DNA of 64,000 nt, from positions 1 through 64,000 of the forward strand of contig JAQBQB010000001.1 of assembly GCA_028287235.1 (NCBI GenBank). The letters run 5' to 3'. Below the pieces are notes generated by a model. That model saw nothing but the letters and a program-made list of their open reading frames with translations, had not been told where the DNA came from and searched no databases. Below are positions 1-64,000 of the stretch, one piece after another. Position 1 is the first letter of the stretch; every line of letters starts with the position of its first letter. The DNA comes from Gemmatimonadota bacterium. GTDB lineage: Bacteria; Gemmatimonadota; Gemmatimonadetes; Gemmatimonadales; Gemmatimonadaceae. The position numbers were made by a program, and so were the translations under genes.

Positions 1-463
1 CGTGCGCAATGCACAGGACCTCACTTTATCGAGTGTCAATCATTTCCTCCGTTCCCGGACGAAATGCCGCCATTCAATAAGGATTCTCAAATCCGCGATT
101 CTACCACTACTTCCGTTGTCAAAAAGCTCGGAGCTCGTAATGAGCTCGTAGTTCCTACGTTGGTTTCGTTCAATTCGCCACGAACAAAAAACATTCGGGG
201 CGAGCCTTTAACTTTATTCGATGCGCACCAAATCTTCAAGTGGTGCACCGCACGCCAAACAAGCTCGAACCAGCGCGCGACCCCGCCGCAAACCGCCGTG
301 ATTCTCGGGGGGCGGGAAGGATATCCGGTGTTCCCACGGAGATCAACCCCTGATCCTGCGCTCGCTCGAAACGACAGCCGAACCACAGCGGAGCGACAGA
401 TGATTACACTCCGTCCGTTCGACGCGTTCCGCAACATTGCCCCTCATCAGACTGAACAAACAC
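1..463. other. Intergenic/unassigned AT-richer DNA
   Basis: No gene is supported here. Open frames exist on both strands (one from 64 on plus, one ending near 437 on minus) but neither translation resembles a known domain or has the codon pattern of the neighbours. The stretch from about 60 to 290 is visibly richer in A and T than the rest of the window. A small hairpin (GAGCTC, 5-nt loop, GAGCTC) lies near 131-147. I looked for tmRNA, RNase P and SRP RNA signatures and did not find them. Confidence 0.5.
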
Positions 464-1630
464 ATGTACGATGTCGCCGTCGTGTCCGCCAAAGGCGCCC
501 GCCGCTGGCAACTCGGCCATCCATGGATCTACCGCAGCGACGTCACCCAACGGCCCGCCGCGCCGGCGGGCGCCGTTCGCGTCCACGATCACCGTGGCAA
601 GCCGATCGGCACCGCGCTCTGGAGCCCGGCGTCCGAGATCTCGCTGCGCATGGTCGACCACGATGCCCGCGCCGAGCTCGATCACGACTGGTGGCGTAGC
701 CGCATCGGACGCGCCATTGAGCGACGCCAGCCGCTCGCCACTGTCGCGACGGCATACCGGCTGATTCACGGCGAGGGGGACGCGTGCCCGTCGCTCATCT
801 GCGATCGCTACGACCAGTGGCTCGTCGTGCAACTGATGAGCGCCGGCCTCGAGGCCTTTCGTGACCCGATCGTCGACGCGCTACAGGAGATCGTGCAACC
901 GCTCGGCATCCTCGCCCGCAACGACGTTGGGCTCCGCGCCAAAGAGCAGCTGCCGGTGGGTGTGGAGCTCCTCCGCGGCGAGGTGCCGCAGGAAATCGAG
1001 GTGAACGAGCATGGCATTCGATTTCTCGCCGCGCCGTGGCGCGGGCAGAAGACGGGCGCCTTCCTCGACCAGCGCGAGAATCGCGTCCTCATCGGCGACC
1101 TCGCGCGCGGGCGCGCGCTCGACTGCTTCAGCTACCACGGCTCCTTCGCGCTCCACCTCGCGCGACGCGCCGACTCGGTCATCGCGCTCGACGTGTCCGC
1201 CGAGGCGCTGCGACGCGCCGGAGAGAATTGCGCGCGGAACAACATCACGAACGTCGAGCTCGTCGAAGCGGACACCTTCGACTATTTGCGCGAGCGACAG
1301 CTCGCCGGCGAAACCTTCGACACGATCGTGCTCGACCCGCCCGCCTTCGCCAAGACGCGCGCTTCACTGCCGGCCGCGATTCGCGGCTACAAGGACATCA
1401 ATCTGCGCGCACTGCGCCTACTCACGCCGCGCGGCCTGCTCTTCACGGCGAGCTGCAGCTTCCATCTCACGAAGCCGCTCTTTCTCGAGATGCTGCAAGC
1501 GGCCGCGGCAGACTCAGGGCGACGTGTCGCACTGCGCACCATCACCGGACAGCCGCTCGATCATCCGGAGGTCGTGACGATTCCGGAAACGGGATACCTG
1601 AAAGGAGCGATACTCGAGGCGCTCGACTAA
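464..1630 (+). CDS. Class I SAM-dependent rRNA cytosine methyltransferase (RlmI/RlmO-like)
   Basis: Predicted to transfer methyl from S-adenosylmethionine to carbon 5 of a cytosine in 23S rRNA, as RlmI does. The 388-residue protein begins with a PUA-like RNA-binding segment (GARRWQLGHPWIYRSDV within the first 30 residues) and continues with an RlmI-type middle domain and a Rossmann methyltransferase domain. Visible motifs are the SAM-binding LDCFSYHGSFALHLA, an acidic residue in VIALDVS, the catalytic-loop DPPAFAK and a SCSFH segment holding the likely nucleophilic cysteine. I use the ATG at 464, which starts directly at the PUA domain; an in-frame TTG at 437 would add nine unconvincing residues. 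It converges on mutM. The family is secure; the exact rRNA position is not. Confidence 0.85.
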   Translation: MYDVAVVSAKGARRWQLGHPWIYRSDVTQRPAAPAGAVRVHDHRGKPIGTALWSPASEISLRMVDHDARAELDHDWWRSRIGRAIERRQPLATVATAYRLIHGEGDACPSLICDRYDQWLVVQLMSAGLEAFRDPIVDALQEIVQPLGILARNDVGLRAKEQLPVGVELLRGEVPQEIEVNEHGIRFLAAPWRGQKTGAFLDQRENRVLIGDLARGRALDCFSYHGSFALHLARRADSVIALDVSAEALRRAGENCARNNITNVELVEADTFDYLRERQLAGETFDTIVLDPPAFAKTRASLPAAIRGYKDINLRALRLLTPRGLLFTASCSFHLTKPLFLEMLQAAAADSGRRVALRTITGQPLDHPEVVTIPETGYLKGAILEALD

Positions 1631-1657
1631 ATAGGGCTGCAAGCTGTCGTTTTCCGT

Positions 1658-1740
1658 TTTGTGTTTTCTGTTATCCGTTGTGAGAATCGGAAGCCGTCAA
1701 GCAGTTTGCTGCTCGGACGAGTTCAGACAGAAGACACAAA
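1658..1740. repeat. Inverted repeat between convergent genes (possible bidirectional terminator)
   Basis: A 14-nt arm at 1658-1671 (TTTGTGTTTTCTGT) pairs with 1727-1740 (ACAGAAGACACAAA) with one G-T pair. The 55-nt loop contains a second small hairpin at 1700-1713 (AGCAG/CTGCT). It lies between the convergent methyltransferase and mutM genes, which suits a terminator for both, although the long loop makes it atypical. Confidence 0.35.
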
Positions 1741-1755
1741 CCGCTGCCTGCAAAT

Positions 1756-2529
1756 TCAAGCCTGACAATGCGGGCAAAAATAGGTCGACCTTCCCGCCTG
1801 CACGATCCGCTCGACCGCCGTCTTGCACCGGCGACAGGGCTTCCCTTCGCGATCGTAGACGGCGAGCCGCGATACTGACGAATCGGTGTAACGCGCCCCC
1901 GTCGCCGCTTTGATCACCTTCCGAATCGCAACGAGCAGCGCGTCGACCTGCTTCGGTGTGAGCGTCGACGCCGCCGCGGTCGGCGCAATGCGCGAATGCC
2001 AGAGCGACTCCGCCGCGTAGATGTTTCCGAGGCCTGCGATCACGCGCTGATCGAGCAACACCGGTTTGATCGGTCCGCGCTTCTTCGCGAGCATCGTGTG
2101 CAATGACTTCGCGGTCAGCGAGCGGTCGCCGGGCTCCGGCCCGAGGCCGAGGTCCGGCGGAGCGTTCGCCGCGTGCAACTCGAGCGTGCTGAGCATGCGT
2201 GGATCCTCGAGAATCACTCGCGATCCGTCATCGAACGCGATCGTGGCGCGCGCGAAACGCGGAAGCTCGTCGCCCGCGCGGTCGACGAGCCAGTCGCCCG
2301 TCATGCGGAAGTGCGCGTGCAGCACGCGCCCGTCGTCGAACACGAACAGCTGATGCTTGCCGCGCCGCTCCACGGCGTGCACGCGCGCGCCGCGCAGCGA
2401 GCGGAGGCGCGCCGGCGTGATCCGTCGCTTCAGCGCGGGATGGAGCAGCTCGACGCGCGCAATGGTTTTTCCCAACGCGGCTTTGCGCAATCGGCGCACT
2501 GCACTCTCGACCTCCGGCAATTCTGGCAT
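1756..2529 (-). CDS. mutM: Formamidopyrimidine-DNA glycosylase
   Basis: Base-excision repair enzyme that removes 8-oxoguanine and formamidopyrimidines and nicks the abasic site by beta/delta elimination. The start at 2529 gives the conserved N-terminus MPELPEVE, in which Pro2 becomes the catalytic amine after Met removal and Glu3 is catalytic. The long open frame extends ten codons further but those residues are not part of the family. The middle carries the helix-two-turn-helix region with NIYAAESLW. The C-terminus ends in a Cys4 zinc finger (CRRC ... CPHC). Its length of 257 residues is near the family norm. It is divergent from the cation-efflux gene. Confidence 0.96.
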   Translation of the reverse strand: MPELPEVESAVRRLRKAALGKTIARVELLHPALKRRITPARLRSLRGARVHAVERRGKHQLFVFDDGRVLHAHFRMTGDWLVDRAGDELPRFARATIAFDDGSRVILEDPRMLSTLELHAANAPPDLGLGPEPGDRSLTAKSLHTMLAKKRGPIKPVLLDQRVIAGLGNIYAAESLWHSRIAPTAAASTLTPKQVDALLVAIRKVIKAATGARYTDSSVSRLAVYDREGKPCRRCKTAVERIVQAGRSTYFCPHCQA

Positions 2530-2605
2530 CGCACGCTCGCGGTTGACGCGCAAAAACATCGATCGGCGGTTGACCCACGCTCCGGGTCCGACACAAGTTG
2601 CACGC

Positions 2606-3511
2606 GTGGCTTCCCCGACTCAATCCGCGGCAGCGCGCCGCCGCCAGGCACACCACGCGCGCTCGCCGGCCGTCCAAAAAACGCTGGCCGTCGTTCTCGC
2701 ACTCAACGCCATCGTCGCCGCGGTGAAGATCGTCGTGGGAGTGCGCACGGGCGCGCTCACCGTGCTCGGCGCGGCGCTCGAGTCGGGGCTCGACATGCTG
2801 AACAACATCATCGGCATGGTGCTCGTCGCCGTCGCGGCGCGCGCGCCCGACGACGACCATCCATACGGCCACGACAAGTTCGAGACGCTCGGCGCGCTCG
2901 GGATCGTCGGCTTCCTCTCGATCTCCTGCTTCGAGCTGCTGCGGGAAGGCATCGGCGCCCTCGTCGCGCAGCGTGCGCCGCATCGGGTGGGCACCACCGA
3001 TGTGGCCATCATCGTCGGAACACTCGTCGTCAACGTGTTCGTCGTGTGGCACGAGCGACGGCGCGGCCGGGAGCTCGGCAGCGCGTTTCTGCTCGCCGAC
3101 GCGGCGCACACGAGCAGCGACATCCTCGTCACGCTCATGGCGCTCACGTCCCTCGCCCTCTCGCGCGTCGCATGGCCCTGGCTCGATGCCGTGCTCGCCA
3201 TCAGCGTGGCCCTGATCATCGCGTGGAGCGGCTTGCAGATTCTGCGCGAGTCCATTCCGATTCTCGTGGACGAGCGCGCCATCGACGCGAACGAGCTGCG
3301 CAGTGTCGTGTTCGGCGTGCCCGACATTCGGGACGTCCGAAACGTCCGTTCGCGCTTCACGGCATCGGGCCAGCTCTTTGCGGAAGTCACGATCGCGGTG
3401 CCCGGCGGCGCTTCGGTGGACGAAGCGCACCGTCTCGCCGATGCCGTGGAAGCCGCAATCGAACGAGAATTCGGGACCTCGCAGGTGACGGTGCATATCG
3501 AACCGGCTTGA
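2606..3511 (+). CDS. Cation diffusion facilitator family transporter
   Basis: Inner-membrane metal/proton antiporter of the CDF family, probably exporting zinc, iron or manganese. I place the start at the GTG at 2606 (301 residues), because upstream codons in the frame overlap the mutM promoter and look non-coding. Hydrophobic segments follow the usual six-helix order. Metal-site motifs are ESGLDMLNN in helix 2 and AHTSSD (HxxxD) in helix 5. The HPYGHDKFE loop is typical. The C-terminal part (from about DERAID) is the cytoplasmic dimerisation domain, ending in VHIEPA. The metal cannot be told from sequence alone. Confidence 0.9.
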   Translation: MASPTQSAAARRRQAHHARSPAVQKTLAVVLALNAIVAAVKIVVGVRTGALTVLGAALESGLDMLNNIIGMVLVAVAARAPDDDHPYGHDKFETLGALGIVGFLSISCFELLREGIGALVAQRAPHRVGTTDVAIIVGTLVVNVFVVWHERRRGRELGSAFLLADAAHTSSDILVTLMALTSLALSRVAWPWLDAVLAISVALIIAWSGLQILRESIPILVDERAIDANELRSVVFGVPDIRDVRNVRSRFTASGQLFAEVTIAVPGGASVDEAHRLADAVEAAIEREFGTSQVTVHIEPA

Positions 3512-3529
3512 ACCGGCGCGCCTAAGCAC

Positions 3530-3557
3530 TTGCAATTGTTGAAGTAACACCTACCTT
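3530..3557 (+). promoter_or_regulatory. Putative -35/-10 promoter for the 3585 gene
   Basis: TTGCAA at 3530-3535, a 16-nt spacer, and TACCTT at 3552-3557. This places the transcript start about 20 nt before the ATG at 3585. There is no clear Shine-Dalgarno in that leader. Confidence 0.4.
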
Positions 3558-3584
3558 ACCCGCATCTTTACACGGTTCAGCGGC

Positions 3585-4379
3585 ATGGCACAACGACCGA
3601 CCCGCTCCCTCAAGCACGAGTACGAGCTGTTCGTCGAGCAGGAGATCGAGAACTACAAGGAGTCGGTGCCGCGGGGCGTTTTGCTCAGCATCGGTGACGA
3701 GGCCGTCTCGCTGCTCTCGGCCGAGCCGCAGTTTGCGCTTACCGAGCTCCTCCTGTGTGAAGAGGTCGACCGCATCATCGTCAAGCGCCTGCGGCTTCCG
3801 GCCTACGATTCGTGGCGCAAGCGGCGGGTCAAGCTGATCGATGAGCTGCGGCGCCCCGAGCACTGGGGCCTTCGCCCCGACGATGTCCTCGTTCGCGCGC
3901 TTCCACCGTCGTCCGACGGGCGCGTCCTCGTCGCCGGCGCCATCGACGAAGTCTCAGCGCTCTATCTCGCCGCGAACGGGTGCGACGTCACCACGCTGAC
4001 GCCGGAAGTCGAGGCGCTCGAGCGGGTGATGCAGGCCGCTATCGGTGCGGGCCTCGCCGGCCGGGTGCATGCGCAGCTCGGAAACCTGGCGTCCTGGACA
4101 CCAGAGAGCCAGCTCAACGCCGTCATCGTGAATCCGGCGGCGCTCGAGGGGCTATCGGAGGCCGAGCGCGAGAGGGTGATTGAAGTGCTGCAGACGGCGA
4201 CGAAGGACGGCGGCGTGCACCTCGTCCAGACGATCGCTTCGGTCGCGAAGACCAACGGCGATGTGTCGGTCGAAGAGCTTCGGACCAGGTATCGCGGCTG
4301 GACGGTGACGGTGGAGCGTTCGAACGGCAGCTCGAATGGCAACTCGAAGACGTTCATGGCGCGCAAGGGAGCGGCCTGA
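3585..4379 (+). CDS. Methyltransferase-like protein of unknown function
   Basis: A 264-residue soluble protein I cannot name. The first 110 residues are charged and helical (KHEYELFVEQEIENYK). The second half looks like a Rossmann methyltransferase fold: GRVLVAGAIDEVSALYLA resembles the SAM loop and CDVTTLTPEVEALERV the following acidic strand. The glycine-rich loop is poor (G-A-I-D-E rather than GxGxG) and no catalytic motif is evident, so it may be a degenerate, non-catalytic relative. A short Ser/Asn/Gly-rich patch precedes the C-terminus. It is monocistronic, with its own promoter upstream and a strong palindrome just downstream. Confidence 0.6.
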   Translation: MAQRPTRSLKHEYELFVEQEIENYKESVPRGVLLSIGDEAVSLLSAEPQFALTELLLCEEVDRIIVKRLRLPAYDSWRKRRVKLIDELRRPEHWGLRPDDVLVRALPPSSDGRVLVAGAIDEVSALYLAANGCDVTTLTPEVEALERVMQAAIGAGLAGRVHAQLGNLASWTPESQLNAVIVNPAALEGLSEAERERVIEVLQTATKDGGVHLVQTIASVAKTNGDVSVEELRTRYRGWTVTVERSNGSSNGNSKTFMARKGAA

Positions 4380-4391
4380 TCGGTAACCGGC

Positions 4392-4414
4392 AAAGTGACA
4401 CACTGTGTCACTTT
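4392..4414. terminator. 11-bp perfect palindrome after the 3585 gene (terminator or operator)
   Basis: Two perfect 11-nt arms (AAAGTGACACA at 4392-4402 and TGTGTCACTTT at 4404-4414) with a single central base. It begins 13 nt after the stop codon and is followed by a T-rich run (TTTATTGTGTTT), so a rho-independent terminator is the simplest reading. The near-perfect dyad would also suit a dimeric repressor site. Confidence 0.55.
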
Positions 4415-4519
4415 ATTGTGTTTCAATTCAACACAAATCGGTTTGCCGCTGTCGGATATGTTGTCGTAAATCCATAAATCACAATAGCTTATGAGTTTGG
4501 CACGCGGTGGCACCACCAG

Positions 4520-4555
4520 TGCTATGATGGCGAGTGTCACCGCCTCGCGGCGGTG
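4520..4555 (+). promoter_or_regulatory. Extended -10 promoter and leader hairpin for the 51-aa gene
   Basis: TGCTATGAT at 4520-4528 is an extended -10 element; TTGGCA at 4497-4502 sits 20 nt upstream, which is long for a -35. Transcription from here would give a leader of about 100 nt. The leader has a strong 7-bp hairpin at 4538-4555 (CACCGCC/GGCGGTG) and a second GC-rich stem around 4570-4595. Confidence 0.4.
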
Positions 4556-4635
4556 GTCTGCGTGGTCCGCTGCGGCGACCCGTTCTCGTCGCCGGGCCAC
4601 GCTCCATCGAACACTCCAGTCGGATCGAACCATAT

Positions 4636-4791
4636 ATGAAGGCAATCACCAATAGCGAGCTCGACCAGGGACCGATCGGCATCGTGATCTCGCGTGGCTC
4701 GCGCCACGAACACGTTCCCTCGGTTTTCGCATACGTCTGGGCACCGGCGCCAGAGATCGACGACGACGTCCACGAGACGAAAGTCGCCTAA
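4636..4791 (+). CDS. Small protein of unknown function (51 aa)
   Basis: A short gene bracketed by its own promoter-like element and a clear terminator, which argues that it is real. The start at ATG 4636 gives a 51-residue protein with a hydrophobic centre (GPIGIVISRGS, then VPSVFAYVWAP) and a strongly acidic tail (EIDDDVHETKVA). It has no signal peptide, no cysteine pairs and no recognisable domain. It lies just before a zinc metallopeptidase and an ATP-grasp ligase. A modified-peptide precursor is therefore conceivable, but the intervening terminator argues against a single operon. Confidence 0.55.
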   Translation: MKAITNSELDQGPIGIVISRGSRHEHVPSVFAYVWAPAPEIDDDVHETKVA

Positions 4792-4834
4792 GCAGTCGCC
4801 GAGCAGTTACGGCCCCCCCGCCACGTACCATCTC

Positions 4835-4862
4835 AGGCGCCACCTCGCGGTGGCGCCTTTGT
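4835..4862 (+). terminator. Rho-independent terminator after the 51-aa gene
   Basis: Perfect 10-bp stem AGGCGCCACC (4835-4844) and GGTGGCGCCT (4849-4858) with a TCGC loop, followed by TTGTTATTT. It ends a few bases before the next ATG at 4869. Confidence 0.85.
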
Positions 4863-4868
4863 TATTTC

Positions 4869-5948
4869 ATGGGCTCGGTACGCGCCTTGCCCCGCTCGCC
4901 GTACGTGAGCGATCCAACCGCGTGGGAGCATGAACGGAGTGCGCTGCTCGGCCGCAAAATATCTGAGCTCGGTCTCACGATGCGCGGCTCGCGCGTCGAG
5001 CGGCTCGTCGAAGAGCTTTACAGCGAGCTTGCGACGAGGTCGATCGCGTTTCGTCCGCCCGTCTATCTGAGCGACCAGTGGGGTTGCCCCGACGGTACGC
5101 CGCTGATCGGCGTGCCGTTCTACCTCGTCGACGCGCAGCTCGAGCGCATCGAAGCCGAGATGTCGGCGGGAATCGAGGACGACGCGGAAGCGATGCGCTA
5201 TTTGCGCCACGAGTGTGGCCACGCCATCAACTACGCGTTTCGGCTGTACGACCGTCCCGATTGGGGCGCGACGTTCGGGCCGTACTCGCGCCCGTATCGC
5301 GAGCGTTACCGCACCGATCCCTTCTCGCGCGAGTATGTGCGCCACATCCTCGGCTGGTATGCGCAAAAACATCCCGACGAAGATTTCGCCGAGACGTTCG
5401 CGGTGTGGCTCACCCCGGAACTCGACTGGCGGAGCGAGTACGCGGGATGGCCCGCGCTGGCAAAGTTGGAGTACGTCGACCGCATGATGCGCGAGCTGGG
5501 ACAGCAGGCGCCGGCCGCGCCACCAGTCACGAGCGACGACCTGCCGGTCGAGGCGATGCATTACACCGTCGCCGAGCACTACGCGGAGAGTGCGGACCGA
5601 GTGCCGATCGCGGACGAACGCCAATTCGACGGCGACTTGCGCGGCATCTTCACCTCGGCGTCTGAGGCGCCGGGAGGCGAGCAGGCGAAGTGGTTCATTC
5701 AACGTCATTACAGGGAAATCGTGTCGCGAATCGCTTATTGGACGAGCGAAAGTCCGAGTGTCGTACGGTCGCTCATCGATCATCTCGCGCGCCGCGCGGA
5801 TGCGCTCGACGTGCGCGTTGGGGGGCTCGAAGCGGCCACGCTGATCGAGCTCACGGCGTTCGGGACCGCAGTGGTGATGAACCATCGGTACACCAACACG
5901 CTGCGGCGCACGTCGAAGGGCACGCGCGGCGCGGCGGGCCCGATATGA
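4869..5948 (+). CDS. Putative zinc-binding metallopeptidase
   Basis: A 359-residue zincin-like protein. The motif RHECGHAINYAF near residue 115 supplies HExxH (HECGH), and DFAETFAVWL about 65 residues later supplies the third, glutamate ligand expected of a gluzincin-like site. It resembles the family annotated as putative zinc-binding metallopeptidase (Peptidase_Mx type). It has no signal peptide and is probably cytoplasmic. The C-terminal third is helical and unassigned. Its stop codon overlaps the start of the ATP-grasp gene (ATGA at 5945-5948), so the two are translated together. The substrate is unknown. A later GTG at 4905 is an alternative start. Confidence 0.75.
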   Translation: MGSVRALPRSPYVSDPTAWEHERSALLGRKISELGLTMRGSRVERLVEELYSELATRSIAFRPPVYLSDQWGCPDGTPLIGVPFYLVDAQLERIEAEMSAGIEDDAEAMRYLRHECGHAINYAFRLYDRPDWGATFGPYSRPYRERYRTDPFSREYVRHILGWYAQKHPDEDFAETFAVWLTPELDWRSEYAGWPALAKLEYVDRMMRELGQQAPAAPPVTSDDLPVEAMHYTVAEHYAESADRVPIADERQFDGDLRGIFTSASEAPGGEQAKWFIQRHYREIVSRIAYWTSESPSVVRSLIDHLARRADALDVRVGGLEAATLIELTAFGTAVVMNHRYTNTLRRTSKGTRGAAGPI

Positions 5949-6928
5949 AAATCGTCATGCTACATACGATCGACGCCCTCGGGCCACCGGTGGATCCCGT
6001 GCTCGAGCAGCTCACCGAGGCGTTACACGCGGGAGGTCACGAGGTGGGGCGGGTGACCGTGGACAAGGCCGTTCAACCGCTGGTGACGGCGCTGGAGCAA
6101 CAGGCGCCGGATCTCGTGATCAACATGGCCGAGTCGTTCGACGGCAAGAGCGCGCTCGAATCGAACGTCACCGCGCTGCTGAATCTGCTCGGCTGCCGGT
6201 ACACGGGATCGAGTCCGGCGGGACTGATGCTCGCGGGCGACAAGAGCCTCACGAAGAAGGTGTTGAGCTTTCACGGCATCCAGACGCCGCAATTCGCGAC
6301 CTTGTATCGCGGTGCCGTGGACTGGGCGGGCGACCTCACGTTCCCCGTGATCGTGAAGCCGCCGCAGGAGGATGCGTCGCTGGGGATCACGTCGGCGTCG
6401 GTGGTGCACAGCATCAAGGATCTGTTCGATCGCATCGGCGAGCTGCAGAGCGAGTACCAAGCGCCGGTGCTCGTCGAGCAGTTCATCGAGGGACGCGAAT
6501 TCTACGTGGGCGTGCTCGGCAACGCGAACGCGGCGGCGCTTCCGGTGATCGAGATGGACTTCACCGGCTTTCCGGCCGACCGGCCGCGCATCGCGAGCTG
6601 GGCGGCGAAGTGGGGCGACGACGGCGAGGGGTCGGGCGCCGAGTACGCGGGAACGCGCTCGATCTTTCCCAAGGAGCTCGAGCCGGAGCTCGAGGAGCGG
6701 ATGAAGAAGGTGGCCGTCGAGTGCTTCCACGCGCTGCGGCTGCGCGACTACGCGCGCATCGACCTGCGCGTGTCGGCGGCGGGAGAGATCTACGTGATCG
6801 AGGTGAACCCGAACTGCTATCTCGAGCGTGGGAGCGAGTTCGCGCGCGCCGCGAAGGAGAGCGGTCTGGAATACGACGCGTTGATCGCGCGCATCGTCGA
6901 TTTGGCGACGGCGCGGTATTCCAGATAA
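5945..6928 (+). CDS. ATP-grasp ligase related to D-alanine--D-alanine ligase
   Basis: A 327-residue ATP-grasp enzyme that should couple ATP hydrolysis to a carboxylate-amine ligation through an acyl-phosphate. The N-terminal domain has the Ddl-like NMAESFDGKSALESNVTALL and a GDKSLTKKVL segment. The nucleotide-binding part has FPVIVKPPQEDASLGI and EQFIEGREFYVGVLG. The end carries ARIDLRV and VIEVNPNCYLE, with metal-binding Glu and Asn. It departs from true Ddl in the omega-loop region (ASWAAKWGDD), so I do not assign D-Ala-D-Ala synthesis. Coupling to the zincin suggests a shared peptide substrate or product. A strong terminator follows at once. Confidence 0.8.
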   Translation: MKIVMLHTIDALGPPVDPVLEQLTEALHAGGHEVGRVTVDKAVQPLVTALEQQAPDLVINMAESFDGKSALESNVTALLNLLGCRYTGSSPAGLMLAGDKSLTKKVLSFHGIQTPQFATLYRGAVDWAGDLTFPVIVKPPQEDASLGITSASVVHSIKDLFDRIGELQSEYQAPVLVEQFIEGREFYVGVLGNANAAALPVIEMDFTGFPADRPRIASWAAKWGDDGEGSGAEYAGTRSIFPKELEPELEERMKKVAVECFHALRLRDYARIDLRVSAAGEIYVIEVNPNCYLERGSEFARAAKESGLEYDALIARIVDLATARYSR

Positions 6929-6932
6929 AAAA

Positions 6933-6958
6933 AGAAGCCGGCGCGAACGCCGGCTTCT
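6933..6958. terminator. Bidirectional rho-independent terminator
   Basis: Perfect 11-bp stem AGAAGCCGGCG (6933-6943)/CGCCGGCTTCT (6948-6958) with a CGAA loop. It has an A-run before and a T-run after, so it can stop the plus-strand ATP-grasp transcript and the minus-strand histone-like transcript. Confidence 0.9.
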
Positions 6959-6982
6959 CTTTTCATCTAGAACCCGTCGAAA

Positions 6983-7093
6983 CTAGCGACGGCCTTTCTT
7001 GGCGGTCTTGCGGCCGGCCTTCTTGGCGCTCTTCTTCGCGCCCTTCTTCGCGGCCTTCTTCCCGCCCTTTTTGGCACCCTTTTTTGCAGCCAT
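6983..7093 (-). CDS. Lysine-rich histone H1-like peptide
   Basis: A 36-residue protein made almost wholly of Ala, Lys, Gly and Arg in repeats of the type KKxAKKG, ending in KKGRR. Such AKKG repeats occur in bacterial histone H1-like, DNA-compacting proteins, where they bind the phosphate backbone without sequence preference. The ATG at 7093 is preceded by a good Shine-Dalgarno (GGAGAG) seven bases upstream; the longer in-frame extension upstream has no such site. A strong shared terminator lies downstream. It is much shorter than usual H1-like proteins (about 60-200 residues) and may act as a minimal nucleoid peptide. Confidence 0.7.
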   Translation of the reverse strand: MAAKKGAKKGGKKAAKKGAKKSAKKAGRKTAKKGRR

Positions 7094-7197
7094 TGTAATC
7101 TCTCCATTCATGGAGGTTCTTGCTCTCGACCGATCCCCCGGTGGATTCGGCGAGACGACGACCTTTGCGCTCAAAGCGCTCCGGCCATCGCTACACA

Positions 7198-7213
7198 CGC
7201 CTCCGCGGAGGCG
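7198..7213. terminator. GC-rich palindrome downstream of the tldE-like gene
   Basis: CGCCTCC (7198-7204) and GGAGGCG (7207-7213) form a perfect palindrome 34 bp beyond the stop of the minus-strand TldE-like gene. There is no T-run, so it would be a weak terminator at best. The rest of 7094-7246 holds only the leader of the histone-like gene. Confidence 0.3.
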
Positions 7214-7246
7214 CGTGAAGTCTTCGTGACGCGTTCGTGGTGCCCG

Positions 7247-8620
7247 TCAAACGGCGTCACTCAAGCTGGTGAAATTGAAATCGCGGACTTTGATCGGCGG
7301 AACCATGATCGCCTGGCCAGGCTCGCCGCCCTCGCTCGCGCTCACGCGCTCGGGGACGCCCATCCCTTCCAGGTTGTTCAGCATGAAGACCGGCGAATCG
7401 TTGAATCGAAGATTCTTCACCGGCTTCGTGATCTTGCCGTTCTCGATCAGAAACGTTCCGTCGCGAGTCAAACCCGTATATGAAATCGTACGCTGGTCGG
7501 TCGGCCGCAGATACCAGAAACGCGTCACCAACAAACCACGTTGGGTCGAACTAATCAAGTCGTTCAGCGACGCCGTACCACCGTTCATCCGAATCGAGCC
7601 GCCCGATCCGCTCGGCGCACGTCCCTGCTTCTGAGCCCAGTATCGGTCGTAGTTCAGATTTTTCACAACACCATTTTCAATCCATACGACGCGCTGCGTC
7701 GGTGATCCGTCACCAGTGAACGGCGAACCGGCAACATCGGGATCGAACGGATCGGAGACGATCGTGACGCGTTCGTCGACCACTTTCTGGCCGATCTTGT
7801 TCTTTCCACCCGGCAACGAGAAGAACGAACGGCCTTCGTCGGCGGCGCGCGCGTTGAGCGCACCGGTGATGAATTGCACGAGATTGCCCACGGCCGTGGG
7901 CTCGAAGACGACGGTGTAGCGACCCGGCTCGATGGCCACGGGATTCACCGACGTCCGTGCCTTCTGCGTCGCACGCGCACCGAGGGTCGACGGGTTGATC
8001 TTCGCCCAATCGTGATGCGTGGCACCGCCCCACCCGGAGCCCGTACCGTCGGGCGTGCGAACGGTGGTGGTCAGCACCGACGACGTCGAGCGGTTGTAGG
8101 CGAACATTCCCTTGTTGTTGGCGATCGACTGCGCGCTGGTGATCGCCTCCATGAATCCGGTCGACAGCAGGCCGGCCGCTTTGGCGGGATCGGCGATACG
8201 CTTCACCGCCTCGGCGCGCGTCGCGGGATCCTGCGACGCGGTGGTGTCGCTCCAGTTCACGCCCGGCTGATACGTCTGCGGTCCGAGCTCCGGCATCGCC
8301 TCGGGATCGTCGGGGCTCAGCTTTGCGACGCGCTCGGCCATCTGCACGGCGGCGCGGAGCCCGTCGTCGTCGAGCCGGTTGGTGGACGACGATCCGCTCT
8401 TCTTGCCGAACTTGGCGACGACCGTGACGACGGAGTCGAACGAGTCGCCGCCGGTGGAAATCTGGTTCACGGCGAAGCGTGTGTTCGCGAGGCTCGTGCT
8501 GTTCACGAGGACGCGCGTTTCGTCGGCGGTCGAGAACGACAACGCACGCTTGGCAATCGCCTCGCACTCCTCGCGCGACAGATACCGCGCGGTCACCGCC
8601 AGGGAACGCAGCGTCGTCAT
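7247..8620 (-). CDS. TldE/PmbA-family protein (partner of TldD)
   Basis: A 457-residue member of the PmbA/TldE half of the TldD-TldE metalloprotease family. In characterised pairs the two subunits form a heterodimer that degrades unfolded peptides and trims modified precursor peptides or the CcdA antitoxin. TldE itself lacks the zinc motif, and none is seen here. The C-terminal half contains typical TldE glycine-rich stretches (SPFTGDGSPTQRVVWIENGVV, GGTASLNDLI, GLTRDGTFLIENGKI). It has no signal peptide. It overlaps the upstream tldD-like gene by 4 bp (8617-8620), indicating coupled expression and stoichiometric assembly. Confidence 0.85.
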   Translation of the reverse strand: MTTLRSLAVTARYLSREECEAIAKRALSFSTADETRVLVNSTSLANTRFAVNQISTGGDSFDSVVTVVAKFGKKSGSSSTNRLDDDGLRAAVQMAERVAKLSPDDPEAMPELGPQTYQPGVNWSDTTASQDPATRAEAVKRIADPAKAAGLLSTGFMEAITSAQSIANNKGMFAYNRSTSSVLTTTVRTPDGTGSGWGGATHHDWAKINPSTLGARATQKARTSVNPVAIEPGRYTVVFEPTAVGNLVQFITGALNARAADEGRSFFSLPGGKNKIGQKVVDERVTIVSDPFDPDVAGSPFTGDGSPTQRVVWIENGVVKNLNYDRYWAQKQGRAPSGSGGSIRMNGGTASLNDLISSTQRGLLVTRFWYLRPTDQRTISYTGLTRDGTFLIENGKITKPVKNLRFNDSPVFMLNNLEGMGVPERVSASEGGEPGQAIMVPPIKVRDFNFTSLSDAV

Positions 8621-10263
8621 GCCGTGCGTCCGGTGTTGATGACGTTCACGTTCCGGAAGCGCGTCACGGGCGAGCCGTGGCTCACGGCGTTGACCTGCAC
8701 GGGCTGGCCCTTGGCGTCGCCGAACGCGCCGCCAAGGTGATAGCTCTTTTCGCCGCCGACCATGTCGAGGCTCGCCCAGAATTCCGGTGTCTTGATCTGG
8801 TAGGCGACGTCCTTGAGCATGCCGACGATCTTGCCGCCCTTGATCTCATAGAAGACCTGGCCGCCGAACTGCGCGTTGTAGCGCTGCTGGTCGATCGAGA
8901 ACGAGCCGTCGCCGATGATGGCGATGCCGCGATCGGTTGCCGAGATGAGATCGTCCCAGCCGAGATCCTTGTCGCCGGGCAGAAGCGAGACGTTCGGCAT
9001 GCGCTGGAATTGCACGGCGCCCCACGTCTGCGCGTACGAGCAGCCGTGCGAGCGCGTCGGCTTGCCCTGCTTTTTGTAATACCAGTCGAGCCAGGGCGCC
9101 TGTTCGCGCGTGGTCTGGTAGTCGACGAAGATCCCTTTCTTGATGATGTCGAACTCTTCCGGCTTCACACCCTCGTCGTCCCAGCCGCAGGCCGAGAGCG
9201 ATCCGGGCTGCGTGCGATCGCCGCGGATGTTCATCAGCTCCGAGCCATACTTCAGGGCGCCGAGCACTTTTTCCGGCGGCGCGACGAAGCTCGTGCCGGC
9301 GTAGTTCGCCTCGTAGCCCATCGCGCGATCGAGCTCGGTGGGGTGCGCCACCGATTCGTGGATGGTGAGCCAGAGGTGCGACGGATGCAGGACGAGGTCG
9401 TAGCGGCCGACGTCGACCGATTTGGCGCTGAGCTTCTCCACCGCTTCGCCGGCCCACTTCGGCGCGTTGGCGACGAGCTGTGCGTCGCGCACGTGCTCGT
9501 AGCCAAGGCCGCGCGGCGCGATGTCCACGGCGTCGCGCGTGGCAAAGTCACCATTCCCGGTAGCGGTGACCAAGATGGAGGGCGACGTGCGGTAGATCAC
9601 CTGCACGGTGAAGCTGCCGTCGGTCGACGCGAACGTCTTCTCCTCGCGGAGGAAGAACATGCTCGAATTGACGAAGCGCGCGCCCTTCACCGCGAGCGCG
9701 GCCTGATTGGCGGCGAGCAGCAGCGCGACTTTTTCTTCGATCGCGACGTTGAACGGATCGATTGCTATCGGGCTACTCCAGCTCCCCGTTACCGCGGGAG
9801 CCGGTGCGAGCACGACGGGCCGCACGAGCGCCGACCGATTCGCGCGCGCCTGGGCGACGGCCTGCTTGGCGACGCGCGACACCTCGTCGCGCGTGAGGTC
9901 GCGGCTGGCGGCGAAGCCCCACGCGCCATTGACGAGTGTGCGGACGCCGAAGCCGTAGGTCTCGTTGTCGGAGACGCCCTGCACGCGCTGCTCGCGCGTG
10001 GAGATATTCTGGTTGCGATTGCGAACGAAGCGCACGTCGGCGTAGTCGGCTCCGGCGCTCTTGGCGGCGTCGAGGGCGAGCATCGCGAGCTCTTTGACGT
10101 TGGGTTCCGCGGCGACGACAGCGGAGTACGGCGCGTACGGCGAGAGCGGAGGGGAGACGAGACCGCCGGCCGCTGTGCGACCGTTCGGTAAGTGTGCGGC
10201 GAATCCTGCCATTGCCGCCGCGGTTGTAGTCGACTTGAGAAACTCTCGTCGAGTTTGACCCAC
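8617..10263 (-). CDS. TldD-family zinc metalloprotease with Tat signal
   Basis: The catalytic partner of the pair, 548 residues. The active-site HExxxH reads HESVAH at residues 302-307. A later conserved cysteine (RSHGCSYAQTW) could be the remaining metal ligand. Unlike the cytoplasmic enterobacterial TldD, it begins with a twin-arginine signal (TRREFLKS followed by an alanine-rich hydrophobic stretch), so it is probably exported folded. Its TldE-like partner lacks a signal and may travel bound to it. The start is a GTG at 10263 with a GAGGG Shine-Dalgarno upstream. Confidence 0.88.
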   Translation of the reverse strand: MGQTRREFLKSTTTAAAMAGFAAHLPNGRTAAGGLVSPPLSPYAPYSAVVAAEPNVKELAMLALDAAKSAGADYADVRFVRNRNQNISTREQRVQGVSDNETYGFGVRTLVNGAWGFAASRDLTRDEVSRVAKQAVAQARANRSALVRPVVLAPAPAVTGSWSSPIAIDPFNVAIEEKVALLLAANQAALAVKGARFVNSSMFFLREEKTFASTDGSFTVQVIYRTSPSILVTATGNGDFATRDAVDIAPRGLGYEHVRDAQLVANAPKWAGEAVEKLSAKSVDVGRYDLVLHPSHLWLTIHESVAHPTELDRAMGYEANYAGTSFVAPPEKVLGALKYGSELMNIRGDRTQPGSLSACGWDDEGVKPEEFDIIKKGIFVDYQTTREQAPWLDWYYKKQGKPTRSHGCSYAQTWGAVQFQRMPNVSLLPGDKDLGWDDLISATDRGIAIIGDGSFSIDQQRYNAQFGGQVFYEIKGGKIVGMLKDVAYQIKTPEFWASLDMVGGEKSYHLGGAFGDAKGQPVQVNAVSHGSPVTRFRNVNVINTGRTA

Positions 10264-10558
10264 GCAGTACCCTCGTGCGTTTAACCGATCGCGCTCACTA
10301 CAACGACGTTCGACAACGTTCCCGCGCGCGATGTGCCATTAGTGCTTACAAGCGAATATAGGAATGGCTGAATACCCACGCAATAGACGCGTGATATACG
10401 TCGTCATTCAAAAGCTGCACCACGAGCGCACGAAGCGGCGGAGTTTCGTGCGCGGCGCGCACACTTCCGCCGCTGATTCCACCATGCGAGGTTTCCATCG
10501 CGGCTCCGACGCATCGAGGAAAATGCTCGCGACGCGCGACCGCACTCTCACACATTGC
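10264..10558. other. Divergent intergenic region between tldD-like gene and tdh
   Basis: About 295 bp that must hold the promoters of both genes. I see no coding potential and no clear pair of promoter boxes. The open frame upstream of tdh reads through it, but the residues encoded are basic and low in hydrophobics, unlike a real N-terminus. Confidence 0.5.
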
Positions 10559-11599
10559 ATGGAGTACACGCGCGTGAAAGCGCTGGTGAAAGCATCGGCC
10601 GGCCCGGGCTTCGTCCTGAAGAACGTTCCCGAGCCGACCATTCGAGACGACGAAGTATTGATTCGCGTGCGCCGCGCCGGTGTCTGCGGCACCGACGTGC
10701 ACATCTACGACTGGGACGCATGGGCGCAGGGGCGCGTGAAGCCGCCGATCGTCGTCGGCCACGAGTTCGCCGGCGAAGTGGTGCAGGTCGGCAGCCTCGT
10801 GACCGACGTGCGTGAAGGCGATCGCGTGACCGCAGAAGGCCACATCGTGGATGGACGCTGCCTCCTCTGCCGCACGGGCAACTCGCACGTCTGCCCACAC
10901 ACCAAGATCATCGGCGTGGACCGCGACGGCTGCTTCGCCGAGTACATCTCGATGCCGGCGACGAACGTCTGGCACCTCGACGACAACGTCTCGTTCGACG
11001 TGGGCGGCATCCACGATCCGATGGGGAACGCGTTCCACACCGCGCTCACGGCCGAGATTCCGGGCGCGACGGTGCTCGTCACCGGATGCGGACCGATCGG
11101 CATCTTCGCGGTGGGGATCTGCAAGGCGGCGGGTGCGTCGCGCATCATCGCGTCGGACGTGAACGACACGCGACTGGCGCTCGCCAAGCAGATGGGCGCG
11201 CACGACGTGGTGCATCCGAGCGAAGCCGAAGCGGTCGTGAAGCGCCACACCGACGGGCTCGGCGTGGACGTGGTGCTCGAGATGTCGGGCGTGCCGTCGG
11301 CGATCCATCAGGCGTTCTCGCTCGTTCGCGTCGGCGGCCGGGTGCAGATGCTCGGCATTCCGTCCAAGCCGATCGAGATCGATCTCGCGACGGAGGTCAT
11401 CTTCAAAGGGCTGACGATCTACGGCGTAGTGGGCCGGCGGATGTACGACACCTGGCTGTTGATGACGCGCTTCCTGCGATCGGGGCAGTTCGATCCCACG
11501 CCCGTCATCACGCATCGATTCCCGCTCGAGCAGTTCGACGAAGCGATTGGGGCGATCAAGTCGGGCGAGGCGGGCAAGGTGATTTTCGAGGTTGCGTAG
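10559..11599 (+). CDS. tdh: L-threonine 3-dehydrogenase
   Basis: Zinc- and NAD-dependent oxidation of L-threonine to 2-amino-3-ketobutyrate, the first step of threonine degradation to glycine. The 346-residue medium-chain dehydrogenase shows catalytic-zinc residues in CGTDVHIYDWDAWAQ and GHEFAGEV. It has a structural-zinc lobe with three visible cysteines (CLLCRTGNSHVC); the position of a fourth is an aspartate (VDGRC). The nucleotide loop is GCGPIGIFAVG. I chose ATG 10559, just before VKALVKASAG; the frame is open for 65 further codons without homology. The next gene, kbl, finishes the pathway, which makes the substrate assignment strong. Confidence 0.93.
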   Translation: MEYTRVKALVKASAGPGFVLKNVPEPTIRDDEVLIRVRRAGVCGTDVHIYDWDAWAQGRVKPPIVVGHEFAGEVVQVGSLVTDVREGDRVTAEGHIVDGRCLLCRTGNSHVCPHTKIIGVDRDGCFAEYISMPATNVWHLDDNVSFDVGGIHDPMGNAFHTALTAEIPGATVLVTGCGPIGIFAVGICKAAGASRIIASDVNDTRLALAKQMGAHDVVHPSEAEAVVKRHTDGLGVDVVLEMSGVPSAIHQAFSLVRVGGRVQMLGIPSKPIEIDLATEVIFKGLTIYGVVGRRMYDTWLLMTRFLRSGQFDPTPVITHRFPLEQFDEAIGAIKSGEAGKVIFEVA

Positions 11600-11606
11600 T
11601 CTTAAC

Positions 11607-11822
11607 AGCGTGAACGCGGACGAACGCGGTCACCGCGCGGACAGACGCGGGCGAAGACACACCACGTGTCATCCCGAGCGTAGCGAGGGATCTATTCGAA
11701 CGTTCGAACCCGGCCACGCGGCCGGGACAATAGATCCCTCGGTCGCTTCGCTTCCTCGGGATGACATAGTGAAATTGTCCGCGTTCGTCCGCGCACTGAC
11801 CGCGTTCGTCCGCGTTCACGCT
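11607..11822. repeat. Nested palindromic element between tdh and kbl
   Basis: A 26-bp perfect inverted repeat (11607-11632 and 11797-11822; arm begins AGCGTGAACGCGGACGAACG) encloses imperfect GCGCGGAC/ACGCGG repeats. In the middle is a REP-like palindrome at 11668-11765 (GTCATCCCGAGCG ... CTCGGGATGAC). The whole could fold into one long hairpin. It has no transposase. It fills nearly the whole tdh-kbl gap, so the two genes could still be cotranscribed through it. Confidence 0.85.
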
Positions 11823-11839
11823 TTTCTTGAGGAACACCA

Positions 11840-13048
11840 GTGGCTCTGAACCAAGCATTCACGAAAGGGCTCGAAGACACGATCGAACAGCTCAAGCGGG
11901 ACAAGGTCTACAAGCGGCTCAACTATCTCGAGTCGCCGCAGTCGGCGCACGTGCAAATGGAAGGGCGCGGCGACGTGTTGATCCTGTCGTCGAACAACTA
12001 CCTCGGCCTGTCCGACGAGCCGTCGGTGATCGAGGCGGGAATCGAAGGGTTGAAGAAGTACGGCGCCGGAACGGCCAGCGTGCGGTTCATCTGCGGCACG
12101 TACACCATCCACCGCGAGCTCGAGGACGTGCTCGCCAAGTTCGTCGGCACCGAGGCCTCGCTGTCGTTCGTCGCCGCCTGGAACGCGAACGAGGCGTTCA
12201 CCGCGACCATCGCGCAGGAGGGCGATTTCGTCATCTCCGACGCGCTGAACCACGCGTCGATCATCGACTCGATGCGGCTGGCGAAAGCGATCACCAAGTG
12301 CACGACCGGCGTCTACAAGCATTCGGACATGGACGACCTGCGCGCCAAGCTCGCCGAGCAGAAGGGCGCGAAGCGGCGGTTCATCTGGACCGACGGTGTC
12401 TTCTCGATGGAAGGCGCGATCGCCAAGTTGCCGGAGATCCTCCAAATCGCGCGCGACACCGATTCAATCGTCGTCGTCGACGATTCGCACGCCACCGGCG
12501 TGCTCGGCAAGACGGGCCGCGGGACCGCCGAGCATTGCGGCGTGTTCGGCGAAGTGGACGTCATCACGTCGACGCTCGGCAAGGCGCTGGGCGGCGCGGC
12601 AGGTGGCTTCGTCGCCGGCTCGGCCGCGGTGGCCGACTATCTCACGCAGCGCGCGCGGCCGCAGCTCTTCTCCAACGCGTTGCCCACGACGGTGGCGGCG
12701 AGCGCGATGCAGGCCGTGCGATTCGTGGTCGAGCATCCCGAGCGCGTCGAGACGCTGCGCGAGAACACCGCATATTTTCGCGAGCAGATCACCGAGGCCG
12801 GTTTCAAGCCGCTGCCCGGTGAAACGCCGATCATTCCAATCATCGTCGGCGAGACAGCGGCGGCGATTCAGATGAGCGACATGCTGCTCGATGAAGGCGT
12901 CTTCGTCACCGGCTTCGGCTTTCCGGTGGTACCGAAGGGCGAGGCACGCGTGCGATGCCAGATCTCCGCCTCGCACACGCGCGACGATCTCGATCAGGCG
13001 ATACGCGCCTTCAAGAAAGTCGGCGCTAAGCTCGGCATCGTACGGTAA
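11840..13048 (+). CDS. kbl: Glycine C-acetyltransferase (2-amino-3-ketobutyrate CoA ligase)
   Basis: PLP enzyme that cleaves 2-amino-3-ketobutyrate with CoA into glycine and acetyl-CoA, directly following Tdh. The 402-residue alpha-oxoamine synthase shows SSNNYLGLSDEPSV, the glycine-rich GAGTASVRFICGT, the PLP-aspartate region VVVDDSHATGVLG and the Schiff-base lysine in TSTLGKALGGAAGGF. The start is a GTG at 11840 with a GAGGA Shine-Dalgarno seven bases upstream. BioF and SPT are alternatives within the superfamily, but pairing with tdh settles the role. Its 3' end overlaps the convergent HIRAN gene by 23 bp. Confidence 0.94.
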   Translation: MALNQAFTKGLEDTIEQLKRDKVYKRLNYLESPQSAHVQMEGRGDVLILSSNNYLGLSDEPSVIEAGIEGLKKYGAGTASVRFICGTYTIHRELEDVLAKFVGTEASLSFVAAWNANEAFTATIAQEGDFVISDALNHASIIDSMRLAKAITKCTTGVYKHSDMDDLRAKLAEQKGAKRRFIWTDGVFSMEGAIAKLPEILQIARDTDSIVVVDDSHATGVLGKTGRGTAEHCGVFGEVDVITSTLGKALGGAAGGFVAGSAAVADYLTQRARPQLFSNALPTTVAASAMQAVRFVVEHPERVETLRENTAYFREQITEAGFKPLPGETPIIPIIVGETAAAIQMSDMLLDEGVFVTGFGFPVVPKGEARVRCQISASHTRDDLDQAIRAFKKVGAKLGIVR

Positions 13049-13349
13049 TGATCAACCGTTTGTAGCTCGCGACGTCGTCACCGCCGAGGTGCGTGACGAC
13101 GCCGCCGCAGCGGGTGCCCTCCAACATCATTGGAACGAGCCAGGCGTTGATGTCGGGCGAGAGATGCCCCACGACGTCGCCGCCCGGCGCGTGCACCCAC
13201 ACGTTCGGCTCGTCGGTGCCCGGCGGATCCGGGACGAGAATGAGCGGATCGCCGATCTTCAGCCGATGCAGCGCGTCGCTACGGCGGCCGAACACCGTTC
13301 CATACACCGGTGTGTCGAACTCACGAGTTCCTGGTTGAATCAAAGACAT
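13026..13349 (-). CDS. HIRAN-domain protein
   Basis: A 107-residue protein consisting essentially of one HIRAN-like domain. The pattern VYGTVFGRRSDAL, then RLKIGDPLILVPDPP, then GDVVGHLSPDINAWL matches the order seen in HIRAN domains, which bind 3' ends of single-stranded DNA when attached to helicases or nucleases. Stand-alone versions are common and uncharacterised. It converges on kbl, and its last codons overlap the kbl end by 23 bp, an unusual arrangement for two real genes. The role is unknown; damaged-DNA sensing is only a family-based guess. Confidence 0.65.
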   Translation of the reverse strand: MSLIQPGTREFDTPVYGTVFGRRSDALHRLKIGDPLILVPDPPGTDEPNVWVHAPGGDVVGHLSPDINAWLVPMMLEGTRCGGVVTHLGGDDVASYKRLIITVRCRA

Positions 13350-13498
13350 GCGAGGCCAATGTGATGTCGGTCACGTTCGCGGGCCAGCATCTCCGCCCGC
13401 AGGGATGCGGGCGGCCGCGACCGTGACTGTGCGGCTGGTTCTGTCGTCCGAGTGATGGAGCCGGACGAACGGCCAGCCCCTTCATTGCCAGGAGTCGT

Positions 13499-14164
13499 AT
13501 GCGAACGATCCGTGCCCTGACGATCGCGACCGCGGTCGTCGCGATGCTTCCGTCACTCGCCGCCGCCCAAAACGGGCGTCAATTCAAGGATGCTTGGTTC
13601 TGGGGAATCAAAGGCGGAGGCATCAGTCTCGCCGATAGCTCGCAGTCGTACAAGCAGGCTCCCATGGCCGGCGTGGATTGGTTGATCACGCGGACGCACG
13701 GCGGACTGTACATCTCGGGCGCCCAATCGTTCTTCACGCGGCAGACGTTCACGCTGCGCGATCCGGTCGCGGGGGCCGACAGCGGCCTTCGCATCATCGA
13801 TCTCAAGAACATGCGCAAGCTCGACATGGCCATCATGGGCTTCCCCGGCGAGCATCTGCGCTTCCATCCATACGTCGGAGTCGGCTTTTCGCTCAACCAA
13901 GTCGCTGACGCGCAGCCGCGCGGTCCGTTCGGCAACACCGATCAGCTCACGGCCGCGGAACAGGTGATTCAAGCGCAGAAGACGGCCTTCTCTCCGCTGC
14001 TCATCGCCGGTGGCCAGTATCGCATGACGCGCTTTTCCGTATTCGGCCAAGCAACCCTGAGCCCGGCCAACACGAACTTCCTGCTGTACAACGGCAAGGC
14101 GTACAACTTCGGCTACGAGTTTGGGCTGCGGTACAACTTCGGATCGTCGATCAGCCGGGACTAG
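13499..14164 (+). CDS. Predicted outer-membrane beta-barrel protein
   Basis: A 221-residue secreted protein with a clear Sec signal (hydrophobic segment ending in LAAAQ). The mature part alternates polar and hydrophobic residues with repeated glycine/aromatic strand ends (DAWFWGIKGGG, YVGVGFSLNQV, YNFGYEFGLRYNFG), as in small eight-stranded barrels. No specific family is recognised. A good Shine-Dalgarno (CCAGGAG) precedes the ATG. It is monocistronic; the preceding 150 bp should hold its promoter. Confidence 0.7.
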   Translation: MRTIRALTIATAVVAMLPSLAAAQNGRQFKDAWFWGIKGGGISLADSSQSYKQAPMAGVDWLITRTHGGLYISGAQSFFTRQTFTLRDPVAGADSGLRIIDLKNMRKLDMAIMGFPGEHLRFHPYVGVGFSLNQVADAQPRGPFGNTDQLTAAEQVIQAQKTAFSPLLIAGGQYRMTRFSVFGQATLSPANTNFLLYNGKAYNFGYEFGLRYNFGSSISRD

Positions 14165-14186
14165 CGCAACGCCTGGCTCGCGACCG

Positions 14187-14843
14187 CTAATTCCCGGCCG
14201 ACGTCCGCTTGAAGTGCGGCGGCGTCTTCGAGACATAGGGGTTGTCGGTGATGAACCACCGCAGCGGCCAGTCGGCCGCCTGGGTGATGCCGATGCGCGG
14301 CGTGACCGTCACACGCTCGTCCGGCACGGGATCGCCGGCGCGAATCAGGAGCGGCGGACGTTGTAACGGCAGCCAATTGTGCTCGCCGACGATTCCGAGC
14401 GCGAGACAAAGCTTTCCGGGTCCGTTCGTGAGATCCACGTCGCGGCGCACGCGTGGCCGACGACGGCGCATCAACTCGATGCCGACCACAGGCTCGACCG
14501 CGCGAACGAGCACCGCGCTCGGCTCGTGCTCCGCGCGCGTGACCGCGTTGAAGCACCAGTACATACCGTAGATGAAATAGACGTACGCAATGCCGGGCGG
14601 GCCGTAGAGCGGCGCCGTGCGCGACGTACGCCCCGCGGCGGCATGGCATGCGAGATCGTGCTCACCGATGTACGCCTCGGTCTCGACGATGCGTCCAGCC
14701 GCCACGCCGTCGGGAGTCTGGCACTCGAGAACGGCGCCGAGCAGATCACGGGCGACCTGCTCGGTCTCGCGAGCGTAGAACTTCTTCGGCAGCGGCGGCG
14801 TGAGACGAGAACGCCGCGCTCGGGGCGCGGCGTCTCGGGTCAT
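14187..14843 (-). CDS. 3-methyladenine DNA glycosylase (AAG/MPG family)
   Basis: Monofunctional glycosylase that excises alkylated and deaminated purines (3-methyladenine, hypoxanthine). The 218-residue protein carries family hallmarks: ARDLLGAVLE near the N-terminus, VETEAYIGEHDLACHA with the catalytic glutamate, GPPGIAYVYFIYGMYWCFN, LVRAVEP and LTNGPGKLCLALGI. It is slightly longer at the C-terminus than typical homologues. Its start overlaps the stop of the NYN gene by 4 bp (14840-14843), so it is translated from the same message. Confidence 0.93.
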   Translation of the reverse strand: MTRDAAPRARRSRLTPPLPKKFYARETEQVARDLLGAVLECQTPDGVAAGRIVETEAYIGEHDLACHAAAGRTSRTAPLYGPPGIAYVYFIYGMYWCFNAVTRAEHEPSAVLVRAVEPVVGIELMRRRRPRVRRDVDLTNGPGKLCLALGIVGEHNWLPLQRPPLLIRAGDPVPDERVTVTPRIGITQAADWPLRWFITDNPYVSKTPPHFKRTSAGN

Positions 14844-16735
14844 TCGTCTTTGGCTGCCGCGCTTTTCTTTGCGCGGGGTCGAGACGCGGCTTTCTTCGCC
14901 GGTGCTCGTCCGCGCTTCGCTTTCGCGGCCGGTTCGGGCGCGGGTACCACCGCGGCCGGTGCGGCTGGTGTGGCCTGCTTCGCCGACTTGGCAGCCTTCG
15001 CGCCGCCTCGGCCACGCCCGCCGCGACCGCTCTTGGCGGCGGATGCGTCAGGCGATGCGCCGTTGTCCGCCGCGGCCGGTGCTTCGGCGCGCGGTGCTGG
15101 AGTCGGGGCCGGTGCCGCCGCCGGCGTTCCGTGCTCCACGACGCCGATCGACAGCAGATCCGCCGGCGGCGCGCCCAGGCGGCCACCGCGCACTCCGGCG
15201 CGACCCGCACCCGCGCCACGATGACCCATCCCCACGCGAGGCGCGGGAGCCGACGGCGCAACCTGCGGCGTCGTGGCGGCGATCGCCGACTGCTCGCTGC
15301 GCGCGAGCTGCTCGGCGACCGGCGGAGCTTCGGCGGCGCGTGCAACCTCGAAATCATCGCCGCGCTTGCGGAGGTCGACGATGCCTTCGTCGTGCGCGTC
15401 CTTGAGAATGCGCACGAACATGCGGTCGCTCAGACTCTCGGAATCGCGGCCGAGGAGATGGCGTGCACGACGACGCACGTCGCTGGCGCGGACCGACTCC
15501 TCGCCAGGCGCCACGTCGTTGATGGTACGGCGTACGAGATCGAACGCCTCGGCGCGGGTGAGACGCTCGCCGCTCGTACCGATGCCGGTGTCGGGCGATA
15601 CGGCGCGGTGCTCGGTGGTGAGCTCCAACTGCGCGACGCGATCGGGGCGCGCTTCGGGGCGCACTTCGGGACGTTGCTCCGCGACGGGCAGTTGCTCGAC
15701 CGAAGCCGCGGCCTGCGGCGTCGTGGCCGCGCCTTCGCGCGCCGGACGATCTTCACGGGGCGGACGATCCTCGCGATCGCGTCCACGTCCGCCGCGTCCG
15801 CGGCGGCCACGGCGCGGGCCGCGATCTTCCGACACCGGCGTCTCGCCGCCTTCAGCGGCCGGAGCGGCAGTCTCGGGGCGAAGCACCTGGGTCTCGGCAC
15901 TGGGAGCAACGCCGCCGACCGGCAGGTCGACCTCGAGCTGGCCGTTGTCGAGCTTGGTGACGGAGAGCAGACCGCGCTGCGCGGCTTCCTGGCAGAAGCG
16001 CGAGAACTTCGAGATGCCGAGGTTCTTCTCGTCGAAGGTGCTGTCGATCTCCTGCATGACCTGCTTGAGCCGGTCGGAGCGCATCACGTCGTTGTTGCGC
16101 TTCATGCGCTGGACCGCTTCGGTGACGAGCTCCCACGGGTCGTACTTCCGCGCGGGTTCGTCGTCGTTCTGCTTCACGAGACCGGCGAGCGCGTTGTAGC
16201 TGTAGTACTCGTCGCAGTTCTGCACGAGCAGGTCGCTCGACGATTCACGGATGCCGACGCCGATGACGTACTTGCCGTACTCCTTCAGCTTGATCACGAG
16301 GCTCGAGAAGTCCGAGTCGCCCGAGAGGAGGATGAAGGTGCCGATTTCAGGACGCGTGAAAACGAGCTCGAGCGCGTCGATGGCGAGCCGGATGTCGGTC
16401 GCGTTCTTCTTCGAGGAGCCGTAGGCCGGCGCGAAGATCAGGTCGATCGACGCCTCGGAGAGCGGCACGATGTACTGCGGGTAGCGCCGCCAATCGGCGT
16501 AGGCGCGTTGCACCGCGACCTTGCCTTTGATGATCTCCGACGAGAGGAGGCTTCGCAGCTCCTTCCCGAGATCGGAGCGAATCCCCATCGTGACGTTGTC
16601 GAAGTCGATGAGGAGGGCGGCGTTGGGCGCGTGGATCGGCGCCAAGGCGTGCGGAGCGGCCGACATGGCCTGCGGACCGCGATGAATGAGTGCGCTCTGC
16701 GAGCGCGTGGTGGGGCGAGTGTGTCGAGAATTCAT
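14840..16735 (-). CDS. NYN-domain ribonuclease with OST-HTH/LOTUS domains
   Basis: A 631-residue multidomain protein. Residues about 35-185 form a NYN (PIN-like) nuclease domain: LIDFDNV supplies the first acidic site, IRLAIDALELV the second, and FILLSGDSDFSSLV the third, so the metal site looks intact. Two winged-helix segments resembling LOTUS follow: the first from WELVTEAVQRM to GQLEVDLP, the second from EAFDLVRRTINDV to GDDFEVAR. Between and after them lie low-complexity stretches, one of them Arg/Gly-rich (RRGRRGRGGRGRDRED). The tail is an Ala/Pro/Lys-rich histone-like segment (KAKRGRAPAKKAAS). Together these suggest RNA binding and cleavage. An internal ATG at 16666 is an alternative start. 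Confidence 0.82.
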   Translation of the reverse strand: MNSRHTRPTTRSQSALIHRGPQAMSAAPHALAPIHAPNAALLIDFDNVTMGIRSDLGKELRSLLSSEIIKGKVAVQRAYADWRRYPQYIVPLSEASIDLIFAPAYGSSKKNATDIRLAIDALELVFTRPEIGTFILLSGDSDFSSLVIKLKEYGKYVIGVGIRESSSDLLVQNCDEYYSYNALAGLVKQNDDEPARKYDPWELVTEAVQRMKRNNDVMRSDRLKQVMQEIDSTFDEKNLGISKFSRFCQEAAQRGLLSVTKLDNGQLEVDLPVGGVAPSAETQVLRPETAAPAAEGGETPVSEDRGPRRGRRGRGGRGRDREDRPPREDRPAREGAATTPQAAASVEQLPVAEQRPEVRPEARPDRVAQLELTTEHRAVSPDTGIGTSGERLTRAEAFDLVRRTINDVAPGEESVRASDVRRRARHLLGRDSESLSDRMFVRILKDAHDEGIVDLRKRGDDFEVARAAEAPPVAEQLARSEQSAIAATTPQVAPSAPAPRVGMGHRGAGAGRAGVRGGRLGAPPADLLSIGVVEHGTPAAAPAPTPAPRAEAPAAADNGASPDASAAKSGRGGRGRGGAKAAKSAKQATPAAPAAVVPAPEPAAKAKRGRAPAKKAASRPRAKKSAAAKDE

Positions 16736-16930
16736 GCAGTGCTCTGCGGATCACAGATCCGTGATAGGCGGTACGAGCGGGTTGCCGCTCCGACCGCTCG
16801 GCCATGGGGCCGAATCAGCGTTGTCACCATGGCACCGCACGCGCTCACCGGCTGTTCCACGCTCGAGCGCGTGGATAGCACCGATCTCGCAGGTGATGCC
16901 AGACATGGAATTTAGAGCAATAGGCGACGT

Positions 16931-16963
16931 AAAGCCATGTCAGGGCTATTCGCCCATGGCTTT
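16931..16963 (-). terminator. Hairpin spanning the stop codon of the YjbQ-type gene
   Basis: AAAGCCATG (16931-16939) pairs perfectly with CATGGCTTT (16955-16963), with an inner GGGC/GCCC pairing. The stop codon of the minus-strand gene lies in the loop. No strong T-run follows, so termination would be weak. The rest of 16736-16945 has no gene. Confidence 0.4.
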
Positions 16964-17368
16964 GAGGACGACCCGCTTGGGGCGTTGGCCGTCCCATTCG
17001 CCGTAAAAGATTCGCTGCCAGGGCCCGAGATCGAGCTCCCCGGCGGTCACCGGGACGATGACTTCGTGGCCCACCGTGATGGACCGCAGGTGCGCCGCCG
17101 CATTGTCCTCGCCCGTTCCACTATTGTGGCGGTAGCGCTGCGGCTCCCAGGGCGCCACCGTCTGTTCCAGCCAGTCGAGAATGTCCTTCCAGAGACCCGA
17201 TTCATGATCGTTCACGAAAACGGACGCCGAGATGTGCATCGCCGACGCGAGCACCATGCCCTCCTGGATACCGGCGGCCGCACGGCAGCGCTCCACCTCG
17301 TCGGTGATGTCGATGATCTCCTGCCGCTTCTTGGTGTTGAAGGTGAGGTAATCGGTGTGCGTCTTCAT
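16946..17368 (-). CDS. YjbQ-family protein (secondary thiamine-phosphate synthase enzyme, UPF0047)
   Basis: A compact 140-residue protein of the YjbQ/UPF0047 family, some members of which show weak thiamine-phosphate synthase activity; the true role is unsettled. Conserved features are TKKRQEIIDITDEV, GMVLASAMHISASVFVNDHE with the conserved histidine, HNSGTGEDNAAAHLRSI and GTW-like LDLGPWQRIFYGEWDG. The start at 17368 (MKTHTDYL) fits the family; the open frame runs 15 codons further upstream. It is divergent from the sensor kinase. Confidence 0.88.
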   Translation of the reverse strand: MKTHTDYLTFNTKKRQEIIDITDEVERCRAAAGIQEGMVLASAMHISASVFVNDHESGLWKDILDWLEQTVAPWEPQRYRHNSGTGEDNAAAHLRSITVGHEVIVPVTAGELDLGPWQRIFYGEWDGQRPKRVVLKAMGE

Positions 17369-17466
17369 GGCTCGGTGCGGAATGGGCGTGAGGGTGGTTC
17401 GGACTGTGTCCAATCTGTATGTTTGACCGCGAAACCGCTGTCACGCGCCTCTCGTACGGAGCATCT

Positions 17467-18702
17467 GTGAAGCGTGTCGGGTTCCGCGGCCGCCTCTTCC
17501 TCATCCTGCTGGCCTTCGCCCTCATTCCGTCGATCGTCATCTCGCTTGCGTGGAGCGCCACCGGGTCGGTCGTCCTGCCGTTGGCAGCTGAAACTGCCGC
17601 GTGGGACAGCGCGGCGGCCACGGGTGAGCGTGCGGTCGCCGCGGCGCGCGCCGGTACGCTGAGCGGCGCGCAGCGGCACGCGGTCGACGTGCACGAGGCC
17701 ACGCTTCAACAGAGCGTGGTGCAGTCCCGGCGGGCTGGGTTCGTCTTTCGCCGGCTGGCGCAACGACTCGTCGTGGCGACGCTGTTCGTCGTCGTCATCG
17801 TCGGCGTGGTCGCCTCGCGCGTCGCGGGGCATTTGAGCCGGAATCTCAGCCGTCCGTTGCAGGAGCTGGTCGGATGGACGGAACGCATCGGACGCAGCGA
17901 GCCCCTACCCACGACCCCGCCGCGGCGCGGCGCACCGGAGTTCGAAGTGCTGCGGAGGCGCATGCGCGAGATGGCGAGTGAGCTCGAGCTCGGACGCACG
18001 CGGGCATTGGAGGCCGAACGGTCGGCAACGTTGCGTGAGAGCGCGCGCCAGGTGGCGCACGAGCTCAAGAATCCGCTCACGCCCATTCGGTTCGCGGTCG
18101 ACCGGCTGCGACGCGAGGCGCCGCCGGGCTTGGAGGAAACGGTCGAAGTGCTGGCGATCGAGTCGCAACGGCTCGAGGAGATGGCGAAGAGCTTCGCGCA
18201 GTTCGGACGACTGCCCGAAGGGCCTCGCGCCGAGGTGGACCTGAGCGAGCTCGCGCGATATACCGCGCGCGCGACGATTCCGCCGGAAGTCACCGTGCAC
18301 GTCACCGTCGGCGACGACGTGCCGATGATTCACGGCCACCACGACGCGCTGGCGCGCGCGCTCACGAACGTCATGCTCAACGCGGTGGACGCCTGCAAGA
18401 CCGGCGGTAGCGGCCACGTGGCCGTGCGCGTGCAGCGGGTGACCGACGCGGGCCGCGACGCCGTGGAGCTCGCGGTGTCCGACAACGGCTGTGGAATCTC
18501 GCCTGAACGGCTGTCGCGCATCTGGGATCCGTACGTGACGTCGAAGCCCGGCGGGACCGGGCTTGGGCTCGCGATCGCTCGTCAAACGGTGTTGGCGCAC
18601 GACGGCGCCGTCGCGGCGGAGAGCACACTGGGAAGTGGAACGGAGATTCGATTCGTGCTGCCGGTGGACGGCAGCCGCAATGGAGGGGAGAATGCGGGTT
18701 AG
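17467..18702 (+). CDS. Membrane sensor histidine kinase (NtrY-like)
   Basis: A 411-residue two-component kinase. Two transmembrane helices (about residues 10-30 and 100-120) flank a short periplasmic loop of about 70 residues. A HAMP-like linker and coiled coil lead to the phosphoacceptor box RQVAHELKNPLTPI, with the histidine near residue 198. The ATPase domain has NVMLNAVDAC (N box), DNGCGIS (G1) and GGTGLGLAI (G2). The NPLTPI form of the H-box is typical of NtrY/NtrB-type kinases. The GTG at 17467 has a GGAG Shine-Dalgarno five bases upstream; an ATG at 17419 is less likely. The sigma-54 regulator three genes downstream is its probable partner. Confidence 0.9.
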   Translation: MKRVGFRGRLFLILLAFALIPSIVISLAWSATGSVVLPLAAETAAWDSAAATGERAVAAARAGTLSGAQRHAVDVHEATLQQSVVQSRRAGFVFRRLAQRLVVATLFVVVIVGVVASRVAGHLSRNLSRPLQELVGWTERIGRSEPLPTTPPRRGAPEFEVLRRRMREMASELELGRTRALEAERSATLRESARQVAHELKNPLTPIRFAVDRLRREAPPGLEETVEVLAIESQRLEEMAKSFAQFGRLPEGPRAEVDLSELARYTARATIPPEVTVHVTVGDDVPMIHGHHDALARALTNVMLNAVDACKTGGSGHVAVRVQRVTDAGRDAVELAVSDNGCGISPERLSRIWDPYVTSKPGGTGLGLAIARQTVLAHDGAVAAESTLGSGTEIRFVLPVDGSRNGGENAG

Positions 18703-18976
18703 TGGCGAGTTGATTCCGATCGTGATGTTCATGTGTACCGCGGTAACGATCATCGGGTTTCCGGTGGCTCGCGCGTTCGCCAGGCGCATGGAACGCGAAC
18801 CGTCGCAGCCATCGGTTCCACCCGACGTCACGGCACGCCTCGAGCGCATGGAGCAGGCGCTGGACTCGATCGCGATCGAAGTGGAACGGATCTCGGAGGG
18901 ACAGCGCTTCACGACGAAGCTGCTGTCGGAGCGGAGCACCGTGCCGAGCACCGGCGTGTCGAGACCGCAGCAATGA
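18692..18976 (+). CDS. Small membrane protein with coiled coil (paralogue A)
   Basis: A 94-residue protein: an N-terminal transmembrane helix (ELIPIVMFMCTAVTIIGFPVA), a basic juxtamembrane patch (RAFARRMERE), a proline-rich linker, then a coiled coil ending in EVERISEGQRFTTKLLSE. The start is ATG 18692, with a strong GGAGG Shine-Dalgarno inside the end of the kinase gene, which it overlaps by 11 bp. The next gene is a clear paralogue, and the two share about 30 aligned coiled-coil residues (LERMEQALDSIAIEVERI against LERIEQAVEAVAIEVERI). I do not recognise a named family. The location suggests a regulator or scaffold of the kinase. Confidence 0.75.
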   Translation: MRVSGELIPIVMFMCTAVTIIGFPVARAFARRMEREPSQPSVPPDVTARLERMEQALDSIAIEVERISEGQRFTTKLLSERSTVPSTGVSRPQQ

Positions 18977-19293
18977 CTCCGCTGCAGTCCGGCCCCGTGC
19001 AGATCCCGCCCGAAGCGATTCACGCGGCGATCATGCTCGGACGGTATTTTTTCGCCGGGTGCGTGATTCTGGGAATCGTACCTCCGGTCATTCGTCTGTT
19101 CGCGAAACGATTCGAACGTCCCACGACGATCATCTCCGAAATGCCGGCCGAGGCGACGCAGCGTCTCGAGCGCATCGAGCAGGCGGTCGAAGCGGTGGCA
19201 ATCGAAGTCGAACGCATCGCCGAAGCGCAGCGCTTCTCGGCGAAGCTGATGGCCGAACAGGCGCAGCGCGCGCTGCCGCGCTCGGATCAATAA
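18973..19293 (+). CDS. Small membrane protein with coiled coil (paralogue B)
   Basis: A 106-residue protein built like its upstream neighbour: short N-terminus, one transmembrane helix (MLGRYFFAGCVILGIVPPVIR region), a basic patch (RLFAKRFERP), then a coiled coil with QRLERIEQAVEAVAIEVERIAEAQRF split over the linker. Its ATG overlaps the previous stop (ATGA, 18973-18976), and the following regulator begins at the next base after its stop, so all four genes are one translational unit. The protein probably forms homo- or hetero-oligomers with paralogue A. Function unknown. Confidence 0.75.
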   Translation: MTPLQSGPVQIPPEAIHAAIMLGRYFFAGCVILGIVPPVIRLFAKRFERPTTIISEMPAEATQRLERIEQAVEAVAIEVERIAEAQRFSAKLMAEQAQRALPRSDQ

Positions 19294-20673
19294 GTGCCAA
19301 GCGTTCTGATCATCGACGACGAGCCGAACATCCGGCGAATGGTCGGCGCGCTGCTGAGCGCCGAGGGATACGAGGTGCGCGACGCCCAGGATGGCGCAAC
19401 GGGCCTCGCGCGCGCGATCGAAGCCGAGCCCGATGTGTTGCTGCTCGACCTCATGATGCCCGGCGATCTGGACGGCATGGCGACGCTCGGCCGGATGCGC
19501 GAGGCGCTGCCCGACGTACCCGTAGTGATGATGAGCGGACGCGCCGGCCTGAGCGACGCGGTGAAGGCGACGAAGCTCGGCGCATTCAACTTTCTCGAAA
19601 AGCCGCTGAGCCCCGAAGGCGTGTTGCTCGCGCTGTCGTCGGCACTCGAGCTGCGCCAGGCGCGGCGCGAGGCGAAAGCGCTCCGCGCCGATCTCGGGTT
19701 GAGCGGCGAGATGATCGGCGACAGCCCCGCGATGGCGCAGGTGCGCACGATGATCGACCGCGTGGCGCCGACGGATGCGCGCGTGCTGATCACCGGCGAA
19801 TCGGGCACGGGCAAGGAGCTCGTCGCCGCCGCGATCCACGCGGGCAGCGGCCGGCGCGACCGTCCGTTCGTGCGCGTGAACTGTGCGGCAATTCCGCGCG
19901 ATCTGGTCGAAAGCGAGATGTTCGGCCACGAGCGCGGCGCGTTCACCGGTGCGACCGACCGGCGCATCGGGCGATTCGAGCTTGCTCATCGCGGTACGCT
20001 GCTGCTCGACGAAGTAGGCGACCTCGGCGCCGAGGCGCAGGCCAAGCTGCTGCGCGCGATCGAAGCGAAGGAGATCGAGCGCGTGGGCGGCGGCAAGCCG
20101 ATCCGCATCGACGTGCGCATCGTGTCGGCGACGAACAAGGATCTCGCGCGCGGGATCTCCGAGGGGAGCTTTCGCGACGATCTGCTATTTCGTCTCAATG
20201 TGATACCAATTCAGATTCCGCCGCTGCGCGAGCGGCCGGGCGACATTCCGGCGCTCGTGCGCCACTTTTCGACGCTCCATCGCATGCGTACCGGCCAGCC
20301 CGTGCCGGCGTGGAGCGATGACGCGATCTCGGCGTTGACGCGCTACGCGTGGCCGGGGAACGTGCGCGAGCTGGCGAACATCGTCGAGCGGTTGTCGATC
20401 CTGCACGCGGGCCGCACGGTGACCGATACCGACGTCGCGGCGGTGGTGCCGGTGGAGCGCAAATCGCGGCCGAACGCGGCCCCCCTACCGGACCCCGCGT
20501 CCCTCGACCATTCCTTGAGTGACACGCTCGACGAGTACGAGCGCGTTCTGATCGCGCGCGCGCTGTCCATGACCGCCGGAAACGTGGCCGAGGCCGCACG
20601 CCGGTTGAAGACCGACCGGCCGAACTTGTACCGGCGAATGCGAAGGCTTGGCATTCCGGTCGGCAACGAGTGA
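19294..20673 (+). CDS. Sigma-54-dependent response regulator (NtrC/NtrX type)
   Basis: A 459-residue transcription activator with three domains. The receiver has DDE near residues 8-10, the phosphorylated Asp52 (LLLDLMMPG) and Lys103. The AAA+ domain has Walker A GESGTGKE (168-175) and an intact GAFTGA loop at 215-220, the loop that contacts sigma-54, so it should open sigma-54 promoters. A Fis-type helix-turn-helix ends the protein (GNVAEAARRLKTDRPNLYRRM). The start is GTG 19294, directly after the preceding stop. It is almost certainly phosphorylated by the kinase at 17467. Targets are unknown; the outer-membrane gene downstream is a candidate. Confidence 0.93.
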   Translation: MPSVLIIDDEPNIRRMVGALLSAEGYEVRDAQDGATGLARAIEAEPDVLLLDLMMPGDLDGMATLGRMREALPDVPVVMMSGRAGLSDAVKATKLGAFNFLEKPLSPEGVLLALSSALELRQARREAKALRADLGLSGEMIGDSPAMAQVRTMIDRVAPTDARVLITGESGTGKELVAAAIHAGSGRRDRPFVRVNCAAIPRDLVESEMFGHERGAFTGATDRRIGRFELAHRGTLLLDEVGDLGAEAQAKLLRAIEAKEIERVGGGKPIRIDVRIVSATNKDLARGISEGSFRDDLLFRLNVIPIQIPPLRERPGDIPALVRHFSTLHRMRTGQPVPAWSDDAISALTRYAWPGNVRELANIVERLSILHAGRTVTDTDVAAVVPVERKSRPNAAPLPDPASLDHSLSDTLDEYERVLIARALSMTAGNVAEAARRLKTDRPNLYRRMRRLGIPVGNE

Positions 20674-20718
20674 CGTCGGAGCGACACACGCGAATCGACC
20701 AATCATGACGGAGCACTG

Positions 20719-22431
20719 ATGCGTAGCACCTTTTTGACGCTGCTTCTGGCGATGCTGCCGGCTGCCGTTGGCGCGCAGCGCGAGCCGGCCGTGGCGCACC
20801 AGACACTTCCGCGCGACGTGCGCCGCGAGGTGGCCGAGCGGTGGAACGGCACGAACGCGCTTCGCGACTCGAGCCGCGTGGAGATCGCCGAAGGTCGCGA
20901 AGTCGCCGGCAACGTTGCCGTGCAGCATGGGCCGTTGATCATCGCCGGCCACGTCACCGGAAGCGTGCTCGCGCTCAACGCCGACGTGCTCCTGCGCCCG
21001 TCGGCGCGCATCGATGGCGAGCTGCTCGTCGTCGGCGGCGACGTCGACGGCCGTACGACAGCCCGCGTGGATGGTGCGATTCGGATCTACCGCGAGGCGA
21101 TGCTCTACCGCGAGGAAAGCGGCCGCATCGTGCCCACCGACGACGAGATATCCCAGGACGAGAACTGGTGGCGCCGCCTCGAGCACCGCCACGAAGGCAA
21201 CTGGAACGAAGCGCTGCGCGTCGTGCAGGCCGGGCCGTACAACCGCGTGGAGGGTCTGCCGATCGAGCTCGGCCCGGCGCTCGCTCGGCGCACGCCATGG
21301 GGAAGTCTGCGGCTCGACGCCGGGGCGATCGTTCGCACCGGAAGCAGCTTCAGCTCCGATCGCGGGGATTTCGGGCACGCCATCCGCGGCGAAGTACGGG
21401 TCGGCCGGAACCGCGGCATCGGCATCGGCGCGCAAGCGCAGAACGTCGTCGATCCGGTCGAGAGTTGGCAGATGTCGGACATCGAAGTGGCGTTGGCGTC
21501 CTTTCTCGCGCGCAGGGATTATCGCGACTACTACCAGCGCCACGGCGGCGGCGGCTTCGTCACGCTGTATGGCGCGCGCGACGTGAGCCTCACCAGCTCG
21601 TTCGGCGAGGAGCGATGGTCGTCACGGGCACGGCGGAATCCATTCACGCTGTTCAACGACAACCGCGAATGGCGGGAGAATCCCGTCGTCGATGAAGGAC
21701 TGTTTCACGTCGCGAGCACGGAGCTCAAGTTCGACACCCGCTCCAACCCCGATGATCCGTTGGCCGGGTGGTATCTGAACGCCAACTTCGAGCACGGCCG
21801 GGGAACGATTCTCTCAGGAGCCCCGACGTCGTCGGACCCGCGAGCGATCGGCCACGCGGGCGTCACGGACTACTCGCGCGGATTCTTCGACTTCCGCCGC
21901 TACAACCGGCTTGGTCCCGACGCGCAGCTCAACATGCGCGTGGTGCTGGGCGGGTGGTTGAATGGTGACCCGCTGCCGCTCGAGCGGCGGTTGTCGGTCG
22001 ACGGGCCGGGCGCGCTGCCGGGATTCGGCTTCCGGAGCGTTCAGCCCGGCGTCGACGTCGGAACGTGCAACGTGGGGATCGGCGCGCCGGGACGGCCGGC
22101 CGAATGCGACCGTATCGCGCTCGCGCAAATCGAGTATCGCGGCGATCTGAGCATCGATTTCACCGGAGACTGGAACGACTGGCCGCGCCACTACCACAGC
22201 GCGCGCGGCGACGTGCAATGGGTGTTCTTCGCCGATGCCGGCCGCGGATGGCTGGTGGGTGCACCCACCGGCACGCTCACCTACGACCGCAGCACGCTGC
22301 CGTCGCTCTCGACGTTTCGGTCGGACATCGGCATCGGCTTGGACTTCGCCGGCATCGGAGTCTACTGCGCCAAGGCGGTATCGACGCCCGAGCCGGTGAA
22401 CTTCTTCGTTCGACTCAAGCATCGTTTCTAG
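20719..22431 (+). CDS. Outer-membrane beta-barrel protein with bactofilin-like N-terminal repeats
   Basis: A 570-residue secreted protein with a Sec signal ending in VGAQ. Residues about 50-125 form short right-handed-helix-like repeats (GREVAGNVAV, GHVTGSVLALNADVLL, ARIDGELLVVGGDVDG), resembling polymer-forming bactofilin repeats. The rest is a barrel of the surface-antigen/BamA type (TELKFDTRSNPDDPLAGWYLNANFEHG), with a typical outer-membrane last strand ending in FVRLKHRF. A cytoplasmic bactofilin-like module on an exported barrel is unusual; here it would be periplasmic. GGAG precedes the ATG. The next gene starts 2 bp after the stop, so the two likely form a unit. Confidence 0.75.
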   Translation: MRSTFLTLLLAMLPAAVGAQREPAVAHQTLPRDVRREVAERWNGTNALRDSSRVEIAEGREVAGNVAVQHGPLIIAGHVTGSVLALNADVLLRPSARIDGELLVVGGDVDGRTTARVDGAIRIYREAMLYREESGRIVPTDDEISQDENWWRRLEHRHEGNWNEALRVVQAGPYNRVEGLPIELGPALARRTPWGSLRLDAGAIVRTGSSFSSDRGDFGHAIRGEVRVGRNRGIGIGAQAQNVVDPVESWQMSDIEVALASFLARRDYRDYYQRHGGGGFVTLYGARDVSLTSSFGEERWSSRARRNPFTLFNDNREWRENPVVDEGLFHVASTELKFDTRSNPDDPLAGWYLNANFEHGRGTILSGAPTSSDPRAIGHAGVTDYSRGFFDFRRYNRLGPDAQLNMRVVLGGWLNGDPLPLERRLSVDGPGALPGFGFRSVQPGVDVGTCNVGIGAPGRPAECDRIALAQIEYRGDLSIDFTGDWNDWPRHYHSARGDVQWVFFADAGRGWLVGAPTGTLTYDRSTLPSLSTFRSDIGIGLDFAGIGVYCAKAVSTPEPVNFFVRLKHRF

Positions 22432-22433
22432 AC

Positions 22434-23084
22434 GTGCGATTCGCTCTTGGCGTGGCATGTCTCATCTGGGCGGCGCAATTCATGGCGCCGCTTGTCGCGC
22501 CGCTGCCGGCGCAGCGCAACGGCGTGCAGCTCGACGTAAAGATCGACACGGCCAACGCCGGTATCGCGGGGCCGACGATCACGACGGCCAACCTGCTGGC
22601 GGACCCGAATACGCGGGAGCTGTTGCGCGCCGGTTTCGCGACCAAGGTGACGTACCGTCTCGAGCTCTGGCGAAAGGGCGGCGTGTTCGAGGATCTGCAC
22701 GACCGAACGGAGTGGGACGTGTACGTGCAGTACGACCCCACGAAGCAGCTCTACAACGTCGTTCGCCGTCAGGACCGGCAGTTCGAGAACTTCGGCGGAT
22801 CGAGCACGGTGACCACGGCGGAGATGCAATTCGGCGGGCCGTATCGCGCGCCGCTTCATCCGAACCGTTCGGGAAAGTTCTACTACTTTCTGACGGTCGA
22901 AGTGCAGCCGATGCTGGAGAGCGATCTGGACGCGCTGCTACAGTGGACGCGCGGGCCCACGGCGCCGGGAAAAAGCAGTCCGCTCAACTCCATTCGCGGC
23001 GGCGTGGGGCGGCTGTTGTCGCGGGTGCTGGGCGGCGACAAGCAGCACTACGAGGCGCGGACGCGGGTGTTCAGCATACCCTAA
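22434..23084 (+). CDS. Exported DUF4390-type protein
   Basis: A 216-residue protein starting at GTG 22434 with a signal-like hydrophobic N-terminus (ALGVACLIWAAQFMAPLVAPLPAQ). The body is rich in beta strand (VTYRLELWRKGGVFEDLHDRTEW, YDPTKQLYNVV, FYYFLTVEVQPM) and resembles DUF4390, which is often encoded beside NtrY/NtrX-type systems. That placement fits here, since the kinase cluster lies just upstream. It is probably periplasmic. The function of the family is not known to me. Confidence 0.7.
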   Translation: MRFALGVACLIWAAQFMAPLVAPLPAQRNGVQLDVKIDTANAGIAGPTITTANLLADPNTRELLRAGFATKVTYRLELWRKGGVFEDLHDRTEWDVYVQYDPTKQLYNVVRRQDRQFENFGGSSTVTTAEMQFGGPYRAPLHPNRSGKFYYFLTVEVQPMLESDLDALLQWTRGPTAPGKSSPLNSIRGGVGRLLSRVLGGDKQHYEARTRVFSIP

Positions 23085-23087
23085 TAC

Positions 23088-23262
23088 GTCATCCTGAGGG
23101 AATATGTCATCCTGAGGGAGTGACGCGACCGAAGGATCGCCTTGGTCCGCCGTGGAACGCGATCCTTCGCTTCGCTCAGGATGACAACAGGGACAATGCC
23201 CGCCACAGTCCGCCGTGGAAAGCGATCTTTCGCTTCGCTCAGGATGACAACAGGGTCAGTGC
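23088..23262. repeat. REP-like repeats including a 55-bp tandem pair
   Basis: Two copies of GTCATCCTGAGGG occur at 23088-23117. A 55-nt unit at 23145-23199 is repeated at 23208-23262 with few changes; each unit holds CTTCGCTTCGCTCAGGATGAC or a close variant. Forward and reverse REP motifs can pair. The second unit runs over the stop codon of the minus-strand HNH gene (23256-23258). Confidence 0.85.
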
Positions 23263-23843
23263 GCGGCCACTCTCGGTGCCCGGTGCTCGAGCTGCTCCAA
23301 GTGGTGCAGCACCTCACTCCCATAGAACGTCTTGATGTACCGCGCCTGGGTCGGCGTGAGCCGGCGAACGGCCCAGCTCAGGTGCACGAAGTGCGGCTCG
23401 ACCGGATGCGTGAGCGGGTGCATCCCGATCTCTTCCGGCAGGCGGTTGCCCTTGCGCGTGTTGCACGGGCTGCACGCCGCCACGACGTTCGTCCATTCGT
23501 TCGTGCCGCCGCGCGACAGCGGGATCAGATGGTCGCGCGTCAGCGACTCACGCGGCTTGAGCTCCGTGATGTGCCGGTGGCAGTACTGGCAGCGGTAATG
23601 GTCGCGCGCGAAGAGAAAGGTGTTCGTCACCTGGCGCCGGAAGCGGCGCGGGACGTGGATGAACTTCGTCAGGCGAATGACCGCCGGCCGCGGCATCGTG
23701 AGACGCTCCGAGCGCACGAGACGGTCCTGATCCGCCTCGACGATCTCGGCTTTGCCGTCGATGACCAAGCGCAAGGCCCGCCGCATTGGAACCATCGTCA
23801 ACGGCTCGTAGGACGCGTTCAGTGCCAGACAGCCCAAGACCAC
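23256..23843 (-). CDS. HNH endonuclease
   Basis: A 195-residue nuclease of a widespread bacterial HNH family. The N-terminal part has the family signature CLALNASYEPL and RRALRLVIDGKAEIVE. The nuclease core has CQYCHRH (first CxxC), LTRDHLIPLSRGG with the catalytic Asp-His, and NVVAACSPCNTRKGNRLPEE with the second CxxC and the final Asn/His-like positions. I chose GTG 23843 because GGAGG lies five bases upstream; longer starts lack such a site. The C-terminus lies in a REP repeat. The cellular role of this family is unclear; DNA repair and mobile-element roles have both been proposed. Confidence 0.85.
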   Translation of the reverse strand: MVLGCLALNASYEPLTMVPMRRALRLVIDGKAEIVEADQDRLVRSERLTMPRPAVIRLTKFIHVPRRFRRQVTNTFLFARDHYRCQYCHRHITELKPRESLTRDHLIPLSRGGTNEWTNVVAACSPCNTRKGNRLPEEIGMHPLTHPVEPHFVHLSWAVRRLTPTQARYIKTFYGSEVLHHLEQLEHRAPRVAAH

Positions 23844-24019
23844 GTACACCTCCAAGGGGGCCGGTACACGAACTCCCGCCAAAAGCTGCGAGGCGGGAGC
23901 GAGAACTTGTCAGCGACGCCACGTTCCCGATCGCGTGCATTGCACGTGTCGGAAGGTTACATGTAGCAAGCTATGCTGCTGTCACGGAGGCGACAAGATA
24001 CCGACACGATCGGGACTAA

Positions 24020-25372
24020 TCAGACCACTCCCTGCGTTTCGCCCCCGGAGTCCAGCCATTCTCCCAGGGCGTCGGCCAGCGACTGCATGCGAAGACCGAG
24101 CCCGGCCCGCGACGACACCAGCTCGCCGTCTTGTAACAGCATTCGGCCGGCCACGCAGACGAAGCGCGCTCGGCCGCCGGTGATCGAGAACACCGCGGCG
24201 GCGATGGGGTCGTGCGTCGGGGCATGCGAGTCGAGCGCGAACGCGGCAAGGTCGGCCTGTTTTCCGACATCGAGCGTTCCGGCCACCGAGTCGAGCCCGA
24301 TCGCCTTCGCCCCCCCGATCGTCGCGAGCTCGAGCACGTCGGCCGCGGAGGGCGCCTCGGACGAGCCGAGCCGCGTCCGTTGCGCGAGCAGGGCCAACCG
24401 GGCTTCCTCGAGCAGATCCATCCGATTGTTGCTCGCCATCGAATCGCTCCCGAGTCCGACGGGAACCCCGGCGGCAAGCAGCTCGGCCAGCGGCGCGATG
24501 CCGTGTCCGAGCTTGGCGTTCGACGCCGGGCAGTGTGCGACCGACGAGCCCGACTTCGCGATCGCCTCGACGTCGCGACGGTCGACGCGAACGCAGTGGA
24601 TGAGCAGTGGCGCCACGTCGAGCACGCCGAGCTTCGCGAGCAGCTCGATCGGCGACGCCGCGCGCGGCGCGACGGCGATGCCCCGCCGCCGAAGTCCGTC
24701 GGCGAAGGCGCCCTCGCCTTCGACCACCAGCCGCCGCTCGAGCTCACCCTCGGCGATGTGGATGGCCATGGGCAGCCGCTGCTCGCGGGCGAGCTCGGTG
24801 GCGGCACGAAACAGCTCGTCGGACACGGTGTACGGCGCGTGCGGCGAGATGCCGACGCGCACGAGCGGCGTCTCGAGGTAGCGGAGACCGCCCACCTTTT
24901 CGCGCAGACCGGCGATCGATTCGGCGCATTGGACGGGGTCGGGTCCGAACACCTCCTGATACATCACGCCGCGCACGCCGGCCTCGCGCATCGCCTGCAT
25001 GACGACCCCCGACTCACAGGTGTCGGCGTACGCCGTGATGCCGGCGCGCACGCCCTCCTCGAGCCCGTACCGCGCCGAGTCGAGCAGCGCCTCGCGGTCG
25101 AGCACGGCGCGGCGCGCGTTCGTCAGCCGGAGAATCCAGCGGCGGAAGTCGAGGTCCTCGAGAAACCCGCGCATGGCGGTGAGCTCGAGGTGGCAGTGCG
25201 CGTTGACCAAGCCAGGCAGGAGCACGACGTCACCCAGATCGTGATCATGCCCGGAGGGACCGCCGTCGGACGGTCCGACGTACGCGATCAGATCGCGCTC
25301 GACGGCGACGACGCCGTTGGCGATCGGCGGCGACGCGATGGGAACGACCCACCGTGCGCGATAGCGGATCAT
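24020..25372 (-). CDS. Amidohydrolase family protein (MtaD/TrzA-like deaminase)
   Basis: A 450-residue metal-dependent hydrolase of the cytosine-deaminase-like group, which hydrolyses exocyclic amines such as those of S-adenosylhomocysteine, 5'-methylthioadenosine or guanine. Metal-site residues are visible in LPGLVNAHCHLELTA (HxH), AIHIAEGE (His and Glu), LLIHCVRVD and GLGSDSMASNN (final Asp). The start at 25372 fits the family N-terminus (MIRYRARWVVPI), and the open frame upstream belongs to the neighbouring gene. It overlaps the PHP gene by 4 bp (25369-25372). The substrate is not predictable; an adenosine-related compound is the best family guess. Confidence 0.88.
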   Translation of the reverse strand: MIRYRARWVVPIASPPIANGVVAVERDLIAYVGPSDGGPSGHDHDLGDVVLLPGLVNAHCHLELTAMRGFLEDLDFRRWILRLTNARRAVLDREALLDSARYGLEEGVRAGITAYADTCESGVVMQAMREAGVRGVMYQEVFGPDPVQCAESIAGLREKVGGLRYLETPLVRVGISPHAPYTVSDELFRAATELAREQRLPMAIHIAEGELERRLVVEGEGAFADGLRRRGIAVAPRAASPIELLAKLGVLDVAPLLIHCVRVDRRDVEAIAKSGSSVAHCPASNAKLGHGIAPLAELLAAGVPVGLGSDSMASNNRMDLLEEARLALLAQRTRLGSSEAPSAADVLELATIGGAKAIGLDSVAGTLDVGKQADLAAFALDSHAPTHDPIAAAVFSITGGRARFVCVAGRMLLQDGELVSSRAGLGLRMQSLADALGEWLDSGGETQGVV

Positions 25373-26133
25373 GGCGCGTCGCTTTGCTGCGTTTTCGACC
25401 CGTGCCGCACCGGATCGTACAGCGCATCGTCGGCAACGCCGAGCGATCGCGCCAACGCGAGCGGGCCGACGACGTTCGCGACCTGCGCGAGGGTGTGGCC
25501 GTCGGAGCCGAGCGAGATGCGCACGCCGCGCGCGACGGCGCGGGCGACGAGACTTTGGGGCGGCGTGTAGCGCGACGAGAGCTCGAAGGCGATGCCCGCC
25601 GTGTAGAGCGCGTCGACCATGCGCGTTTCGCGCGCTTCGGTCCAGAGGACCTCTGGGTCGATGGCGCGATAGGGCAACGTGACCAGCGTGGGATGCGCGA
25701 GGATGTCGACCGGCATCTCGGCGGCGAGGTGCTCGATCGAATCGATATGCGCGTCCATGTACGCGTCCACCGTCAGTCCGCTGGGCAGGTGTCGCGAGAA
25801 GGCGTGGACGAGGGTGCCGCTCGGCAGCCGAACGGCGTGGAGCGAGCCGATGCGATGCGTGAAGCGGCGAACGAGGGTGGCGGGGAGCTCGCGCCAGAGC
25901 GCGTCGTGCCAACAGAACTCGCCGCCGCGGAGCACATCTACCGTGTCGAGAGCGTCGAGATAGGCGCGGACCGCGTCGACGCTCGCGATGCTGCGCGACA
26001 CGTCGCGGGAGATGTGATCGGAGACCGACGGACGGACGCCCAATACGGCAGCGCGCTCGACCACCTGGTCGATGGTGAGCGCGCCGTCCGAGAAGGTCGA
26101 ATGTGCGTGGCAGTCAACGGGCTGCCAATTCAT
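25369..26133 (-). CDS. PHP-domain metal-dependent hydrolase
   Basis: A 254-residue PHP (polymerase and histidinol phosphatase) domain protein. Metal-binding signatures are VDCHAHSTFSDG at the N-terminus, VSDHIS, a Glu in RGGEFCWHD, DILAHPTL and the final GSDGHTL. Relatives act as phosphoesterases on small molecules or nucleotides. It sits between PBP1A (18 bp upstream on the same strand) and the amidohydrolase (4-bp overlap downstream), so it is likely part of a three-gene operon. The substrate is unknown. Confidence 0.85.
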   Translation of the reverse strand: MNWQPVDCHAHSTFSDGALTIDQVVERAAVLGVRPSVSDHISRDVSRSIASVDAVRAYLDALDTVDVLRGGEFCWHDALWRELPATLVRRFTHRIGSLHAVRLPSGTLVHAFSRHLPSGLTVDAYMDAHIDSIEHLAAEMPVDILAHPTLVTLPYRAIDPEVLWTEARETRMVDALYTAGIAFELSSRYTPPQSLVARAVARGVRISLGSDGHTLAQVANVVGPLALARSLGVADDALYDPVRHGSKTQQSDAP

Positions 26134-26151
26134 GATATTCGAATGAGAGTT

Positions 26152-28599
26152 CTATCGAGGCGGGCGCAGCGTGTCCGGCTTGGGGCGGATCGTGTCGGGT
26201 CGCGGCCGGATCTTCGTCGTGTCGGGCGGGCGGATGGTGTCGCGCGGACGCGTGACCCGGTACATCGACGTGTCGCGCGGCGGCAGTGAAAAGATCGCAC
26301 TGTCGCGGAAGCGGCGCGAGGTGTCGACGGGCTGGGTACGGCCGCGCTGAATCGGGGCGGCGGACCCCGGCACGATGACGCCCGTCCCCGGCCGCGTCGA
26401 ATCGATGCGTCCGCCCGGCGGATACGGCGCCGGATTCGTCGTCAGCGGCGGAGTGGCTCCCGGCGGATAGAGTCCGCCCACGCCGGCGGTGTCGGGATAC
26501 AGGTTCGCGCCCATGTGCACCGTGCACTCCTGAATCGGATCGGTGCCTGGGATGAAGAACTCGCTCCCCACGACGTCGCGCGGACAGTAGGGCGTGGCGA
26601 GCATGTTGGTCGTCACGTCGATCTGGCGCGTGACGATGTCGCTGGGCATGGGCCAGTCCTTCGGCGCCGGCTTCCGCTTGTAGACCTCGGTCATGAATGC
26701 AGTCCACGCCGGCGCGGCGAGAATGCCGCCCTGTGCGTTCGGCTTGATCTTCTGCGGTTTGTCGAAGCCCATCCACACGCCGGCCACGAGGTCCGACGTA
26801 TAGCCGATGAACCAAACGTCGGTGCCGTCGTTGGTCGTTCCCGTCTTGCCGCCCGCGGGATAATGGAACTGCGATCCCACGCTGCCGGCGGCGGTGCCGC
26901 GCTGCACCACGTCTTTCATGACGCTCACCATGAGCCACGCCTCCTCCGGCGACATCACCGGAACCATGCGCGCTTCAGGCTCCCAGAGCACCTCGCCCTT
27001 CTGATTCTCGACGCGTGTGATGGCCACCGGCTCGGCGCGCGATCCCAAGTTGGCGAAGGCGCTGTACGCGGCGACCATCTCGATCGGATAGACGTCGGCC
27101 GCGCCGATGAAGATCGACGGATAGCCGGGAATGGGCGAGGTAATGCCGAAGCGCCGCGCTTCGTCGATGACGCTCTGCGTTCCGAGCTCGAGGCCGAGCT
27201 TGATCGTCGGCACGTTGCGCGACTGGTAGAGCGCGCGGCGCATGGGGATCTTGCCGGCGTAGTCGCCCTCGAAGTTCTGCGGCGTCCAGGTGGAGTTGCC
27301 GCCCATCTGCACGGTGAGCGGCGAGTCGTCGAGGATGTACGACAACGGCCGGCCGTTCTGCACGGCGTCGGCGTACACGATGGGCTTGAACGTCGATCCC
27401 GGCTGACGCACGGCCTGGACGGCGCGATTGAACTTGCTGTCGTCGAAGTCGCGTCCACCCACCAGCGCGCGGATGGCGCCGGTGTGCGGATCCATGGCGA
27501 TGAACGCGCCTTGGAGGTAGGGCGACGTGGGCTCGTCGGGCTGATCGGCATCGTTGGCCTTCGCGATGTAGCTCTCGTAGCTCGCATGCGGGAACTTGCC
27601 GAACCGTCCGGCTTCGATCGCGCGAAGCTGACGCTCCATCGACCGTTCGGCGGCGGATTGCAGGTCGAGGTCGAGTGTGGTGTAGACCTTGAGTCCCTGC
27701 TCGTAGAGCTGCTTGCCGAATTTGTCGTCGAGTTGCTGGCGAATCCATTCCACGAAGTACGGTGCGAGCTGGCCCGCTTCTACCTTCGTGGCGAGGCGGA
27801 GTGGGTAGGCCTGCGCCTCGCTCGCCTGCTGCGCGTTGACGGCGTTCTCGTCGCGCATCGTCGCGATGATGGTGTTGCGCCGCTGCACCGCGCGATCGGG
27901 ATAGAGGCGCGGATTGTACCGCGCCGGACCCTTCGGCAACGCGGCCAGCGTCGCCGCCTCGGCGAGATTCAGATCCTTGACCGACTTTCCGAAGTAGCGC
28001 TGCGAGGCCGTCTCGATGCCGTACGCGCCGTTGCCGAAGTTGATCTGATTGAGATAGAGCTCGAGGATCTTGTCCTTGGGATACTTCGCCTCGATCGCGC
28101 GGGCGACCTTGGCCTCCTTGAGCTTGCGGATGAGCGTCTTGTCGCGAGAGAGGCGCTCGGGAAAGATGTTTCGCGCGAGCTGCATCGTGATCGTCGAGAA
28201 TCCTTCGCTGAAATTGCGGTTTCTGAGATCGACCAGGACGGCGCGCGGCACGCTCGCCCAGTCTACGCCAGCGTGCTGGTAGAAGCGCTTGTCCTCGGTG
28301 ATGACGAAAGCGCTGCGCACCAGCGGCGGAATGTCGGCGATCTTGACGAGGGTGCGGCGCTCGAGCCCAAGCTCGGTGATGTATCGCCCGTCGGCCGCGA
28401 ACAGCTTCGACGTCTGCCGAGGCTCGTAGTCCTGCAGCGCGTCGGCCGCGGGGCAGCGGCCCGCGCGGCAGACCATCGCCCAGCTGGCATATGCGAAGCC
28501 GGCTCCGAATGAGCCGAAAAAGCAAATGGTGAGCAACAGCGTGCGCGTAAACCGCGGGTACTGTTGGCGAAAGCGTTTACTGAATGGAATGGCAGGCAT
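26152..28599 (-). CDS. Penicillin-binding protein 1A (bifunctional transglycosylase/transpeptidase)
   Basis: An inner-membrane class A PBP of 815 residues that polymerises lipid II and cross-links peptidoglycan. After a transmembrane anchor (about 18-40) comes the GT51 domain, with catalytic Glu102 in TEDKRFYQHAG and a second motif in RKLKEAKVARAIE. The transpeptidase domain shows SxxK at 402-405 (GSTFK), SRN at 460-462 and KTG at 585-587. The last ~30 residues are a proline-rich tail with repeated RP(R/K)PDT and PRDT units, probably disordered. It is divergent from tyrS with only 34 bp between the starts. Confidence 0.95.
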   Translation of the reverse strand: MPAIPFSKRFRQQYPRFTRTLLLTICFFGSFGAGFAYASWAMVCRAGRCPAADALQDYEPRQTSKLFAADGRYITELGLERRTLVKIADIPPLVRSAFVITEDKRFYQHAGVDWASVPRAVLVDLRNRNFSEGFSTITMQLARNIFPERLSRDKTLIRKLKEAKVARAIEAKYPKDKILELYLNQINFGNGAYGIETASQRYFGKSVKDLNLAEAATLAALPKGPARYNPRLYPDRAVQRRNTIIATMRDENAVNAQQASEAQAYPLRLATKVEAGQLAPYFVEWIRQQLDDKFGKQLYEQGLKVYTTLDLDLQSAAERSMERQLRAIEAGRFGKFPHASYESYIAKANDADQPDEPTSPYLQGAFIAMDPHTGAIRALVGGRDFDDSKFNRAVQAVRQPGSTFKPIVYADAVQNGRPLSYILDDSPLTVQMGGNSTWTPQNFEGDYAGKIPMRRALYQSRNVPTIKLGLELGTQSVIDEARRFGITSPIPGYPSIFIGAADVYPIEMVAAYSAFANLGSRAEPVAITRVENQKGEVLWEPEARMVPVMSPEEAWLMVSVMKDVVQRGTAAGSVGSQFHYPAGGKTGTTNDGTDVWFIGYTSDLVAGVWMGFDKPQKIKPNAQGGILAAPAWTAFMTEVYKRKPAPKDWPMPSDIVTRQIDVTTNMLATPYCPRDVVGSEFFIPGTDPIQECTVHMGANLYPDTAGVGGLYPPGATPPLTTNPAPYPPGGRIDSTRPGTGVIVPGSAAPIQRGRTQPVDTSRRFRDSAIFSLPPRDTSMYRVTRPRDTIRPPDTTKIRPRPDTIRPKPDTLRPPR

Positions 28600-28621
28600 A
28601 TGACTTGGTTCTCTGACTGTC

Positions 28622-28627
28622 TATTTT
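28622..28627 (+). promoter_or_regulatory. -10 box six bases before the tyrS ATG
   Basis: TATTTT at 28622-28627 ends six bases before ATG 28634, so the transcript would begin at or next to the start codon. No Shine-Dalgarno is possible in that case. A standard -35 at proper spacing is not evident. Confidence 0.45.
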
Positions 28628-28633
28628 TGTGCC

Positions 28634-29920
28634 ATGCGATCTCATGCGCTTCTCGACGACCTGCAGTGGCGTGGCTTGCTGCATCAGCATACCGAAGAGG
28701 TCGCTGATCTCCTAAACAGCGGACCGATCGGCGGATACATCGGTTTCGACCCGACCGCGTCCAGTCTCCACATCGGCAGCCTGCTGGTTGTAATGCTCCT
28801 GAAGCGCCTTCAGCTTCACGGACACAAGCCTGTCGCGCTCGTTGGCGGTGGAACCGGCCTGATCGGCGATCCCAGCGGCAAGTCGAGCGAGCGTCCCATG
28901 GCGGACCCGGCGGAGATCGCCGCCAACACCGCGAGCCTTCGGAAGCAGCTCGAGCGTTTCCTCGACTTCACCGGCGACAACGCCGCCCGCGTGATCGACA
29001 ACGCGGAGTGGCTCGTGCAGCTGCGGGCCGTGGAGTTCATGCGCGACGTGGGCAAGCACTTCACGATCAACTACATGCTGCAGAAGGACTCGGTGAAGAG
29101 CCGCATGGACGCCGGCATCTCATACACCGAGTTCTCGTACATGCTCCTGCAGGCGTACGATTTCATGGAGCTGCGGCGCCGGCACGACGTACGGCTGCAG
29201 ATGGGTGGTAGCGACCAGTGGGGGAACATCACGGCCGGCATCGAGCTCGTTCGCCGCTCGCTCGGCACGGATGCGCACGCCATTACGTCGCCGCTGGTCA
29301 CGACCTCTGCGGGAACCAAGTTCGGCAAGACGGAAGCGGGCGCGATCTGGCTCGATGCGTCGATGACGTCGCCGTACAAGTTCTATCAGTTCTGGGTCAA
29401 CATCGACGACCGCGACGTGGGCCGGTACCTGCGCTTCTTCACCTTGCTGTCGCGCGACGAGATCGAAGCGCTCGACCGCGCGCTCGCCGAGCATCCGGAA
29501 AAGCGCGAGGCGCAGCAGGCGCTGGCGCGCGACGTGACGGCGCGCGTGCACGGCGAAACGGCGCTGCGTGCCGCAGAGGAGGTCAGCGCATTGCTCTTCG
29601 GTGGTGCCGATCCCAAAACGCTGTCCGGCGAGGCGCTGCTCGCGCTGCAGTTGGAGATCCCTGTTTTTTCGATCGAGCCGGATGTCGATCGTGAAGCGCT
29701 CACCACGCACGATGTTCTCGAAGCCGTCTGCGCCGGCCCGGACGCTCTCTTCAAGAGCAAAGGAGACATGCGCCGCATGCTACAACAGGGTGGCGTGTAC
29801 GTGAATGGAAGACGGTTGGGACAGGAGCGCGAGACGCTGGCTGCCGACGAGGTGCTCGGCGGGGAGTTCGTGCTCGTACGGAAAGGGGCGCGCAGTTACG
29901 GAATCGTCAAAGTCCGATAA
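28634..29920 (+). CDS. tyrS: Tyrosyl-tRNA synthetase
   Basis: Charges tRNA(Tyr) with tyrosine. The 428-residue class I synthetase shows GYIGFDPTASSLHIGSLL, where HIGS is the HIGH motif, and KFGKTEAG, a KMSKS variant. GGSDQWGNITAG and YTEFSYMLLQAYDF are TyrRS-specific tyrosine-pocket segments. The C-terminal part from about GDMRRMLQQGGVYVNG is an S4 RNA-binding domain. It appears monocistronic and ends just before a large palindrome that could act in termination. Confidence 0.97.
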   Translation: MRSHALLDDLQWRGLLHQHTEEVADLLNSGPIGGYIGFDPTASSLHIGSLLVVMLLKRLQLHGHKPVALVGGGTGLIGDPSGKSSERPMADPAEIAANTASLRKQLERFLDFTGDNAARVIDNAEWLVQLRAVEFMRDVGKHFTINYMLQKDSVKSRMDAGISYTEFSYMLLQAYDFMELRRRHDVRLQMGGSDQWGNITAGIELVRRSLGTDAHAITSPLVTTSAGTKFGKTEAGAIWLDASMTSPYKFYQFWVNIDDRDVGRYLRFFTLLSRDEIEALDRALAEHPEKREAQQALARDVTARVHGETALRAAEEVSALLFGGADPKTLSGEALLALQLEIPVFSIEPDVDREALTTHDVLEAVCAGPDALFKSKGDMRRMLQQGGVYVNGRRLGQERETLAADEVLGGEFVLVRKGARSYGIVKVR

Positions 29921-29932
29921 TCGTTGCGGCTC

Positions 29933-30242
29933 GACTGGCCGCTCGAGCGGGACAATTCCGTCATTTTGTTCGCGGATGACGCGGAAACTGCCGCGAAAAA
30001 AACCGGATCGTTCCTCAGCACAGACGACTCCAATCGCAACGAGCCCGGACGAATTCTTCTTGGGAACAGACGCTCAGGACGCCACCAGTCGCACCCCGAG
30101 CCTCTCTTCCCAAAAAAAGCGTTCGTCCGGGCTCGTTGGGCACGGAGCTCTTGTCGCACACGGAACGATCCGGCCGTTTCCGCGGCACTTTCCGCGTCAT
30201 CCGTGTGAAAACGACGGAATCGTCCCGACTCAGCGACCAGTC
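29933..30242. repeat. 310-bp nested imperfect palindrome
   Basis: The two halves are reverse complements over nearly their whole length. GACTGG at 29933 pairs with CCAGTC at 30237-30242. The outer arms of about 95 nt (through GGATGACGCGGAAA and CCGGATCGTTCC) match with scattered substitutions and about one gap. An inner pair contains CAACGAGCCCGGACGAA and its complement, followed by TTGGGAA/TTCCCAA. No open frame or transposase is present. The right end overlaps the stop codon of the minus-strand aminotransferase. No other gene is present in 29921-30240. Confidence 0.9.
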
Positions 30243-31392
30243 AACGCGCAATAACGTCCAACGCCCGCCGCACTTCCGCTGATGTGTTGTAGAAGTGCGG
30301 CGACAGACGAATCGCCCCTTCCCGGAGCGAATGCGCAACTCCGGCCGCGGTGAGCCGCTGACTCGCCGCCATCGGGTCTGACGGCTTTACCGAGATGATC
30401 GCCGCCCGTCGCGCGCGATCGTCCGGAGTCACGAGCTCGACATCGTCACGACTCCTCGCCCACTCGATAATTTCCGCTGCCAAACCGAGTGTGTGCCTGG
30501 ACACCGCGTCCTTTCCGAGCGAAGCGAACAGCTCGAGGCTGGCATTCATGCCAGCCATATCCTGGAACGGAAGAGTTATGAACTCGAAGCGGCGCGCGTC
30601 GTTCCGCCATTTGAGGTCGTAGTCGAGCAGACGAGAGAAATCGTCGGAGTCCTGCACGGCGAGCCAGCTCACATCGTGCGGCTCGAGCTGTTCGATCAGT
30701 GCGCGCCGCACATAGACGAACGCCGCGCCCCAAGGCGACAGCAGCCATTTTTGTGCGCCGCACGCGAGGATGTCCACCGGCGTCGTCTTCAAATCCAGCG
30801 TCAGGGGGCCGAGGCCCTGGATCGCGTCCACGACGAAGTACACCCCGCGCTCGCGGCAGAGCGTGCCGAGCGCCGTGAGATCGACGCGCGCACCCGACGC
30901 AAACTGCACCCACGACACGGTCACGACACGCACGCGTTCGTCTTCCAGTTCGCGCGCCAAGCGCTCGCGATCGAGCACGCCGTCGTCGCACTGCACCTGG
31001 CGATATTCGACGCCCCGCCGCGCCGCGAGCTGCATCCATGGATAGACGTTCGCCGGAAACTCCAGCTGCGGCGACAACACCACGTCGCCTTGGCGCAGCG
31101 GCAGCGAGAACGCGGCGAGGTTGATCCCGAAGCTCGTGTTGGTCGCCAGCGCGATCTCGGAACTGTCGGCGCCGATCAGGCCGGCGATCAGCGCGCGGCT
31201 GCGCGTGAGCGTGTCGAACTGCAGGTCGTGCGAGATGCGATCGGGGTTCGCGCGCAACCGGCCCCATTCGGCGAGCGCGCGCACCGTGCGCTCCGGAAGC
31301 GGACCGGTGGAAGCGTTGTTCAGGTAGATCGACTCGCCGCGCTCAGCCCAGGGAAACTCGTCCCGCCGCAGCGCGGCAACGTCGAAGGTCAC
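30241..31392 (-). CDS. Class V aminotransferase (PLP-dependent)
   Basis: A 383-residue fold-type I PLP enzyme of the class V/IscS-like group. Features are YLNNASTGPLPERTVRAL near the N-terminus, ATNTSFGINLAAF, VSWVQFASG, VVDAIQGLGPL with the pyridine-contacting Asp, and GAQKWLLSPWG with the Schiff-base lysine. It lacks an IscS-type active-site cysteine loop, so a general aminotransferase or lyase is more likely than a desulfurase. The GTG at 31392 overlaps the previous stop (GTGA), making it the last gene of the envelope operon. The substrate is unknown; an amino sugar or lipid precursor would fit the context but is only inference. Confidence 0.82.
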   Translation of the reverse strand: MTFDVAALRRDEFPWAERGESIYLNNASTGPLPERTVRALAEWGRLRANPDRISHDLQFDTLTRSRALIAGLIGADSSEIALATNTSFGINLAAFSLPLRQGDVVLSPQLEFPANVYPWMQLAARRGVEYRQVQCDDGVLDRERLARELEDERVRVVTVSWVQFASGARVDLTALGTLCRERGVYFVVDAIQGLGPLTLDLKTTPVDILACGAQKWLLSPWGAAFVYVRRALIEQLEPHDVSWLAVQDSDDFSRLLDYDLKWRNDARRFEFITLPFQDMAGMNASLELFASLGKDAVSRHTLGLAAEIIEWARSRDDVELVTPDDRARRAAIISVKPSDPMAASQRLTAAGVAHSLREGAIRLSPHFYNTSAEVRRALDVIAR

Positions 31393-32270
31393 TGGCGCGC
31401 GGTCTCGGCGATGCCCGCCGCGGCCGGCATCGCCGTGCGCACGTTGCGTGGATCGAGCGCGTCGCGCAGCGCATCGCCGAGCAGATTGAATCCGAGCACC
31501 GCCGCGCCGATCGCCAGCCCGGGAAAGACCGACGTCCACGGCGCGTGGCGAAGTTGATACAGGTCACGGCCGTCGGCGATCATCGAGCCCCAGCTCGGCG
31601 TCGGTGGTTGCACGCCGAGGCCGAGGAAGGACAGCGACGACTCGGCCATGATCGCGCCCGCGACGCCGAGCGTGCCCGCGATCACGACGGGCGCGACGAC
31701 GCTCGGGAGAATGTGCTGCATGAGGATTCTCAGATCGGCCGCGCCCAACGCGCGCTCCGCCTGCACGAACTCGAGCTCGCGCACCACGAGCACCTGGCCG
31801 CGCACCAGCCGCGCCATCCCCGCCCATCCGACCACGCCGATCGTGATGAAGACGATTCCCAGCGACGGCTGCAGCGCGGCGACCAGCGCGATGAGCAGCA
31901 ACAGCGTGGGGAACGCGAGCGTCACGTCGGCGAGGCGCATCACCAGCTCGTCGACCCAGCGGCCGTAATAGCCGGCGAGCAAGCCGAGAATCACGCCGAG
32001 TGTGAGCGCGATGCCCTGCGAGACGATGCCGACGGAGAGCGACACGCGCGCGCCGTACACGAGCCGCGCCCACACGTCGCGCCCCTGAATGTCCGTGCCG
32101 AACCAGTGGCTGACCGACGGCGGCTGCAACGAGTTGATCAGATCGACGCCGAACGGATCGTGGCGCGCGAACAGCGGCGCGGCGACCGCCATGAGGGCGA
32201 GCAGCACGATCACGCCGCCGCCGAACCAGGCGCGCTTGTCGGACTTGAGGCGATCGGTCGAACGACTCAC
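31389..32270 (-). CDS. ABC transporter permease (DppC/OppC family)
   Basis: A 293-residue inner-membrane permease of the peptide/nickel transporter family. It has an N-terminal helix followed by the OppC-type loop (HWFGTDIQGRDVWARLVYGARVSL split over two segments). It contains the EAA loop contacting the ATPase (ERALGAADLRILMQHILPSVV) and a conserved end (SSLSFLGLGVQPPTPSWGSMI). No binding protein, second permease or matching ATPase is encoded nearby, so the partners must be elsewhere or it is an orphan. It overlaps both neighbours by 4 bp, so it is fixed inside the lipid operon. Confidence 0.87.
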   Translation of the reverse strand: MSRSTDRLKSDKRAWFGGGVIVLLALMAVAAPLFARHDPFGVDLINSLQPPSVSHWFGTDIQGRDVWARLVYGARVSLSVGIVSQGIALTLGVILGLLAGYYGRWVDELVMRLADVTLAFPTLLLLIALVAALQPSLGIVFITIGVVGWAGMARLVRGQVLVVRELEFVQAERALGAADLRILMQHILPSVVAPVVIAGTLGVAGAIMAESSLSFLGLGVQPPTPSWGSMIADGRDLYQLRHAPWTSVFPGLAIGAAVLGFNLLGDALRDALDPRNVRTAMPAAAGIAETARQ

Positions 32271-33202
32271 AGAGGGTCTCCCAGCTCGGGCGGCGTTCCG
32301 GGACGTTGATGCTTCCAGCGACGATGATGCCAGAGGTACTGTTCCGGCGCGCGCCGGACCCAGCGCTCCAGCATCTGCGTGTAGTCGGTCACGATGCGAT
32401 CGACGTCTTCCTCGCGATTGCCCGTATCGGCGACTTCAATCGGCTCGAAGTGGAGCTGATACCGGCCGGATGGCTGGCGCAGCGCGACTCCGAAGACGAT
32501 GGGCGTGCCGAGACGCAGTGCGAACACCGCCGGCCCGCGCGGTGTCTTGGCGTAGCGGCCGAAGAACGGGACCCAGGTCGACGCGAGACCAAGGGCGCCC
32601 TGATCGACGAGAAATGCCACCGCGCGTCCCGAGCGTAACGAGCGCGGCACGCGGCGCACCGCATCGCCGTCGTGCACGACCGTCATGCCGATGCGCTCGC
32701 GCGTCGACGTGAGGTACCGATCGAAGAGCGGATTCTCCATGTGGCGCGCCACCGCGTCGACGGGCACGCCGCGCGCGGCGATATACGCTCCGCCCAGCTC
32801 CCAATTGCCGAGGTGGCCGGTGACCATGATCAACCCTTTGCCGCGCGCGAGCCGCTCCTGCAGCATGTCCCAGCCGTGCACCGACTCGAAGAGATCGATG
32901 ATCTCTCGTCTGCTGTACGACGGAAGAATCGCGGTCTCGATGCTCGTCTGACCGAGATGACCGTATGCGGCGCGCGCGATGCGCGTGATCTCGGCGGAAT
33001 CGAGCTCGGGTAAAGCAGCGGTGAGCTGCCGCTCCACCACGGCGCGCCGAATTCCCAGCGGGCGATACCCCAACCCGCCGAGGCGCGCGCCGATCTTGCC
33101 CGCGCTCGTGAAGCTCAGGCGCTCCATTGCCGCCACGGCGCTACGCAGCGCCGCGTATTCGGCGCGATGCGCGAACGTCGGCTGAATCACTCCTTCACTC
33201 AT
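32267..33202 (-). CDS. Lysophospholipid/lipid A acyltransferase (LpxL/HtrB family)
   Basis: A 311-residue acyltransferase that adds a secondary acyl chain to a lipid A-like or other glycolipid acceptor. The catalytic motif HxxxxE reads GHLGNWE near residue 128. Other family features are RHMENPLFDRYL, VAFLVDQ and PFFGRYAKTPRGPAVFALRLGTPIV. A typical N-terminal transmembrane anchor is weak here. It sits between the glycosyltransferase and a permease with 4-bp overlaps on both sides and in the same operon as an MsbA-like flippase, which supports a role in LPS-like lipid assembly. Confidence 0.88.
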   Translation of the reverse strand: MSEGVIQPTFAHRAEYAALRSAVAAMERLSFTSAGKIGARLGGLGYRPLGIRRAVVERQLTAALPELDSAEITRIARAAYGHLGQTSIETAILPSYSRREIIDLFESVHGWDMLQERLARGKGLIMVTGHLGNWELGGAYIAARGVPVDAVARHMENPLFDRYLTSTRERIGMTVVHDGDAVRRVPRSLRSGRAVAFLVDQGALGLASTWVPFFGRYAKTPRGPAVFALRLGTPIVFGVALRQPSGRYQLHFEPIEVADTGNREEDVDRIVTDYTQMLERWVRRAPEQYLWHHRRWKHQRPGTPPELGDPL

Positions 33203-34299
33203 TTCTTCGACCAGGTGGTGCGATCGCCCGCGGAGTGCACGGCGCGCTCGAAGGCGTCGATCATTGCGGGCTCGGCGAACTCGCGCTGCACGCGCGTGCG
33301 CCCCGCGTTGCCCATTGCCGCGCGCTTGTCGTCGCCGTTCAGAAACGCGGCGACGCCCGACGCGGTGTACGAGGCATCGCCGGGCGAGAGCAGCAGGCCG
33401 GTGATGCCGTCAGCCACGTAGTGCTGCGACAGCGGCGTACGCTCGGCCACGACGGGCACGCGCAACGACATGAAGTCGAGGCAGGCGAACGCCGCGGCGT
33501 CGCTGCCGGCAACGACCCATCCGGCGTTCGCCGCGCGCATGATCTGCCGGTCGTCATCGCGCTCGCCGAGAAAGCTGATGACCGGACCGACGCCGAGCGC
33601 CGCGGCGTGCATGCGCAGGTCGTCGTCGGTGGAACCGGGCCCGAATACGACGACGTGCATGTTCGGGTGGCGCGCGGCGAGCAGCGCGATCGTTCGAAAC
33701 ACGGTACCCATTCGGAAGCGGCCAGACGGATCGTAGCTGCACGCGATGAGAACGCCCTTTTTCGGTGCATGCATCTCGGCGCGCGTCGCCGGCTCGACCC
33801 CGTCGAAGCTCGCGATGTCGACGCCGATGGGCACCACCGCCGGTGGAATCGACCAACCGGCCACGCTCTTCACGTAGTCGAGCTCGCCCGCGGTGGCGAC
33901 GACGACTCCGGTCGACGCCAGCTTCAACGCGAGCCGCCCACTACGCTGCAATTGCAGCTGGTCGAACGCCGGAACGCGACGCAACACTCCGCCGCGGCCA
34001 GCCGCGCGCATCGCCGACGCCACGATGAGGTGATCGCGCTCCGCTGAAACGACGGCCACCTCGATGAATCGCTCCTTGAGCACTTTGCGCAGATCGAGCG
34101 TGCCCGACGCCGACCATCCGGTCGTGTTGATCGAGACGGTCTCGATCCCCGCGGCCTTGGCCAGCGTATCCAACCGGCTGTCCGCACAACAGGCGACGGT
34201 CACGTGATGACCGCGTGCGGCAAGACCACGGGCGCCCGCCAGCGCGGCGCGCGCGCATCCCGACCACTCCTTGTCCCCCAGGTAGAACAGGACGCGCAT
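33199..34299 (-). CDS. Glycosyltransferase (GT4-like, GT-B fold)
   Basis: A 366-residue GT-B enzyme. The N-terminal domain has FYLGDKEWSGCARAALAGARGLAARGH, typical of acceptor-binding halves. The C-terminal half has ACSYDPSGRFRMGTV, VVFGPGSTDDDLR, VISFLGERDD and a degenerate E(x7)E region around FACLDFMSLRVPVVAERT, where the usual first Glu is replaced. A sugar-nucleotide donor is expected. Its stop is one base pair-step from the MsbA-like gene and its end overlaps the acyltransferase, so it likely decorates the same lipid. Confidence 0.82.
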   Translation of the reverse strand: MRVLFYLGDKEWSGCARAALAGARGLAARGHHVTVACCADSRLDTLAKAAGIETVSINTTGWSASGTLDLRKVLKERFIEVAVVSAERDHLIVASAMRAAGRGGVLRRVPAFDQLQLQRSGRLALKLASTGVVVATAGELDYVKSVAGWSIPPAVVPIGVDIASFDGVEPATRAEMHAPKKGVLIACSYDPSGRFRMGTVFRTIALLAARHPNMHVVVFGPGSTDDDLRMHAAALGVGPVISFLGERDDDRQIMRAANAGWVVAGSDAAAFACLDFMSLRVPVVAERTPLSQHYVADGITGLLLSPGDASYTASGVAAFLNGDDKRAAMGNAGRTRVQREFAEPAMIDAFERAVHSAGDRTTWSKK

Positions 34300-34300
34300 G

Positions 34301-36124
34301 TCAGACGGTCGTGGCGGAGGGGATTCGCTCGTCGTGGAACTGCAGCGAATGCAATCGGAAGTAGGTCCCGCGTTCGGCGAGAAGCTGCGTGTGGGTTCCG
34401 CGCTCGACGATCCGGCCGTGGTCGAGCACCAAGATGACGTCGGCGTGGGTCACTGTCGACAGGCGATGCGCGATCACGAACACGGTGCGGTTGGCCAGCA
34501 GGCGGTCCACCGCCTCCTGCACGAGTCGTTCCGACTCCGTATCGAGTGCCGACGTGGCTTCATCGAGAATCAGAATGGGCGGGTCGACGAGCAGCGCCCG
34601 CGCAATCGCCAGGCGCTGGCGCTGGCCGCCCGACAGGCGCGTGCCGCGCTCCCCGAGCACGGTGTCGTATCCGTTGGGCAGCGCCATGATGAAGTCGTGC
34701 GCGTTCGCCGCACGCGCCGCGGTCTCGATCTGCGCTTGCGTGAACCGCTGGCCCGCGCCGTAGGCGATGTTGCTCCGAACGGAGTCGTTGAACAGGACGG
34801 TGTCCTGGCTCACGATGCCGGTGAGCGCGCGCAGCGACGGCAGCTTGATGTCGCGGCTGTCGACGCCGTCGAACAGAATTCGACCGTCCGCGGGCTCGTA
34901 GAAGCGCGGGATCAGGTCGACGAGCGTCGTCTTGCCGGCGCCGCTCGCGCCCACGAGCGCCACGACCGAACCTTTGCGCGCCGTGAAGCTCACGTCGCGG
35001 AGCACCGGCTCGGCGTCGTACGCAAAGGTGACGTGCTGGAACTCGACCGACCGCTCGAGCGACGTGACGGTTTGGGTTCCGCGATCGCTCTCTGCCTCGC
35101 TCGGTTGGTCGAGCACCTCGAACAACCGCTCGGCGGCGGCGAACGCCGCTTGCGCCGTGGTCGGCGTCTGCGAGAGCTGCTTGAGCGGCGGGAGCAAGCG
35201 CATGACCATCGTCATGAACACGATGAGCGCCGCGGCGTCGATGTGTCCCGTGCCGCTCAGCACTTCCTTCGCGCCGATCCAGAGAATCAGCATCGCGATG
35301 GACGTTCCGATGATCTCGGTGAGCGGCTGCGACAGCGCCGCAACCCGATTGATCTTGACCATCCCGTCGGAATAGCGATGGCTCGCCTCGGCGAAGCGGC
35401 GATCCTCGTACGCCTCGCCGCCGAACGACTTCACGAGCCGAATGCCGCTGACGACTTCCTGCAGCACGCTCGTGGCTTCGCCGTAGTCGCTGCGGCTGCG
35501 GCGATAGCCGTGGCGCAGGCGACGGAGCAACGGCTGAAGTGCCAGCGTGAGCAGCGGCGCGACGACGAGCGACATCAGCGTGAGCTTGACGGACATGCCC
35601 AGCAGGATCGCGACGTACGCGAGGATCTGCGCGGCATTCTGAATCGTGCGCGTCACGAGCTCCGTGACGAGCACCTTGGTCTGGTCGGTGTCGGAGACGA
35701 TCTTCGCGATGATCTGTCCGACTTTGGTGCGATGGAAGTAGCCAAGCGGCAGCCGCTCCATGTGGCGGAACACCGCATCGCGGAGATCGCGCGTCACGTA
35801 TTCCTGCAGCGACGCGCCGAGCTGGCCGGCGATCCACACGAAGATGTTCTTGACGACGATCACGACGCCGATCGCCACGATCACGACGCCCAGCGCCTCG
35901 AGATTCGAGCGGCCGTCGAGGAAGCGTCCGATGAGCCGGTTCAGGACACCGCTGACGAACCCGATGTCGGGGATCGCCGTCGATTTCCCGTTCAACTTGT
36001 TGAGAAATGGGATGAGCAGCGTGAACGAGAAGCCGTCGAGCGCGGCCGCGATGACGTTGCTGACGACGTTTCCGGCGAGCCGCCACCAATGCGGGCGGAG
36101 GAACTGCAGCAGCCGACGATACAT
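34301..36124 (-). CDS. ABC exporter, lipid flippase type (MsbA-like)
   Basis: A 607-residue half-transporter with six N-terminal transmembrane helices fused to an ATPase domain, working as a homodimer. ATPase motifs are Walker A GASGAGKTTL, Q-loop region GIVSQDTVLFND, signature LSGGQRQR, Walker B ILILDEATSALD and the switch histidine in IAHRLSTV. The ATG at 36124 begins directly at the first helix region (MYRRLLQFLRPHWW); the frame is open a little further. Context beside LpxL-type and GT genes favours flipping of a lipid A-core-like molecule over drug export. Confidence 0.9.
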   Translation of the reverse strand: MYRRLLQFLRPHWWRLAGNVVSNVIAAALDGFSFTLLIPFLNKLNGKSTAIPDIGFVSGVLNRLIGRFLDGRSNLEALGVVIVAIGVVIVVKNIFVWIAGQLGASLQEYVTRDLRDAVFRHMERLPLGYFHRTKVGQIIAKIVSDTDQTKVLVTELVTRTIQNAAQILAYVAILLGMSVKLTLMSLVVAPLLTLALQPLLRRLRHGYRRSRSDYGEATSVLQEVVSGIRLVKSFGGEAYEDRRFAEASHRYSDGMVKINRVAALSQPLTEIIGTSIAMLILWIGAKEVLSGTGHIDAAALIVFMTMVMRLLPPLKQLSQTPTTAQAAFAAAERLFEVLDQPSEAESDRGTQTVTSLERSVEFQHVTFAYDAEPVLRDVSFTARKGSVVALVGASGAGKTTLVDLIPRFYEPADGRILFDGVDSRDIKLPSLRALTGIVSQDTVLFNDSVRSNIAYGAGQRFTQAQIETAARAANAHDFIMALPNGYDTVLGERGTRLSGGQRQRLAIARALLVDPPILILDEATSALDTESERLVQEAVDRLLANRTVFVIAHRLSTVTHADVILVLDHGRIVERGTHTQLLAERGTYFRLHSLQFHDERIPSATTV

Positions 36125-36126
36125 CG

Positions 36127-37689
36127 CTATCGACGAGGCGTGAGCAACGACACCGGAAGGATGCACTCCTCCGGGGTCACACCACCGTGCAGGAACGAGC
36201 CGCGATACCGGCTCTGATATTCCCGCAGCTTGGTGGGATAGACGAAGAACGAGTCGCCCGTCGCCAACAGCGTGTTCGCGCCGAGCCCGCGCCGCGGCAA
36301 CTTCAAAGAATCCTCATTCGTGAACAGCATACCCTGTTCGGGGTTTTCGGCCCGCAGGTCCTCGCCGAACTTGTAGCGCAAGTTCTGGGTCGCGTCGCGC
36401 TTGGCGAACACCGTGGCCGGCGTACGGCAGTGGATCGAGCCGTGGTCGCTCGTCACGAGAACCTTCAGGCCGCGGCGCGCCGCCTCTTTCAACACGGAAA
36501 AGAGCGCCGACCGCGCGAACCACTGCTGCGTGAGCTGGCGTAGCGCGATCTCGTCGCGCGCCACCTCGTAGAGGATCGCCGACTCGGACCGGCCGTGCGT
36601 GAGCAGATCGACGAAGTTGAACACGAACGCCGAGATCCCCTCGGGCGCAATCACGCGCGCCAGACGGCGCTCGATGTCGTCGCCCTCGGCCGACGTCGAG
36701 ATCTTCTCGTACCGTACAGGGACCTTTATGCCGAGCTCGTCGAGCTGTGCGCCCAAGAGGTCGCGCTCGTGCGCGTTGAGCGTCTCGTCTTCGCGCTCGC
36801 CCCACCAGTCGGGAAACCGGGCCGCGATCTCGCCGGGAAACAGCCCGCTGAACAGCGCGTTGCGCGAGTACGGCGTCGCCGTTGGAAGCACGCTGTAGTA
36901 GTGGGTGGTCTCGATGTCGAACAGCGGCGCGATGATCGGCTCGAGCGTGCGCCACTGATCGAGGCGCAGGCAGTCGATCACGACGAAGAGGGCCGCCTTC
37001 TCGGTCTTGAGAATGGGCAGCAGATATTCCGGCACGATGTCGATCGACAGCGGCGGGCGGTCGCCCTCGAGGTTACGCAGCCACTCGGGATAGGCCGTCT
37101 TCATGTACAGCGCGAACTCCCGGCGCAGGTCGGGATACAGGCCCTGGAGCGACTCGTGGAGGCCCATCTCGTTGGCGGCCACGAGGTCGAGGTCCCACTG
37201 GGTCAGCTCGCCGAACCGATCGATCCACTCGCGCCAGCCGAGTCCACGGACAGGCTCGTCCTGCAGATCGCGGAAGCGCTCGACGAACCGGCGGGCCACG
37301 GCCTGGTGATGAATTCGCGGACCGTCGAGCAGGCGGGTGATCGCCGCGTACACCTGGCGCGGCGTGACCGGCTTCACGATGTACCCCTCGAGCGCGTTGC
37401 CCAGCGCCTCGGTCATGGTCGAGTCTTCTTCGCTCTTCGTGACCATGATGATGGCGACGTTCGGATCGGCCTCGCGCAGGTCGCTCAATGCGTCGAGACC
37501 GCGCTTGCCAGGCATCTGTTCGTCGAGCAGAACCAGGTTGAACGGGCGGCGGCGAACCATCTCCACGGCGTCTTCGGCGTTCGTCGCCATTTCGACATCG
37601 AACCCCTTGTCACGCAAGAAGATGCGGTGCGGTTCGAGAAGCTCCGCCTCGTCGTCGACCCAGAGGACGGATTTCGCCGGTTGTGCCAT
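36127..37689 (-). CDS. porX: PorX-like response regulator with PglZ (alkaline-phosphatase-like) domain
   Basis: A 520-residue two-domain regulator. Residues 1-120 are a receiver domain with DDE at 12-14, phosphorylatable Asp56 (LVLLDEQMPG) and Lys106. A helical linker leads to a PglZ domain of the alkaline-phosphatase superfamily. Likely metal and nucleophile positions are Asp239 (FVVIDCLRLD), Thr270/Thr272 (LPTATPYSRN), Asp361 and His365 (DLLTHGRSE), Asp415-His416 (VTSDHGS) and His501 (HGGVTPEE). The architecture equals that of Bacteroidota PorX, which controls type IX secretion and has phosphodiesterase activity. Whether this organism uses it for secretion is unknown. It is the first gene of the envelope operon, 2 bp before the flippase gene. 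Confidence 0.88.
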   Translation of the reverse strand: MAQPAKSVLWVDDEAELLEPHRIFLRDKGFDVEMATNAEDAVEMVRRRPFNLVLLDEQMPGKRGLDALSDLREADPNVAIIMVTKSEEDSTMTEALGNALEGYIVKPVTPRQVYAAITRLLDGPRIHHQAVARRFVERFRDLQDEPVRGLGWREWIDRFGELTQWDLDLVAANEMGLHESLQGLYPDLRREFALYMKTAYPEWLRNLEGDRPPLSIDIVPEYLLPILKTEKAALFVVIDCLRLDQWRTLEPIIAPLFDIETTHYYSVLPTATPYSRNALFSGLFPGEIAARFPDWWGEREDETLNAHERDLLGAQLDELGIKVPVRYEKISTSAEGDDIERRLARVIAPEGISAFVFNFVDLLTHGRSESAILYEVARDEIALRQLTQQWFARSALFSVLKEAARRGLKVLVTSDHGSIHCRTPATVFAKRDATQNLRYKFGEDLRAENPEQGMLFTNEDSLKLPRRGLGANTLLATGDSFFVYPTKLREYQSRYRGSFLHGGVTPEECILPVSLLTPRR

Positions 37690-37782
37690 GAAGCGAAATG
37701 TAGCAGCGGCGAGAGGCGAGAGGCGAGAATCGGGGCCTGGTCCCCCTTCCCTCGGCCCCCGTCGGTCGTCCATGTTCCCGCC

Positions 37783-38184
37783 GTGCTCGTTCCTCTGCCC
37801 CAGCCGCCGTACGCGCTTTCGTCGACGACGTTCCGTTTCGCGGCCCTGGCCGCGCTCGCGGGGCGCGCGCCCATCGGCGGGCAGCGCGAGGTGGCGCTCG
37901 CGACCTATCTGGCTGCGCGACTGGCCCACGACGTTCTTCCGGAAAAGGGGCTGACCCAACCAGTTCGCGTCGAGCGCGCCGGCCACGCGAAGAGTTGGTT
38001 GTCGACTCTCGCGCTTCCGACGCCCATCCGACCGGCCCTTGCGAGCCTCGTCGACGCTTCGGGCGGCGACTGCGCCGCGGTGTGTCCGGCGCTCAGGAAT
38101 GTGATGGCCGTCACCGGGAATTTTCTCGACTCCGCAGCGCGGTCGGAGCTCGACCAACTCGCCGACGCGCTCGAGCGGTCATAG
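37783..38184 (+). CDS. Protein of unknown function (133 aa)
   Basis: A GTG-started frame divergent from the porX-like gene. The protein is helical and alanine-rich (FRFAALAALAGRAPIGG, LATYLAARLAHDVLP, CPALRNVMAVTGNFLD) and ends in ARSELDQLADALERS. It has no signal peptide, membrane segment or known motif. Codon use agrees with neighbouring real genes, and the frame stays open while the alternatives there look unnatural. Its place between a regulator and a DnaB-type ATPase gives no clear clue. Confidence 0.55.
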   Translation: MLVPLPQPPYALSSTTFRFAALAALAGRAPIGGQREVALATYLAARLAHDVLPEKGLTQPVRVERAGHAKSWLSTLALPTPIRPALASLVDASGGDCAAVCPALRNVMAVTGNFLDSAARSELDQLADALERS

Positions 38185-38240
38185 CCCGCAAGCGCTTGTG
38201 GCATAAGGCGCTAAAGTCTTCGGCGAGCCCCAAAGTCTCC

Positions 38241-38270
38241 TTGCTCAGCCTTGGTCCTGGACCGTATTAT
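38241..38270 (+). promoter_or_regulatory. Promoter giving a near-leaderless mRNA for the DnaB-like gene
   Basis: TTGCTC at 38241-38246, an 18-nt spacer, and TATTAT at 38265-38270. The -10 box ends five bases before the ATG at 38276, so transcription should start at the first codon. Confidence 0.55.
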
Positions 38271-38275
38271 GGCCC

Positions 38276-39130
38276 ATGACGCGTAGCGCCGACATCTCCC
38301 CGCTTTCGGTCCTGCTGTCGCGGGTCGACGCCGTCTCGGACGGCATACCGTCGCGCGAGACCCTGGCCTGCGGATTCCCCAGTCTCGACAAGCTGCTGGG
38401 GGGCGGATTTCGCCGCGGCGACCTGGTGGTGCTTGGCGGCGATGTCGCCAGCGGCAAGTCGGCGCTGGCGCTGGCCTTCGCGCTCCGCGCGGCGCAGTTG
38501 CAAACCCGCGTCGCGTTTCTGACCGCGGAGATGACGATCGAGCGGGTGCTCGAGCGCACCATCGCCATCGAAGCGCGGGCGCGGATCGACGATCTCCGCC
38601 AGGGAGGCCTGGACGACGTCGCGCGGGCCAACGCCGGCGCAGTCGCGCTCAGGCTGCGCGATCATCTACCGGTCATCGAGCGCCTTCCGTCGGGCGGAGG
38701 AACGGCGAAGCTCGCCGCGGCGCTCGACGAGCTTCCGGAGCTGGATCTGGTCGTCGTCGACCCACTTGGCGCGGTGGCGCGCGGCGACCGCACGGCCGAC
38801 GAGGAGATGGCGACCGCCGTGCGGGAGCTCAAAACCCTGGCGCTCGATCGGGACATAACCATATTGACCACGGCGCCGCTACCGCAGCTGGCTTCCCGCC
38901 CCGATCGCCGGCCGACGCTCGACGACTTTGGCGGCCTGGGAAGTATCAAGCAGCACGCCGACGTCGTCCTCGGATTGTTCCGCCAGGACATGTACGAGCC
39001 GTCGCGCGACATCGAAGGCGCGACGGAACTACTGATCCGAAAGAATCGGAACGGGCCCACCGGGTACGTGGATCTCTATTTCTACGCCCAGTGGATGCGA
39101 TTCGAGGACATGCTGGATCCAGACCGCTAG
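38276..39130 (+). CDS. Stand-alone DnaB-type RecA-fold ATPase
   Basis: A 284-residue protein equal to the C-terminal ATPase domain of replicative helicase DnaB, without the N-terminal primase-interaction domain. It has Walker A GGDVASGKSAL, FLTAEMTIERVLER, Walker B LDLVVVDPLGAV and the DnaB-like end (GSIKQHADVVLGLFRQDMY, then LLIRKNRNGPTGYVDLYF with an arginine-finger region). It could be a KaiC/RadA-like regulator or an accessory helicase. It begins with ATG 38276 on a probably leaderless transcript. The next gene follows after 12 bp, but with an unrelated, secreted product. Confidence 0.82.
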   Translation: MTRSADISPLSVLLSRVDAVSDGIPSRETLACGFPSLDKLLGGGFRRGDLVVLGGDVASGKSALALAFALRAAQLQTRVAFLTAEMTIERVLERTIAIEARARIDDLRQGGLDDVARANAGAVALRLRDHLPVIERLPSGGGTAKLAAALDELPELDLVVVDPLGAVARGDRTADEEMATAVRELKTLALDRDITILTTAPLPQLASRPDRRPTLDDFGGLGSIKQHADVVLGLFRQDMYEPSRDIEGATELLIRKNRNGPTGYVDLYFYAQWMRFEDMLDPDR

Positions 39131-39142
39131 GAGCAGATCCCA

Positions 39143-40477
39143 ATGAGGACCGTCCAGATCGCCATGCTCGCCGGCGCGCTGTCGCTGGCCGCCTGCGCGA
39201 GAACCATATCGGGAAGCGCGGACAGCATCACGAAGCTCGAGCAGGCGCGCGCAACCGATCCCAAGTCGGAGAGCGTGCTGCGCTCGCTCGGCATCGAGTA
39301 CTTCAAGGCCAACCGGCTCACCGACGCGCGTGCGGCACTCCAGCAGGCCGCGTCGATGAACCCCCGCGACGGCGTGGTTGCCCTCTATCTCGGGCTCACC
39401 GCCGAGGCGCAGGACGATCTGCCCGCCGCGCGGTCGGCGTACGAGTCGTACGTCAAGGTCGGCCGAACGAGCGGCGTGAAGAAGCAGATCAACAACCGCC
39501 TCACCTCGCTCGCGCGGAAAGAGAACGAGGTCGCGGCAAAGCGCGCGGTGGCGCAGGAGCAGCAGCTGTCGTCGGTCGCGGGCCCGCCGAACACGGTGGC
39601 GGTGATGCCTTTCTCGTTCACCGGCAGCGATACCTCGCTCAAGCCGCTCGAGCGCGGGTTCGCCGAGCTGCTCACGACGGACCTGAGCCGGTCGTCACAG
39701 CTCGCGGTGCTCGAGCGCGCACGCATGCAGGCGCTGCTCGACGAGATGCAACTGCAACAGACGGCCGGCGTGGAGGCGGGCACGGGCGTTCGCGCCGGCA
39801 AGATCCTTCAGGCGGGCCGGCTCGTGGGCGGATCCATTTCGCAGCTCGGCGCCGACCAGCTGCGCGCCAACGCGTTCGTCACCAACGTGCAGACGACGCA
39901 GACGGTCGGCAGCGGGGCGAGCGATCAGCAGGCGCTCGACCAGCTGTTCAACCTCGAGAAGAACGTCGTGCTGCAGCTCTTCACCGATCTGGGCGTCACG
40001 TTGACCACCGCACAGCGGAACGCGATCGAGCAGCGCCCAACTCGCTCGATGGCAGCCTTCCTCGCGTATAGCCGCGGCTTGGAGCTGCAAGATCGCGGTC
40101 GCTTCGACGACGCGGGACGCTCCTTCGACAATGCGGTGCGTCTCGATCCCGGCTTCGGCGCGGCGCGGCAGAAGAGCCAGGAGTCCAAGAGCACGGCTGC
40201 CGGCAACCAGGTGAACGCGTCGTCGGTCGAGTCGGGGCTGCGCGGTACGAGCGAAGGCGCCGCGATCACGGCGGCAACGCAAGGCGCCGCCGCCACGACG
40301 TCTGCGGGCACGGCGCTCGCCGCCGCCGAAGGGTTGAATCCGTCGGTCGCGGGCGGTGCCACGAGCGGAGTGGGGTCGAGCACCACACAGCCCGCGAAGG
40401 ATCCCTCTTCGGGCACCGGTGCGGACAACCCGACGACCAAGACGGCGAGAGTCACCCTCGTGATCAAGCAGCCGTGA
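39143..40477 (+). CDS. CsgG/FlgO-like lipoprotein with TPR segments
   Basis: A 444-residue exported lipoprotein. The lipobox LAAC ends a short signal peptide, so Cys19 should be acylated. Residues about 30-130 contain tetratricopeptide-like helices (SVLRSLGIEYFKANRLTDAR). The central part (NTVAVMPFSFTGSDTSLKPL to TTQTVGSGASDQQALD) matches the FlgO/CsgG-type domain seen in outer-membrane assembly and curli-export lipoproteins. A third helical repeat (AFLAYSRGLELQDRGRFDDA) follows, then a Ser/Thr/Ala-rich low-complexity tail. AGGAG precedes the ATG. It is adjacent to an outer-membrane protein gene, so they may work together in the envelope. Confidence 0.8.
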   Translation: MRTVQIAMLAGALSLAACARTISGSADSITKLEQARATDPKSESVLRSLGIEYFKANRLTDARAALQQAASMNPRDGVVALYLGLTAEAQDDLPAARSAYESYVKVGRTSGVKKQINNRLTSLARKENEVAAKRAVAQEQQLSSVAGPPNTVAVMPFSFTGSDTSLKPLERGFAELLTTDLSRSSQLAVLERARMQALLDEMQLQQTAGVEAGTGVRAGKILQAGRLVGGSISQLGADQLRANAFVTNVQTTQTVGSGASDQQALDQLFNLEKNVVLQLFTDLGVTLTTAQRNAIEQRPTRSMAAFLAYSRGLELQDRGRFDDAGRSFDNAVRLDPGFGAARQKSQESKSTAAGNQVNASSVESGLRGTSEGAAITAATQGAAATTSAGTALAAAEGLNPSVAGGATSGVGSSTTQPAKDPSSGTGADNPTTKTARVTLVIKQP

Positions 40478-40505
40478 CCACCGGTAGCCTCATGAGGAGT
40501 CGTTG

Positions 40506-41621
40506 ATGTCGCGCGGTCTTCTCTCCGCATTCGCAGCGTTCGCCATTTGTGCGTTGGCCGCGCCGGCCGTGCGCGCCCAATCGATTTTCGACATCGGCGC
40601 GCGGATCGCGCCGCAGTTCCACTCGTACAAGATCGACTCGCCGTCGAACGAGAAGATCAGCGAGTTCGCGGTGCCGCTGTTCGTGCTCGTGCCTGTGTCG
40701 TCGTCGTTCAGCGTCGACGTGGGTACGTCGTTCTCACGGTCGCACGTCGAGCAGACCACGGCGGGCAAGACGACGACGAGCTCGATCTCGGGGCTCACCG
40801 ATACCCAGGTGCGCGGGAACTACGTGCTTGGAAACGACTTCGTCGTGTTGACGGCGGGCGTCAACTTGCCGACTGGAAGATCGACGGTCACGTCGCAGCA
40901 GCAGCTCGCGGCGAGTCTCATCGGCAGCGACTTCCTCTCGTTCCCCATCTCGAACATGGGAACCGGATTCGGTGGCACCGGCGGCGTGGCGATGGCGCGG
41001 CCACTCGGCGACTGGAACCTCGGCCTGGGCCTCAGCATGCGCCGTTCGGCGCGGTACGATCCCTACGACGCTGCCGGCGGCACCGCGCTGCACTATCAGC
41101 CGGGGAACGAATACCGCGCCCGCGCCGGCGTCGATCGCGCGCTCGGCACAGGGCGCGTGGCGGTGGGCCTCACGTATTCCACGTTCGGCAACGACAACCT
41201 CTCAGGCTCCGTGTACAACACCGGCAATCGCTGGCTGACGCAGGCGAGTCTCGACAATACGCTCGGCCGCGGCCAGCTCTCGCTCTCCGCGTGGAACTTG
41301 TTTCGCACGCGCGGAACGCTGGTCGACAGCTCCGCGTTGGGCCACGAGAACATCACCAATGCCACGGTCGCGTACGGTATCAGCGCGGGCTCGATGGTCA
41401 TCGAGCCGAACGTGGAAGGCCGCGTCTGGATGCAGGAAGGCTTGCCTACGAGCGCGCTCACGACGCTCGGAATCCGCACGCAGATGAGCGTGATGGGATT
41501 CAGCGTGCTACCGAGCGTGGGCTACTCACTCGGGCGCCTCGCGGCGGTCGACGCGAACAACGTGAGCACCACGGCTACCCTGACCGGGCTGCACGCCACG
41601 CTGGCGATTCGAATTCGATAG
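40506..41621 (+). CDS. Predicted outer-membrane beta-barrel protein
   Basis: A 371-residue secreted protein with a Sec signal ending in AVRAQ. The mature chain has alternating strands and many glycine-, serine- and asparagine-rich turns (FGGTGGVAMARPLGDWNLGLGLSM, GRVAVGLTYSTFG, RGQLSLSAWNLF), and it ends in a strand ATLAIRIR. It looks like a 12- to 16-stranded barrel; transport of small molecules is possible but unsupported. ATG 40506 follows GAGGAG at proper spacing, 28 bp after the lipoprotein gene. Confidence 0.72.
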   Translation: MSRGLLSAFAAFAICALAAPAVRAQSIFDIGARIAPQFHSYKIDSPSNEKISEFAVPLFVLVPVSSSFSVDVGTSFSRSHVEQTTAGKTTTSSISGLTDTQVRGNYVLGNDFVVLTAGVNLPTGRSTVTSQQQLAASLIGSDFLSFPISNMGTGFGGTGGVAMARPLGDWNLGLGLSMRRSARYDPYDAAGGTALHYQPGNEYRARAGVDRALGTGRVAVGLTYSTFGNDNLSGSVYNTGNRWLTQASLDNTLGRGQLSLSAWNLFRTRGTLVDSSALGHENITNATVAYGISAGSMVIEPNVEGRVWMQEGLPTSALTTLGIRTQMSVMGFSVLPSVGYSLGRLAAVDANNVSTTATLTGLHATLAIRIR

Positions 41622-41665
41622 CCCGCGCAGTATATTGGGTATCGAACCTCCTCCCCGGTTGTGAT

Positions 41666-42415
41666 ATGGCTGGCCACAGTAAATGGAAGCAGATCAAGCA
41701 TTACAAGGCAGCCACCGACAAGAAGCGCGGCGCGCTGTTCACGAAGCTCATTCGCGAGATCACCATGGCCGCCAAACTCGGCGGCGGCGATCCGGGTGGG
41801 AATCCACGGCTGCGTCTCGCGATCGACACCGCGCGCTCCGCGTCGATGCCGAAGGAGAACATCGAGCGCGCGGTCCTCAAGGGAACGGGTGAGCTCGAGG
41901 GCGTCGACTACCAGGAAGTGACGTACGAGGGCTTCGGCCCTGCCGGCATCGCGATGCTGATCGACACCGTGACCGACAATCCGACGCGCACCGTGGCCGA
42001 CGTCCGCAACAAGATGACGAAGCTCGGCGGCAACCTCGGCGCGATCAACTCCGTGGCGTGGATGTTCGAGAAGAAAGGCCAGCTCTACGTCGACGCGAGC
42101 AAGATCGATGAGGATTCGCTCATGGAAAAGGCGCTGGACTCGGGCGCCGAAGACGTCGTGCGCGAGGACGAGCAGTTTCTCGTCACGACGCAGCCGACCG
42201 AGTTCCACGCGGTGCAGGAAGCGTTGAAGGCCAAAGGCGTCGCGGTGGTGGACGCGGAGTTGGCGATGGTGCCGAAGAACACGGTGCAGATCACCGGAAA
42301 GGACGCCGAGTCGCTGTTCAAGCTCATCGAGGCGATCGAAGATCTCGACGACGTGCAAAAGGTGTGGGCGAACTTCGACATCGACGCCGCCGAGCTGGCC
42401 AAGGTCGAGGGGTGA
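41666..42415 (+). CDS. YebC/PmpR-family transcription/translation factor
   Basis: A 249-residue protein beginning MAGHSKWKQIKHYKAATDKK, the family signature. Members bind DNA as regulators, and some help ribosomes through difficult sequences. Other conserved parts are AAKLGGGDPGGNPRLR, MPKENIERAVLKGTGE, YEGFGPAGIAML, TRTVADVRN and LFKLIEAIEDLDDVQKVW. The ATG at 41666 lies about 30 bp after a TATATT box (41631-41636). It is followed with a 4-bp overlap by ruvC, the usual bacterial order. Confidence 0.95.
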   Translation: MAGHSKWKQIKHYKAATDKKRGALFTKLIREITMAAKLGGGDPGGNPRLRLAIDTARSASMPKENIERAVLKGTGELEGVDYQEVTYEGFGPAGIAMLIDTVTDNPTRTVADVRNKMTKLGGNLGAINSVAWMFEKKGQLYVDASKIDEDSLMEKALDSGAEDVVREDEQFLVTTQPTEFHAVQEALKAKGVAVVDAELAMVPKNTVQITGKDAESLFKLIEAIEDLDDVQKVWANFDIDAAELAKVEG

Positions 42416-42927
42416 TCGTTCTCGGGATCGATCCCGGCACGGCGAACACCGGCTACGGTGTCGTAAAGGGAGACGGGCGCGGGCTCGTCTCCCTTGTCGA
42501 ATGCGGGGTGATCCGCACGAGCGCGCGCCAACCGCTTCCCGTCCGCCTGCTGGAGATCTTCGACGGCGTCACGGAGCTGCTCGCGCGGCACCGGCCGGAC
42601 GCGCTGTCGGTCGAAGACGTGTTCTACGCGAAGAACGTGCGTACCACCGTGGTGCTCGGACACGCGCGCGGCGTCGTGCTCCTGGCCGGCCAGCAGGCCG
42701 GCGTCGCGATCTTCGAGCTGCCGCCCGCCGAAATCAAGAAGGCGGTCGTCGGCAACGGCGCGGCCACGAAGGAGCAGGTGCAGTTCATGCTCACGCGGCT
42801 GCTGCGACTCAAGTCCGTGCCGCAGCCGAGCGACGCCGCCGACGGCGTGGCCGCCGCGCTGGCGCATCTCATGAGCGCGCGCGTCCCCACGCTCGCCATG
42901 GCCCGGCAACGAGGCGCGACCGCGTGA
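42412..42927 (+). CDS. ruvC: Holliday-junction resolvase RuvC
   Basis: Endonuclease that cuts Holliday junctions symmetrically during recombinational repair. The 171-residue protein shows the catalytic acidic residues in LGIDPGTANTGYGV, SVEDVFYAKN and SDAADGVAAAL, plus the PPAEIKKAVVGNGAA loop. The start is GTG 42412, overlapping the yebC stop (GTGA). It forms the RuvABC machine with ruvA directly downstream and ruvB at 46149. Confidence 0.96.
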   Translation: MIVLGIDPGTANTGYGVVKGDGRGLVSLVECGVIRTSARQPLPVRLLEIFDGVTELLARHRPDALSVEDVFYAKNVRTTVVLGHARGVVLLAGQQAGVAIFELPPAEIKKAVVGNGAATKEQVQFMLTRLLRLKSVPQPSDAADGVAAALAHLMSARVPTLAMARQRGATA

Positions 42928-43529
42928 TCGCTCAAGTGACGGGAACGCTCGTCAGCAAGGAGCTCGACCGGGTCGAGGTCATGACGGCCGGCGGCGTAGC
43001 GTACGAGCTGGCGATTCCGCTCGGCGTCTACGAATCGCTGCCACGGGCCGGCGAGGCGGTAACGCTGCACACGCACCTCGTCGTGAAGGAAGACGCGTGG
43101 CAGCTGTTCGGCTTCTCGACGACGTTCGAGCGGCGCGTCTTTCAGCGCGTGCTCAACGCGAAGGGCGTGGGGCCGGCGCTGGCGCTCGGGCTCATGTCGA
43201 CGCTCACCGCCGAACGGCTGATCCGCGCGGTGCGCGACAAGGACATCCCCACGCTTCAGAGCGTGCCTCGCGTAGGACGAAAAAAGGCGGAGCAGATCAT
43301 TCTCGATCTCGCCGACAAGCTCGACGATCTGCAAGTTGCATCGTCGCCGGGCGGACCAAGACCAGAAGGCGCGGGAGCGGAAGACGCGGTGCGGGCGCTG
43401 GTGTCGCTCGGCTACAGCGCGCCTGACGCCGAACGTGCGGTCCGTCAGGCGATCGACGACAGCGGTCGCGGCGCGGCAGGCAGCGCCGCCGATCTCATTC
43501 GCAGTGCCCTTAGCAAGATACGAGGATAA
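42924..43529 (+). CDS. ruvA: Holliday-junction DNA helicase subunit RuvA
   Basis: Tetrameric protein that binds four-way junctions and loads RuvB. The 201 residues show the OB domain (GTLVSKELDRVEVMTAGGVAYEL), two helix-hairpin-helix motifs (LNAKGVGPALALGLM, LQSVPRVGRKKAEQIILDL) and a C-terminal three-helix domain (DAVRALVSLGYSAPDAERAV) for RuvB contact. GTG 42924 overlaps the ruvC stop by 4 bp. Confidence 0.96.
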   Translation: MIAQVTGTLVSKELDRVEVMTAGGVAYELAIPLGVYESLPRAGEAVTLHTHLVVKEDAWQLFGFSTTFERRVFQRVLNAKGVGPALALGLMSTLTAERLIRAVRDKDIPTLQSVPRVGRKKAEQIILDLADKLDDLQVASSPGGPRPEGAGAEDAVRALVSLGYSAPDAERAVRQAIDDSGRGAAGSAADLIRSALSKIRG

Positions 43530-43534
43530 TTCGA

Positions 43535-44692
43535 GTGCTCGCAGCCAGACGAACCGCGACGTTCACCGAGTCCGTGATTCGCGAGATGACCCGCATCGCC
43601 ACCATGCACCAGGCGGTCAACCTCGCGCAGGGATTCCCGGATTTCCCCATGCCGGAGCCCATGAAGGACGCGGCCTGCGCCGCGATTCATGGCGACATCA
43701 ACCAATACGCCGTCACCTGGGGCACGCCCGTGCTGCGCCAGGCGATCGCCGAGAAGTACCGCCGCTGGTATCAGATGGAAGTCGATCCCGACGCCAACGT
43801 CACGGTGACCTGCGGCGCCACCGAGGCGATGGCGTCGGTCTTCATGGCGCTCATGGATCCGGGCGACGAAGTGATCATCCCCGAGCCCTTCTATGAGAAT
43901 TACGGCCCGGACGCGATCCTCGCCGGGGCGAGCCCGGTGTTCGTGCCCCTCGACCAGCCCAACTGGACGCTCGACATGGACCGCCTGCGCAAGGCGTTCA
44001 CGCCGCGCACCAAGGCGATCATCATCAACACGCCGCACAACCCCACGGGCCGCGTGCTGACCCGCGAGGAGATGACGGCGATCGCCGAGCTGTGCGTCGA
44101 GCACAACGTGTGGGCGATCACGGACGCGCCGTACGAGCACATGGTCTACGCGGGGCACCATCACGAGATCGCGACGTGGCCCGGCATGCGCGAGCGCACG
44201 ATCACGATTTCCTCATTATCGAAGACGTATAGCTGCACGGGCTGGCGCATCGGCTGGATCATCGCGCCGCCGGCGCAAACGGGCCCGATCCGGAAGGTGC
44301 ACGACTTCCTGACGGTGGGCGCGCCGGCTCCGCTTCAGACGGCGGCCGCGGTCGGCTTCGCGTTCGACGCGGATTATTACAACCACTTCTGCGCGATGTA
44401 CAAGCAGAAGCGCGAGTACATGGCCGGCGTGCTGCGCGACGCAGGCTTCAAGTTCGCCATGCCCGAAGGCGCGTACTACATCTTCGCCGACTTCTCGGAG
44501 CTCAGCGATCTCGACGACGTGACTTTCGCCAAGTGGATGACCCAGGAGATCGGTGTGGCAACCGTTCCGGGGTCGAGCTTTTTCTCGAAGAAGGAAGACG
44601 GCCGGAAGTTCACGCGCTTCGCCTTTTGCAAGAAGCAGGAGACGCTCGAGAACGCGGCGCACAGGCTGTCGGGGTTGAAAGCGGCGCTGTAA
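43535..44692 (+). CDS. Class I/II pyridoxal-phosphate aminotransferase
   Basis: A 385-residue fold-type I aminotransferase. Landmarks are VNLAQGFPDFPMPEPM, CGATEAMASVFMAL, the asparagine motif NTPHNPTGRVL, TDAPYEHMVY with the PLP-contacting Asp-Tyr, SSLSKTYSCTGWRIGW with the Schiff-base lysine and a C-terminal arginine in KFTRFAFCK. It resembles aspartate/methionine aminotransferases of the KAT/MtnE group; the amino donor is not certain. GTG 43535 starts 5 bp after ruvA, so it is cotranscribed although metabolically unrelated. Confidence 0.88.
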   Translation: MLAARRTATFTESVIREMTRIATMHQAVNLAQGFPDFPMPEPMKDAACAAIHGDINQYAVTWGTPVLRQAIAEKYRRWYQMEVDPDANVTVTCGATEAMASVFMALMDPGDEVIIPEPFYENYGPDAILAGASPVFVPLDQPNWTLDMDRLRKAFTPRTKAIIINTPHNPTGRVLTREEMTAIAELCVEHNVWAITDAPYEHMVYAGHHHEIATWPGMRERTITISSLSKTYSCTGWRIGWIIAPPAQTGPIRKVHDFLTVGAPAPLQTAAAVGFAFDADYYNHFCAMYKQKREYMAGVLRDAGFKFAMPEGAYYIFADFSELSDLDDVTFAKWMTQEIGVATVPGSSFFSKKEDGRKFTRFAFCKKQETLENAAHRLSGLKAAL

Positions 44693-44706
44693 AGGCGCAT
44701 CAATTG

Positions 44707-44772
44707 TGTCATCCTGAGCGGGGCGATCCTTCGCTTCGCTCAGGATGACACGAGTCCGCTCCGGATGACACG
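44707..44772. repeat. REP-like palindrome
   Basis: TGTCATCCTGAGCG (44707-44720) and CGCTCAGGATGACA (44737-44750) form a perfect 14-bp inverted repeat. A degenerate third arm (CCGGATGACACGGG) follows at about 44761-44774. It lies between two convergent genes and is the same family as the element at 23088. Confidence 0.85.
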
Positions 44773-44786
44773 GGTCCCTGCACTCG

Positions 44787-46037
44787 CTACTTGAACGACA
44801 GCAGGTTCAGCGTCACGACGGGCTCGTTCACGCCGTCGATCTTTCGCAGCGCGGCGCCGGCGGCGAGCTCGTACCGGCCCAGAGCGAGGCCGAGGCCGCC
44901 CGAGACGCCCCAACCGCCGGTGAGATACGACGCGCCGCCGCGCAGGCGCACGACCGGCAGTCCGCGCAGCTCGATGCCGCCGCTCGTCTGTGTGCGCGGC
45001 CCCACGAGGATTCCGTCGCCCGTCTGACGGCGAACGTCCCACGAGATCGTGACCGACTTGCTGGCGGCAAACGCCGTTCCCAGCGCGATGACGCGCTTGA
45101 ACTGATCCGACGTCACGCGGTCGCGCAGCGTCTGTGGCGCGTCGGCGAACGGATGGTCGGGCGCGCTCGTCGCCGCCTCGCGGAAGAGCGGGCCGCCCGG
45201 TCTCGACCGGAGCTTGCTCGTGTCCCAGGAGAAATTGTTGTAGACGTTCTCGATCGTCGCGCTGTACGTCGTTGTGCCGTCTGCCCACGCGAGGCCCACG
45301 TCGATGCCGAGTCCCCGGCCCACGACTCGGCCCGAGTCGAGGTTCGAGTAGACGCCGGGAAGCGCGCCGGGGCCCTCGCTCTGCGCCATCGCAAGGTAGT
45401 TGCCGAGGATGTATTTCCCGGTGAAGCCGAGCGCCGAATGCTTCCCCGCTCGCACGTCGTTTTCCACCGGATAGCCGTAGCTCACGGCAGTCGTGGTGAA
45501 CGCGCTGGTGCGAAAGTCCGACGTTCCAGCGTCGAGTGCCCGCGTGTTGCCCGGACGTCCCGCGGGCCCGTACATCAGCTGCTCGAACGCATCGGGATTC
45601 AGCGCCGCCGACCCGTTCACCGACGTCGCGACCTGCAGCGCGAACGGTCCCGCGCTGAGGCCCAAGTACGTGACGCCGCCGTCGAACTGCCCGTGCTCAC
45701 CGCCGTTCGCCGCCACGGTCTGCAGCCAGTCCGCACGCTGCGCCTCGAAGTGCTGGCGCACGTGCGGCACGATCGTCTGGCCCTTGAGCGGCTCGAGACT
45801 GGTCGATCCCGTCACAGCGAGAACGCCGAGTGAAAAGCCCACCGCGCCCGGCATGCCGAGGTTCGCCGGGTTCCACGCGACCGCCTCATAGCCACGGGCA
45901 GCGGCGCTGTACGCGCCACTCAGCCCGGTGGCCGCTGCGCTCGGGTTGGGAAGTTGCGCGGCGATCGAAACCGCCGGCGCGAAGAGGAACAGCGCGACGC
46001 GCGCGACGACGCCCGAATGGGCGAGTCGGATTTTCAT
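44787..46037 (-). CDS. Outer-membrane protein of the PorV/UPF0164-like type
   Basis: A 416-residue secreted protein; the signal peptide ends near SIAAQ. The mature N-terminus [27 protein letters not shown] has the AxxNPAxL pattern of PorV/UPF0164 and FadL-related barrels. Later strand-turn features are [29 protein letters not shown] and [19 protein letters not shown]. It probably forms a 12- to 14-stranded outer-membrane barrel. PorV belongs to type IX secretion in other phyla, but the assignment here is only architectural. It converges on the aminotransferase gene and is divergent from ruvB. Confidence 0.68.
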
Positions 46038-46107
46038 GGGTTGCGGGCTTGGGTGGGCGGGAGCCAGGATTTCCTATATCGATGCAAGCATACTGCTATC
46101 TTCGGTG

Positions 46108-46113
46108 TATATT
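46108..46113 (+). promoter_or_regulatory. -10 element upstream of ruvB
   Basis: TATATT at 46108-46113, about 36 bp before the ruvB ATG. No clear -35 is present at the proper distance. It falls in the only AT-rich patch of the divergent gap. Confidence 0.35.
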
Positions 46114-46148
46114 TGGGTAGCAGACCAACCCGTTCGGAAGCCCGAGAG

Positions 46149-47174
46149 ATGTCCCGAGCCGAGATCACAACACCGGAAGTCCTGTCCGACGAGACCGTCG
46201 TGGAGCTGTCGCTGCGTCCGCAGCGGCTGGCCGAGTTCATCGGACAGCAGAAGGTAAAGGACAGCCTGCGGATTTTCATCGACGCGGCGCTGGCGCGGCG
46301 CGAGCCACTCGACCATACGCTGTTTTTCGGCCCGCCGGGACTCGGCAAGACGACGTTGGCCGAGCTGATCGCGCGCGAGCTGGGCGTGAACATTCGCACG
46401 AGCTCGGGGCCGGCGTTGGAGAAGCCCGGCGATCTCGTGGGGACGCTCACGAACATGCGCGCCGGCGACATCCTGTTCATCGACGAGATTCACCGGCTGC
46501 GTCCGATCATCGAGGAGTTCCTCTATCCGGCGATGGAGGACTACAAGATCGACATCCGGCTCTCCGAGGGCCCGAAGGCGCAGACCATCACGATGCCGAT
46601 CGAGCCGTTCACATTGATCGGCGCCACGACGCGTCTGGGCATGCTCACGCCGCCCATGCGCGCACGGTTTGGCATCGAGCAGCGGCTCAACTTCTATCCG
46701 CCAAACGATCTCGAGCTGATCGTGCGCCGCACCGCCGACGTGATGAAAGTAGTCATCGAGGGCGACGGCGCGGGAGAGATCGCGCGCCGCGCACGCGGTA
46801 CGCCGCGCGTGGCCAACCGCCTGCTGCGGCGCGTGCGCGACTACGCGCAGGTGAAAGGCGACGGGGTGATCACGCAGACCATCGCCAACGAGGCGTTGCA
46901 AATGCTCGACGTCGACATGTTCGGGCTCGACGACATGGACGCGCGGATCATGAAGACGATCATCGAGAAGTTCGAGGGCGGGCCGGTGGGACTCAACACG
47001 ATCGGCGCGGCGATCGGCGAGGATGCGAACACGATCGAGGAAGTGTACGAGCCGTTCCTGGTGCAGCACGGTTTTCTCCAGCGCACACCGCGCGGACGCG
47101 TGGCCACGGCGCAGGCGTACCGGCATTTCGGGTTCACGCCGAAGGAGCCGGAGGGGCAGGAGACGTTGTTCTAG
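46149..47174 (+). CDS. ruvB: Holliday-junction branch-migration ATPase RuvB
   Basis: Hexameric AAA+ motor that drives branch migration with RuvA. The 341-residue protein shows [12 protein letters not shown], Walker [26 protein letters not shown], Walker [12 protein letters not shown], sensor 1 [10 protein letters not shown] with the following arginine finger ([11 protein letters not shown]) and the C-terminal winged helix (RTPRGRVAT). ATG 46149 begins the family-typical acidic leader. It is separated from ruvCA by the aminotransferase and the PorV-like gene. Confidence 0.97.
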
Positions 47175-47254
47175 AGCTCCTCGGTGGCTCGGCGATCGGG
47201 ACGCATTCGCTGAGCGCTGGCACGCCGCCACGCATTTCGGAGCCCGGCACACGG

Positions 47255-47260
47255 TAGTTT
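47255..47260 (+). promoter_or_regulatory. -10 box six bases before the queA ATG
   Basis: TAGTTT at 47255-47260 ends six bases before ATG 47267. This geometry implies a leaderless message for the first gene of the long queA-lgt run. Confidence 0.4.
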
Positions 47261-47266
47261 TGTCAG

Positions 47267-48307
47267 ATGTCTCTGCCCGGCACCCGCACTTCTGACTACG
47301 ACTTCGAGCTCCCCGAAGAACAAATTGCCCAGCGGCCGCTCGAGCGGCGCGACGCGAGCCGGCTCATGGTCGTCGATCGCGCGAGCGGTACGATCTCACA
47401 TCGAACGTTTGGCGACATCGCCGAGCTGCTCGAGCCGCAGGACGTGCTCGTGGTCAATCGCACGCGGGTGATGCGCGCTCGGCTGCTCGGCACTCGCGCC
47501 TCGGGTGCGCGGGCGGAGATCCTGTTGCTCAAGCCACTGGGCGAAGGACGCTACGAAGCGATGGTGAATCCCGGTGGAAAGCTCAAGCCGGGACGTCGCG
47601 TCGACATCGCGCCCGGCTTCTCGGTGGAGATTGTCGAGATCACGGAGCGCGGCACGCGGATCGTTCGTCTCGAGAGCGAGCTGCCCGTGGACGACGCGAT
47701 CGAGCGCTTCGGCCGCGTGCCGCTGCCGCCGTACATCGAGCGGCCCGACGCGCCGGAGGATGCCGAGCGATACCAGACGGTGTTCGCGCGCGAAGCCGGA
47801 TCGGTTGCGGCGCCCACCGCCGGCCTGCACTTCACGACCGACCTGCTCGCCGCGCTCGCCGCGCTCGGCGTGGCGCGCGCCGAGGTGCTGCTGCACGTCG
47901 GCGCGGGAACGTTCAAGCCGGTCGAGGTGGAGGATCCGGCGCAGCACGTGATGCACGAGGAGTGGTACTCGGTCTCGGACGAGACCGCGGCAACGATCAA
48001 CGCACGCCGCGCGGCCGGCGGACGCGCCTGGGCGGTGGGAACGACCAGCGTTCGCACCCTCGAGAGCGCCGCGACACCCGAGGGGCTCGTTCGCGCCGGC
48101 GACGGGGACACGCGCATCTTTCTTCGGCCGCCGTACGCCTTTCGCGCCGTGGACCGCGTGGTGACGAACTTCCATCTCCCGCGCTCCACCCTGATCATGC
48201 TCGTCGCGGCGTTCGCGGGCTACGACCTGACCATGCGCGCCTACCGCACCGCAGTGGACGCGGGGTACCGCTTCTACTCGTACGGCGACGCGATGGCCAT
48301 CCTGTAG
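47267..48307 (+). CDS. queA: S-adenosylmethionine:tRNA ribosyltransferase-isomerase
   Basis: Penultimate step of queuosine synthesis: transfers and isomerises the ribosyl part of SAM to preQ1 in tRNA, giving epoxyqueuosine. The 346-residue protein shows YDFELPEEQIAQRPLERRDASRLMV, VLVVNRTRVMRARL, APTAGLHFT, HVGAGTFKPVEVEDP and FHLPRSTLIMLVAAFAG. It is directly followed by tgt, the enzyme that inserts preQ1, a classical pairing. Confidence 0.96.
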   Translation: MSLPGTRTSDYDFELPEEQIAQRPLERRDASRLMVVDRASGTISHRTFGDIAELLEPQDVLVVNRTRVMRARLLGTRASGARAEILLLKPLGEGRYEAMVNPGGKLKPGRRVDIAPGFSVEIVEITERGTRIVRLESELPVDDAIERFGRVPLPPYIERPDAPEDAERYQTVFAREAGSVAAPTAGLHFTTDLLAALAALGVARAEVLLHVGAGTFKPVEVEDPAQHVMHEEWYSVSDETAATINARRAAGGRAWAVGTTSVRTLESAATPEGLVRAGDGDTRIFLRPPYAFRAVDRVVTNFHLPRSTLIMLVAAFAGYDLTMRAYRTAVDAGYRFYSYGDAMAIL

Positions 48308-48346
48308 CACCTATAGCATTCAGTAGCCAAGGCATTGAGTAGCCAA

Positions 48347-49492
48347 GTGACGGATTTCCAATTCACGCTCGATCGCGAAGTCGGTTCCGCGCGCGCGGGG
48401 CGCTTCGCCACGCCGCACGGTGTCGTCGAGACGCCGGCGTTCATGGCGGTGGGCACGCTCGCTACGGTGAAGGGGCTCGACCCACTCGACCTCGAGGCGA
48501 TCGGCGCGCAGATGATCCTCAGCAACGCGTACCACCTGCACCTCCGTCCCGGCGACGAGCTGATTCGCGACTTCGGCGGCCTTCACCGCTTCATGCAGTG
48601 GGACGGTCCCATCCTCACCGACTCCGGCGGCTTCCAGGTCTTCTCGCTCGAGGGGCTGCGCACCGTCAGCGAAGACGGCGTTGAATTCCGCAGCCACCTC
48701 GACGGATCGACCCACGTCTTCACGCCCGAAAGCGTGATGCGGATCGAGCGCAACCTCGGCGCCGACGTGATCATGCAGTTCGACCACGTCATCCCGGGTC
48801 AGAGCGAAGAAAGCATCGCGCGCGACGCCAGCGAGCGCAGCATCCGTTGGCTGGCGCGCTGTGTGGCCGAAGTCGGGCGGCTGCCGGCCGCGACGGGAGC
48901 GCCGCAGGCGCTCTTTCCCATCGTCCAGGGCGGCATCCACGAGTCGCTCCGCCGCGAGGCAGCGCGCACCATCCGCGACCTCGGCGACTGGCCGGGGTTC
49001 GGCATCGGGGGCCTCTCCGTGGGCGAAGCCAAGCCCGACATGTACCGCATTCTCGAAACGGTCGACGCCGAGCTGCCGCGCAATCGCCCGCGCTATCTGA
49101 TGGGCGTCGGCTTTCCCGAGGACCTCGTCGAGGGCGTGCTCCGCGGCGTCGATCTGTTCGACTGCGTCGCGCCCACGCGCATGGGCCGGAACGGCGCCGT
49201 GTTCACCAACGACGGCCGGCTCAACATCAAGCGGGCCGAGTTCCGGACCGATTCCCGGCCGCTGGACGCGGAGTGCGACTGCTCGGCGTGCACGCGCTTC
49301 TCGCGCGGCTACCTGCGGCACCTCTTCGTTGCCGGCGAGATGCTCGGCCTTCGCCTGCTGTCGCTGCACAATGTACATTTCCTCGTCCGGTTGATGCGCA
49401 ACGCGCGCGACGCGGTCCGCGCCGGAACGATTGACGCGTGGAGCCGTGAATGGCTCGCGCGCTACCACTCTCGACAGGGAACGACCGCATGA
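48347..49492 (+). CDS. tgt: Queuine tRNA-ribosyltransferase (tRNA-guanine transglycosylase)
   Basis: Exchanges the wobble guanine of GUN-anticodon tRNAs for preQ1. Family features are ATVKGLDPLDL, TDSGGFQVFSLEGLR with the general-base Asp, GGLSVGEAK, RPRYLMGVGFPEDLVEGV, FDCVAPTRMGRNGAVFT with the nucleophilic Asp, and the zinc site CDCSACTRFSRGYLRHLF. I use GTG 48347 (381 residues); a TTG at 48335 would add four residues. Its stop overlaps the yajC start (ATGA). Confidence 0.96.
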   Translation: MTDFQFTLDREVGSARAGRFATPHGVVETPAFMAVGTLATVKGLDPLDLEAIGAQMILSNAYHLHLRPGDELIRDFGGLHRFMQWDGPILTDSGGFQVFSLEGLRTVSEDGVEFRSHLDGSTHVFTPESVMRIERNLGADVIMQFDHVIPGQSEESIARDASERSIRWLARCVAEVGRLPAATGAPQALFPIVQGGIHESLRREAARTIRDLGDWPGFGIGGLSVGEAKPDMYRILETVDAELPRNRPRYLMGVGFPEDLVEGVLRGVDLFDCVAPTRMGRNGAVFTNDGRLNIKRAEFRTDSRPLDAECDCSACTRFSRGYLRHLFVAGEMLGLRLLSLHNVHFLVRLMRNARDAVRAGTIDAWSREWLARYHSRQGTTA

Positions 49493-49884
49493 TCACCTCT
49501 GGATTGCCGGCTGCCCTTCTTCTCTTGCAGGCCGCGCCCGGCGGCGGCGGATCGATCGTGCCGATCGTCGTCCAGTTCGCGCTGATCATCGCCATCATCT
49601 ACTGGTTCATGTTCCGCCCGCAGCAGAAGGCGCGGAAAGATCACGAGGCGTTGCTCAAGTCGCTCAAGCGCGGCGATGAGGTCGTGACGGCGGGCGGCAT
49701 CGTGGGCGAAGTGCTCCACATCCGCGACATGACCAAGGAAGGCGCCGGCAAGGCCCTCGAGGACCGCGTCACGATCAAGTCCGCCGAGTCGCGGCTCATC
49801 GTCGAGCGCGGGCGCATCGCGAAGGTCATCGGCAAGACCGGCGCGGCTGCCACCACCCCGACCAACACGACCCTGGATTCGTGA
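49489..49884 (+). CDS. yajC: Preprotein translocase accessory subunit YajC
   Basis: A 131-residue single-pass membrane protein of the SecDF-YajC complex. After a short Gly-rich N-terminus comes the helix IVVQFALIIAIIYWFMFRPQQKA, given here in two parts (IVVQFALIIAIIYW, MFRPQQKARKDHEAL), then GDEVVTAGGIVGEV. A Thr/Ala-rich tail closes it. In many genomes secD and secF follow; here def follows with a 4-bp overlap, so secDF must be elsewhere. Confidence 0.93.
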   Translation: MITSGLPAALLLLQAAPGGGGSIVPIVVQFALIIAIIYWFMFRPQQKARKDHEALLKSLKRGDEVVTAGGIVGEVLHIRDMTKEGAGKALEDRVTIKSAESRLIVERGRIAKVIGKTGAAATTPTNTTLDS

Positions 49885-50438
49885 GCATTCTCGACATTCG
49901 CGTCCTCGGCGACCCGATTCTTCGCGAAGACACCACGCCCGTCGAGGCGATCACCGACGAGCTGCGCACGCTCGCGGCGGACATGTTCGAGACGATGTAC
50001 GTCGCCAAGGGCATCGGCCTCGCCGCGCCGCAGGTGGGGCGCACGGAGCGCATCGCCGTGATCGACGTGGACGAGGAGCCGCTGGTGATCATCAACCCGG
50101 AGATCGTCCACGCCGAGGGAAAGGCGAAGGCGGAGGAGGGTTGTCTGTCGATTCCCGACATCTACGGCGACGTCGAGCGCTACAGCAAGATTCGCATTCG
50201 CGCGCTCGACCTCGAGGGTCAGCCGTTCGAGATGGACGCCGACGACCTGCTCGCGCGCTGCTTTCAGCACGAGATCGACCATCTTCACGGCAAGCTGTTC
50301 ATCGACTATCTCAGCGTGCTGCGCAAGCGATCGGCGCTCGCGAAATGGAGCAAGGAGAAGGACAAATATCCGCGCTTCATTCGACAGCTCTCGAGCGACC
50401 CGTCTGACGATCACGAACACCCCGACGAGGAGCTCTAA
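49881..50438 (+). CDS. def: Peptide deformylase
   Basis: Removes the formyl group from nascent peptides. The 185-residue metalloenzyme shows all three motifs: GIGLAAPQVG, EEGCLSIP with the metal-binding Cys, and QHEIDHLHG with the two His ligands and catalytic Glu. The end is acidic. GTG 49881 overlaps the yajC stop by 4 bp. The fmt gene starts at the next base after its stop, the common def-fmt pairing. Confidence 0.96.
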   Translation: MSILDIRVLGDPILREDTTPVEAITDELRTLAADMFETMYVAKGIGLAAPQVGRTERIAVIDVDEEPLVIINPEIVHAEGKAKAEEGCLSIPDIYGDVERYSKIRIRALDLEGQPFEMDADDLLARCFQHEIDHLHGKLFIDYLSVLRKRSALAKWSKEKDKYPRFIRQLSSDPSDDHEHPDEEL

Positions 50439-51371
50439 GTGCGTGTGCTCTTCTGGGGCACACCGGAGTTCGCCGCGCCGCCGCTCAGGGCGCTGATCGG
50501 CGAAGGGTTCGACGTCGTCGGCGTCGTTACGCAGCCGGACAGGGCGGTGGGCCGCTCGCGGTCGAAGCTCGAGGCACCGCCGGTCAAGCAAATCGCGCTC
50601 GAGGAATCGCTTCCGGTGCTACAGCCCGAGAAGCCGCGCGGCGAAGAGTTTCGCGCGCAGCTCGCTGCGTTGAAGCCGGACATCTCCGTCGTCGTCGCAT
50701 ACGGGCACATTCTGTCGAGCGAAGTGATCGCGCTCCCTCGCCTGGGTACCATCAACATTCACGCGTCGCTCCTTCCGAAGCTGCGCGGCGCCGCGCCGAT
50801 CCAGGCCGCGATTCGCGAAGGCCACAGCGAGACCGGCGTGACGATCATGCGCATGGTGAAGGCGCTCGACGCGGGTCCGTCGATCGTGCAGGCGCGCACG
50901 CCCATTCCGAGCGACGAGACCTACGGCGAGCTCCAATTGCGGCTCGCCGAGATGGGCGCCATGGCGCTGATCGAGTCGCTCGCGCTGATCGAGCTGGGCC
51001 AGGCCGCGGAGACACCGCAGGACGACGCCGAGTCGACGTACGCGTCCAAGGTGGACCGATCGATGACGCGCGTCGACTGGACCGCCGACGCCGCGGCGGT
51101 GTCGCGCGTCATCCGCGCCTACGACCCCAAGCCCGGCGCCTTCACCGAGGCGAACAGCGGCGAAGTAAAGCTGTACGGCGCTCGGATCGCCGACGCGCCG
51201 CCCCACGAGCCTCCGGGGATGGTGCTTGCCGTGGACGCCCAGGGAATGACGGTGGCGTGCGGATCAGGCGCCATCCAGGTCGCCATGGTTCACCCGGCCG
51301 GAAAGCGGCGGATCGCGCCGCTGGAATGGGCTCACGGACGCGGCATCAGCCTGGGCGAGCGACTATTTTAG
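50439..51371 (+). CDS. fmt: Methionyl-tRNA formyltransferase
   Basis: Formylates initiator Met-tRNA using 10-formyl-tetrahydrofolate. The 310-residue enzyme shows FWGTPEFAAPPLRAL, TQPDRAVGRSRSKLEAPPVK, INIHASLLPKLRGAAPI with catalytic Asn-His, and GHSETGVTIMRM. The C-terminal OB domain includes IRAYDPKPGAF. The GTG start follows the def stop directly. Confidence 0.96.
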   Translation: MRVLFWGTPEFAAPPLRALIGEGFDVVGVVTQPDRAVGRSRSKLEAPPVKQIALEESLPVLQPEKPRGEEFRAQLAALKPDISVVVAYGHILSSEVIALPRLGTINIHASLLPKLRGAAPIQAAIREGHSETGVTIMRMVKALDAGPSIVQARTPIPSDETYGELQLRLAEMGAMALIESLALIELGQAAETPQDDAESTYASKVDRSMTRVDWTADAAAVSRVIRAYDPKPGAFTEANSGEVKLYGARIADAPPHEPPGMVLAVDAQGMTVACGSGAIQVAMVHPAGKRRIAPLEWAHGRGISLGERLF

Positions 51372-51376
51372 TTGGT

Positions 51377-52756
51377 ATGCCAGGGGCAGATCAGGACCAT
51401 CGGTCGCCCGGTGGAGGCGGCGGTGGTGTCGCCACTCACCGGGGCGGCGGAGTGACAGATGCTCGAGTCGCGTCCGCCGACATTTGTGCCGACATTCGCG
51501 GCGGAGACTTGCTCGATCCAGCGTTCGATCGCCGGACCGCTCGTCTCGACGCGCGCGACCGCCGCTGGGTCCGCGAGCTCGTCTACGGCATGCTGCGGCG
51601 TCGAGCGCGCCTCGACGCGCTGCTCGACGCGCGCGTGAACGGCGGCGCGTATCGGCTCGACGCCGACCTGCACGACCTTCTTCGGCTCGGCGCCGCGCAG
51701 CTGTTGTTCATGGAGAGCGTGCCCGCTTACGCCGCGATCGCGCAGACGGTGGAGCTGGCGAAGCGTCGCCACGGCATTGGCGCGAGCAAGCTCGCCAACG
51801 CCGTGCTGCGCCGCCTCGACCGCGAGCGTGACGCGCTGGTGCTTCCGGCACCAACCGATCCGATCGACGCCCTCGCTCTCGAGGGATCGCATCCGCGTTG
51901 GCTGGTCGCGCGCTGGGTCGAGCGCTGGGGCGTGGCGGAAACGCAAAAGCTGCTCGAGGCGAACAACAACGAGGCGCCGCTCATCGCGCGCCCGTGGCAC
52001 GTCGTGCGCGAACAGCTCGAGGCGATGCTCGAAGCGGCCGGCGTTCACGGCGACGACGCGCCGCTGGTGCGCGACAGTATCGTGCTGTCGAGCCCCGTGT
52101 CGTCGCTCACCGAGCTCGGACCTTTTCGGCAGGGACTGTTTCACTTGCAGGATCCGGCATCGACGCTCGTGACGCAGTACGCCTGCGTGCCGACCGGCGC
52201 CACGGTGGCCGACCTGTGTGCGGCCCCCGGCGGCAAGTCGGTCGAGCTGTCGCGCAACGCGTCGCAGGTGTTCTCGAGCGACCTGTCCTTCTCGCGGCTG
52301 CAGCGCGTGGTGGAGAACGTGCGCCGTCTCGAGATCGAGTCGATGCACGCGTACGTGGCGGACGCGCGCTTTCCGGCAATCCGGCCGGTGGATCTCGTGT
52401 TGATCGACGCGCCGTGCACCGGCACCGGCACGTTCCGCCGGCATCCCGATGCGCGGTGGCGATTGAAGGTGTCCGACCTCGCGGTGATGTCATCGATTCA
52501 GCGCGGAATTCTGCGCACGGCGGCCGACGCGGTGAAGCCGGGTGGGTGGCTGGTGTACAGCACGTGCTCGCTCGAGCCGGAAGAGAACGAAGAGCAGGTG
52601 CAGGCCTTTCTGGAAAAGCATCCGGACTTCCGGCTCGATCCGCCGCCCGAGGGCTCGGTGCCGGCGTCGGTGCTCGATCACGGGTTCCTCAGAGTGTTGC
52701 CGCAGCGTCACGGCACTGACGGCGCATTCGCTGCGCGTCTGCGGAGAAGTGCGTGA
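51377..52756 (+). CDS. rsmB: 16S rRNA m5C967 methyltransferase (RsmB/Sun family)
   Basis: Methylates C5 of a cytosine in 16S rRNA. The N-terminal NusB-like domain is visible (REDRRWVRELVYGMLRR-type segment DRRWVRELVYGML, LRLGAAQLLFM, KLANAVLRRL). The catalytic part has DLCAAPGGKSVEL for SAM, SSDLSFSRLQRV, DAPCTGTGTFRRHPD with the motif IV Cys and YSTCSLEPEENE with the motif VI nucleophile Cys. The start at ATG 51377 gives 459 residues with a Gly-rich leader; a GTG at 51452 is possible. Confidence 0.93.
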   Translation: MPGADQDHRSPGGGGGGVATHRGGGVTDARVASADICADIRGGDLLDPAFDRRTARLDARDRRWVRELVYGMLRRRARLDALLDARVNGGAYRLDADLHDLLRLGAAQLLFMESVPAYAAIAQTVELAKRRHGIGASKLANAVLRRLDRERDALVLPAPTDPIDALALEGSHPRWLVARWVERWGVAETQKLLEANNNEAPLIARPWHVVREQLEAMLEAAGVHGDDAPLVRDSIVLSSPVSSLTELGPFRQGLFHLQDPASTLVTQYACVPTGATVADLCAAPGGKSVELSRNASQVFSSDLSFSRLQRVVENVRRLEIESMHAYVADARFPAIRPVDLVLIDAPCTGTGTFRRHPDARWRLKVSDLAVMSSIQRGILRTAADAVKPGGWLVYSTCSLEPEENEEQVQAFLEKHPDFRLDPPPEGSVPASVLDHGFLRVLPQRHGTDGAFAARLRRSA

Positions 52757-53310
52757 GCGTTCGCTCGAAGCTTCGCGGCTCGCTGCTGTACGCGGTGGCG
52801 ATCGTCGGCGGCTTTCTGCTCGCCTACCTGATCGTGGCGTTCGTGATCTTTCCGTCGGGAGTGATTCCCGGCAACGCGAAGGTGCCGAACGTCACGGGGT
52901 TGATGTTCGACGACGCCACCAAACGGTTGGCCGAAGTCGGATTCAAGTCGGAGCATGGAGAGTCGCGCTTCCACGCGGCGTCGCCCAAGGAGACGGTCCT
53001 CGAGCAAGTGCCCATCGCGGGCACCCACGAGGTGGAGGGAACGACGGTGACGCTCGTAACGAGCGCCGGCCAGCAGATCGTGAGCGTGCCGAACGTCGTC
53101 GGTTCGACACAAGCGGACGCCCAAACCGCGCTCGAGGGTGCGGGCTTCGAGCTCGGCACGGTCAGCGAGAAGGCGAGCGACACGCCGAAGGGCCAGGTGC
53201 TGGCGAGCAATCCCGCGGCGGGCGCCAAGGCGGGAATTCCCAGCGCGGTGGCGATCGTCGTGAGCGCGGGTCCGAGCGGCGCGGCGCCGGCCGCAAGGCG
53301 TCCGCGATGA
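52753..53310 (+). CDS. PASTA-domain membrane protein
   Basis: A 185-residue protein with one N-terminal transmembrane helix (LLYAVAIVGGFLLAYLIVAF) and two PASTA repeats outside (VPNVTGLMFDDATKRLAEVGF; VPNVVGSTQADAQTALEGAGF, each followed by a strand and an AGTHEVEGTTV-like end). PASTA repeats bind muropeptides or beta-lactams in penicillin-binding proteins and Ser/Thr kinases. No kinase or PBP domain is attached, so it may sense or bind peptidoglycan on its own. GTG 52753 overlaps rsmB and its end overlaps rpe, 4 bp each. Confidence 0.88.
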   Translation: MSVRSKLRGSLLYAVAIVGGFLLAYLIVAFVIFPSGVIPGNAKVPNVTGLMFDDATKRLAEVGFKSEHGESRFHAASPKETVLEQVPIAGTHEVEGTTVTLVTSAGQQIVSVPNVVGSTQADAQTALEGAGFELGTVSEKASDTPKGQVLASNPAAGAKAGIPSAVAIVVSAGPSGAAPAARRPR

Positions 53311-53978
53311 GCGGCCAACCCCGCATTGCGCCGTCGATCCTGAGCGCGGATTTCTCGAAGTTGGGCGACGACATCGCGATGTGCGAGTCCGGCGGCGCCG
53401 ACTGGATTCACATCGACGTGATGGACGGCCGGTTCGTGCCGAACCTCACCTTCGGCGCGAAGGTCATCGAGACGGTCCGGAAGCGCACGGCGCTGACGCT
53501 CGACGTGCATCTGATGGTCGTGGAGCCCGAGAAGTACTTCGACGATTTCGCCGCCGCCGGCGCGAGCCTGCTGACGATTCACGCCGAGGCGGCGCCGCAC
53601 CTGCATCGCCAGCTCAACCGCATCCGCGAGCTGGGCTGCCGCGCCGGCGTCGCGTTGAATCCCGCCACGCCGCTCGACGCGGTGAGCGAGATCTTGCCCG
53701 AGCTCGACCTGCTGCTGATCATGTCGGTGAATCCCGGCTTCGGCGGACAGAAGTTCATTCCGTACTCGGTCGACAAGATTCGCCGCGCTCGGCTGATGCT
53801 CGACGAAGCGCGAAGCAACGCCGCCCTCGAGGTGGACGGCGGAATCAACCGCGACACGATTTCATCGGTGTGGGAGGCGGGCGCTGATACGTTCGTCGCG
53901 GGCAATGCGATCTTCTCGGCCAAGGATCCCAAGGCGGAGATCGGTGTATTGCGGGGCCTCTGCGGAGTGACGGTATGA
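53307..53978 (+). CDS. rpe: Ribulose-phosphate 3-epimerase
   Basis: Interconverts ribulose 5-phosphate and xylulose 5-phosphate in the pentose-phosphate cycle. The 223-residue TIM barrel shows IAPSILSADFSKLGDD, IHIDVMDGRFVPNLTFG with metal His and catalytic Asp, LDVHLMVVEPE, VNPGFGGQKFI and LEVDGGIN with the second Asp. It overlaps both neighbours by 4 bp, which places a central-metabolism gene in the operon. Confidence 0.96.
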   Translation: MSGQPRIAPSILSADFSKLGDDIAMCESGGADWIHIDVMDGRFVPNLTFGAKVIETVRKRTALTLDVHLMVVEPEKYFDDFAAAGASLLTIHAEAAPHLHRQLNRIRELGCRAGVALNPATPLDAVSEILPELDLLLIMSVNPGFGGQKFIPYSVDKIRRARLMLDEARSNAALEVDGGINRDTISSVWEAGADTFVAGNAIFSAKDPKAEIGVLRGLCGVTV

Positions 53979-54553
53979 CAGCGAGACAGCAATGGGGCGT
54001 CGTCGCGGGCATCGTGGCCCTCATGGCCATCGGGCTCGGCGTCGCTTCGCATTTCATGAAGGACGAGCTGTTCCCCGTCGAGGTGGGCTCCAAGGCGCCG
54101 GACTTCCGCGCCAAGGTGCTCGACGGCAATCGCTACAAGACGCGCCTCGCCGACTACAAGGGCCAGGTCGTGCTGCTCAACATCTGGGCGACGTACTGCG
54201 GACCGTGCAAGGACGAGCTGCCCAGCCTGCAGAAGCTGCACGAGGAGTACGGCCCGAAGGGGCTCAAGCTCGTGGCGGTGAGCATCGACTCGTACGTCAG
54301 CGAAGACTCGATTCGAAAGTTCGCGGATCACTACGGCATCACCTTCGAGGTGCTGCACGACTCCACGCACAAGATCGAGGAAGTGTATCAGACGACCGGG
54401 TATCCCGAGACGTTCATCATTGGGCCCGAGGGTGAGATCCGGAAGAAAGTGATTGGCGCCGACAACTGGACTTCGCAGGGCAATCGGGCGCTCATCGCGC
54501 AGCTCCTCGGCATCCAGACGCCGCGGCCCGTGGCCGACGCCGGCATTCGCTGA
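53975..54553 (+). CDS. Membrane-anchored thioredoxin-like protein (TlpA/ResA type)
   Basis: A 192-residue periplasmic-facing thiol-disulfide oxidoreductase. An N-terminal helix (VVAGIVALMAIGLGVASHFM) serves as anchor. The thioredoxin fold follows, with VGSKAPDFRAKVLDG, active site WATYCGPCKDELPSLQ and a cis-proline in TGYPETFIIGPEG. ResA-like proteins reduce apocytochromes before heme attachment. A cytochrome-containing gene does lie at 57217, but any link is inference. ATGA overlap with rpe. Confidence 0.92.
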   Translation: MTARQQWGVVAGIVALMAIGLGVASHFMKDELFPVEVGSKAPDFRAKVLDGNRYKTRLADYKGQVVLLNIWATYCGPCKDELPSLQKLHEEYGPKGLKLVAVSIDSYVSEDSIRKFADHYGITFEVLHDSTHKIEEVYQTTGYPETFIIGPEGEIRKKVIGADNWTSQGNRALIAQLLGIQTPRPVADAGIR

Positions 54554-54560
54554 CGTCCGC

Positions 54561-55262
54561 ATGAACGGTACGCCCGCGCTGCGATCGAACAGCTCGTTGC
54601 AGCGTCGTCTGGCGGCGGCGTTCACCGAACGCCTCGCGCTGAAAGCGATGGCGCTCCTGCTCGCCGTCGTCCTCTGGTTCGTGGTCAACGCGAAAGAGCC
54701 ACAGGTCCAGCTCACCACGGTGCGCTTTCAACCCGTTCTGCTCGACAGCTCGCTCGTGTTGCGCGATCCACTGCCGCAGTTTCAGGCAATCGTCGCCGGC
54801 GCGCCGCGGGAGCTCATCAAGCTGACCACGACGCTGCCATTGATTCGCCGCCAAGTCACCGCCGACGCGCCGGACACGCTCGTCCTCGATCTTCGCCCGG
54901 AAGACGTCGTGCTTCCGCCCGACGTGGACGCCGTCGTACGCGACGTGCAGCCGCGCAGCGTCACGCTGCGCTTCGAGCCGACGTGGACGCGCCGCGTGCC
55001 GATCGTGGCCGCGGCCATCGACATCTCCGCCGCTCCCGGTTCCGGCTTCGTGAAGCCGCTGTTCGATCCGCAGACGGTACAGATCAGCGGACCGCGGCAT
55101 CTCATCCTGAAGATGCCGTCGGTGCGCACGGTGAAGACGACGATTCCCTACCCCGACTCGCTGGCGCATCTCGTCGACATCGACACGGCGGCGCTCGGCC
55201 CGGGCGTGCGCGTGCGACCGGGCCAGGTGAAAGTGCACTTGCTCGCCAACCCCGGTACTTGA
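54561..55262 (+). CDS. YbbR-domain protein (CdaR-like)
   Basis: A 233-residue protein with an N-terminal transmembrane helix (LALKAMALLLAVVLWFVVNA) and an extracytoplasmic part made of YbbR-like beta repeats (VQLTTVRFQPVLLD, PQFQAIVAGAPRELIKL, VTLRFEPTWTRRVPIV, VQISGPRHLI). In Firmicutes such proteins regulate the cyclic di-AMP synthase CdaA, but no cyclase gene is present nearby. Eight bases separate it from the thioredoxin gene and ten from tsaD. Confidence 0.8.
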   Translation: MNGTPALRSNSSLQRRLAAAFTERLALKAMALLLAVVLWFVVNAKEPQVQLTTVRFQPVLLDSSLVLRDPLPQFQAIVAGAPRELIKLTTTLPLIRRQVTADAPDTLVLDLRPEDVVLPPDVDAVVRDVQPRSVTLRFEPTWTRRVPIVAAAIDISAAPGSGFVKPLFDPQTVQISGPRHLILKMPSVRTVKTTIPYPDSLAHLVDIDTAALGPGVRVRPGQVKVHLLANPGT

Positions 55263-55272
55263 TGATACTCTG

Positions 55273-56316
55273 ATGCGTGTGCTGGGAATCGAGACGTCGT
55301 GCGACGAGACGTCGGCCGCTGTGCTCGAGGGCACGGGCGACGACGTCGCGATGAAGTCGCTCGTTATTCTCTCGCAGGACGTGCACCGCATTTTCGGCGG
55401 CGTGGTGCCGGAGATCGCGTCGCGCGCGCACCTCACGGCCATCGCGCCGGTCGTCGAGCGCGCGCTCGCCGACGCGGGCGTGGGCGACGTGGACGCCGTC
55501 GCGGCGACGAACGCTCCGGGATTGGTCGGCGCGCTACTCGTGGGCGTGAGCTACGCCAAAGCGTTCGCGTTCGCGCGCGGCGTGCCGGTGCTCGGCGTGC
55601 ACCACATGGAGGGGCATCTCTTCGCCACTGCGTTGGAGCACGCGGACGCAGTGCCGCCCTTCACGGCGCTCCTCGTCTCCGGCGGCCACACGCTGCTGCT
55701 CGACGTCGAAGCGTGGGGCCGATATCGCCTGCTTGGCCGCACGCGCGACGACGCCGCCGGCGAAGCGTTCGACAAGGTTGCCAAGCTTCTCGGGCTGCCG
55801 TATCCTGGGGGCCCGCACGTCGAGCGTCTCGCGGCGGCGCACGAGAGCGGCGAATACCGCTTCGCGCGTCCCATGCTGCGCCGCAACCAAACCCCGGCCG
55901 ACCCTGACTACTACGATGTGTCGTTCAGCGGGCTCAAGACCGCGGCGCTCAACGCCGTGAAGTCGGCGACGGCGGAGTCGCGGCTCGACGCCGACCGCGG
56001 CGCGATTGCGCGGGCCTTTCAGGATTCGCTCATCGAGACGCTCGTGGAGAAGACGGGCCGCGCGGCGCGCCAGTTCGACCGCGGCCGAATCGTGCTCGGC
56101 GGCGGTGTCGCCGGCAACGCCACCCTGGTCGAAGCGATGCGGGCACGTTTCGGCCCTCGCGGGGTTCAGATATTCGCCCCGTCGGCACGACTCGCGACCG
56201 ACAACGCCGCGATGATCGCCCGCGCGGGACTGTTCCACCTCGAGCGCGGCGAGTTTTCGGCGCTCGACCTCAACGCATTCGCCGCTCAGCCCATTCCCGG
56301 ACTCGTTGCCGCATGA
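55273..56316 (+). CDS. tsaD: tRNA N6-threonylcarbamoyladenosine transferase TsaD
   Basis: Transfers the threonylcarbamoyl group from its adenylate to A37 of ANN-decoding tRNAs. The 347-residue ASKHA-fold protein shows LGIETSCDETSAAVLEG, HHMEGHLFATAL with the metal-binding histidines, LVSGGHTLLL, DDAAGEAFDKVAKLLGL and GGGVAGNATLVE. TsaB, TsaC and TsaE are not in the window. Its stop overlaps the lgt start. Confidence 0.97.
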   Translation: MRVLGIETSCDETSAAVLEGTGDDVAMKSLVILSQDVHRIFGGVVPEIASRAHLTAIAPVVERALADAGVGDVDAVAATNAPGLVGALLVGVSYAKAFAFARGVPVLGVHHMEGHLFATALEHADAVPPFTALLVSGGHTLLLDVEAWGRYRLLGRTRDDAAGEAFDKVAKLLGLPYPGGPHVERLAAAHESGEYRFARPMLRRNQTPADPDYYDVSFSGLKTAALNAVKSATAESRLDADRGAIARAFQDSLIETLVEKTGRAARQFDRGRIVLGGGVAGNATLVEAMRARFGPRGVQIFAPSARLATDNAAMIARAGLFHLERGEFSALDLNAFAAQPIPGLVAA

Positions 56317-57179
56317 CGCTCGCCTCGCCGATCATCCACCACCCGTTCAATTTTTCGCTCGGGCCCCTGAACCTCACCGGATTCGGCATCGCGGTGCTGA
56401 TGTCGTTCCTCATCGCGCAGATCGTGTCGGAGCGCGAGCTGGCGCATCGCGGCCACGACGTCGAAGCCGCGGCCGTCAGCGACGTGCTTTTCGCGGCGCT
56501 CCTCGGCACGATGATCGGCGCGAAGCTCTACTACGTGGTGGTCGTGTCGCACCACATCTCCGATCTCTGGAGCCGCGGCGGGTTCGTGTTCTGGGGCGGG
56601 TTCATCGGCTCGGTGGTGCTCTGCTTCTTTACGATCAAATACAAGAAGCTGCGTTTCGTGCGCTTCGCCGACGTGGCCGGCATCGCGATCGCCGCGGGCT
56701 ATGCGGTCGGACGCACGGGCTGCTGGGCGGTGGGCGACGACTACGGCAAGCCGTACACGGGCTTCCTTTCCGTCGCGTTCCCCGACGGCGCGCCGCCGTC
56801 GACGGGCGCTGAGCTGATGCAGGCCTTCCACGTCGCGCTGCCACCGGGCACCGGCCCGCAGGCGGTGCTGTCCGTCTATCCGACGCAGCTGCTCGAGGTG
56901 GTGCTCGGCTTCGCGATGTTCGCCATCCTCTGGCGCATCCGCGACCACAAGCACGCCGAGGGATGGCTGATGGGTGTGTGGTGCGTGCTAGCCGGCGTGG
57001 AGCGGTTCATCGTCGAGTTCTTCCGCGCCAAGGACGATCGTCTCTCATGGACCATGGGACTGAGCCTCGCGCAGGTCATCGCGCTCGGCATCGTGGTGAT
57101 CGGCGTGATCGTGATGAAGGCGCGGAGCGAGCCGGGACCGGGCAGCCCGGGGATTCGGGCGGAGGTTGTAGTAGCGTAA
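56313..57179 (+). CDS. lgt: Prolipoprotein diacylglyceryl transferase
   Basis: Adds diacylglycerol from phosphatidylglycerol to the lipobox cysteine of prolipoproteins, in the inner membrane. The 288-residue protein has multiple transmembrane helices. It shows the Lgt signature region GRTGCWAVGDDYGKP, a variant of GRxxNFxxGExxG, and YPTQLLE, corresponding to HPTQLYE. FWGGFIG and ERFIVEFFRAKDD with the conserved Arg/Glu are also present. It closes the long operon; it would serve the lipoprotein at 39143. Confidence 0.92.
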   Translation: MTLASPIIHHPFNFSLGPLNLTGFGIAVLMSFLIAQIVSERELAHRGHDVEAAAVSDVLFAALLGTMIGAKLYYVVVVSHHISDLWSRGGFVFWGGFIGSVVLCFFTIKYKKLRFVRFADVAGIAIAAGYAVGRTGCWAVGDDYGKPYTGFLSVAFPDGAPPSTGAELMQAFHVALPPGTGPQAVLSVYPTQLLEVVLGFAMFAILWRIRDHKHAEGWLMGVWCVLAGVERFIVEFFRAKDDRLSWTMGLSLAQVIALGIVVIGVIVMKARSEPGPGSPGIRAEVVVA

Positions 57180-57216
57180 GCCGGGCGAGTCTCGATTCGG
57201 CGCTCGAGCCGGAATG

Positions 57217-59406
57217 TCATCCTCCGCGCGAGCCGTCCGCGTCGGAGGTTTGCGGGCGGCGGCGCAATTCTTCCTCGAGCGCCGAGAGGCGAGCCTCGAG
57301 CTCCTCGACCTGCGCCGAGCCGACCACTTCCGGCGCCATGGTCGGCAACGACACCGAGCGCTTGGGCCAGAATGTCTTGGCGAGCGCGAACACGAACAAC
57401 GCCAGCAGAAGCATCTGCGCGAGCAACGTCTGCCAGGTGGGGTACAGGCCGAGTGCCTCGACCGTGGGAAAGCCGCGGATGATCGTGATGGGCACCGCGT
57501 TCCCTTCCTGCAGCTCGCGGATGCCCTTCCCCATGAAGACGAACGCCATGTAGTAGAGCAGCACGCTCGTCACGCTGAAGAACGGCCGCAGGGGAATGCG
57601 CACGCCGAAGCGGTAGAACAACGTGAAGATGACCGCGAGCGCCGCGAAGCCCACGAGAATGCCGAGGGTGATCGGCAGCACGACGTGGGTGCCCTCGTTG
57701 AACAGCGCCTGATAGAAGAGCGCGGTCTCGGCACCTTCGCGATAGACGGCGAGGAATGCGACGAGGGCCAGCGCGCGTCCGCCGCCGTGCTCCAGGGCGT
57801 TGTTCACCTTCTCGCGAATGAACTGCTGCCACTTCGCCGCTTCCACGCGCGAGATGAGCCAGTAGCTCACCGAGAAGAGCACGCCCACGGCCACGAGCAG
57901 CGTGAGCCCCTCGATGATGTCCTTGCTCGCCGGCACCGCCTGCAGGATGGTGCGCAGAATGACCGCCGTCACCGCGCTCGCGGCGAGGGCAAGCCCGATT
58001 CCCATCCAGATCGACTTGAGCCGCTCGCGGTGGCCCGTCTTCAACAGGAAGGCCACCACGGCGCCCACGACGAGGATCGCCTCGAACCCTTCGCGGAGAA
58101 TGATGAGCAAACTCTGAAGGAACGCCTCCGACGCGCTGCCCGTCGGGCGGGTGAGCTCCACGACCTTCGGCATGTTCGCCTCGATCGCGTCGCGCGCCCG
58201 CTCGGCGCCGCGCAGATCGTTCGCCCTGACCGCGCCCTTGAAGTCGACGGTGAAGAGCTTCTCCATCGACGCCACGACGCCCGGGTCGCGCGCCCGCGCG
58301 CGCGACTCGATCGGCTCGAACGCCACGTACGCGTCGAACGCGCGGTCGGCGGCGTCGGCGAGCTGGCCGTTGCGCGCCGCGGTGAGTGACTGCTCGAGCA
58401 GCGAGATCGAACGGCGCGCCGCGGCGCCCGCCGATCCGCTGTCCACCGACGTCTGCGCCGCCACGATCTGCGCGCGCGCCGGCAGCGTCCGCAGATACGC
58501 GACGACGCTCTGCACCTGCGCCGGCGTGAGAGTAGTCGCCGGCGGCATTGGCGTGCCCGGCTTGCCGCCACTCACCGCCAACGCGAGCTGCGAGTCGCTG
58601 CGCTCGGCCTGCCAGGCGAACGAGCCGATCTCCGGCGGCAGCTTGCTCAGCGTACGCGCGATGCTGCCGTCGCCCGAGCCCGACACGCCATGGCAGGCGA
58701 CGCAGCTCTGGGTGTACAGCCCTTCGCCTTCGGCAACTCGCGCCGGCGGGTGCCGGAGCGCGCCGAGGTACGTCACGATGTTCCAGCGCTGGTCGGCCGT
58801 CAGCGTCGAGGCGAACGCCGGCATCGCCGTTCCCGTCACGCCCACCGAGATCTTGCGGAAGACCATCGCCGGCGAAACGGCGCCCATGATCGCGGCGGTT
58901 CCGATCGCCGGGGGGCGCGGGGTGAGCTTCGCCGCCGCCGGACCGTCGCCCATGCCGAGTGCGCCGTGACAGCTTGCGCAGCTCGCATCGTAGAGCCGGC
59001 GTCCTTCCACCGCGTCGAGGGGTTGCTTCGGTAGCTCGAGCGCGGCTTCGGTCCCGAGCGCCGCGGCGAACCGTTGGTTCAGCGCCGCGAGATCGGCCGG
59101 CGGCTTCTTCGCGGCGACGGCGGCGATGATCGAGTCGAGCAGCGTGCGCGCGATCGCCGTCTTATCGCCGGGCAATCGAGTCGCGGCGTCGCGGGCGTCA
59201 TTGAGGAAGCCGACCGTCTCATTGTACTCGTCGGCCGAAATGAGTCGACCCTTATCGTCGACGCCCTTGCCGTATTCTTCGATGGCAACGCTGACGATGT
59301 TCGCGACCCGCTGTACCGGATGCTCCGTCTGCGCGCGAGTGCGTAGAGGCAAACCGACGAGGGCGAACACCGCGGCGGCGCGGCCGAGCTTGGCTCTGAA
59401 TTTCAT
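57217..59406 (-). CDS. Cytochrome c-FTR1 iron permease fusion
   Basis: A 729-residue exported or membrane fusion. After a signal peptide and a helical segment, two cytochrome c domains carry heme sites CASCH (about residue 143) and CVACH (about residue 235), each followed by a Met-containing loop (GTAMPAF; GTPMPPA). The C-terminal half is an FTR1-type permease with about seven helices and the two REGxE iron motifs, REGFE and REGAE. A coiled coil ends it. Free FTR1 partners oxidise ferrous iron before import; here the covalent hemes could pass electrons from it. A TATATT box lies nine bases before the ATG. Confidence 0.88.
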   Translation of the reverse strand: MKFRAKLGRAAAVFALVGLPLRTRAQTEHPVQRVANIVSVAIEEYGKGVDDKGRLISADEYNETVGFLNDARDAATRLPGDKTAIARTLLDSIIAAVAAKKPPADLAALNQRFAAALGTEAALELPKQPLDAVEGRRLYDASCASCHGALGMGDGPAAAKLTPRPPAIGTAAIMGAVSPAMVFRKISVGVTGTAMPAFASTLTADQRWNIVTYLGALRHPPARVAEGEGLYTQSCVACHGVSGSGDGSIARTLSKLPPEIGSFAWQAERSDSQLALAVSGGKPGTPMPPATTLTPAQVQSVVAYLRTLPARAQIVAAQTSVDSGSAGAAARRSISLLEQSLTAARNGQLADAADRAFDAYVAFEPIESRARARDPGVVASMEKLFTVDFKGAVRANDLRGAERARDAIEANMPKVVELTRPTGSASEAFLQSLLIILREGFEAILVVGAVVAFLLKTGHRERLKSIWMGIGLALAASAVTAVILRTILQAVPASKDIIEGLTLLVAVGVLFSVSYWLISRVEAAKWQQFIREKVNNALEHGGGRALALVAFLAVYREGAETALFYQALFNEGTHVVLPITLGILVGFAALAVIFTLFYRFGVRIPLRPFFSVTSVLLYYMAFVFMGKGIRELQEGNAVPITIIRGFPTVEALGLYPTWQTLLAQMLLLALFVFALAKTFWPKRSVSLPTMAPEVVGSAQVEELEARLSALEEELRRRPQTSDADGSRGG

Positions 59407-59463
59407 TGCCGAGGGAATATATCGGAATTCACTTGACAGGAATACCCCGAGCGGCCAAGTCGT

Positions 59464-59847
59464 TCAGCGCTCGACGATTACGACGGCGACAGCCGACACG
59501 TCGCTGTGTGTGAGAGAGACGTGAATGCTCGTGGCGCACAGCTCCGCGAACCGCTCCGCCGCACGCCCGGACAGGCGCATCTCCGGCGCGCCGTCGGACG
59601 ACCTTGTGACGACCTCGGCGTCGCGCCAGCCCATGCCCCGCGCGAGCTCATTCCCGGAGAGCGCTTTGTACGTGGCCTCCTTCGCGGCGAGGCGCACGGC
59701 GAGGTGCTGCGCCGGCGCACGTTTCGTCGCGAGGTAGGCCAGCTCCGCCGGCGAGAAGAGACGCTGCAGCATGCGGTCGCCCCAGTCGGCGAACATGCGC
59801 TCCACCCGATGGATGTCGACCGCGTCGATGCCGATGCCGACGATCAT
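59464..59847 (-). CDS. acpS: Holo-[acyl-carrier-protein] synthase
   Basis: Transfers 4'-phosphopantetheine from CoA to acyl carrier protein. The 127-residue protein has the family signatures GIGIDAVDIHRVER with the metal-binding Asp and RLAAKEATYKAL with the Glu and Lys. Its ATG at 59847 overlaps the preceding gene by 4 bp; the open frame continues upstream within that gene but without homology. It is the last gene of a four-gene unit. Confidence 0.95.
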   Translation of the reverse strand: MIVGIGIDAVDIHRVERMFADWGDRMLQRLFSPAELAYLATKRAPAQHLAVRLAAKEATYKALSGNELARGMGWRDAEVVTRSSDGAPEMRLSGRAAERFAELCATSIHVSLTHSDVSAVAVVIVER

Positions 59848-60584
59848 GCGTGCCACGGCGTGGCGTCGAGCGCGGCGTCGAGCGAGAGCCAGACGCGGTC
59901 GGCCGTCTCGAACGTGGCGCGCAGCTGTGCGGACCAGGTACGCCACAGACGCAGATCGTCGGTGTCGCTGCCCACGTCCTCGGCCGCCCTGTGCAGCGCT
60001 TCGAGCGCGTTCTGCAGCGGTTCGGCGAGATCCACGAGCTCCGCCTCGAGCGCGCGCCGGGCCGGTGCGTTCTCGCCATACCGCTCCGTGGCGAACGCCT
60101 GCAGCGCAGCAACGATGGCGCGATCGAGCGACGGCGGATCGAACGCCGCCATGGCGGCGTCGGGCGTCGTGGCGTTCACCGCCTGACGACGCGCCTCGAG
60201 CAACGGGGCGAAGAACCGCTGTTGCTCGCCCGGGCCCGTGCTTCGGTCGCTGCGGTGCCCGCGCCGCGATCCGAACGCGCGCAATGCGCGCGTGAGCTCG
60301 GGAATCGCGCGACAGTGCGCCACCAGCTCGTCGCGCAGCTCCGTTACCGCCTCGGCGCCCAGCACGAGTCGCATGCCGTCGCGCAGCGAGAGCGTGAGCT
60401 CGTTGCCCTCGACCGTGATGCCGTCGATCGCCGAGAGTGGCACGCGAACGGGACGTTCGTCGGCCGCGGCGCGAACCACGACGACGATCGCGTCGTCGTC
60501 GATCACGGCGGTTCCCTGCCCGAGATCTGTTCGGCCGATTCGAGTCGACGTCACGTGAAAGGGCGGGTGCGCGCGATCCATCAT
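59844..60584 (-). CDS. Protein of unknown function (246 aa)
   Basis: A soluble protein without a recognised family. The first ~90 residues alternate strands (GQGTAVIDDDAIVVVV, VRVPLSAIDGITVEGNELTLSL, GMRLVLG) in a pattern that resembles bacterial PH-like domains, followed by a helical second half (FDPPSLDRAIVAALQAFATERYG; LEAELVDLAEPLQNALEALHRA). It has no signal peptide or membrane segment. It overlaps HAD and acpS genes by 4 bp each. Function unknown. Confidence 0.7.
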   Translation of the reverse strand: MMDRAHPPFHVTSTRIGRTDLGQGTAVIDDDAIVVVVRAAADERPVRVPLSAIDGITVEGNELTLSLRDGMRLVLGAEAVTELRDELVAHCRAIPELTRALRAFGSRRGHRSDRSTGPGEQQRFFAPLLEARRQAVNATTPDAAMAAFDPPSLDRAIVAALQAFATERYGENAPARRALEAELVDLAEPLQNALEALHRAAEDVGSDTDDLRLWRTWSAQLRATFETADRVWLSLDAALDATPWHA

Positions 60585-61270
60585 GAGACGATCACGCGCA
60601 CCACGTCCATGGTCGCGGAGAGATCGGCGAACACCGCCGCGGCCTCGTGCTCCTCGAGCTCTTCCACGGTGAAATGGCCCGTGGCCACGCCGATCGCCCT
60701 CGCGCCGATGGCGCGGCCGCACTGGAGGTCGGCCGGCGTATCACCAATGACGACGACGTCGCGGCCCTCGATGTCGAATCCCAGGTCGTCGCGGGCGCGG
60801 CGTTGCGCCACGGCGGGCAGCTCACCGCGCAGCTCGTGGTCCGACCCGTAGGCGCCCACGCGGAATTGTTCAGGGTCGATACCGGCCGCGCGGAGCTTCG
60901 CGCGGGCGCCCTCCGCGAGGTTGCCGGTGAGCAACCCGAGGACGACGTCGCTCCGCTCGCGCAGGGCGTCGAGCAGCTCGTGAATCCCCGGCATGACCGT
61001 GATGCCCGATGGGCGCGCGTGCAGCTCTTCACCGAGGTACGTGACGTAGCGCTCGAGCAGCAGCGGCATGCGGGCGTCGATGTGCTCGTCGTCGTGGCCC
61101 ACGATCCGCATCAGCTCGCGGACGATCTGCGGATCGGTTTTTCCGTCGAATCGATGGTCCTCGGGGCCGGTGCCGCCGAACACTTCCTCGAGCGCGCGGT
61201 GAATTGCGCGCTTGCCCGCGCCGTCCGTCAGGAGGATGGTTCCGTCGATGTCGAAAAGGACGAGCTTCAT
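60581..61270 (-). CDS. HAD-superfamily hydrolase
   Basis: A 229-residue phosphatase of the phosphoglycolate phosphatase/beta-phosphoglucomutase-like group. HAD motifs are I: LFDIDGTILLTDG with the nucleophile and acid Asp pair, II: LGLLTGNL, III: a Lys/Arg in the ARAKLRAAGI region, and IV: VVIGDTPADLQCG. The four-helix cap lies between motifs I and II. The substrate is unknown. It overlaps its two neighbours by 4 bp. Confidence 0.9.
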   Translation of the reverse strand: MKLVLFDIDGTILLTDGAGKRAIHRALEEVFGGTGPEDHRFDGKTDPQIVRELMRIVGHDDEHIDARMPLLLERYVTYLGEELHARPSGITVMPGIHELLDALRERSDVVLGLLTGNLAEGARAKLRAAGIDPEQFRVGAYGSDHELRGELPAVAQRRARDDLGFDIEGRDVVVIGDTPADLQCGRAIGARAIGVATGHFTVEELEEHEAAAVFADLSATMDVVRVIVS

Positions 61271-62190
61271 GACCGCGTGAGCAGCAGGCCGCCCATGATG
61301 CACAGCGCGCCCACGGCCTGCCACGGCGTGGGCGTCTCGTGCAGCATCACCCACGCGACGAGCACGGCGATGAGGGGCTGCAGGTTGGAGTACATCGCCG
61401 TGCGCGTGGGACCAATGGTGCGCACGCCGCGATACCAGAAGTAGTATGCGATCACGAGGGCGAACACGCCGCTGTACGCCACCGCGGTCCAACCGAGCGG
61501 CGGCATGGCGCCCCAGTTGGCGTGCGTGAGCGCGGGCCACGCGATGACGAGCAGCGGGACCGCGCCGCCGAGCATCGTCAGCGCGGAGAGCTGCATGCCG
61601 CCGACTCGCTCCGTATACGGCTTCAGCAGCACCGTGTAGATGGCCCACGAGAGCGAGCCGCAGAGCACGAGTGCGTCGCCGAGGAGCGACGCATGGCCGG
61701 CGTCGCCCTGCGACGTTCCGTACACCACGAGGCCGATGCCCGCGACGGAAAGCGCGATGCCGATGACTCCTTTGCGATTCACGCGGTCGACGCCGCGCAC
61801 GCGGCCGATGATCGCGATGAACGCCGGCGACGCCGAGATGACGAGGGCCGCGTCGCTGGCGCGCGTGAGCGCGATGCCTTCGACGAAGAAGAACTGATAG
61901 ACGCCGTTGCCGAGGACGCCGAGCCCGAGCAAGGCGGCGCTCGTCCGGGCAGAGGGCAGCGGCATCCGGCCAATGGCGACGATCGCCACCAGCAACGTGG
62001 CCGCGAGCGCGACGCGCAGGCCGTTGTAGGCGAGCGGATCGACGAGCGACGTGCCGAATTTGACGACGCTGAAGTTGACGCCCCAGATGAGCGCCATCAG
62101 CACCAGCGAAAGCTCCGTGAGCCAAACGCCCGGCCGCGCTGTGGACGTCGCGGGACCGGGCGTAACCGTGTCACCTACAATGGAACTCAT
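61267..62190 (-). CDS. EamA-family (DMT) transporter
   Basis: A 307-residue inner-membrane permease with about ten helices arranged as two EamA repeats (LVLMALIWGVNFSVVKFG and LVLCGSLSWAIYTVLLKPY start the two halves). Members export amino acids or other small metabolites. The start at 62190 (MSSIVGD) precedes the first helix by about 25 residues; the open frame continues far upstream but over the divergent gene. It is the first gene of the acpS unit. Confidence 0.88.
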   Translation of the reverse strand: MSSIVGDTVTPGPATSTARPGVWLTELSLVLMALIWGVNFSVVKFGTSLVDPLAYNGLRVALAATLLVAIVAIGRMPLPSARTSAALLGLGVLGNGVYQFFFVEGIALTRASDAALVISASPAFIAIIGRVRGVDRVNRKGVIGIALSVAGIGLVVYGTSQGDAGHASLLGDALVLCGSLSWAIYTVLLKPYTERVGGMQLSALTMLGGAVPLLVIAWPALTHANWGAMPPLGWTAVAYSGVFALVIAYYFWYRGVRTIGPTRTAMYSNLQPLIAVLVAWVMLHETPTPWQAVGALCIMGGLLLTRS

Positions 62191-62225
62191 GTATGGTAAA
62201 GTAGACGCGCGCCCTCGGACCTGTC

Positions 62226-62231
62226 TATGTT
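62226..62231 (+). promoter_or_regulatory. -10 box five bases before ATG 62237
   Basis: TATGTT at 62226-62231 ends five bases before the start codon, again implying a leaderless message. No -35 is clear. Confidence 0.4.
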
Positions 62232-62236
62232 GAACG

Positions 62237-62656
62237 ATGCACGTCTCATTCGCACTCTTCGCCGACGCGGCGAACCTGTCCCAGGAAGGGAAGCTCAACA
62301 TCCTGGGTGTCTTTGACGCCTTGCAGGTTGGCTCACTGCCGGCGATCCATCCGCGGGCGCACCTCGTGGTGCACCTCAAGGGCAGCGCCGCCGACATCGG
62401 CTCACACTCGGTGAGCTTTCGCTGGTTGAGTCCGAGCGGGCAAGAATTGTGGAACAGCTCGGGCGACTTGAACGTGGGCGCGCCGCCGCCGGGCGTCGCC
62501 GAGATGGACCTCCCGCTGATCGCGCAGCTCGATCTGCCGATGGACGCCGCGGGACCGTACACCATGGCGATCGCGATCGACGGGAATCACACGCTGGACG
62601 TGGGCATCCAGGTGCGGACCGCCGCCCAGATCACGCCGAACGGGATGCTGAGCTAG
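62237..62656 (+). CDS. DUF6941-type protein of unknown function
   Basis: A 139-residue protein with the pattern FALFADAANLSQEGKLNILG followed by FDALQVGSLPAIHPRAHLVVHL, typical of a widespread small family (DUF6941) whose role is not known to me. It is predominantly beta, with an Ig-like or jelly-roll look (HSVSFRWLSPSG; GPYTMAIAIDGNHTLDVGI), no signal peptide, and ends in a short extension. It is divergent from the EamA operon and convergent with the next gene. Confidence 0.75.
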   Translation: MHVSFALFADAANLSQEGKLNILGVFDALQVGSLPAIHPRAHLVVHLKGSAADIGSHSVSFRWLSPSGQELWNSSGDLNVGAPPPGVAEMDLPLIAQLDLPMDAAGPYTMAIAIDGNHTLDVGIQVRTAAQITPNGMLS

Positions 62657-62662
62657 GCCGAG

Positions 62663-64000
62663 CTAGCGGTAGGTCTCGAAGAACCCAGCGCCTTCCCCGC
62701 TGATCTGTTTTCCGCCCACGCGGCCGCTGATTCGCATCCGACCTTTCATCTGCACGAAGTAAGGCCGCGCGATCTGGCGTGACGCGAGCCCGTCGCCACG
62801 CTCTGCGCCGGGCTTTCGCGTGTCCGTCGCGGTCGCGTCTTCGACGATGAGCTCCACCGCGAGCGTATCGTCGCCGCGAACGTCGATCATGGTGCCACGC
62901 CCCGGCACATGAATCGTCTGGCCGCCGACGCGAACGACCCGCGTGTCCTCATAGTGAATCTCCCGCGGCCGAAACAGGGCGAGGAAGCCGAGCGAGTCCA
63001 CGACGTAGGTGAAGAGCGGCTCCGCCGCGGCGATGGTATCCGACGGCTGTACTCGCCCGTACAGCAGCGTGTAGACTCCCGCGCGCGCCGCGCCCCATTC
63101 CCAGGTCACGCCGCGCCAGACGCCCCAGTTGTGATCGTGGTACGACTGGGTGGCCTCGTACAGATCGCATTGGGCATTTACACAGATCGACCCCGTCGCG
63201 TCGGCGCGAAGCGCGGGCACGACGTAGCCCGACACCGTTTCGCCCGAGAGCGCGCCGCCGGGGAAGTACGCGCCCGGCGCGGGCGAGACGACGAGATTCA
63301 CGTCGACCGAGCTCGAGCCGCCTTCTTCGGTTGCACGCGCATGCACGGCGTAGCGTCCGTCTGGCCGCACGGTGATCGTGGAGCTGCCGATCGCCACGTC
63401 GGCGCGCGAGGTGGAGAAGCGAACCGCGGTACGCGGAACAGTGGCGACGAACCGGCGCGACTCGCCACCCTGCCGGTGGAGCGTGACGAGCACCTGGCCG
63501 CCCCACGCGCTGTCAGGTATCGCTCCGGCCACGATGAAGGAGATGAACGCCCACTTCGATTTGTCGGCCGACAGCACATTGAAGTAGTGCCACTCCGCCC
63601 ACGTCGGATCGCGGCGCGCTTCGACGGGCGGCAGATGAAAGTGATCGATCGCGTGGCGCAGCTCGTCGGGCCGCGGGTCGCGCCAGGCACGATCGGACGA
63701 GTCGTCGGCCCACGCACCGGCGGCGAGCGGCGGCATCGCGCCGACCGCCGCGGTGCGCGAGGGAATCTCGCCGCCCGCCAACACCGGAAGCTCGCGCCCG
63801 CCGCGCGTGCGCGCGTACAGCAGCTTGCTCTCGATCTGCGGCGCGACCGCCACGACGAACGGTGCCAGCCTCGGCGCCGCGAGCAGCTGCGCGTAGATGA
63901 ACCGCGCATGGTCGATCGAGAAGAACATCCCACCGAGCCCGCCGGTCTTCATCACCTCGACGTCGATGCCTTCGGGCAGCACCGTGATCTCGCCGCCGCC
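62663..64000 (-). CDS. Partial protein, lipocalin-like/CrtC-type (5' end outside window)
   Basis: The frame stays open to the window edge, so the N-terminus is missing; at least 445 residues are present. The first visible part (VLPEGIDVEVMKTGGLGGMFFS) looks like the end of a beta domain or an ABC-type extracytoplasmic loop. From about WAEWHYFNVLSADKSKWAFI onward it resembles hydroxyneurosporene-synthase/AttH-like lipocalin-related proteins, with YHDHNWGVWRGVTWEWG as the characteristic motif. Catalytic function in such proteins is not established outside carotenoid hydration. The C-terminal part is mostly strand and ends in GFFETYR. Confidence 0.65.
   Translation of the reverse strand, partial: GGGEITVLPEGIDVEVMKTGGLGGMFFSIDHARFIYAQLLAAPRLAPFVVAVAPQIESKLLYARTRGGRELPVLAGGEIPSRTAAVGAMPPLAAGAWADDSSDRAWRDPRPDELRHAIDHFHLPPVEARRDPTWAEWHYFNVLSADKSKWAFISFIVAGAIPDSAWGGQVLVTLHRQGGESRRFVATVPRTAVRFSTSRADVAIGSSTITVRPDGRYAVHARATEEGGSSSVDVNLVVSPAPGAYFPGGALSGETVSGYVVPALRADATGSICVNAQCDLYEATQSYHDHNWGVWRGVTWEWGAARAGVYTLLYGRVQPSDTIAAAEPLFTYVVDSLGFLALFRPREIHYEDTRVVRVGGQTIHVPGRGTMIDVRGDDTLAVELIVEDATATDTRKPGAERGDGLASRQIARPYFVQMKGRMRISGRVGGKQISGEGAGFFETYR

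Follow-up and report, generated by a model that had tools for sequence, protein, structure and literature searches.

Tandem membrane coiled-coil genes with a possible link to PspA in a sigma-54 two-component operon of Gemmatimonadaceae

Introduction

The small membrane protein PspB consists of a single N-terminal transmembrane (TM) anchor and, behind it, a helical part in the cytoplasm; a survey of PSP systems describes it as rare outside proteobacteria and already notes duplicates of it inside a psp operon (PMC11237479). In E. coli, PspA silences the activator PspF, and PspB and PspC relay stress in a way that frees PspF from PspA (PMC9239133). Two-component systems tied to a PspA homologue or a PspC domain are also described, namely LiaFSR-LiaIH in Bacillus and a PspC-domain kinase in Corynebacterium (PMC9239133). 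Like these two systems, the locus considered here combines a two-component system with small membrane proteins, but the membrane proteins are different ones, pspA lies outside the operon, and the regulator is of the sigma-54 type. Gemmatimonadota are absent from the main text of both PSP surveys (PMC11237479, PMC9239133), and a literature search on Gemmatimonas kinases with PSP, tandem PspB and NtrYX accessory proteins yielded nothing relevant besides these surveys.

The stretch of DNA analysed here, referred to as the window, comprises 64,000 nucleotides of a Gemmatimonadaceae genome (contig JAQBQB010000001.1). It includes two neighbouring genes for small membrane coiled-coil proteins, named CC-A and CC-B, between a sensor kinase and its response regulator. 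We propose with moderate confidence that they are PspB-like single-pass inner-membrane stress adaptors, probably partners of PspA, that were recruited into a sigma-54 two-component operon.

Operon structure

All operon genes are on the forward (+) strand. The first encodes a sensor histidine kinase (17467..18702; 411 aa; an in-frame ATG at 17419 is an alternative start) with Pfam HisKA and HATPase_c domains and a sub-threshold HAMP match; its two predicted TM segments enclose a short periplasmic part of about 70 aa. The kinase stop codon is at 18700-18702, and CC-A (18692..18976; 94 aa) starts inside the last kinase codons, giving an 11-nt overlap. CC-A in turn shares the four nucleotides ATGA with CC-B (18973..19293; 106 aa, with an N-terminal extension ahead of the TM segment), whose stop codon (19291-19293) abuts the GTG start of the regulator at 19294 without overlap. 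The initial annotation had described the pair as coupled by overlaps to both neighbours, which holds on the kinase side but not on the regulator side. It was right about a tandem of paralogous membrane coiled-coil genes between a sensor kinase and a sigma-54 regulator, at exactly these coordinates, and understated the paralogy at about 30 alignable residues: CC-A and CC-B align over 73 aa with 47% identity and 70% similarity (E 2e-19). The nearest relative of CC-A is the first array member in another genome (73% identity), and that of CC-B is the second array member in another genome. Neither protein matched a Pfam or NCBIfam family above cut-off, and a PDB sequence search with the family profile gave nothing meaningful, its single match (E 0.046) being attributed to chance. 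Long antisense open reading frames across the region (e.g., 17905-19989, minus strand) were rejected as mirror frames of high-GC coding sequence.

The regulator (19294..20673; 459 aa) combines a receiver domain, an AAA+ domain with GAFTGA and a Fis-type helix-turn-helix, the composition of a sigma-54 two-component regulator, and rpoN was found in the source genome. The system had first been called NtrY/NtrX-type, a loose label. It resembles NtrY/NtrX in joining a membrane kinase to a sigma-54-type regulator; however, NtrY carries a PAS domain, for which the kinase gave no Pfam match, the regulator scored below the cut-offs of both the NtrX equivalog (406.7 against 600 bits) and NtrC (431.3 against 558.6 bits) models, and the downstream genes are of envelope type.

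The first of these, the conserved next gene of the operon, encodes an outer-membrane-type protein (20719..22431; 570 aa) with a weakly bactofilin-like N-terminal part and a weakly Omp85-like C-terminal part, an unusual combination within one protein. It is followed by C1 (22434..23084; about 216 aa), a conserved, probably exported protein without Pfam match, which is single-copy and present in 51 of 59 relatives. After the operon, at about 23085-23320, a short repeated motif (RSFASLRMT in translation) has the appearance of a dispersed intergenic repeat.

A scan for sigma-54 promoters showed no enrichment upstream of the kinase or of the pspA locus. Promoter-like sites were enriched only upstream of the outer-membrane gene in the relatives (13 sites at a score of at least 14, against 0.75 expected), where they often lie 37-60 bases 5' of the start codon (e.g., L067, L084 and L053); the window lacks such a site there, its best one scoring 11 of 16. 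Several of these sites are also inverted repeats and might be promoters or operators/hairpins, and for this reason they were not used as evidence.

Protein architecture

CC-A and CC-B share one layout: a single TM helix, then a basic patch, a linker and a coil. Hydropathy places the TM segment at 18710..18766 (+; residues 7-25) in CC-A and at 19048..19104 (+; residues 26-44) in CC-B, and the coiled-coil helices occupy 18821..18937 (+; residues 44-82, predicted cytoplasmic) and 19144..19263 (+; about residues 58-97), respectively. The coil ends in an E-x-Q-R-F signature, in which E, Q, R and F are invariant among 38 aligned members; it reads E-G-Q-R-F in CC-A (18896..18910, +; residues 69-73) and E-A-Q-R-F within the coiled-coil helix of CC-B (19222-19236, +). 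Of 123 operon members, 122 have more K and R behind the TM segment than ahead of it; the N-terminus is therefore predicted to face outwards and the coil the cytoplasm. A hydrophobic period of 3.5 residues runs through the conserved coil (p 0.005 against position shuffles), and an AlphaFold model of CC-A, with 38 relatives in the alignment, comprises helices at residues 7-35 and 44-82 (mean pLDDT 90). Hydropathy, charge, periodicity and the model of CC-A thus agree on the design of TM helix, basic patch, linker and coiled coil that had been read from the window.

Distribution of the array

C1 served as an independent single-copy marker for finding the operon in other genomes. In 29 of the 32 Gemmatimonadaceae genomes found in this way, array genes lie between kinase and regulator (the exceptions are G012, G018 and G021), with one gene in 8 genomes, two in 12, three in 7 and four in 2. 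The expected conservation beside the kinase, with translational coupling, was thus borne out across related genomes, while the duplicated pair, correct for the window, is one state of an array of one to four genes. In two sister families, array genes were found in none of 17 complete operons (L090-L106), kinase and regulator being directly joined in all 17, usually with overlapping ends. The two genes are likewise adjacent, with no array, in about a dozen Gemmatimonadaceae operons. One further locus showed no array but is partly N-masked (L213) and was excluded from the true absences. In one genome of family f4 (G204), a probable lipoprotein of 236 aa fills the slot between kinase and regulator (L184:3555-4265).

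The orthologous kinase is found in 100 non-redundant operons, 71 of which have an array; carriers are over-represented in this sample, since many of its operons were fetched by their array genes. Reading frames overlap at 49 of 71 kinase-array junctions and 30 of 52 array-array junctions, and at only 2 of 71 array-regulator junctions. The best match of a first member was a first member elsewhere in 54 of 71 cases, and that of a later member was a later one in 36 of 52.

Such overlaps with the kinase and within the array, the positional orthology of the members and the short periplasmic part of the kinase would be consistent with dedicated kinase subunits, as the initial annotation had predicted, that bind the kinase in the membrane through TM helix and coil and set its activity or clustering. 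We nevertheless consider this role unlikely, since the kinase and regulator occur side by side without the array in the sister families and in part of the Gemmatimonadaceae, paralogues with the same invariant coil occur far from any such kinase, and, as described below, the loss of the family follows PspA and not the kinase. The neighbouring sigma-54 AAA+ activator and the predicted cytoplasmic position of the coil raise a second alternative, in which the coil would hold the regulator at the membrane and free it under stress, in the manner of PspA and PspF; the silencing of PspF by PspA with its PspB/PspC relay in E. coli is a precedent (PMC9239133). This tethering appears very improbable to us, given that the regulator comes with a receiver domain and a cognate kinase of its own, that the sequence gives no sign of contact, and that the array rarely overlaps the regulator gene.

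The variable copy number, the operons that do without an array and the many copies per genome in many contexts could also indicate a family that has expanded across genomes and contributes co-expressed membrane stabilizers, passengers or effectors with no part in signalling. We hold this to be decidedly unlikely, since the conserved order of kinase, array and regulator would be unusual for a random passenger, and tight overlaps and positional orthology also speak against it.

Relation to PspA

The source genome has six clear copies of the family, CC-A, CC-B and four elsewhere. Within the Gemmatimonadaceae (our family f1), 95 of 103 genomes carry between 1 and 11 strong copies, and a single-protein search, run at a permissive E of 1, listed as many as 15 matches for a single genome; the remaining families of the class mostly show one weak match apiece. 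Orphan copies occur in varied gene contexts, including those remote from such kinases, and retain the invariant coil. Other Gemmatimonadota families also have single relatives, located between bshC and murJ-uvrC (L123, L128, L130, L132, L133, L137, L138 and L139), where the names bshC and murJ are our own reading of the sequences.

In all 12 sister-family pspA loci examined, a YbjN-like gene and pspA are preceded by TM-coiled-coil genes, of which two to four are usually visible, and in single loci of families f6, f7 and f9 one such gene precedes pspA. None of the 27 Gemmatimonadaceae pspA loci (18 + 9) has such genes, and pspA of this family lies away from the kinase-regulator operon. Profile comparison by hhalign matched the operon set to the pspA-linked set with a probability of 96 and an E of 4.2e-9 over 76 columns, and with an E of 1.5e-10 when more operon members were included, against controls that reached at best 0.017 (kinase TM-HAMP segments) and 1.9e-4 (ten heptad-preserving block shuffles). 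Judged by these profiles, the operon set and the pspA-linked set are homologous. The operon set is matched at least as well by the bshC set (E 7e-15) and the f6/f7/f9 set (E 3e-15), and the match therefore singles out no direct ancestor of the operon arrays.

Presence of the family is associated with that of PspA: among the 103 Gemmatimonadaceae genomes, 92 have both, three have the array family only (G245, G263 and G270, all draft assemblies), three have PspA only (all of one genus, g17), and five have neither (Fisher p 3.3e-5). The five genomes with neither are reduced (1.8-2.4 Mb) and belong to two genera; they keep rpoN as well as an adjacent kinase and regulator. Both PspA and the array family are retained in two further genomes of small size, G206 (2.3 Mb) and G148 (2.0 Mb). 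As the double absences are confined to reduced genomes of two genera, they may represent two or three streamlining events and not independent evidence. The persistence of kinase and regulator where both families are gone, together with the retention of both in G206 and G148, argues for PspA rather than the kinase as the partner.

Comparison with PspB

The array proteins resemble PspB (PF06667 / TIGR02976) in their small size, single N-terminal TM segment and cytoplasmic helical part, which for the window pair are predicted features, as well as in their linkage to pspA in the sister families and their sigma-54 setting. They differ in having their own E-x-Q-R-F signature, in forming arrays of one to four genes, and in that the Gemmatimonadaceae copies reside in the kinase-regulator operon and not with pspA or pspC. 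The window pair gave no match to the PspB models, and 2 of 38 operon members matched a PspB model at an E of 0.058 or worse. Among the pspA-linked members, 7 of 16 touch TIGR02976 (best E 8.7e-7), with a best score of 29.1 bits against a cut-off of 51.7; PF06667 found nothing above cut-off in the genomes of 59 relatives, and a profile comparison with the E. coli PspB sequence was not significant. As the scores stay below the curated cut-off, we do not claim PspB membership. PspC was found in 3 of 40 genomes searched, and in the source genome two adjacent PspC domains were observed in one frame (G000:C11:181500-181874; L294 and L295).

Proposed role

As PspB-like adaptors, CC-A and CC-B would sit in the inner membrane with the N-terminus outside and the coil in the cytoplasm, and would probably bind each other by way of the coil. 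The invariant E-x-Q-R-F end could then form a docking patch for a common partner, most likely PspA, an ESCRT-III-like membrane-repair protein. The placement of the array between kinase and regulator in the Gemmatimonadaceae may allow its output to be coupled to the transcription of envelope genes, possibly by tuning the kinase or the regulator; direct control of the kinase by the array is plausible. Because pspC is mostly missing, and the sigma-54 activator is equipped with a receiver domain and a kinase of its own, the wiring must differ from that of E. coli.

Divergent PspB-like genes, often arrayed and in many copies per genome, appear to be present throughout the phylum and are missed by current models. 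Their placement in the pspA operon or in a sigma-54 kinase operon in neighbouring families would offer a natural experiment on how adaptors are wired to signalling, and what PspB-type proteins sense and bind becomes testable in cultivable Gemmatimonas.

The members of an array are not uniform: in arrays of at least two genes, the last member has the longer N-terminal part in 26 of 35 cases (p 0.006), which indicates that the array copies are differentiated. A more speculative scenario, which we advance tentatively, is that the arrays first lay at the pspA locus, were transferred to the kinase locus when the Gemmatimonadaceae arose, and diversified thereafter, the first members being short and the later ones bearing long N-terminal arms that are predicted to be periplasmic. 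Such hetero-oligomeric PspB-like arrays would set the kinase by reporting the engagement of PspA at a damaged membrane, thereby connecting an ESCRT-III-like repair protein to a phosphorelay.

At the other end of the protein, a C-terminal -TPH was observed in 8 of 95 other members of the family, compared with none of the 123 operon members and none of 1896 other proteins. Its bearers occur in two families (L042-L044, L056, L070, L076, L079 and L126) and are non-operon or last copies; the tail is possibly a C-terminal recognition tail.
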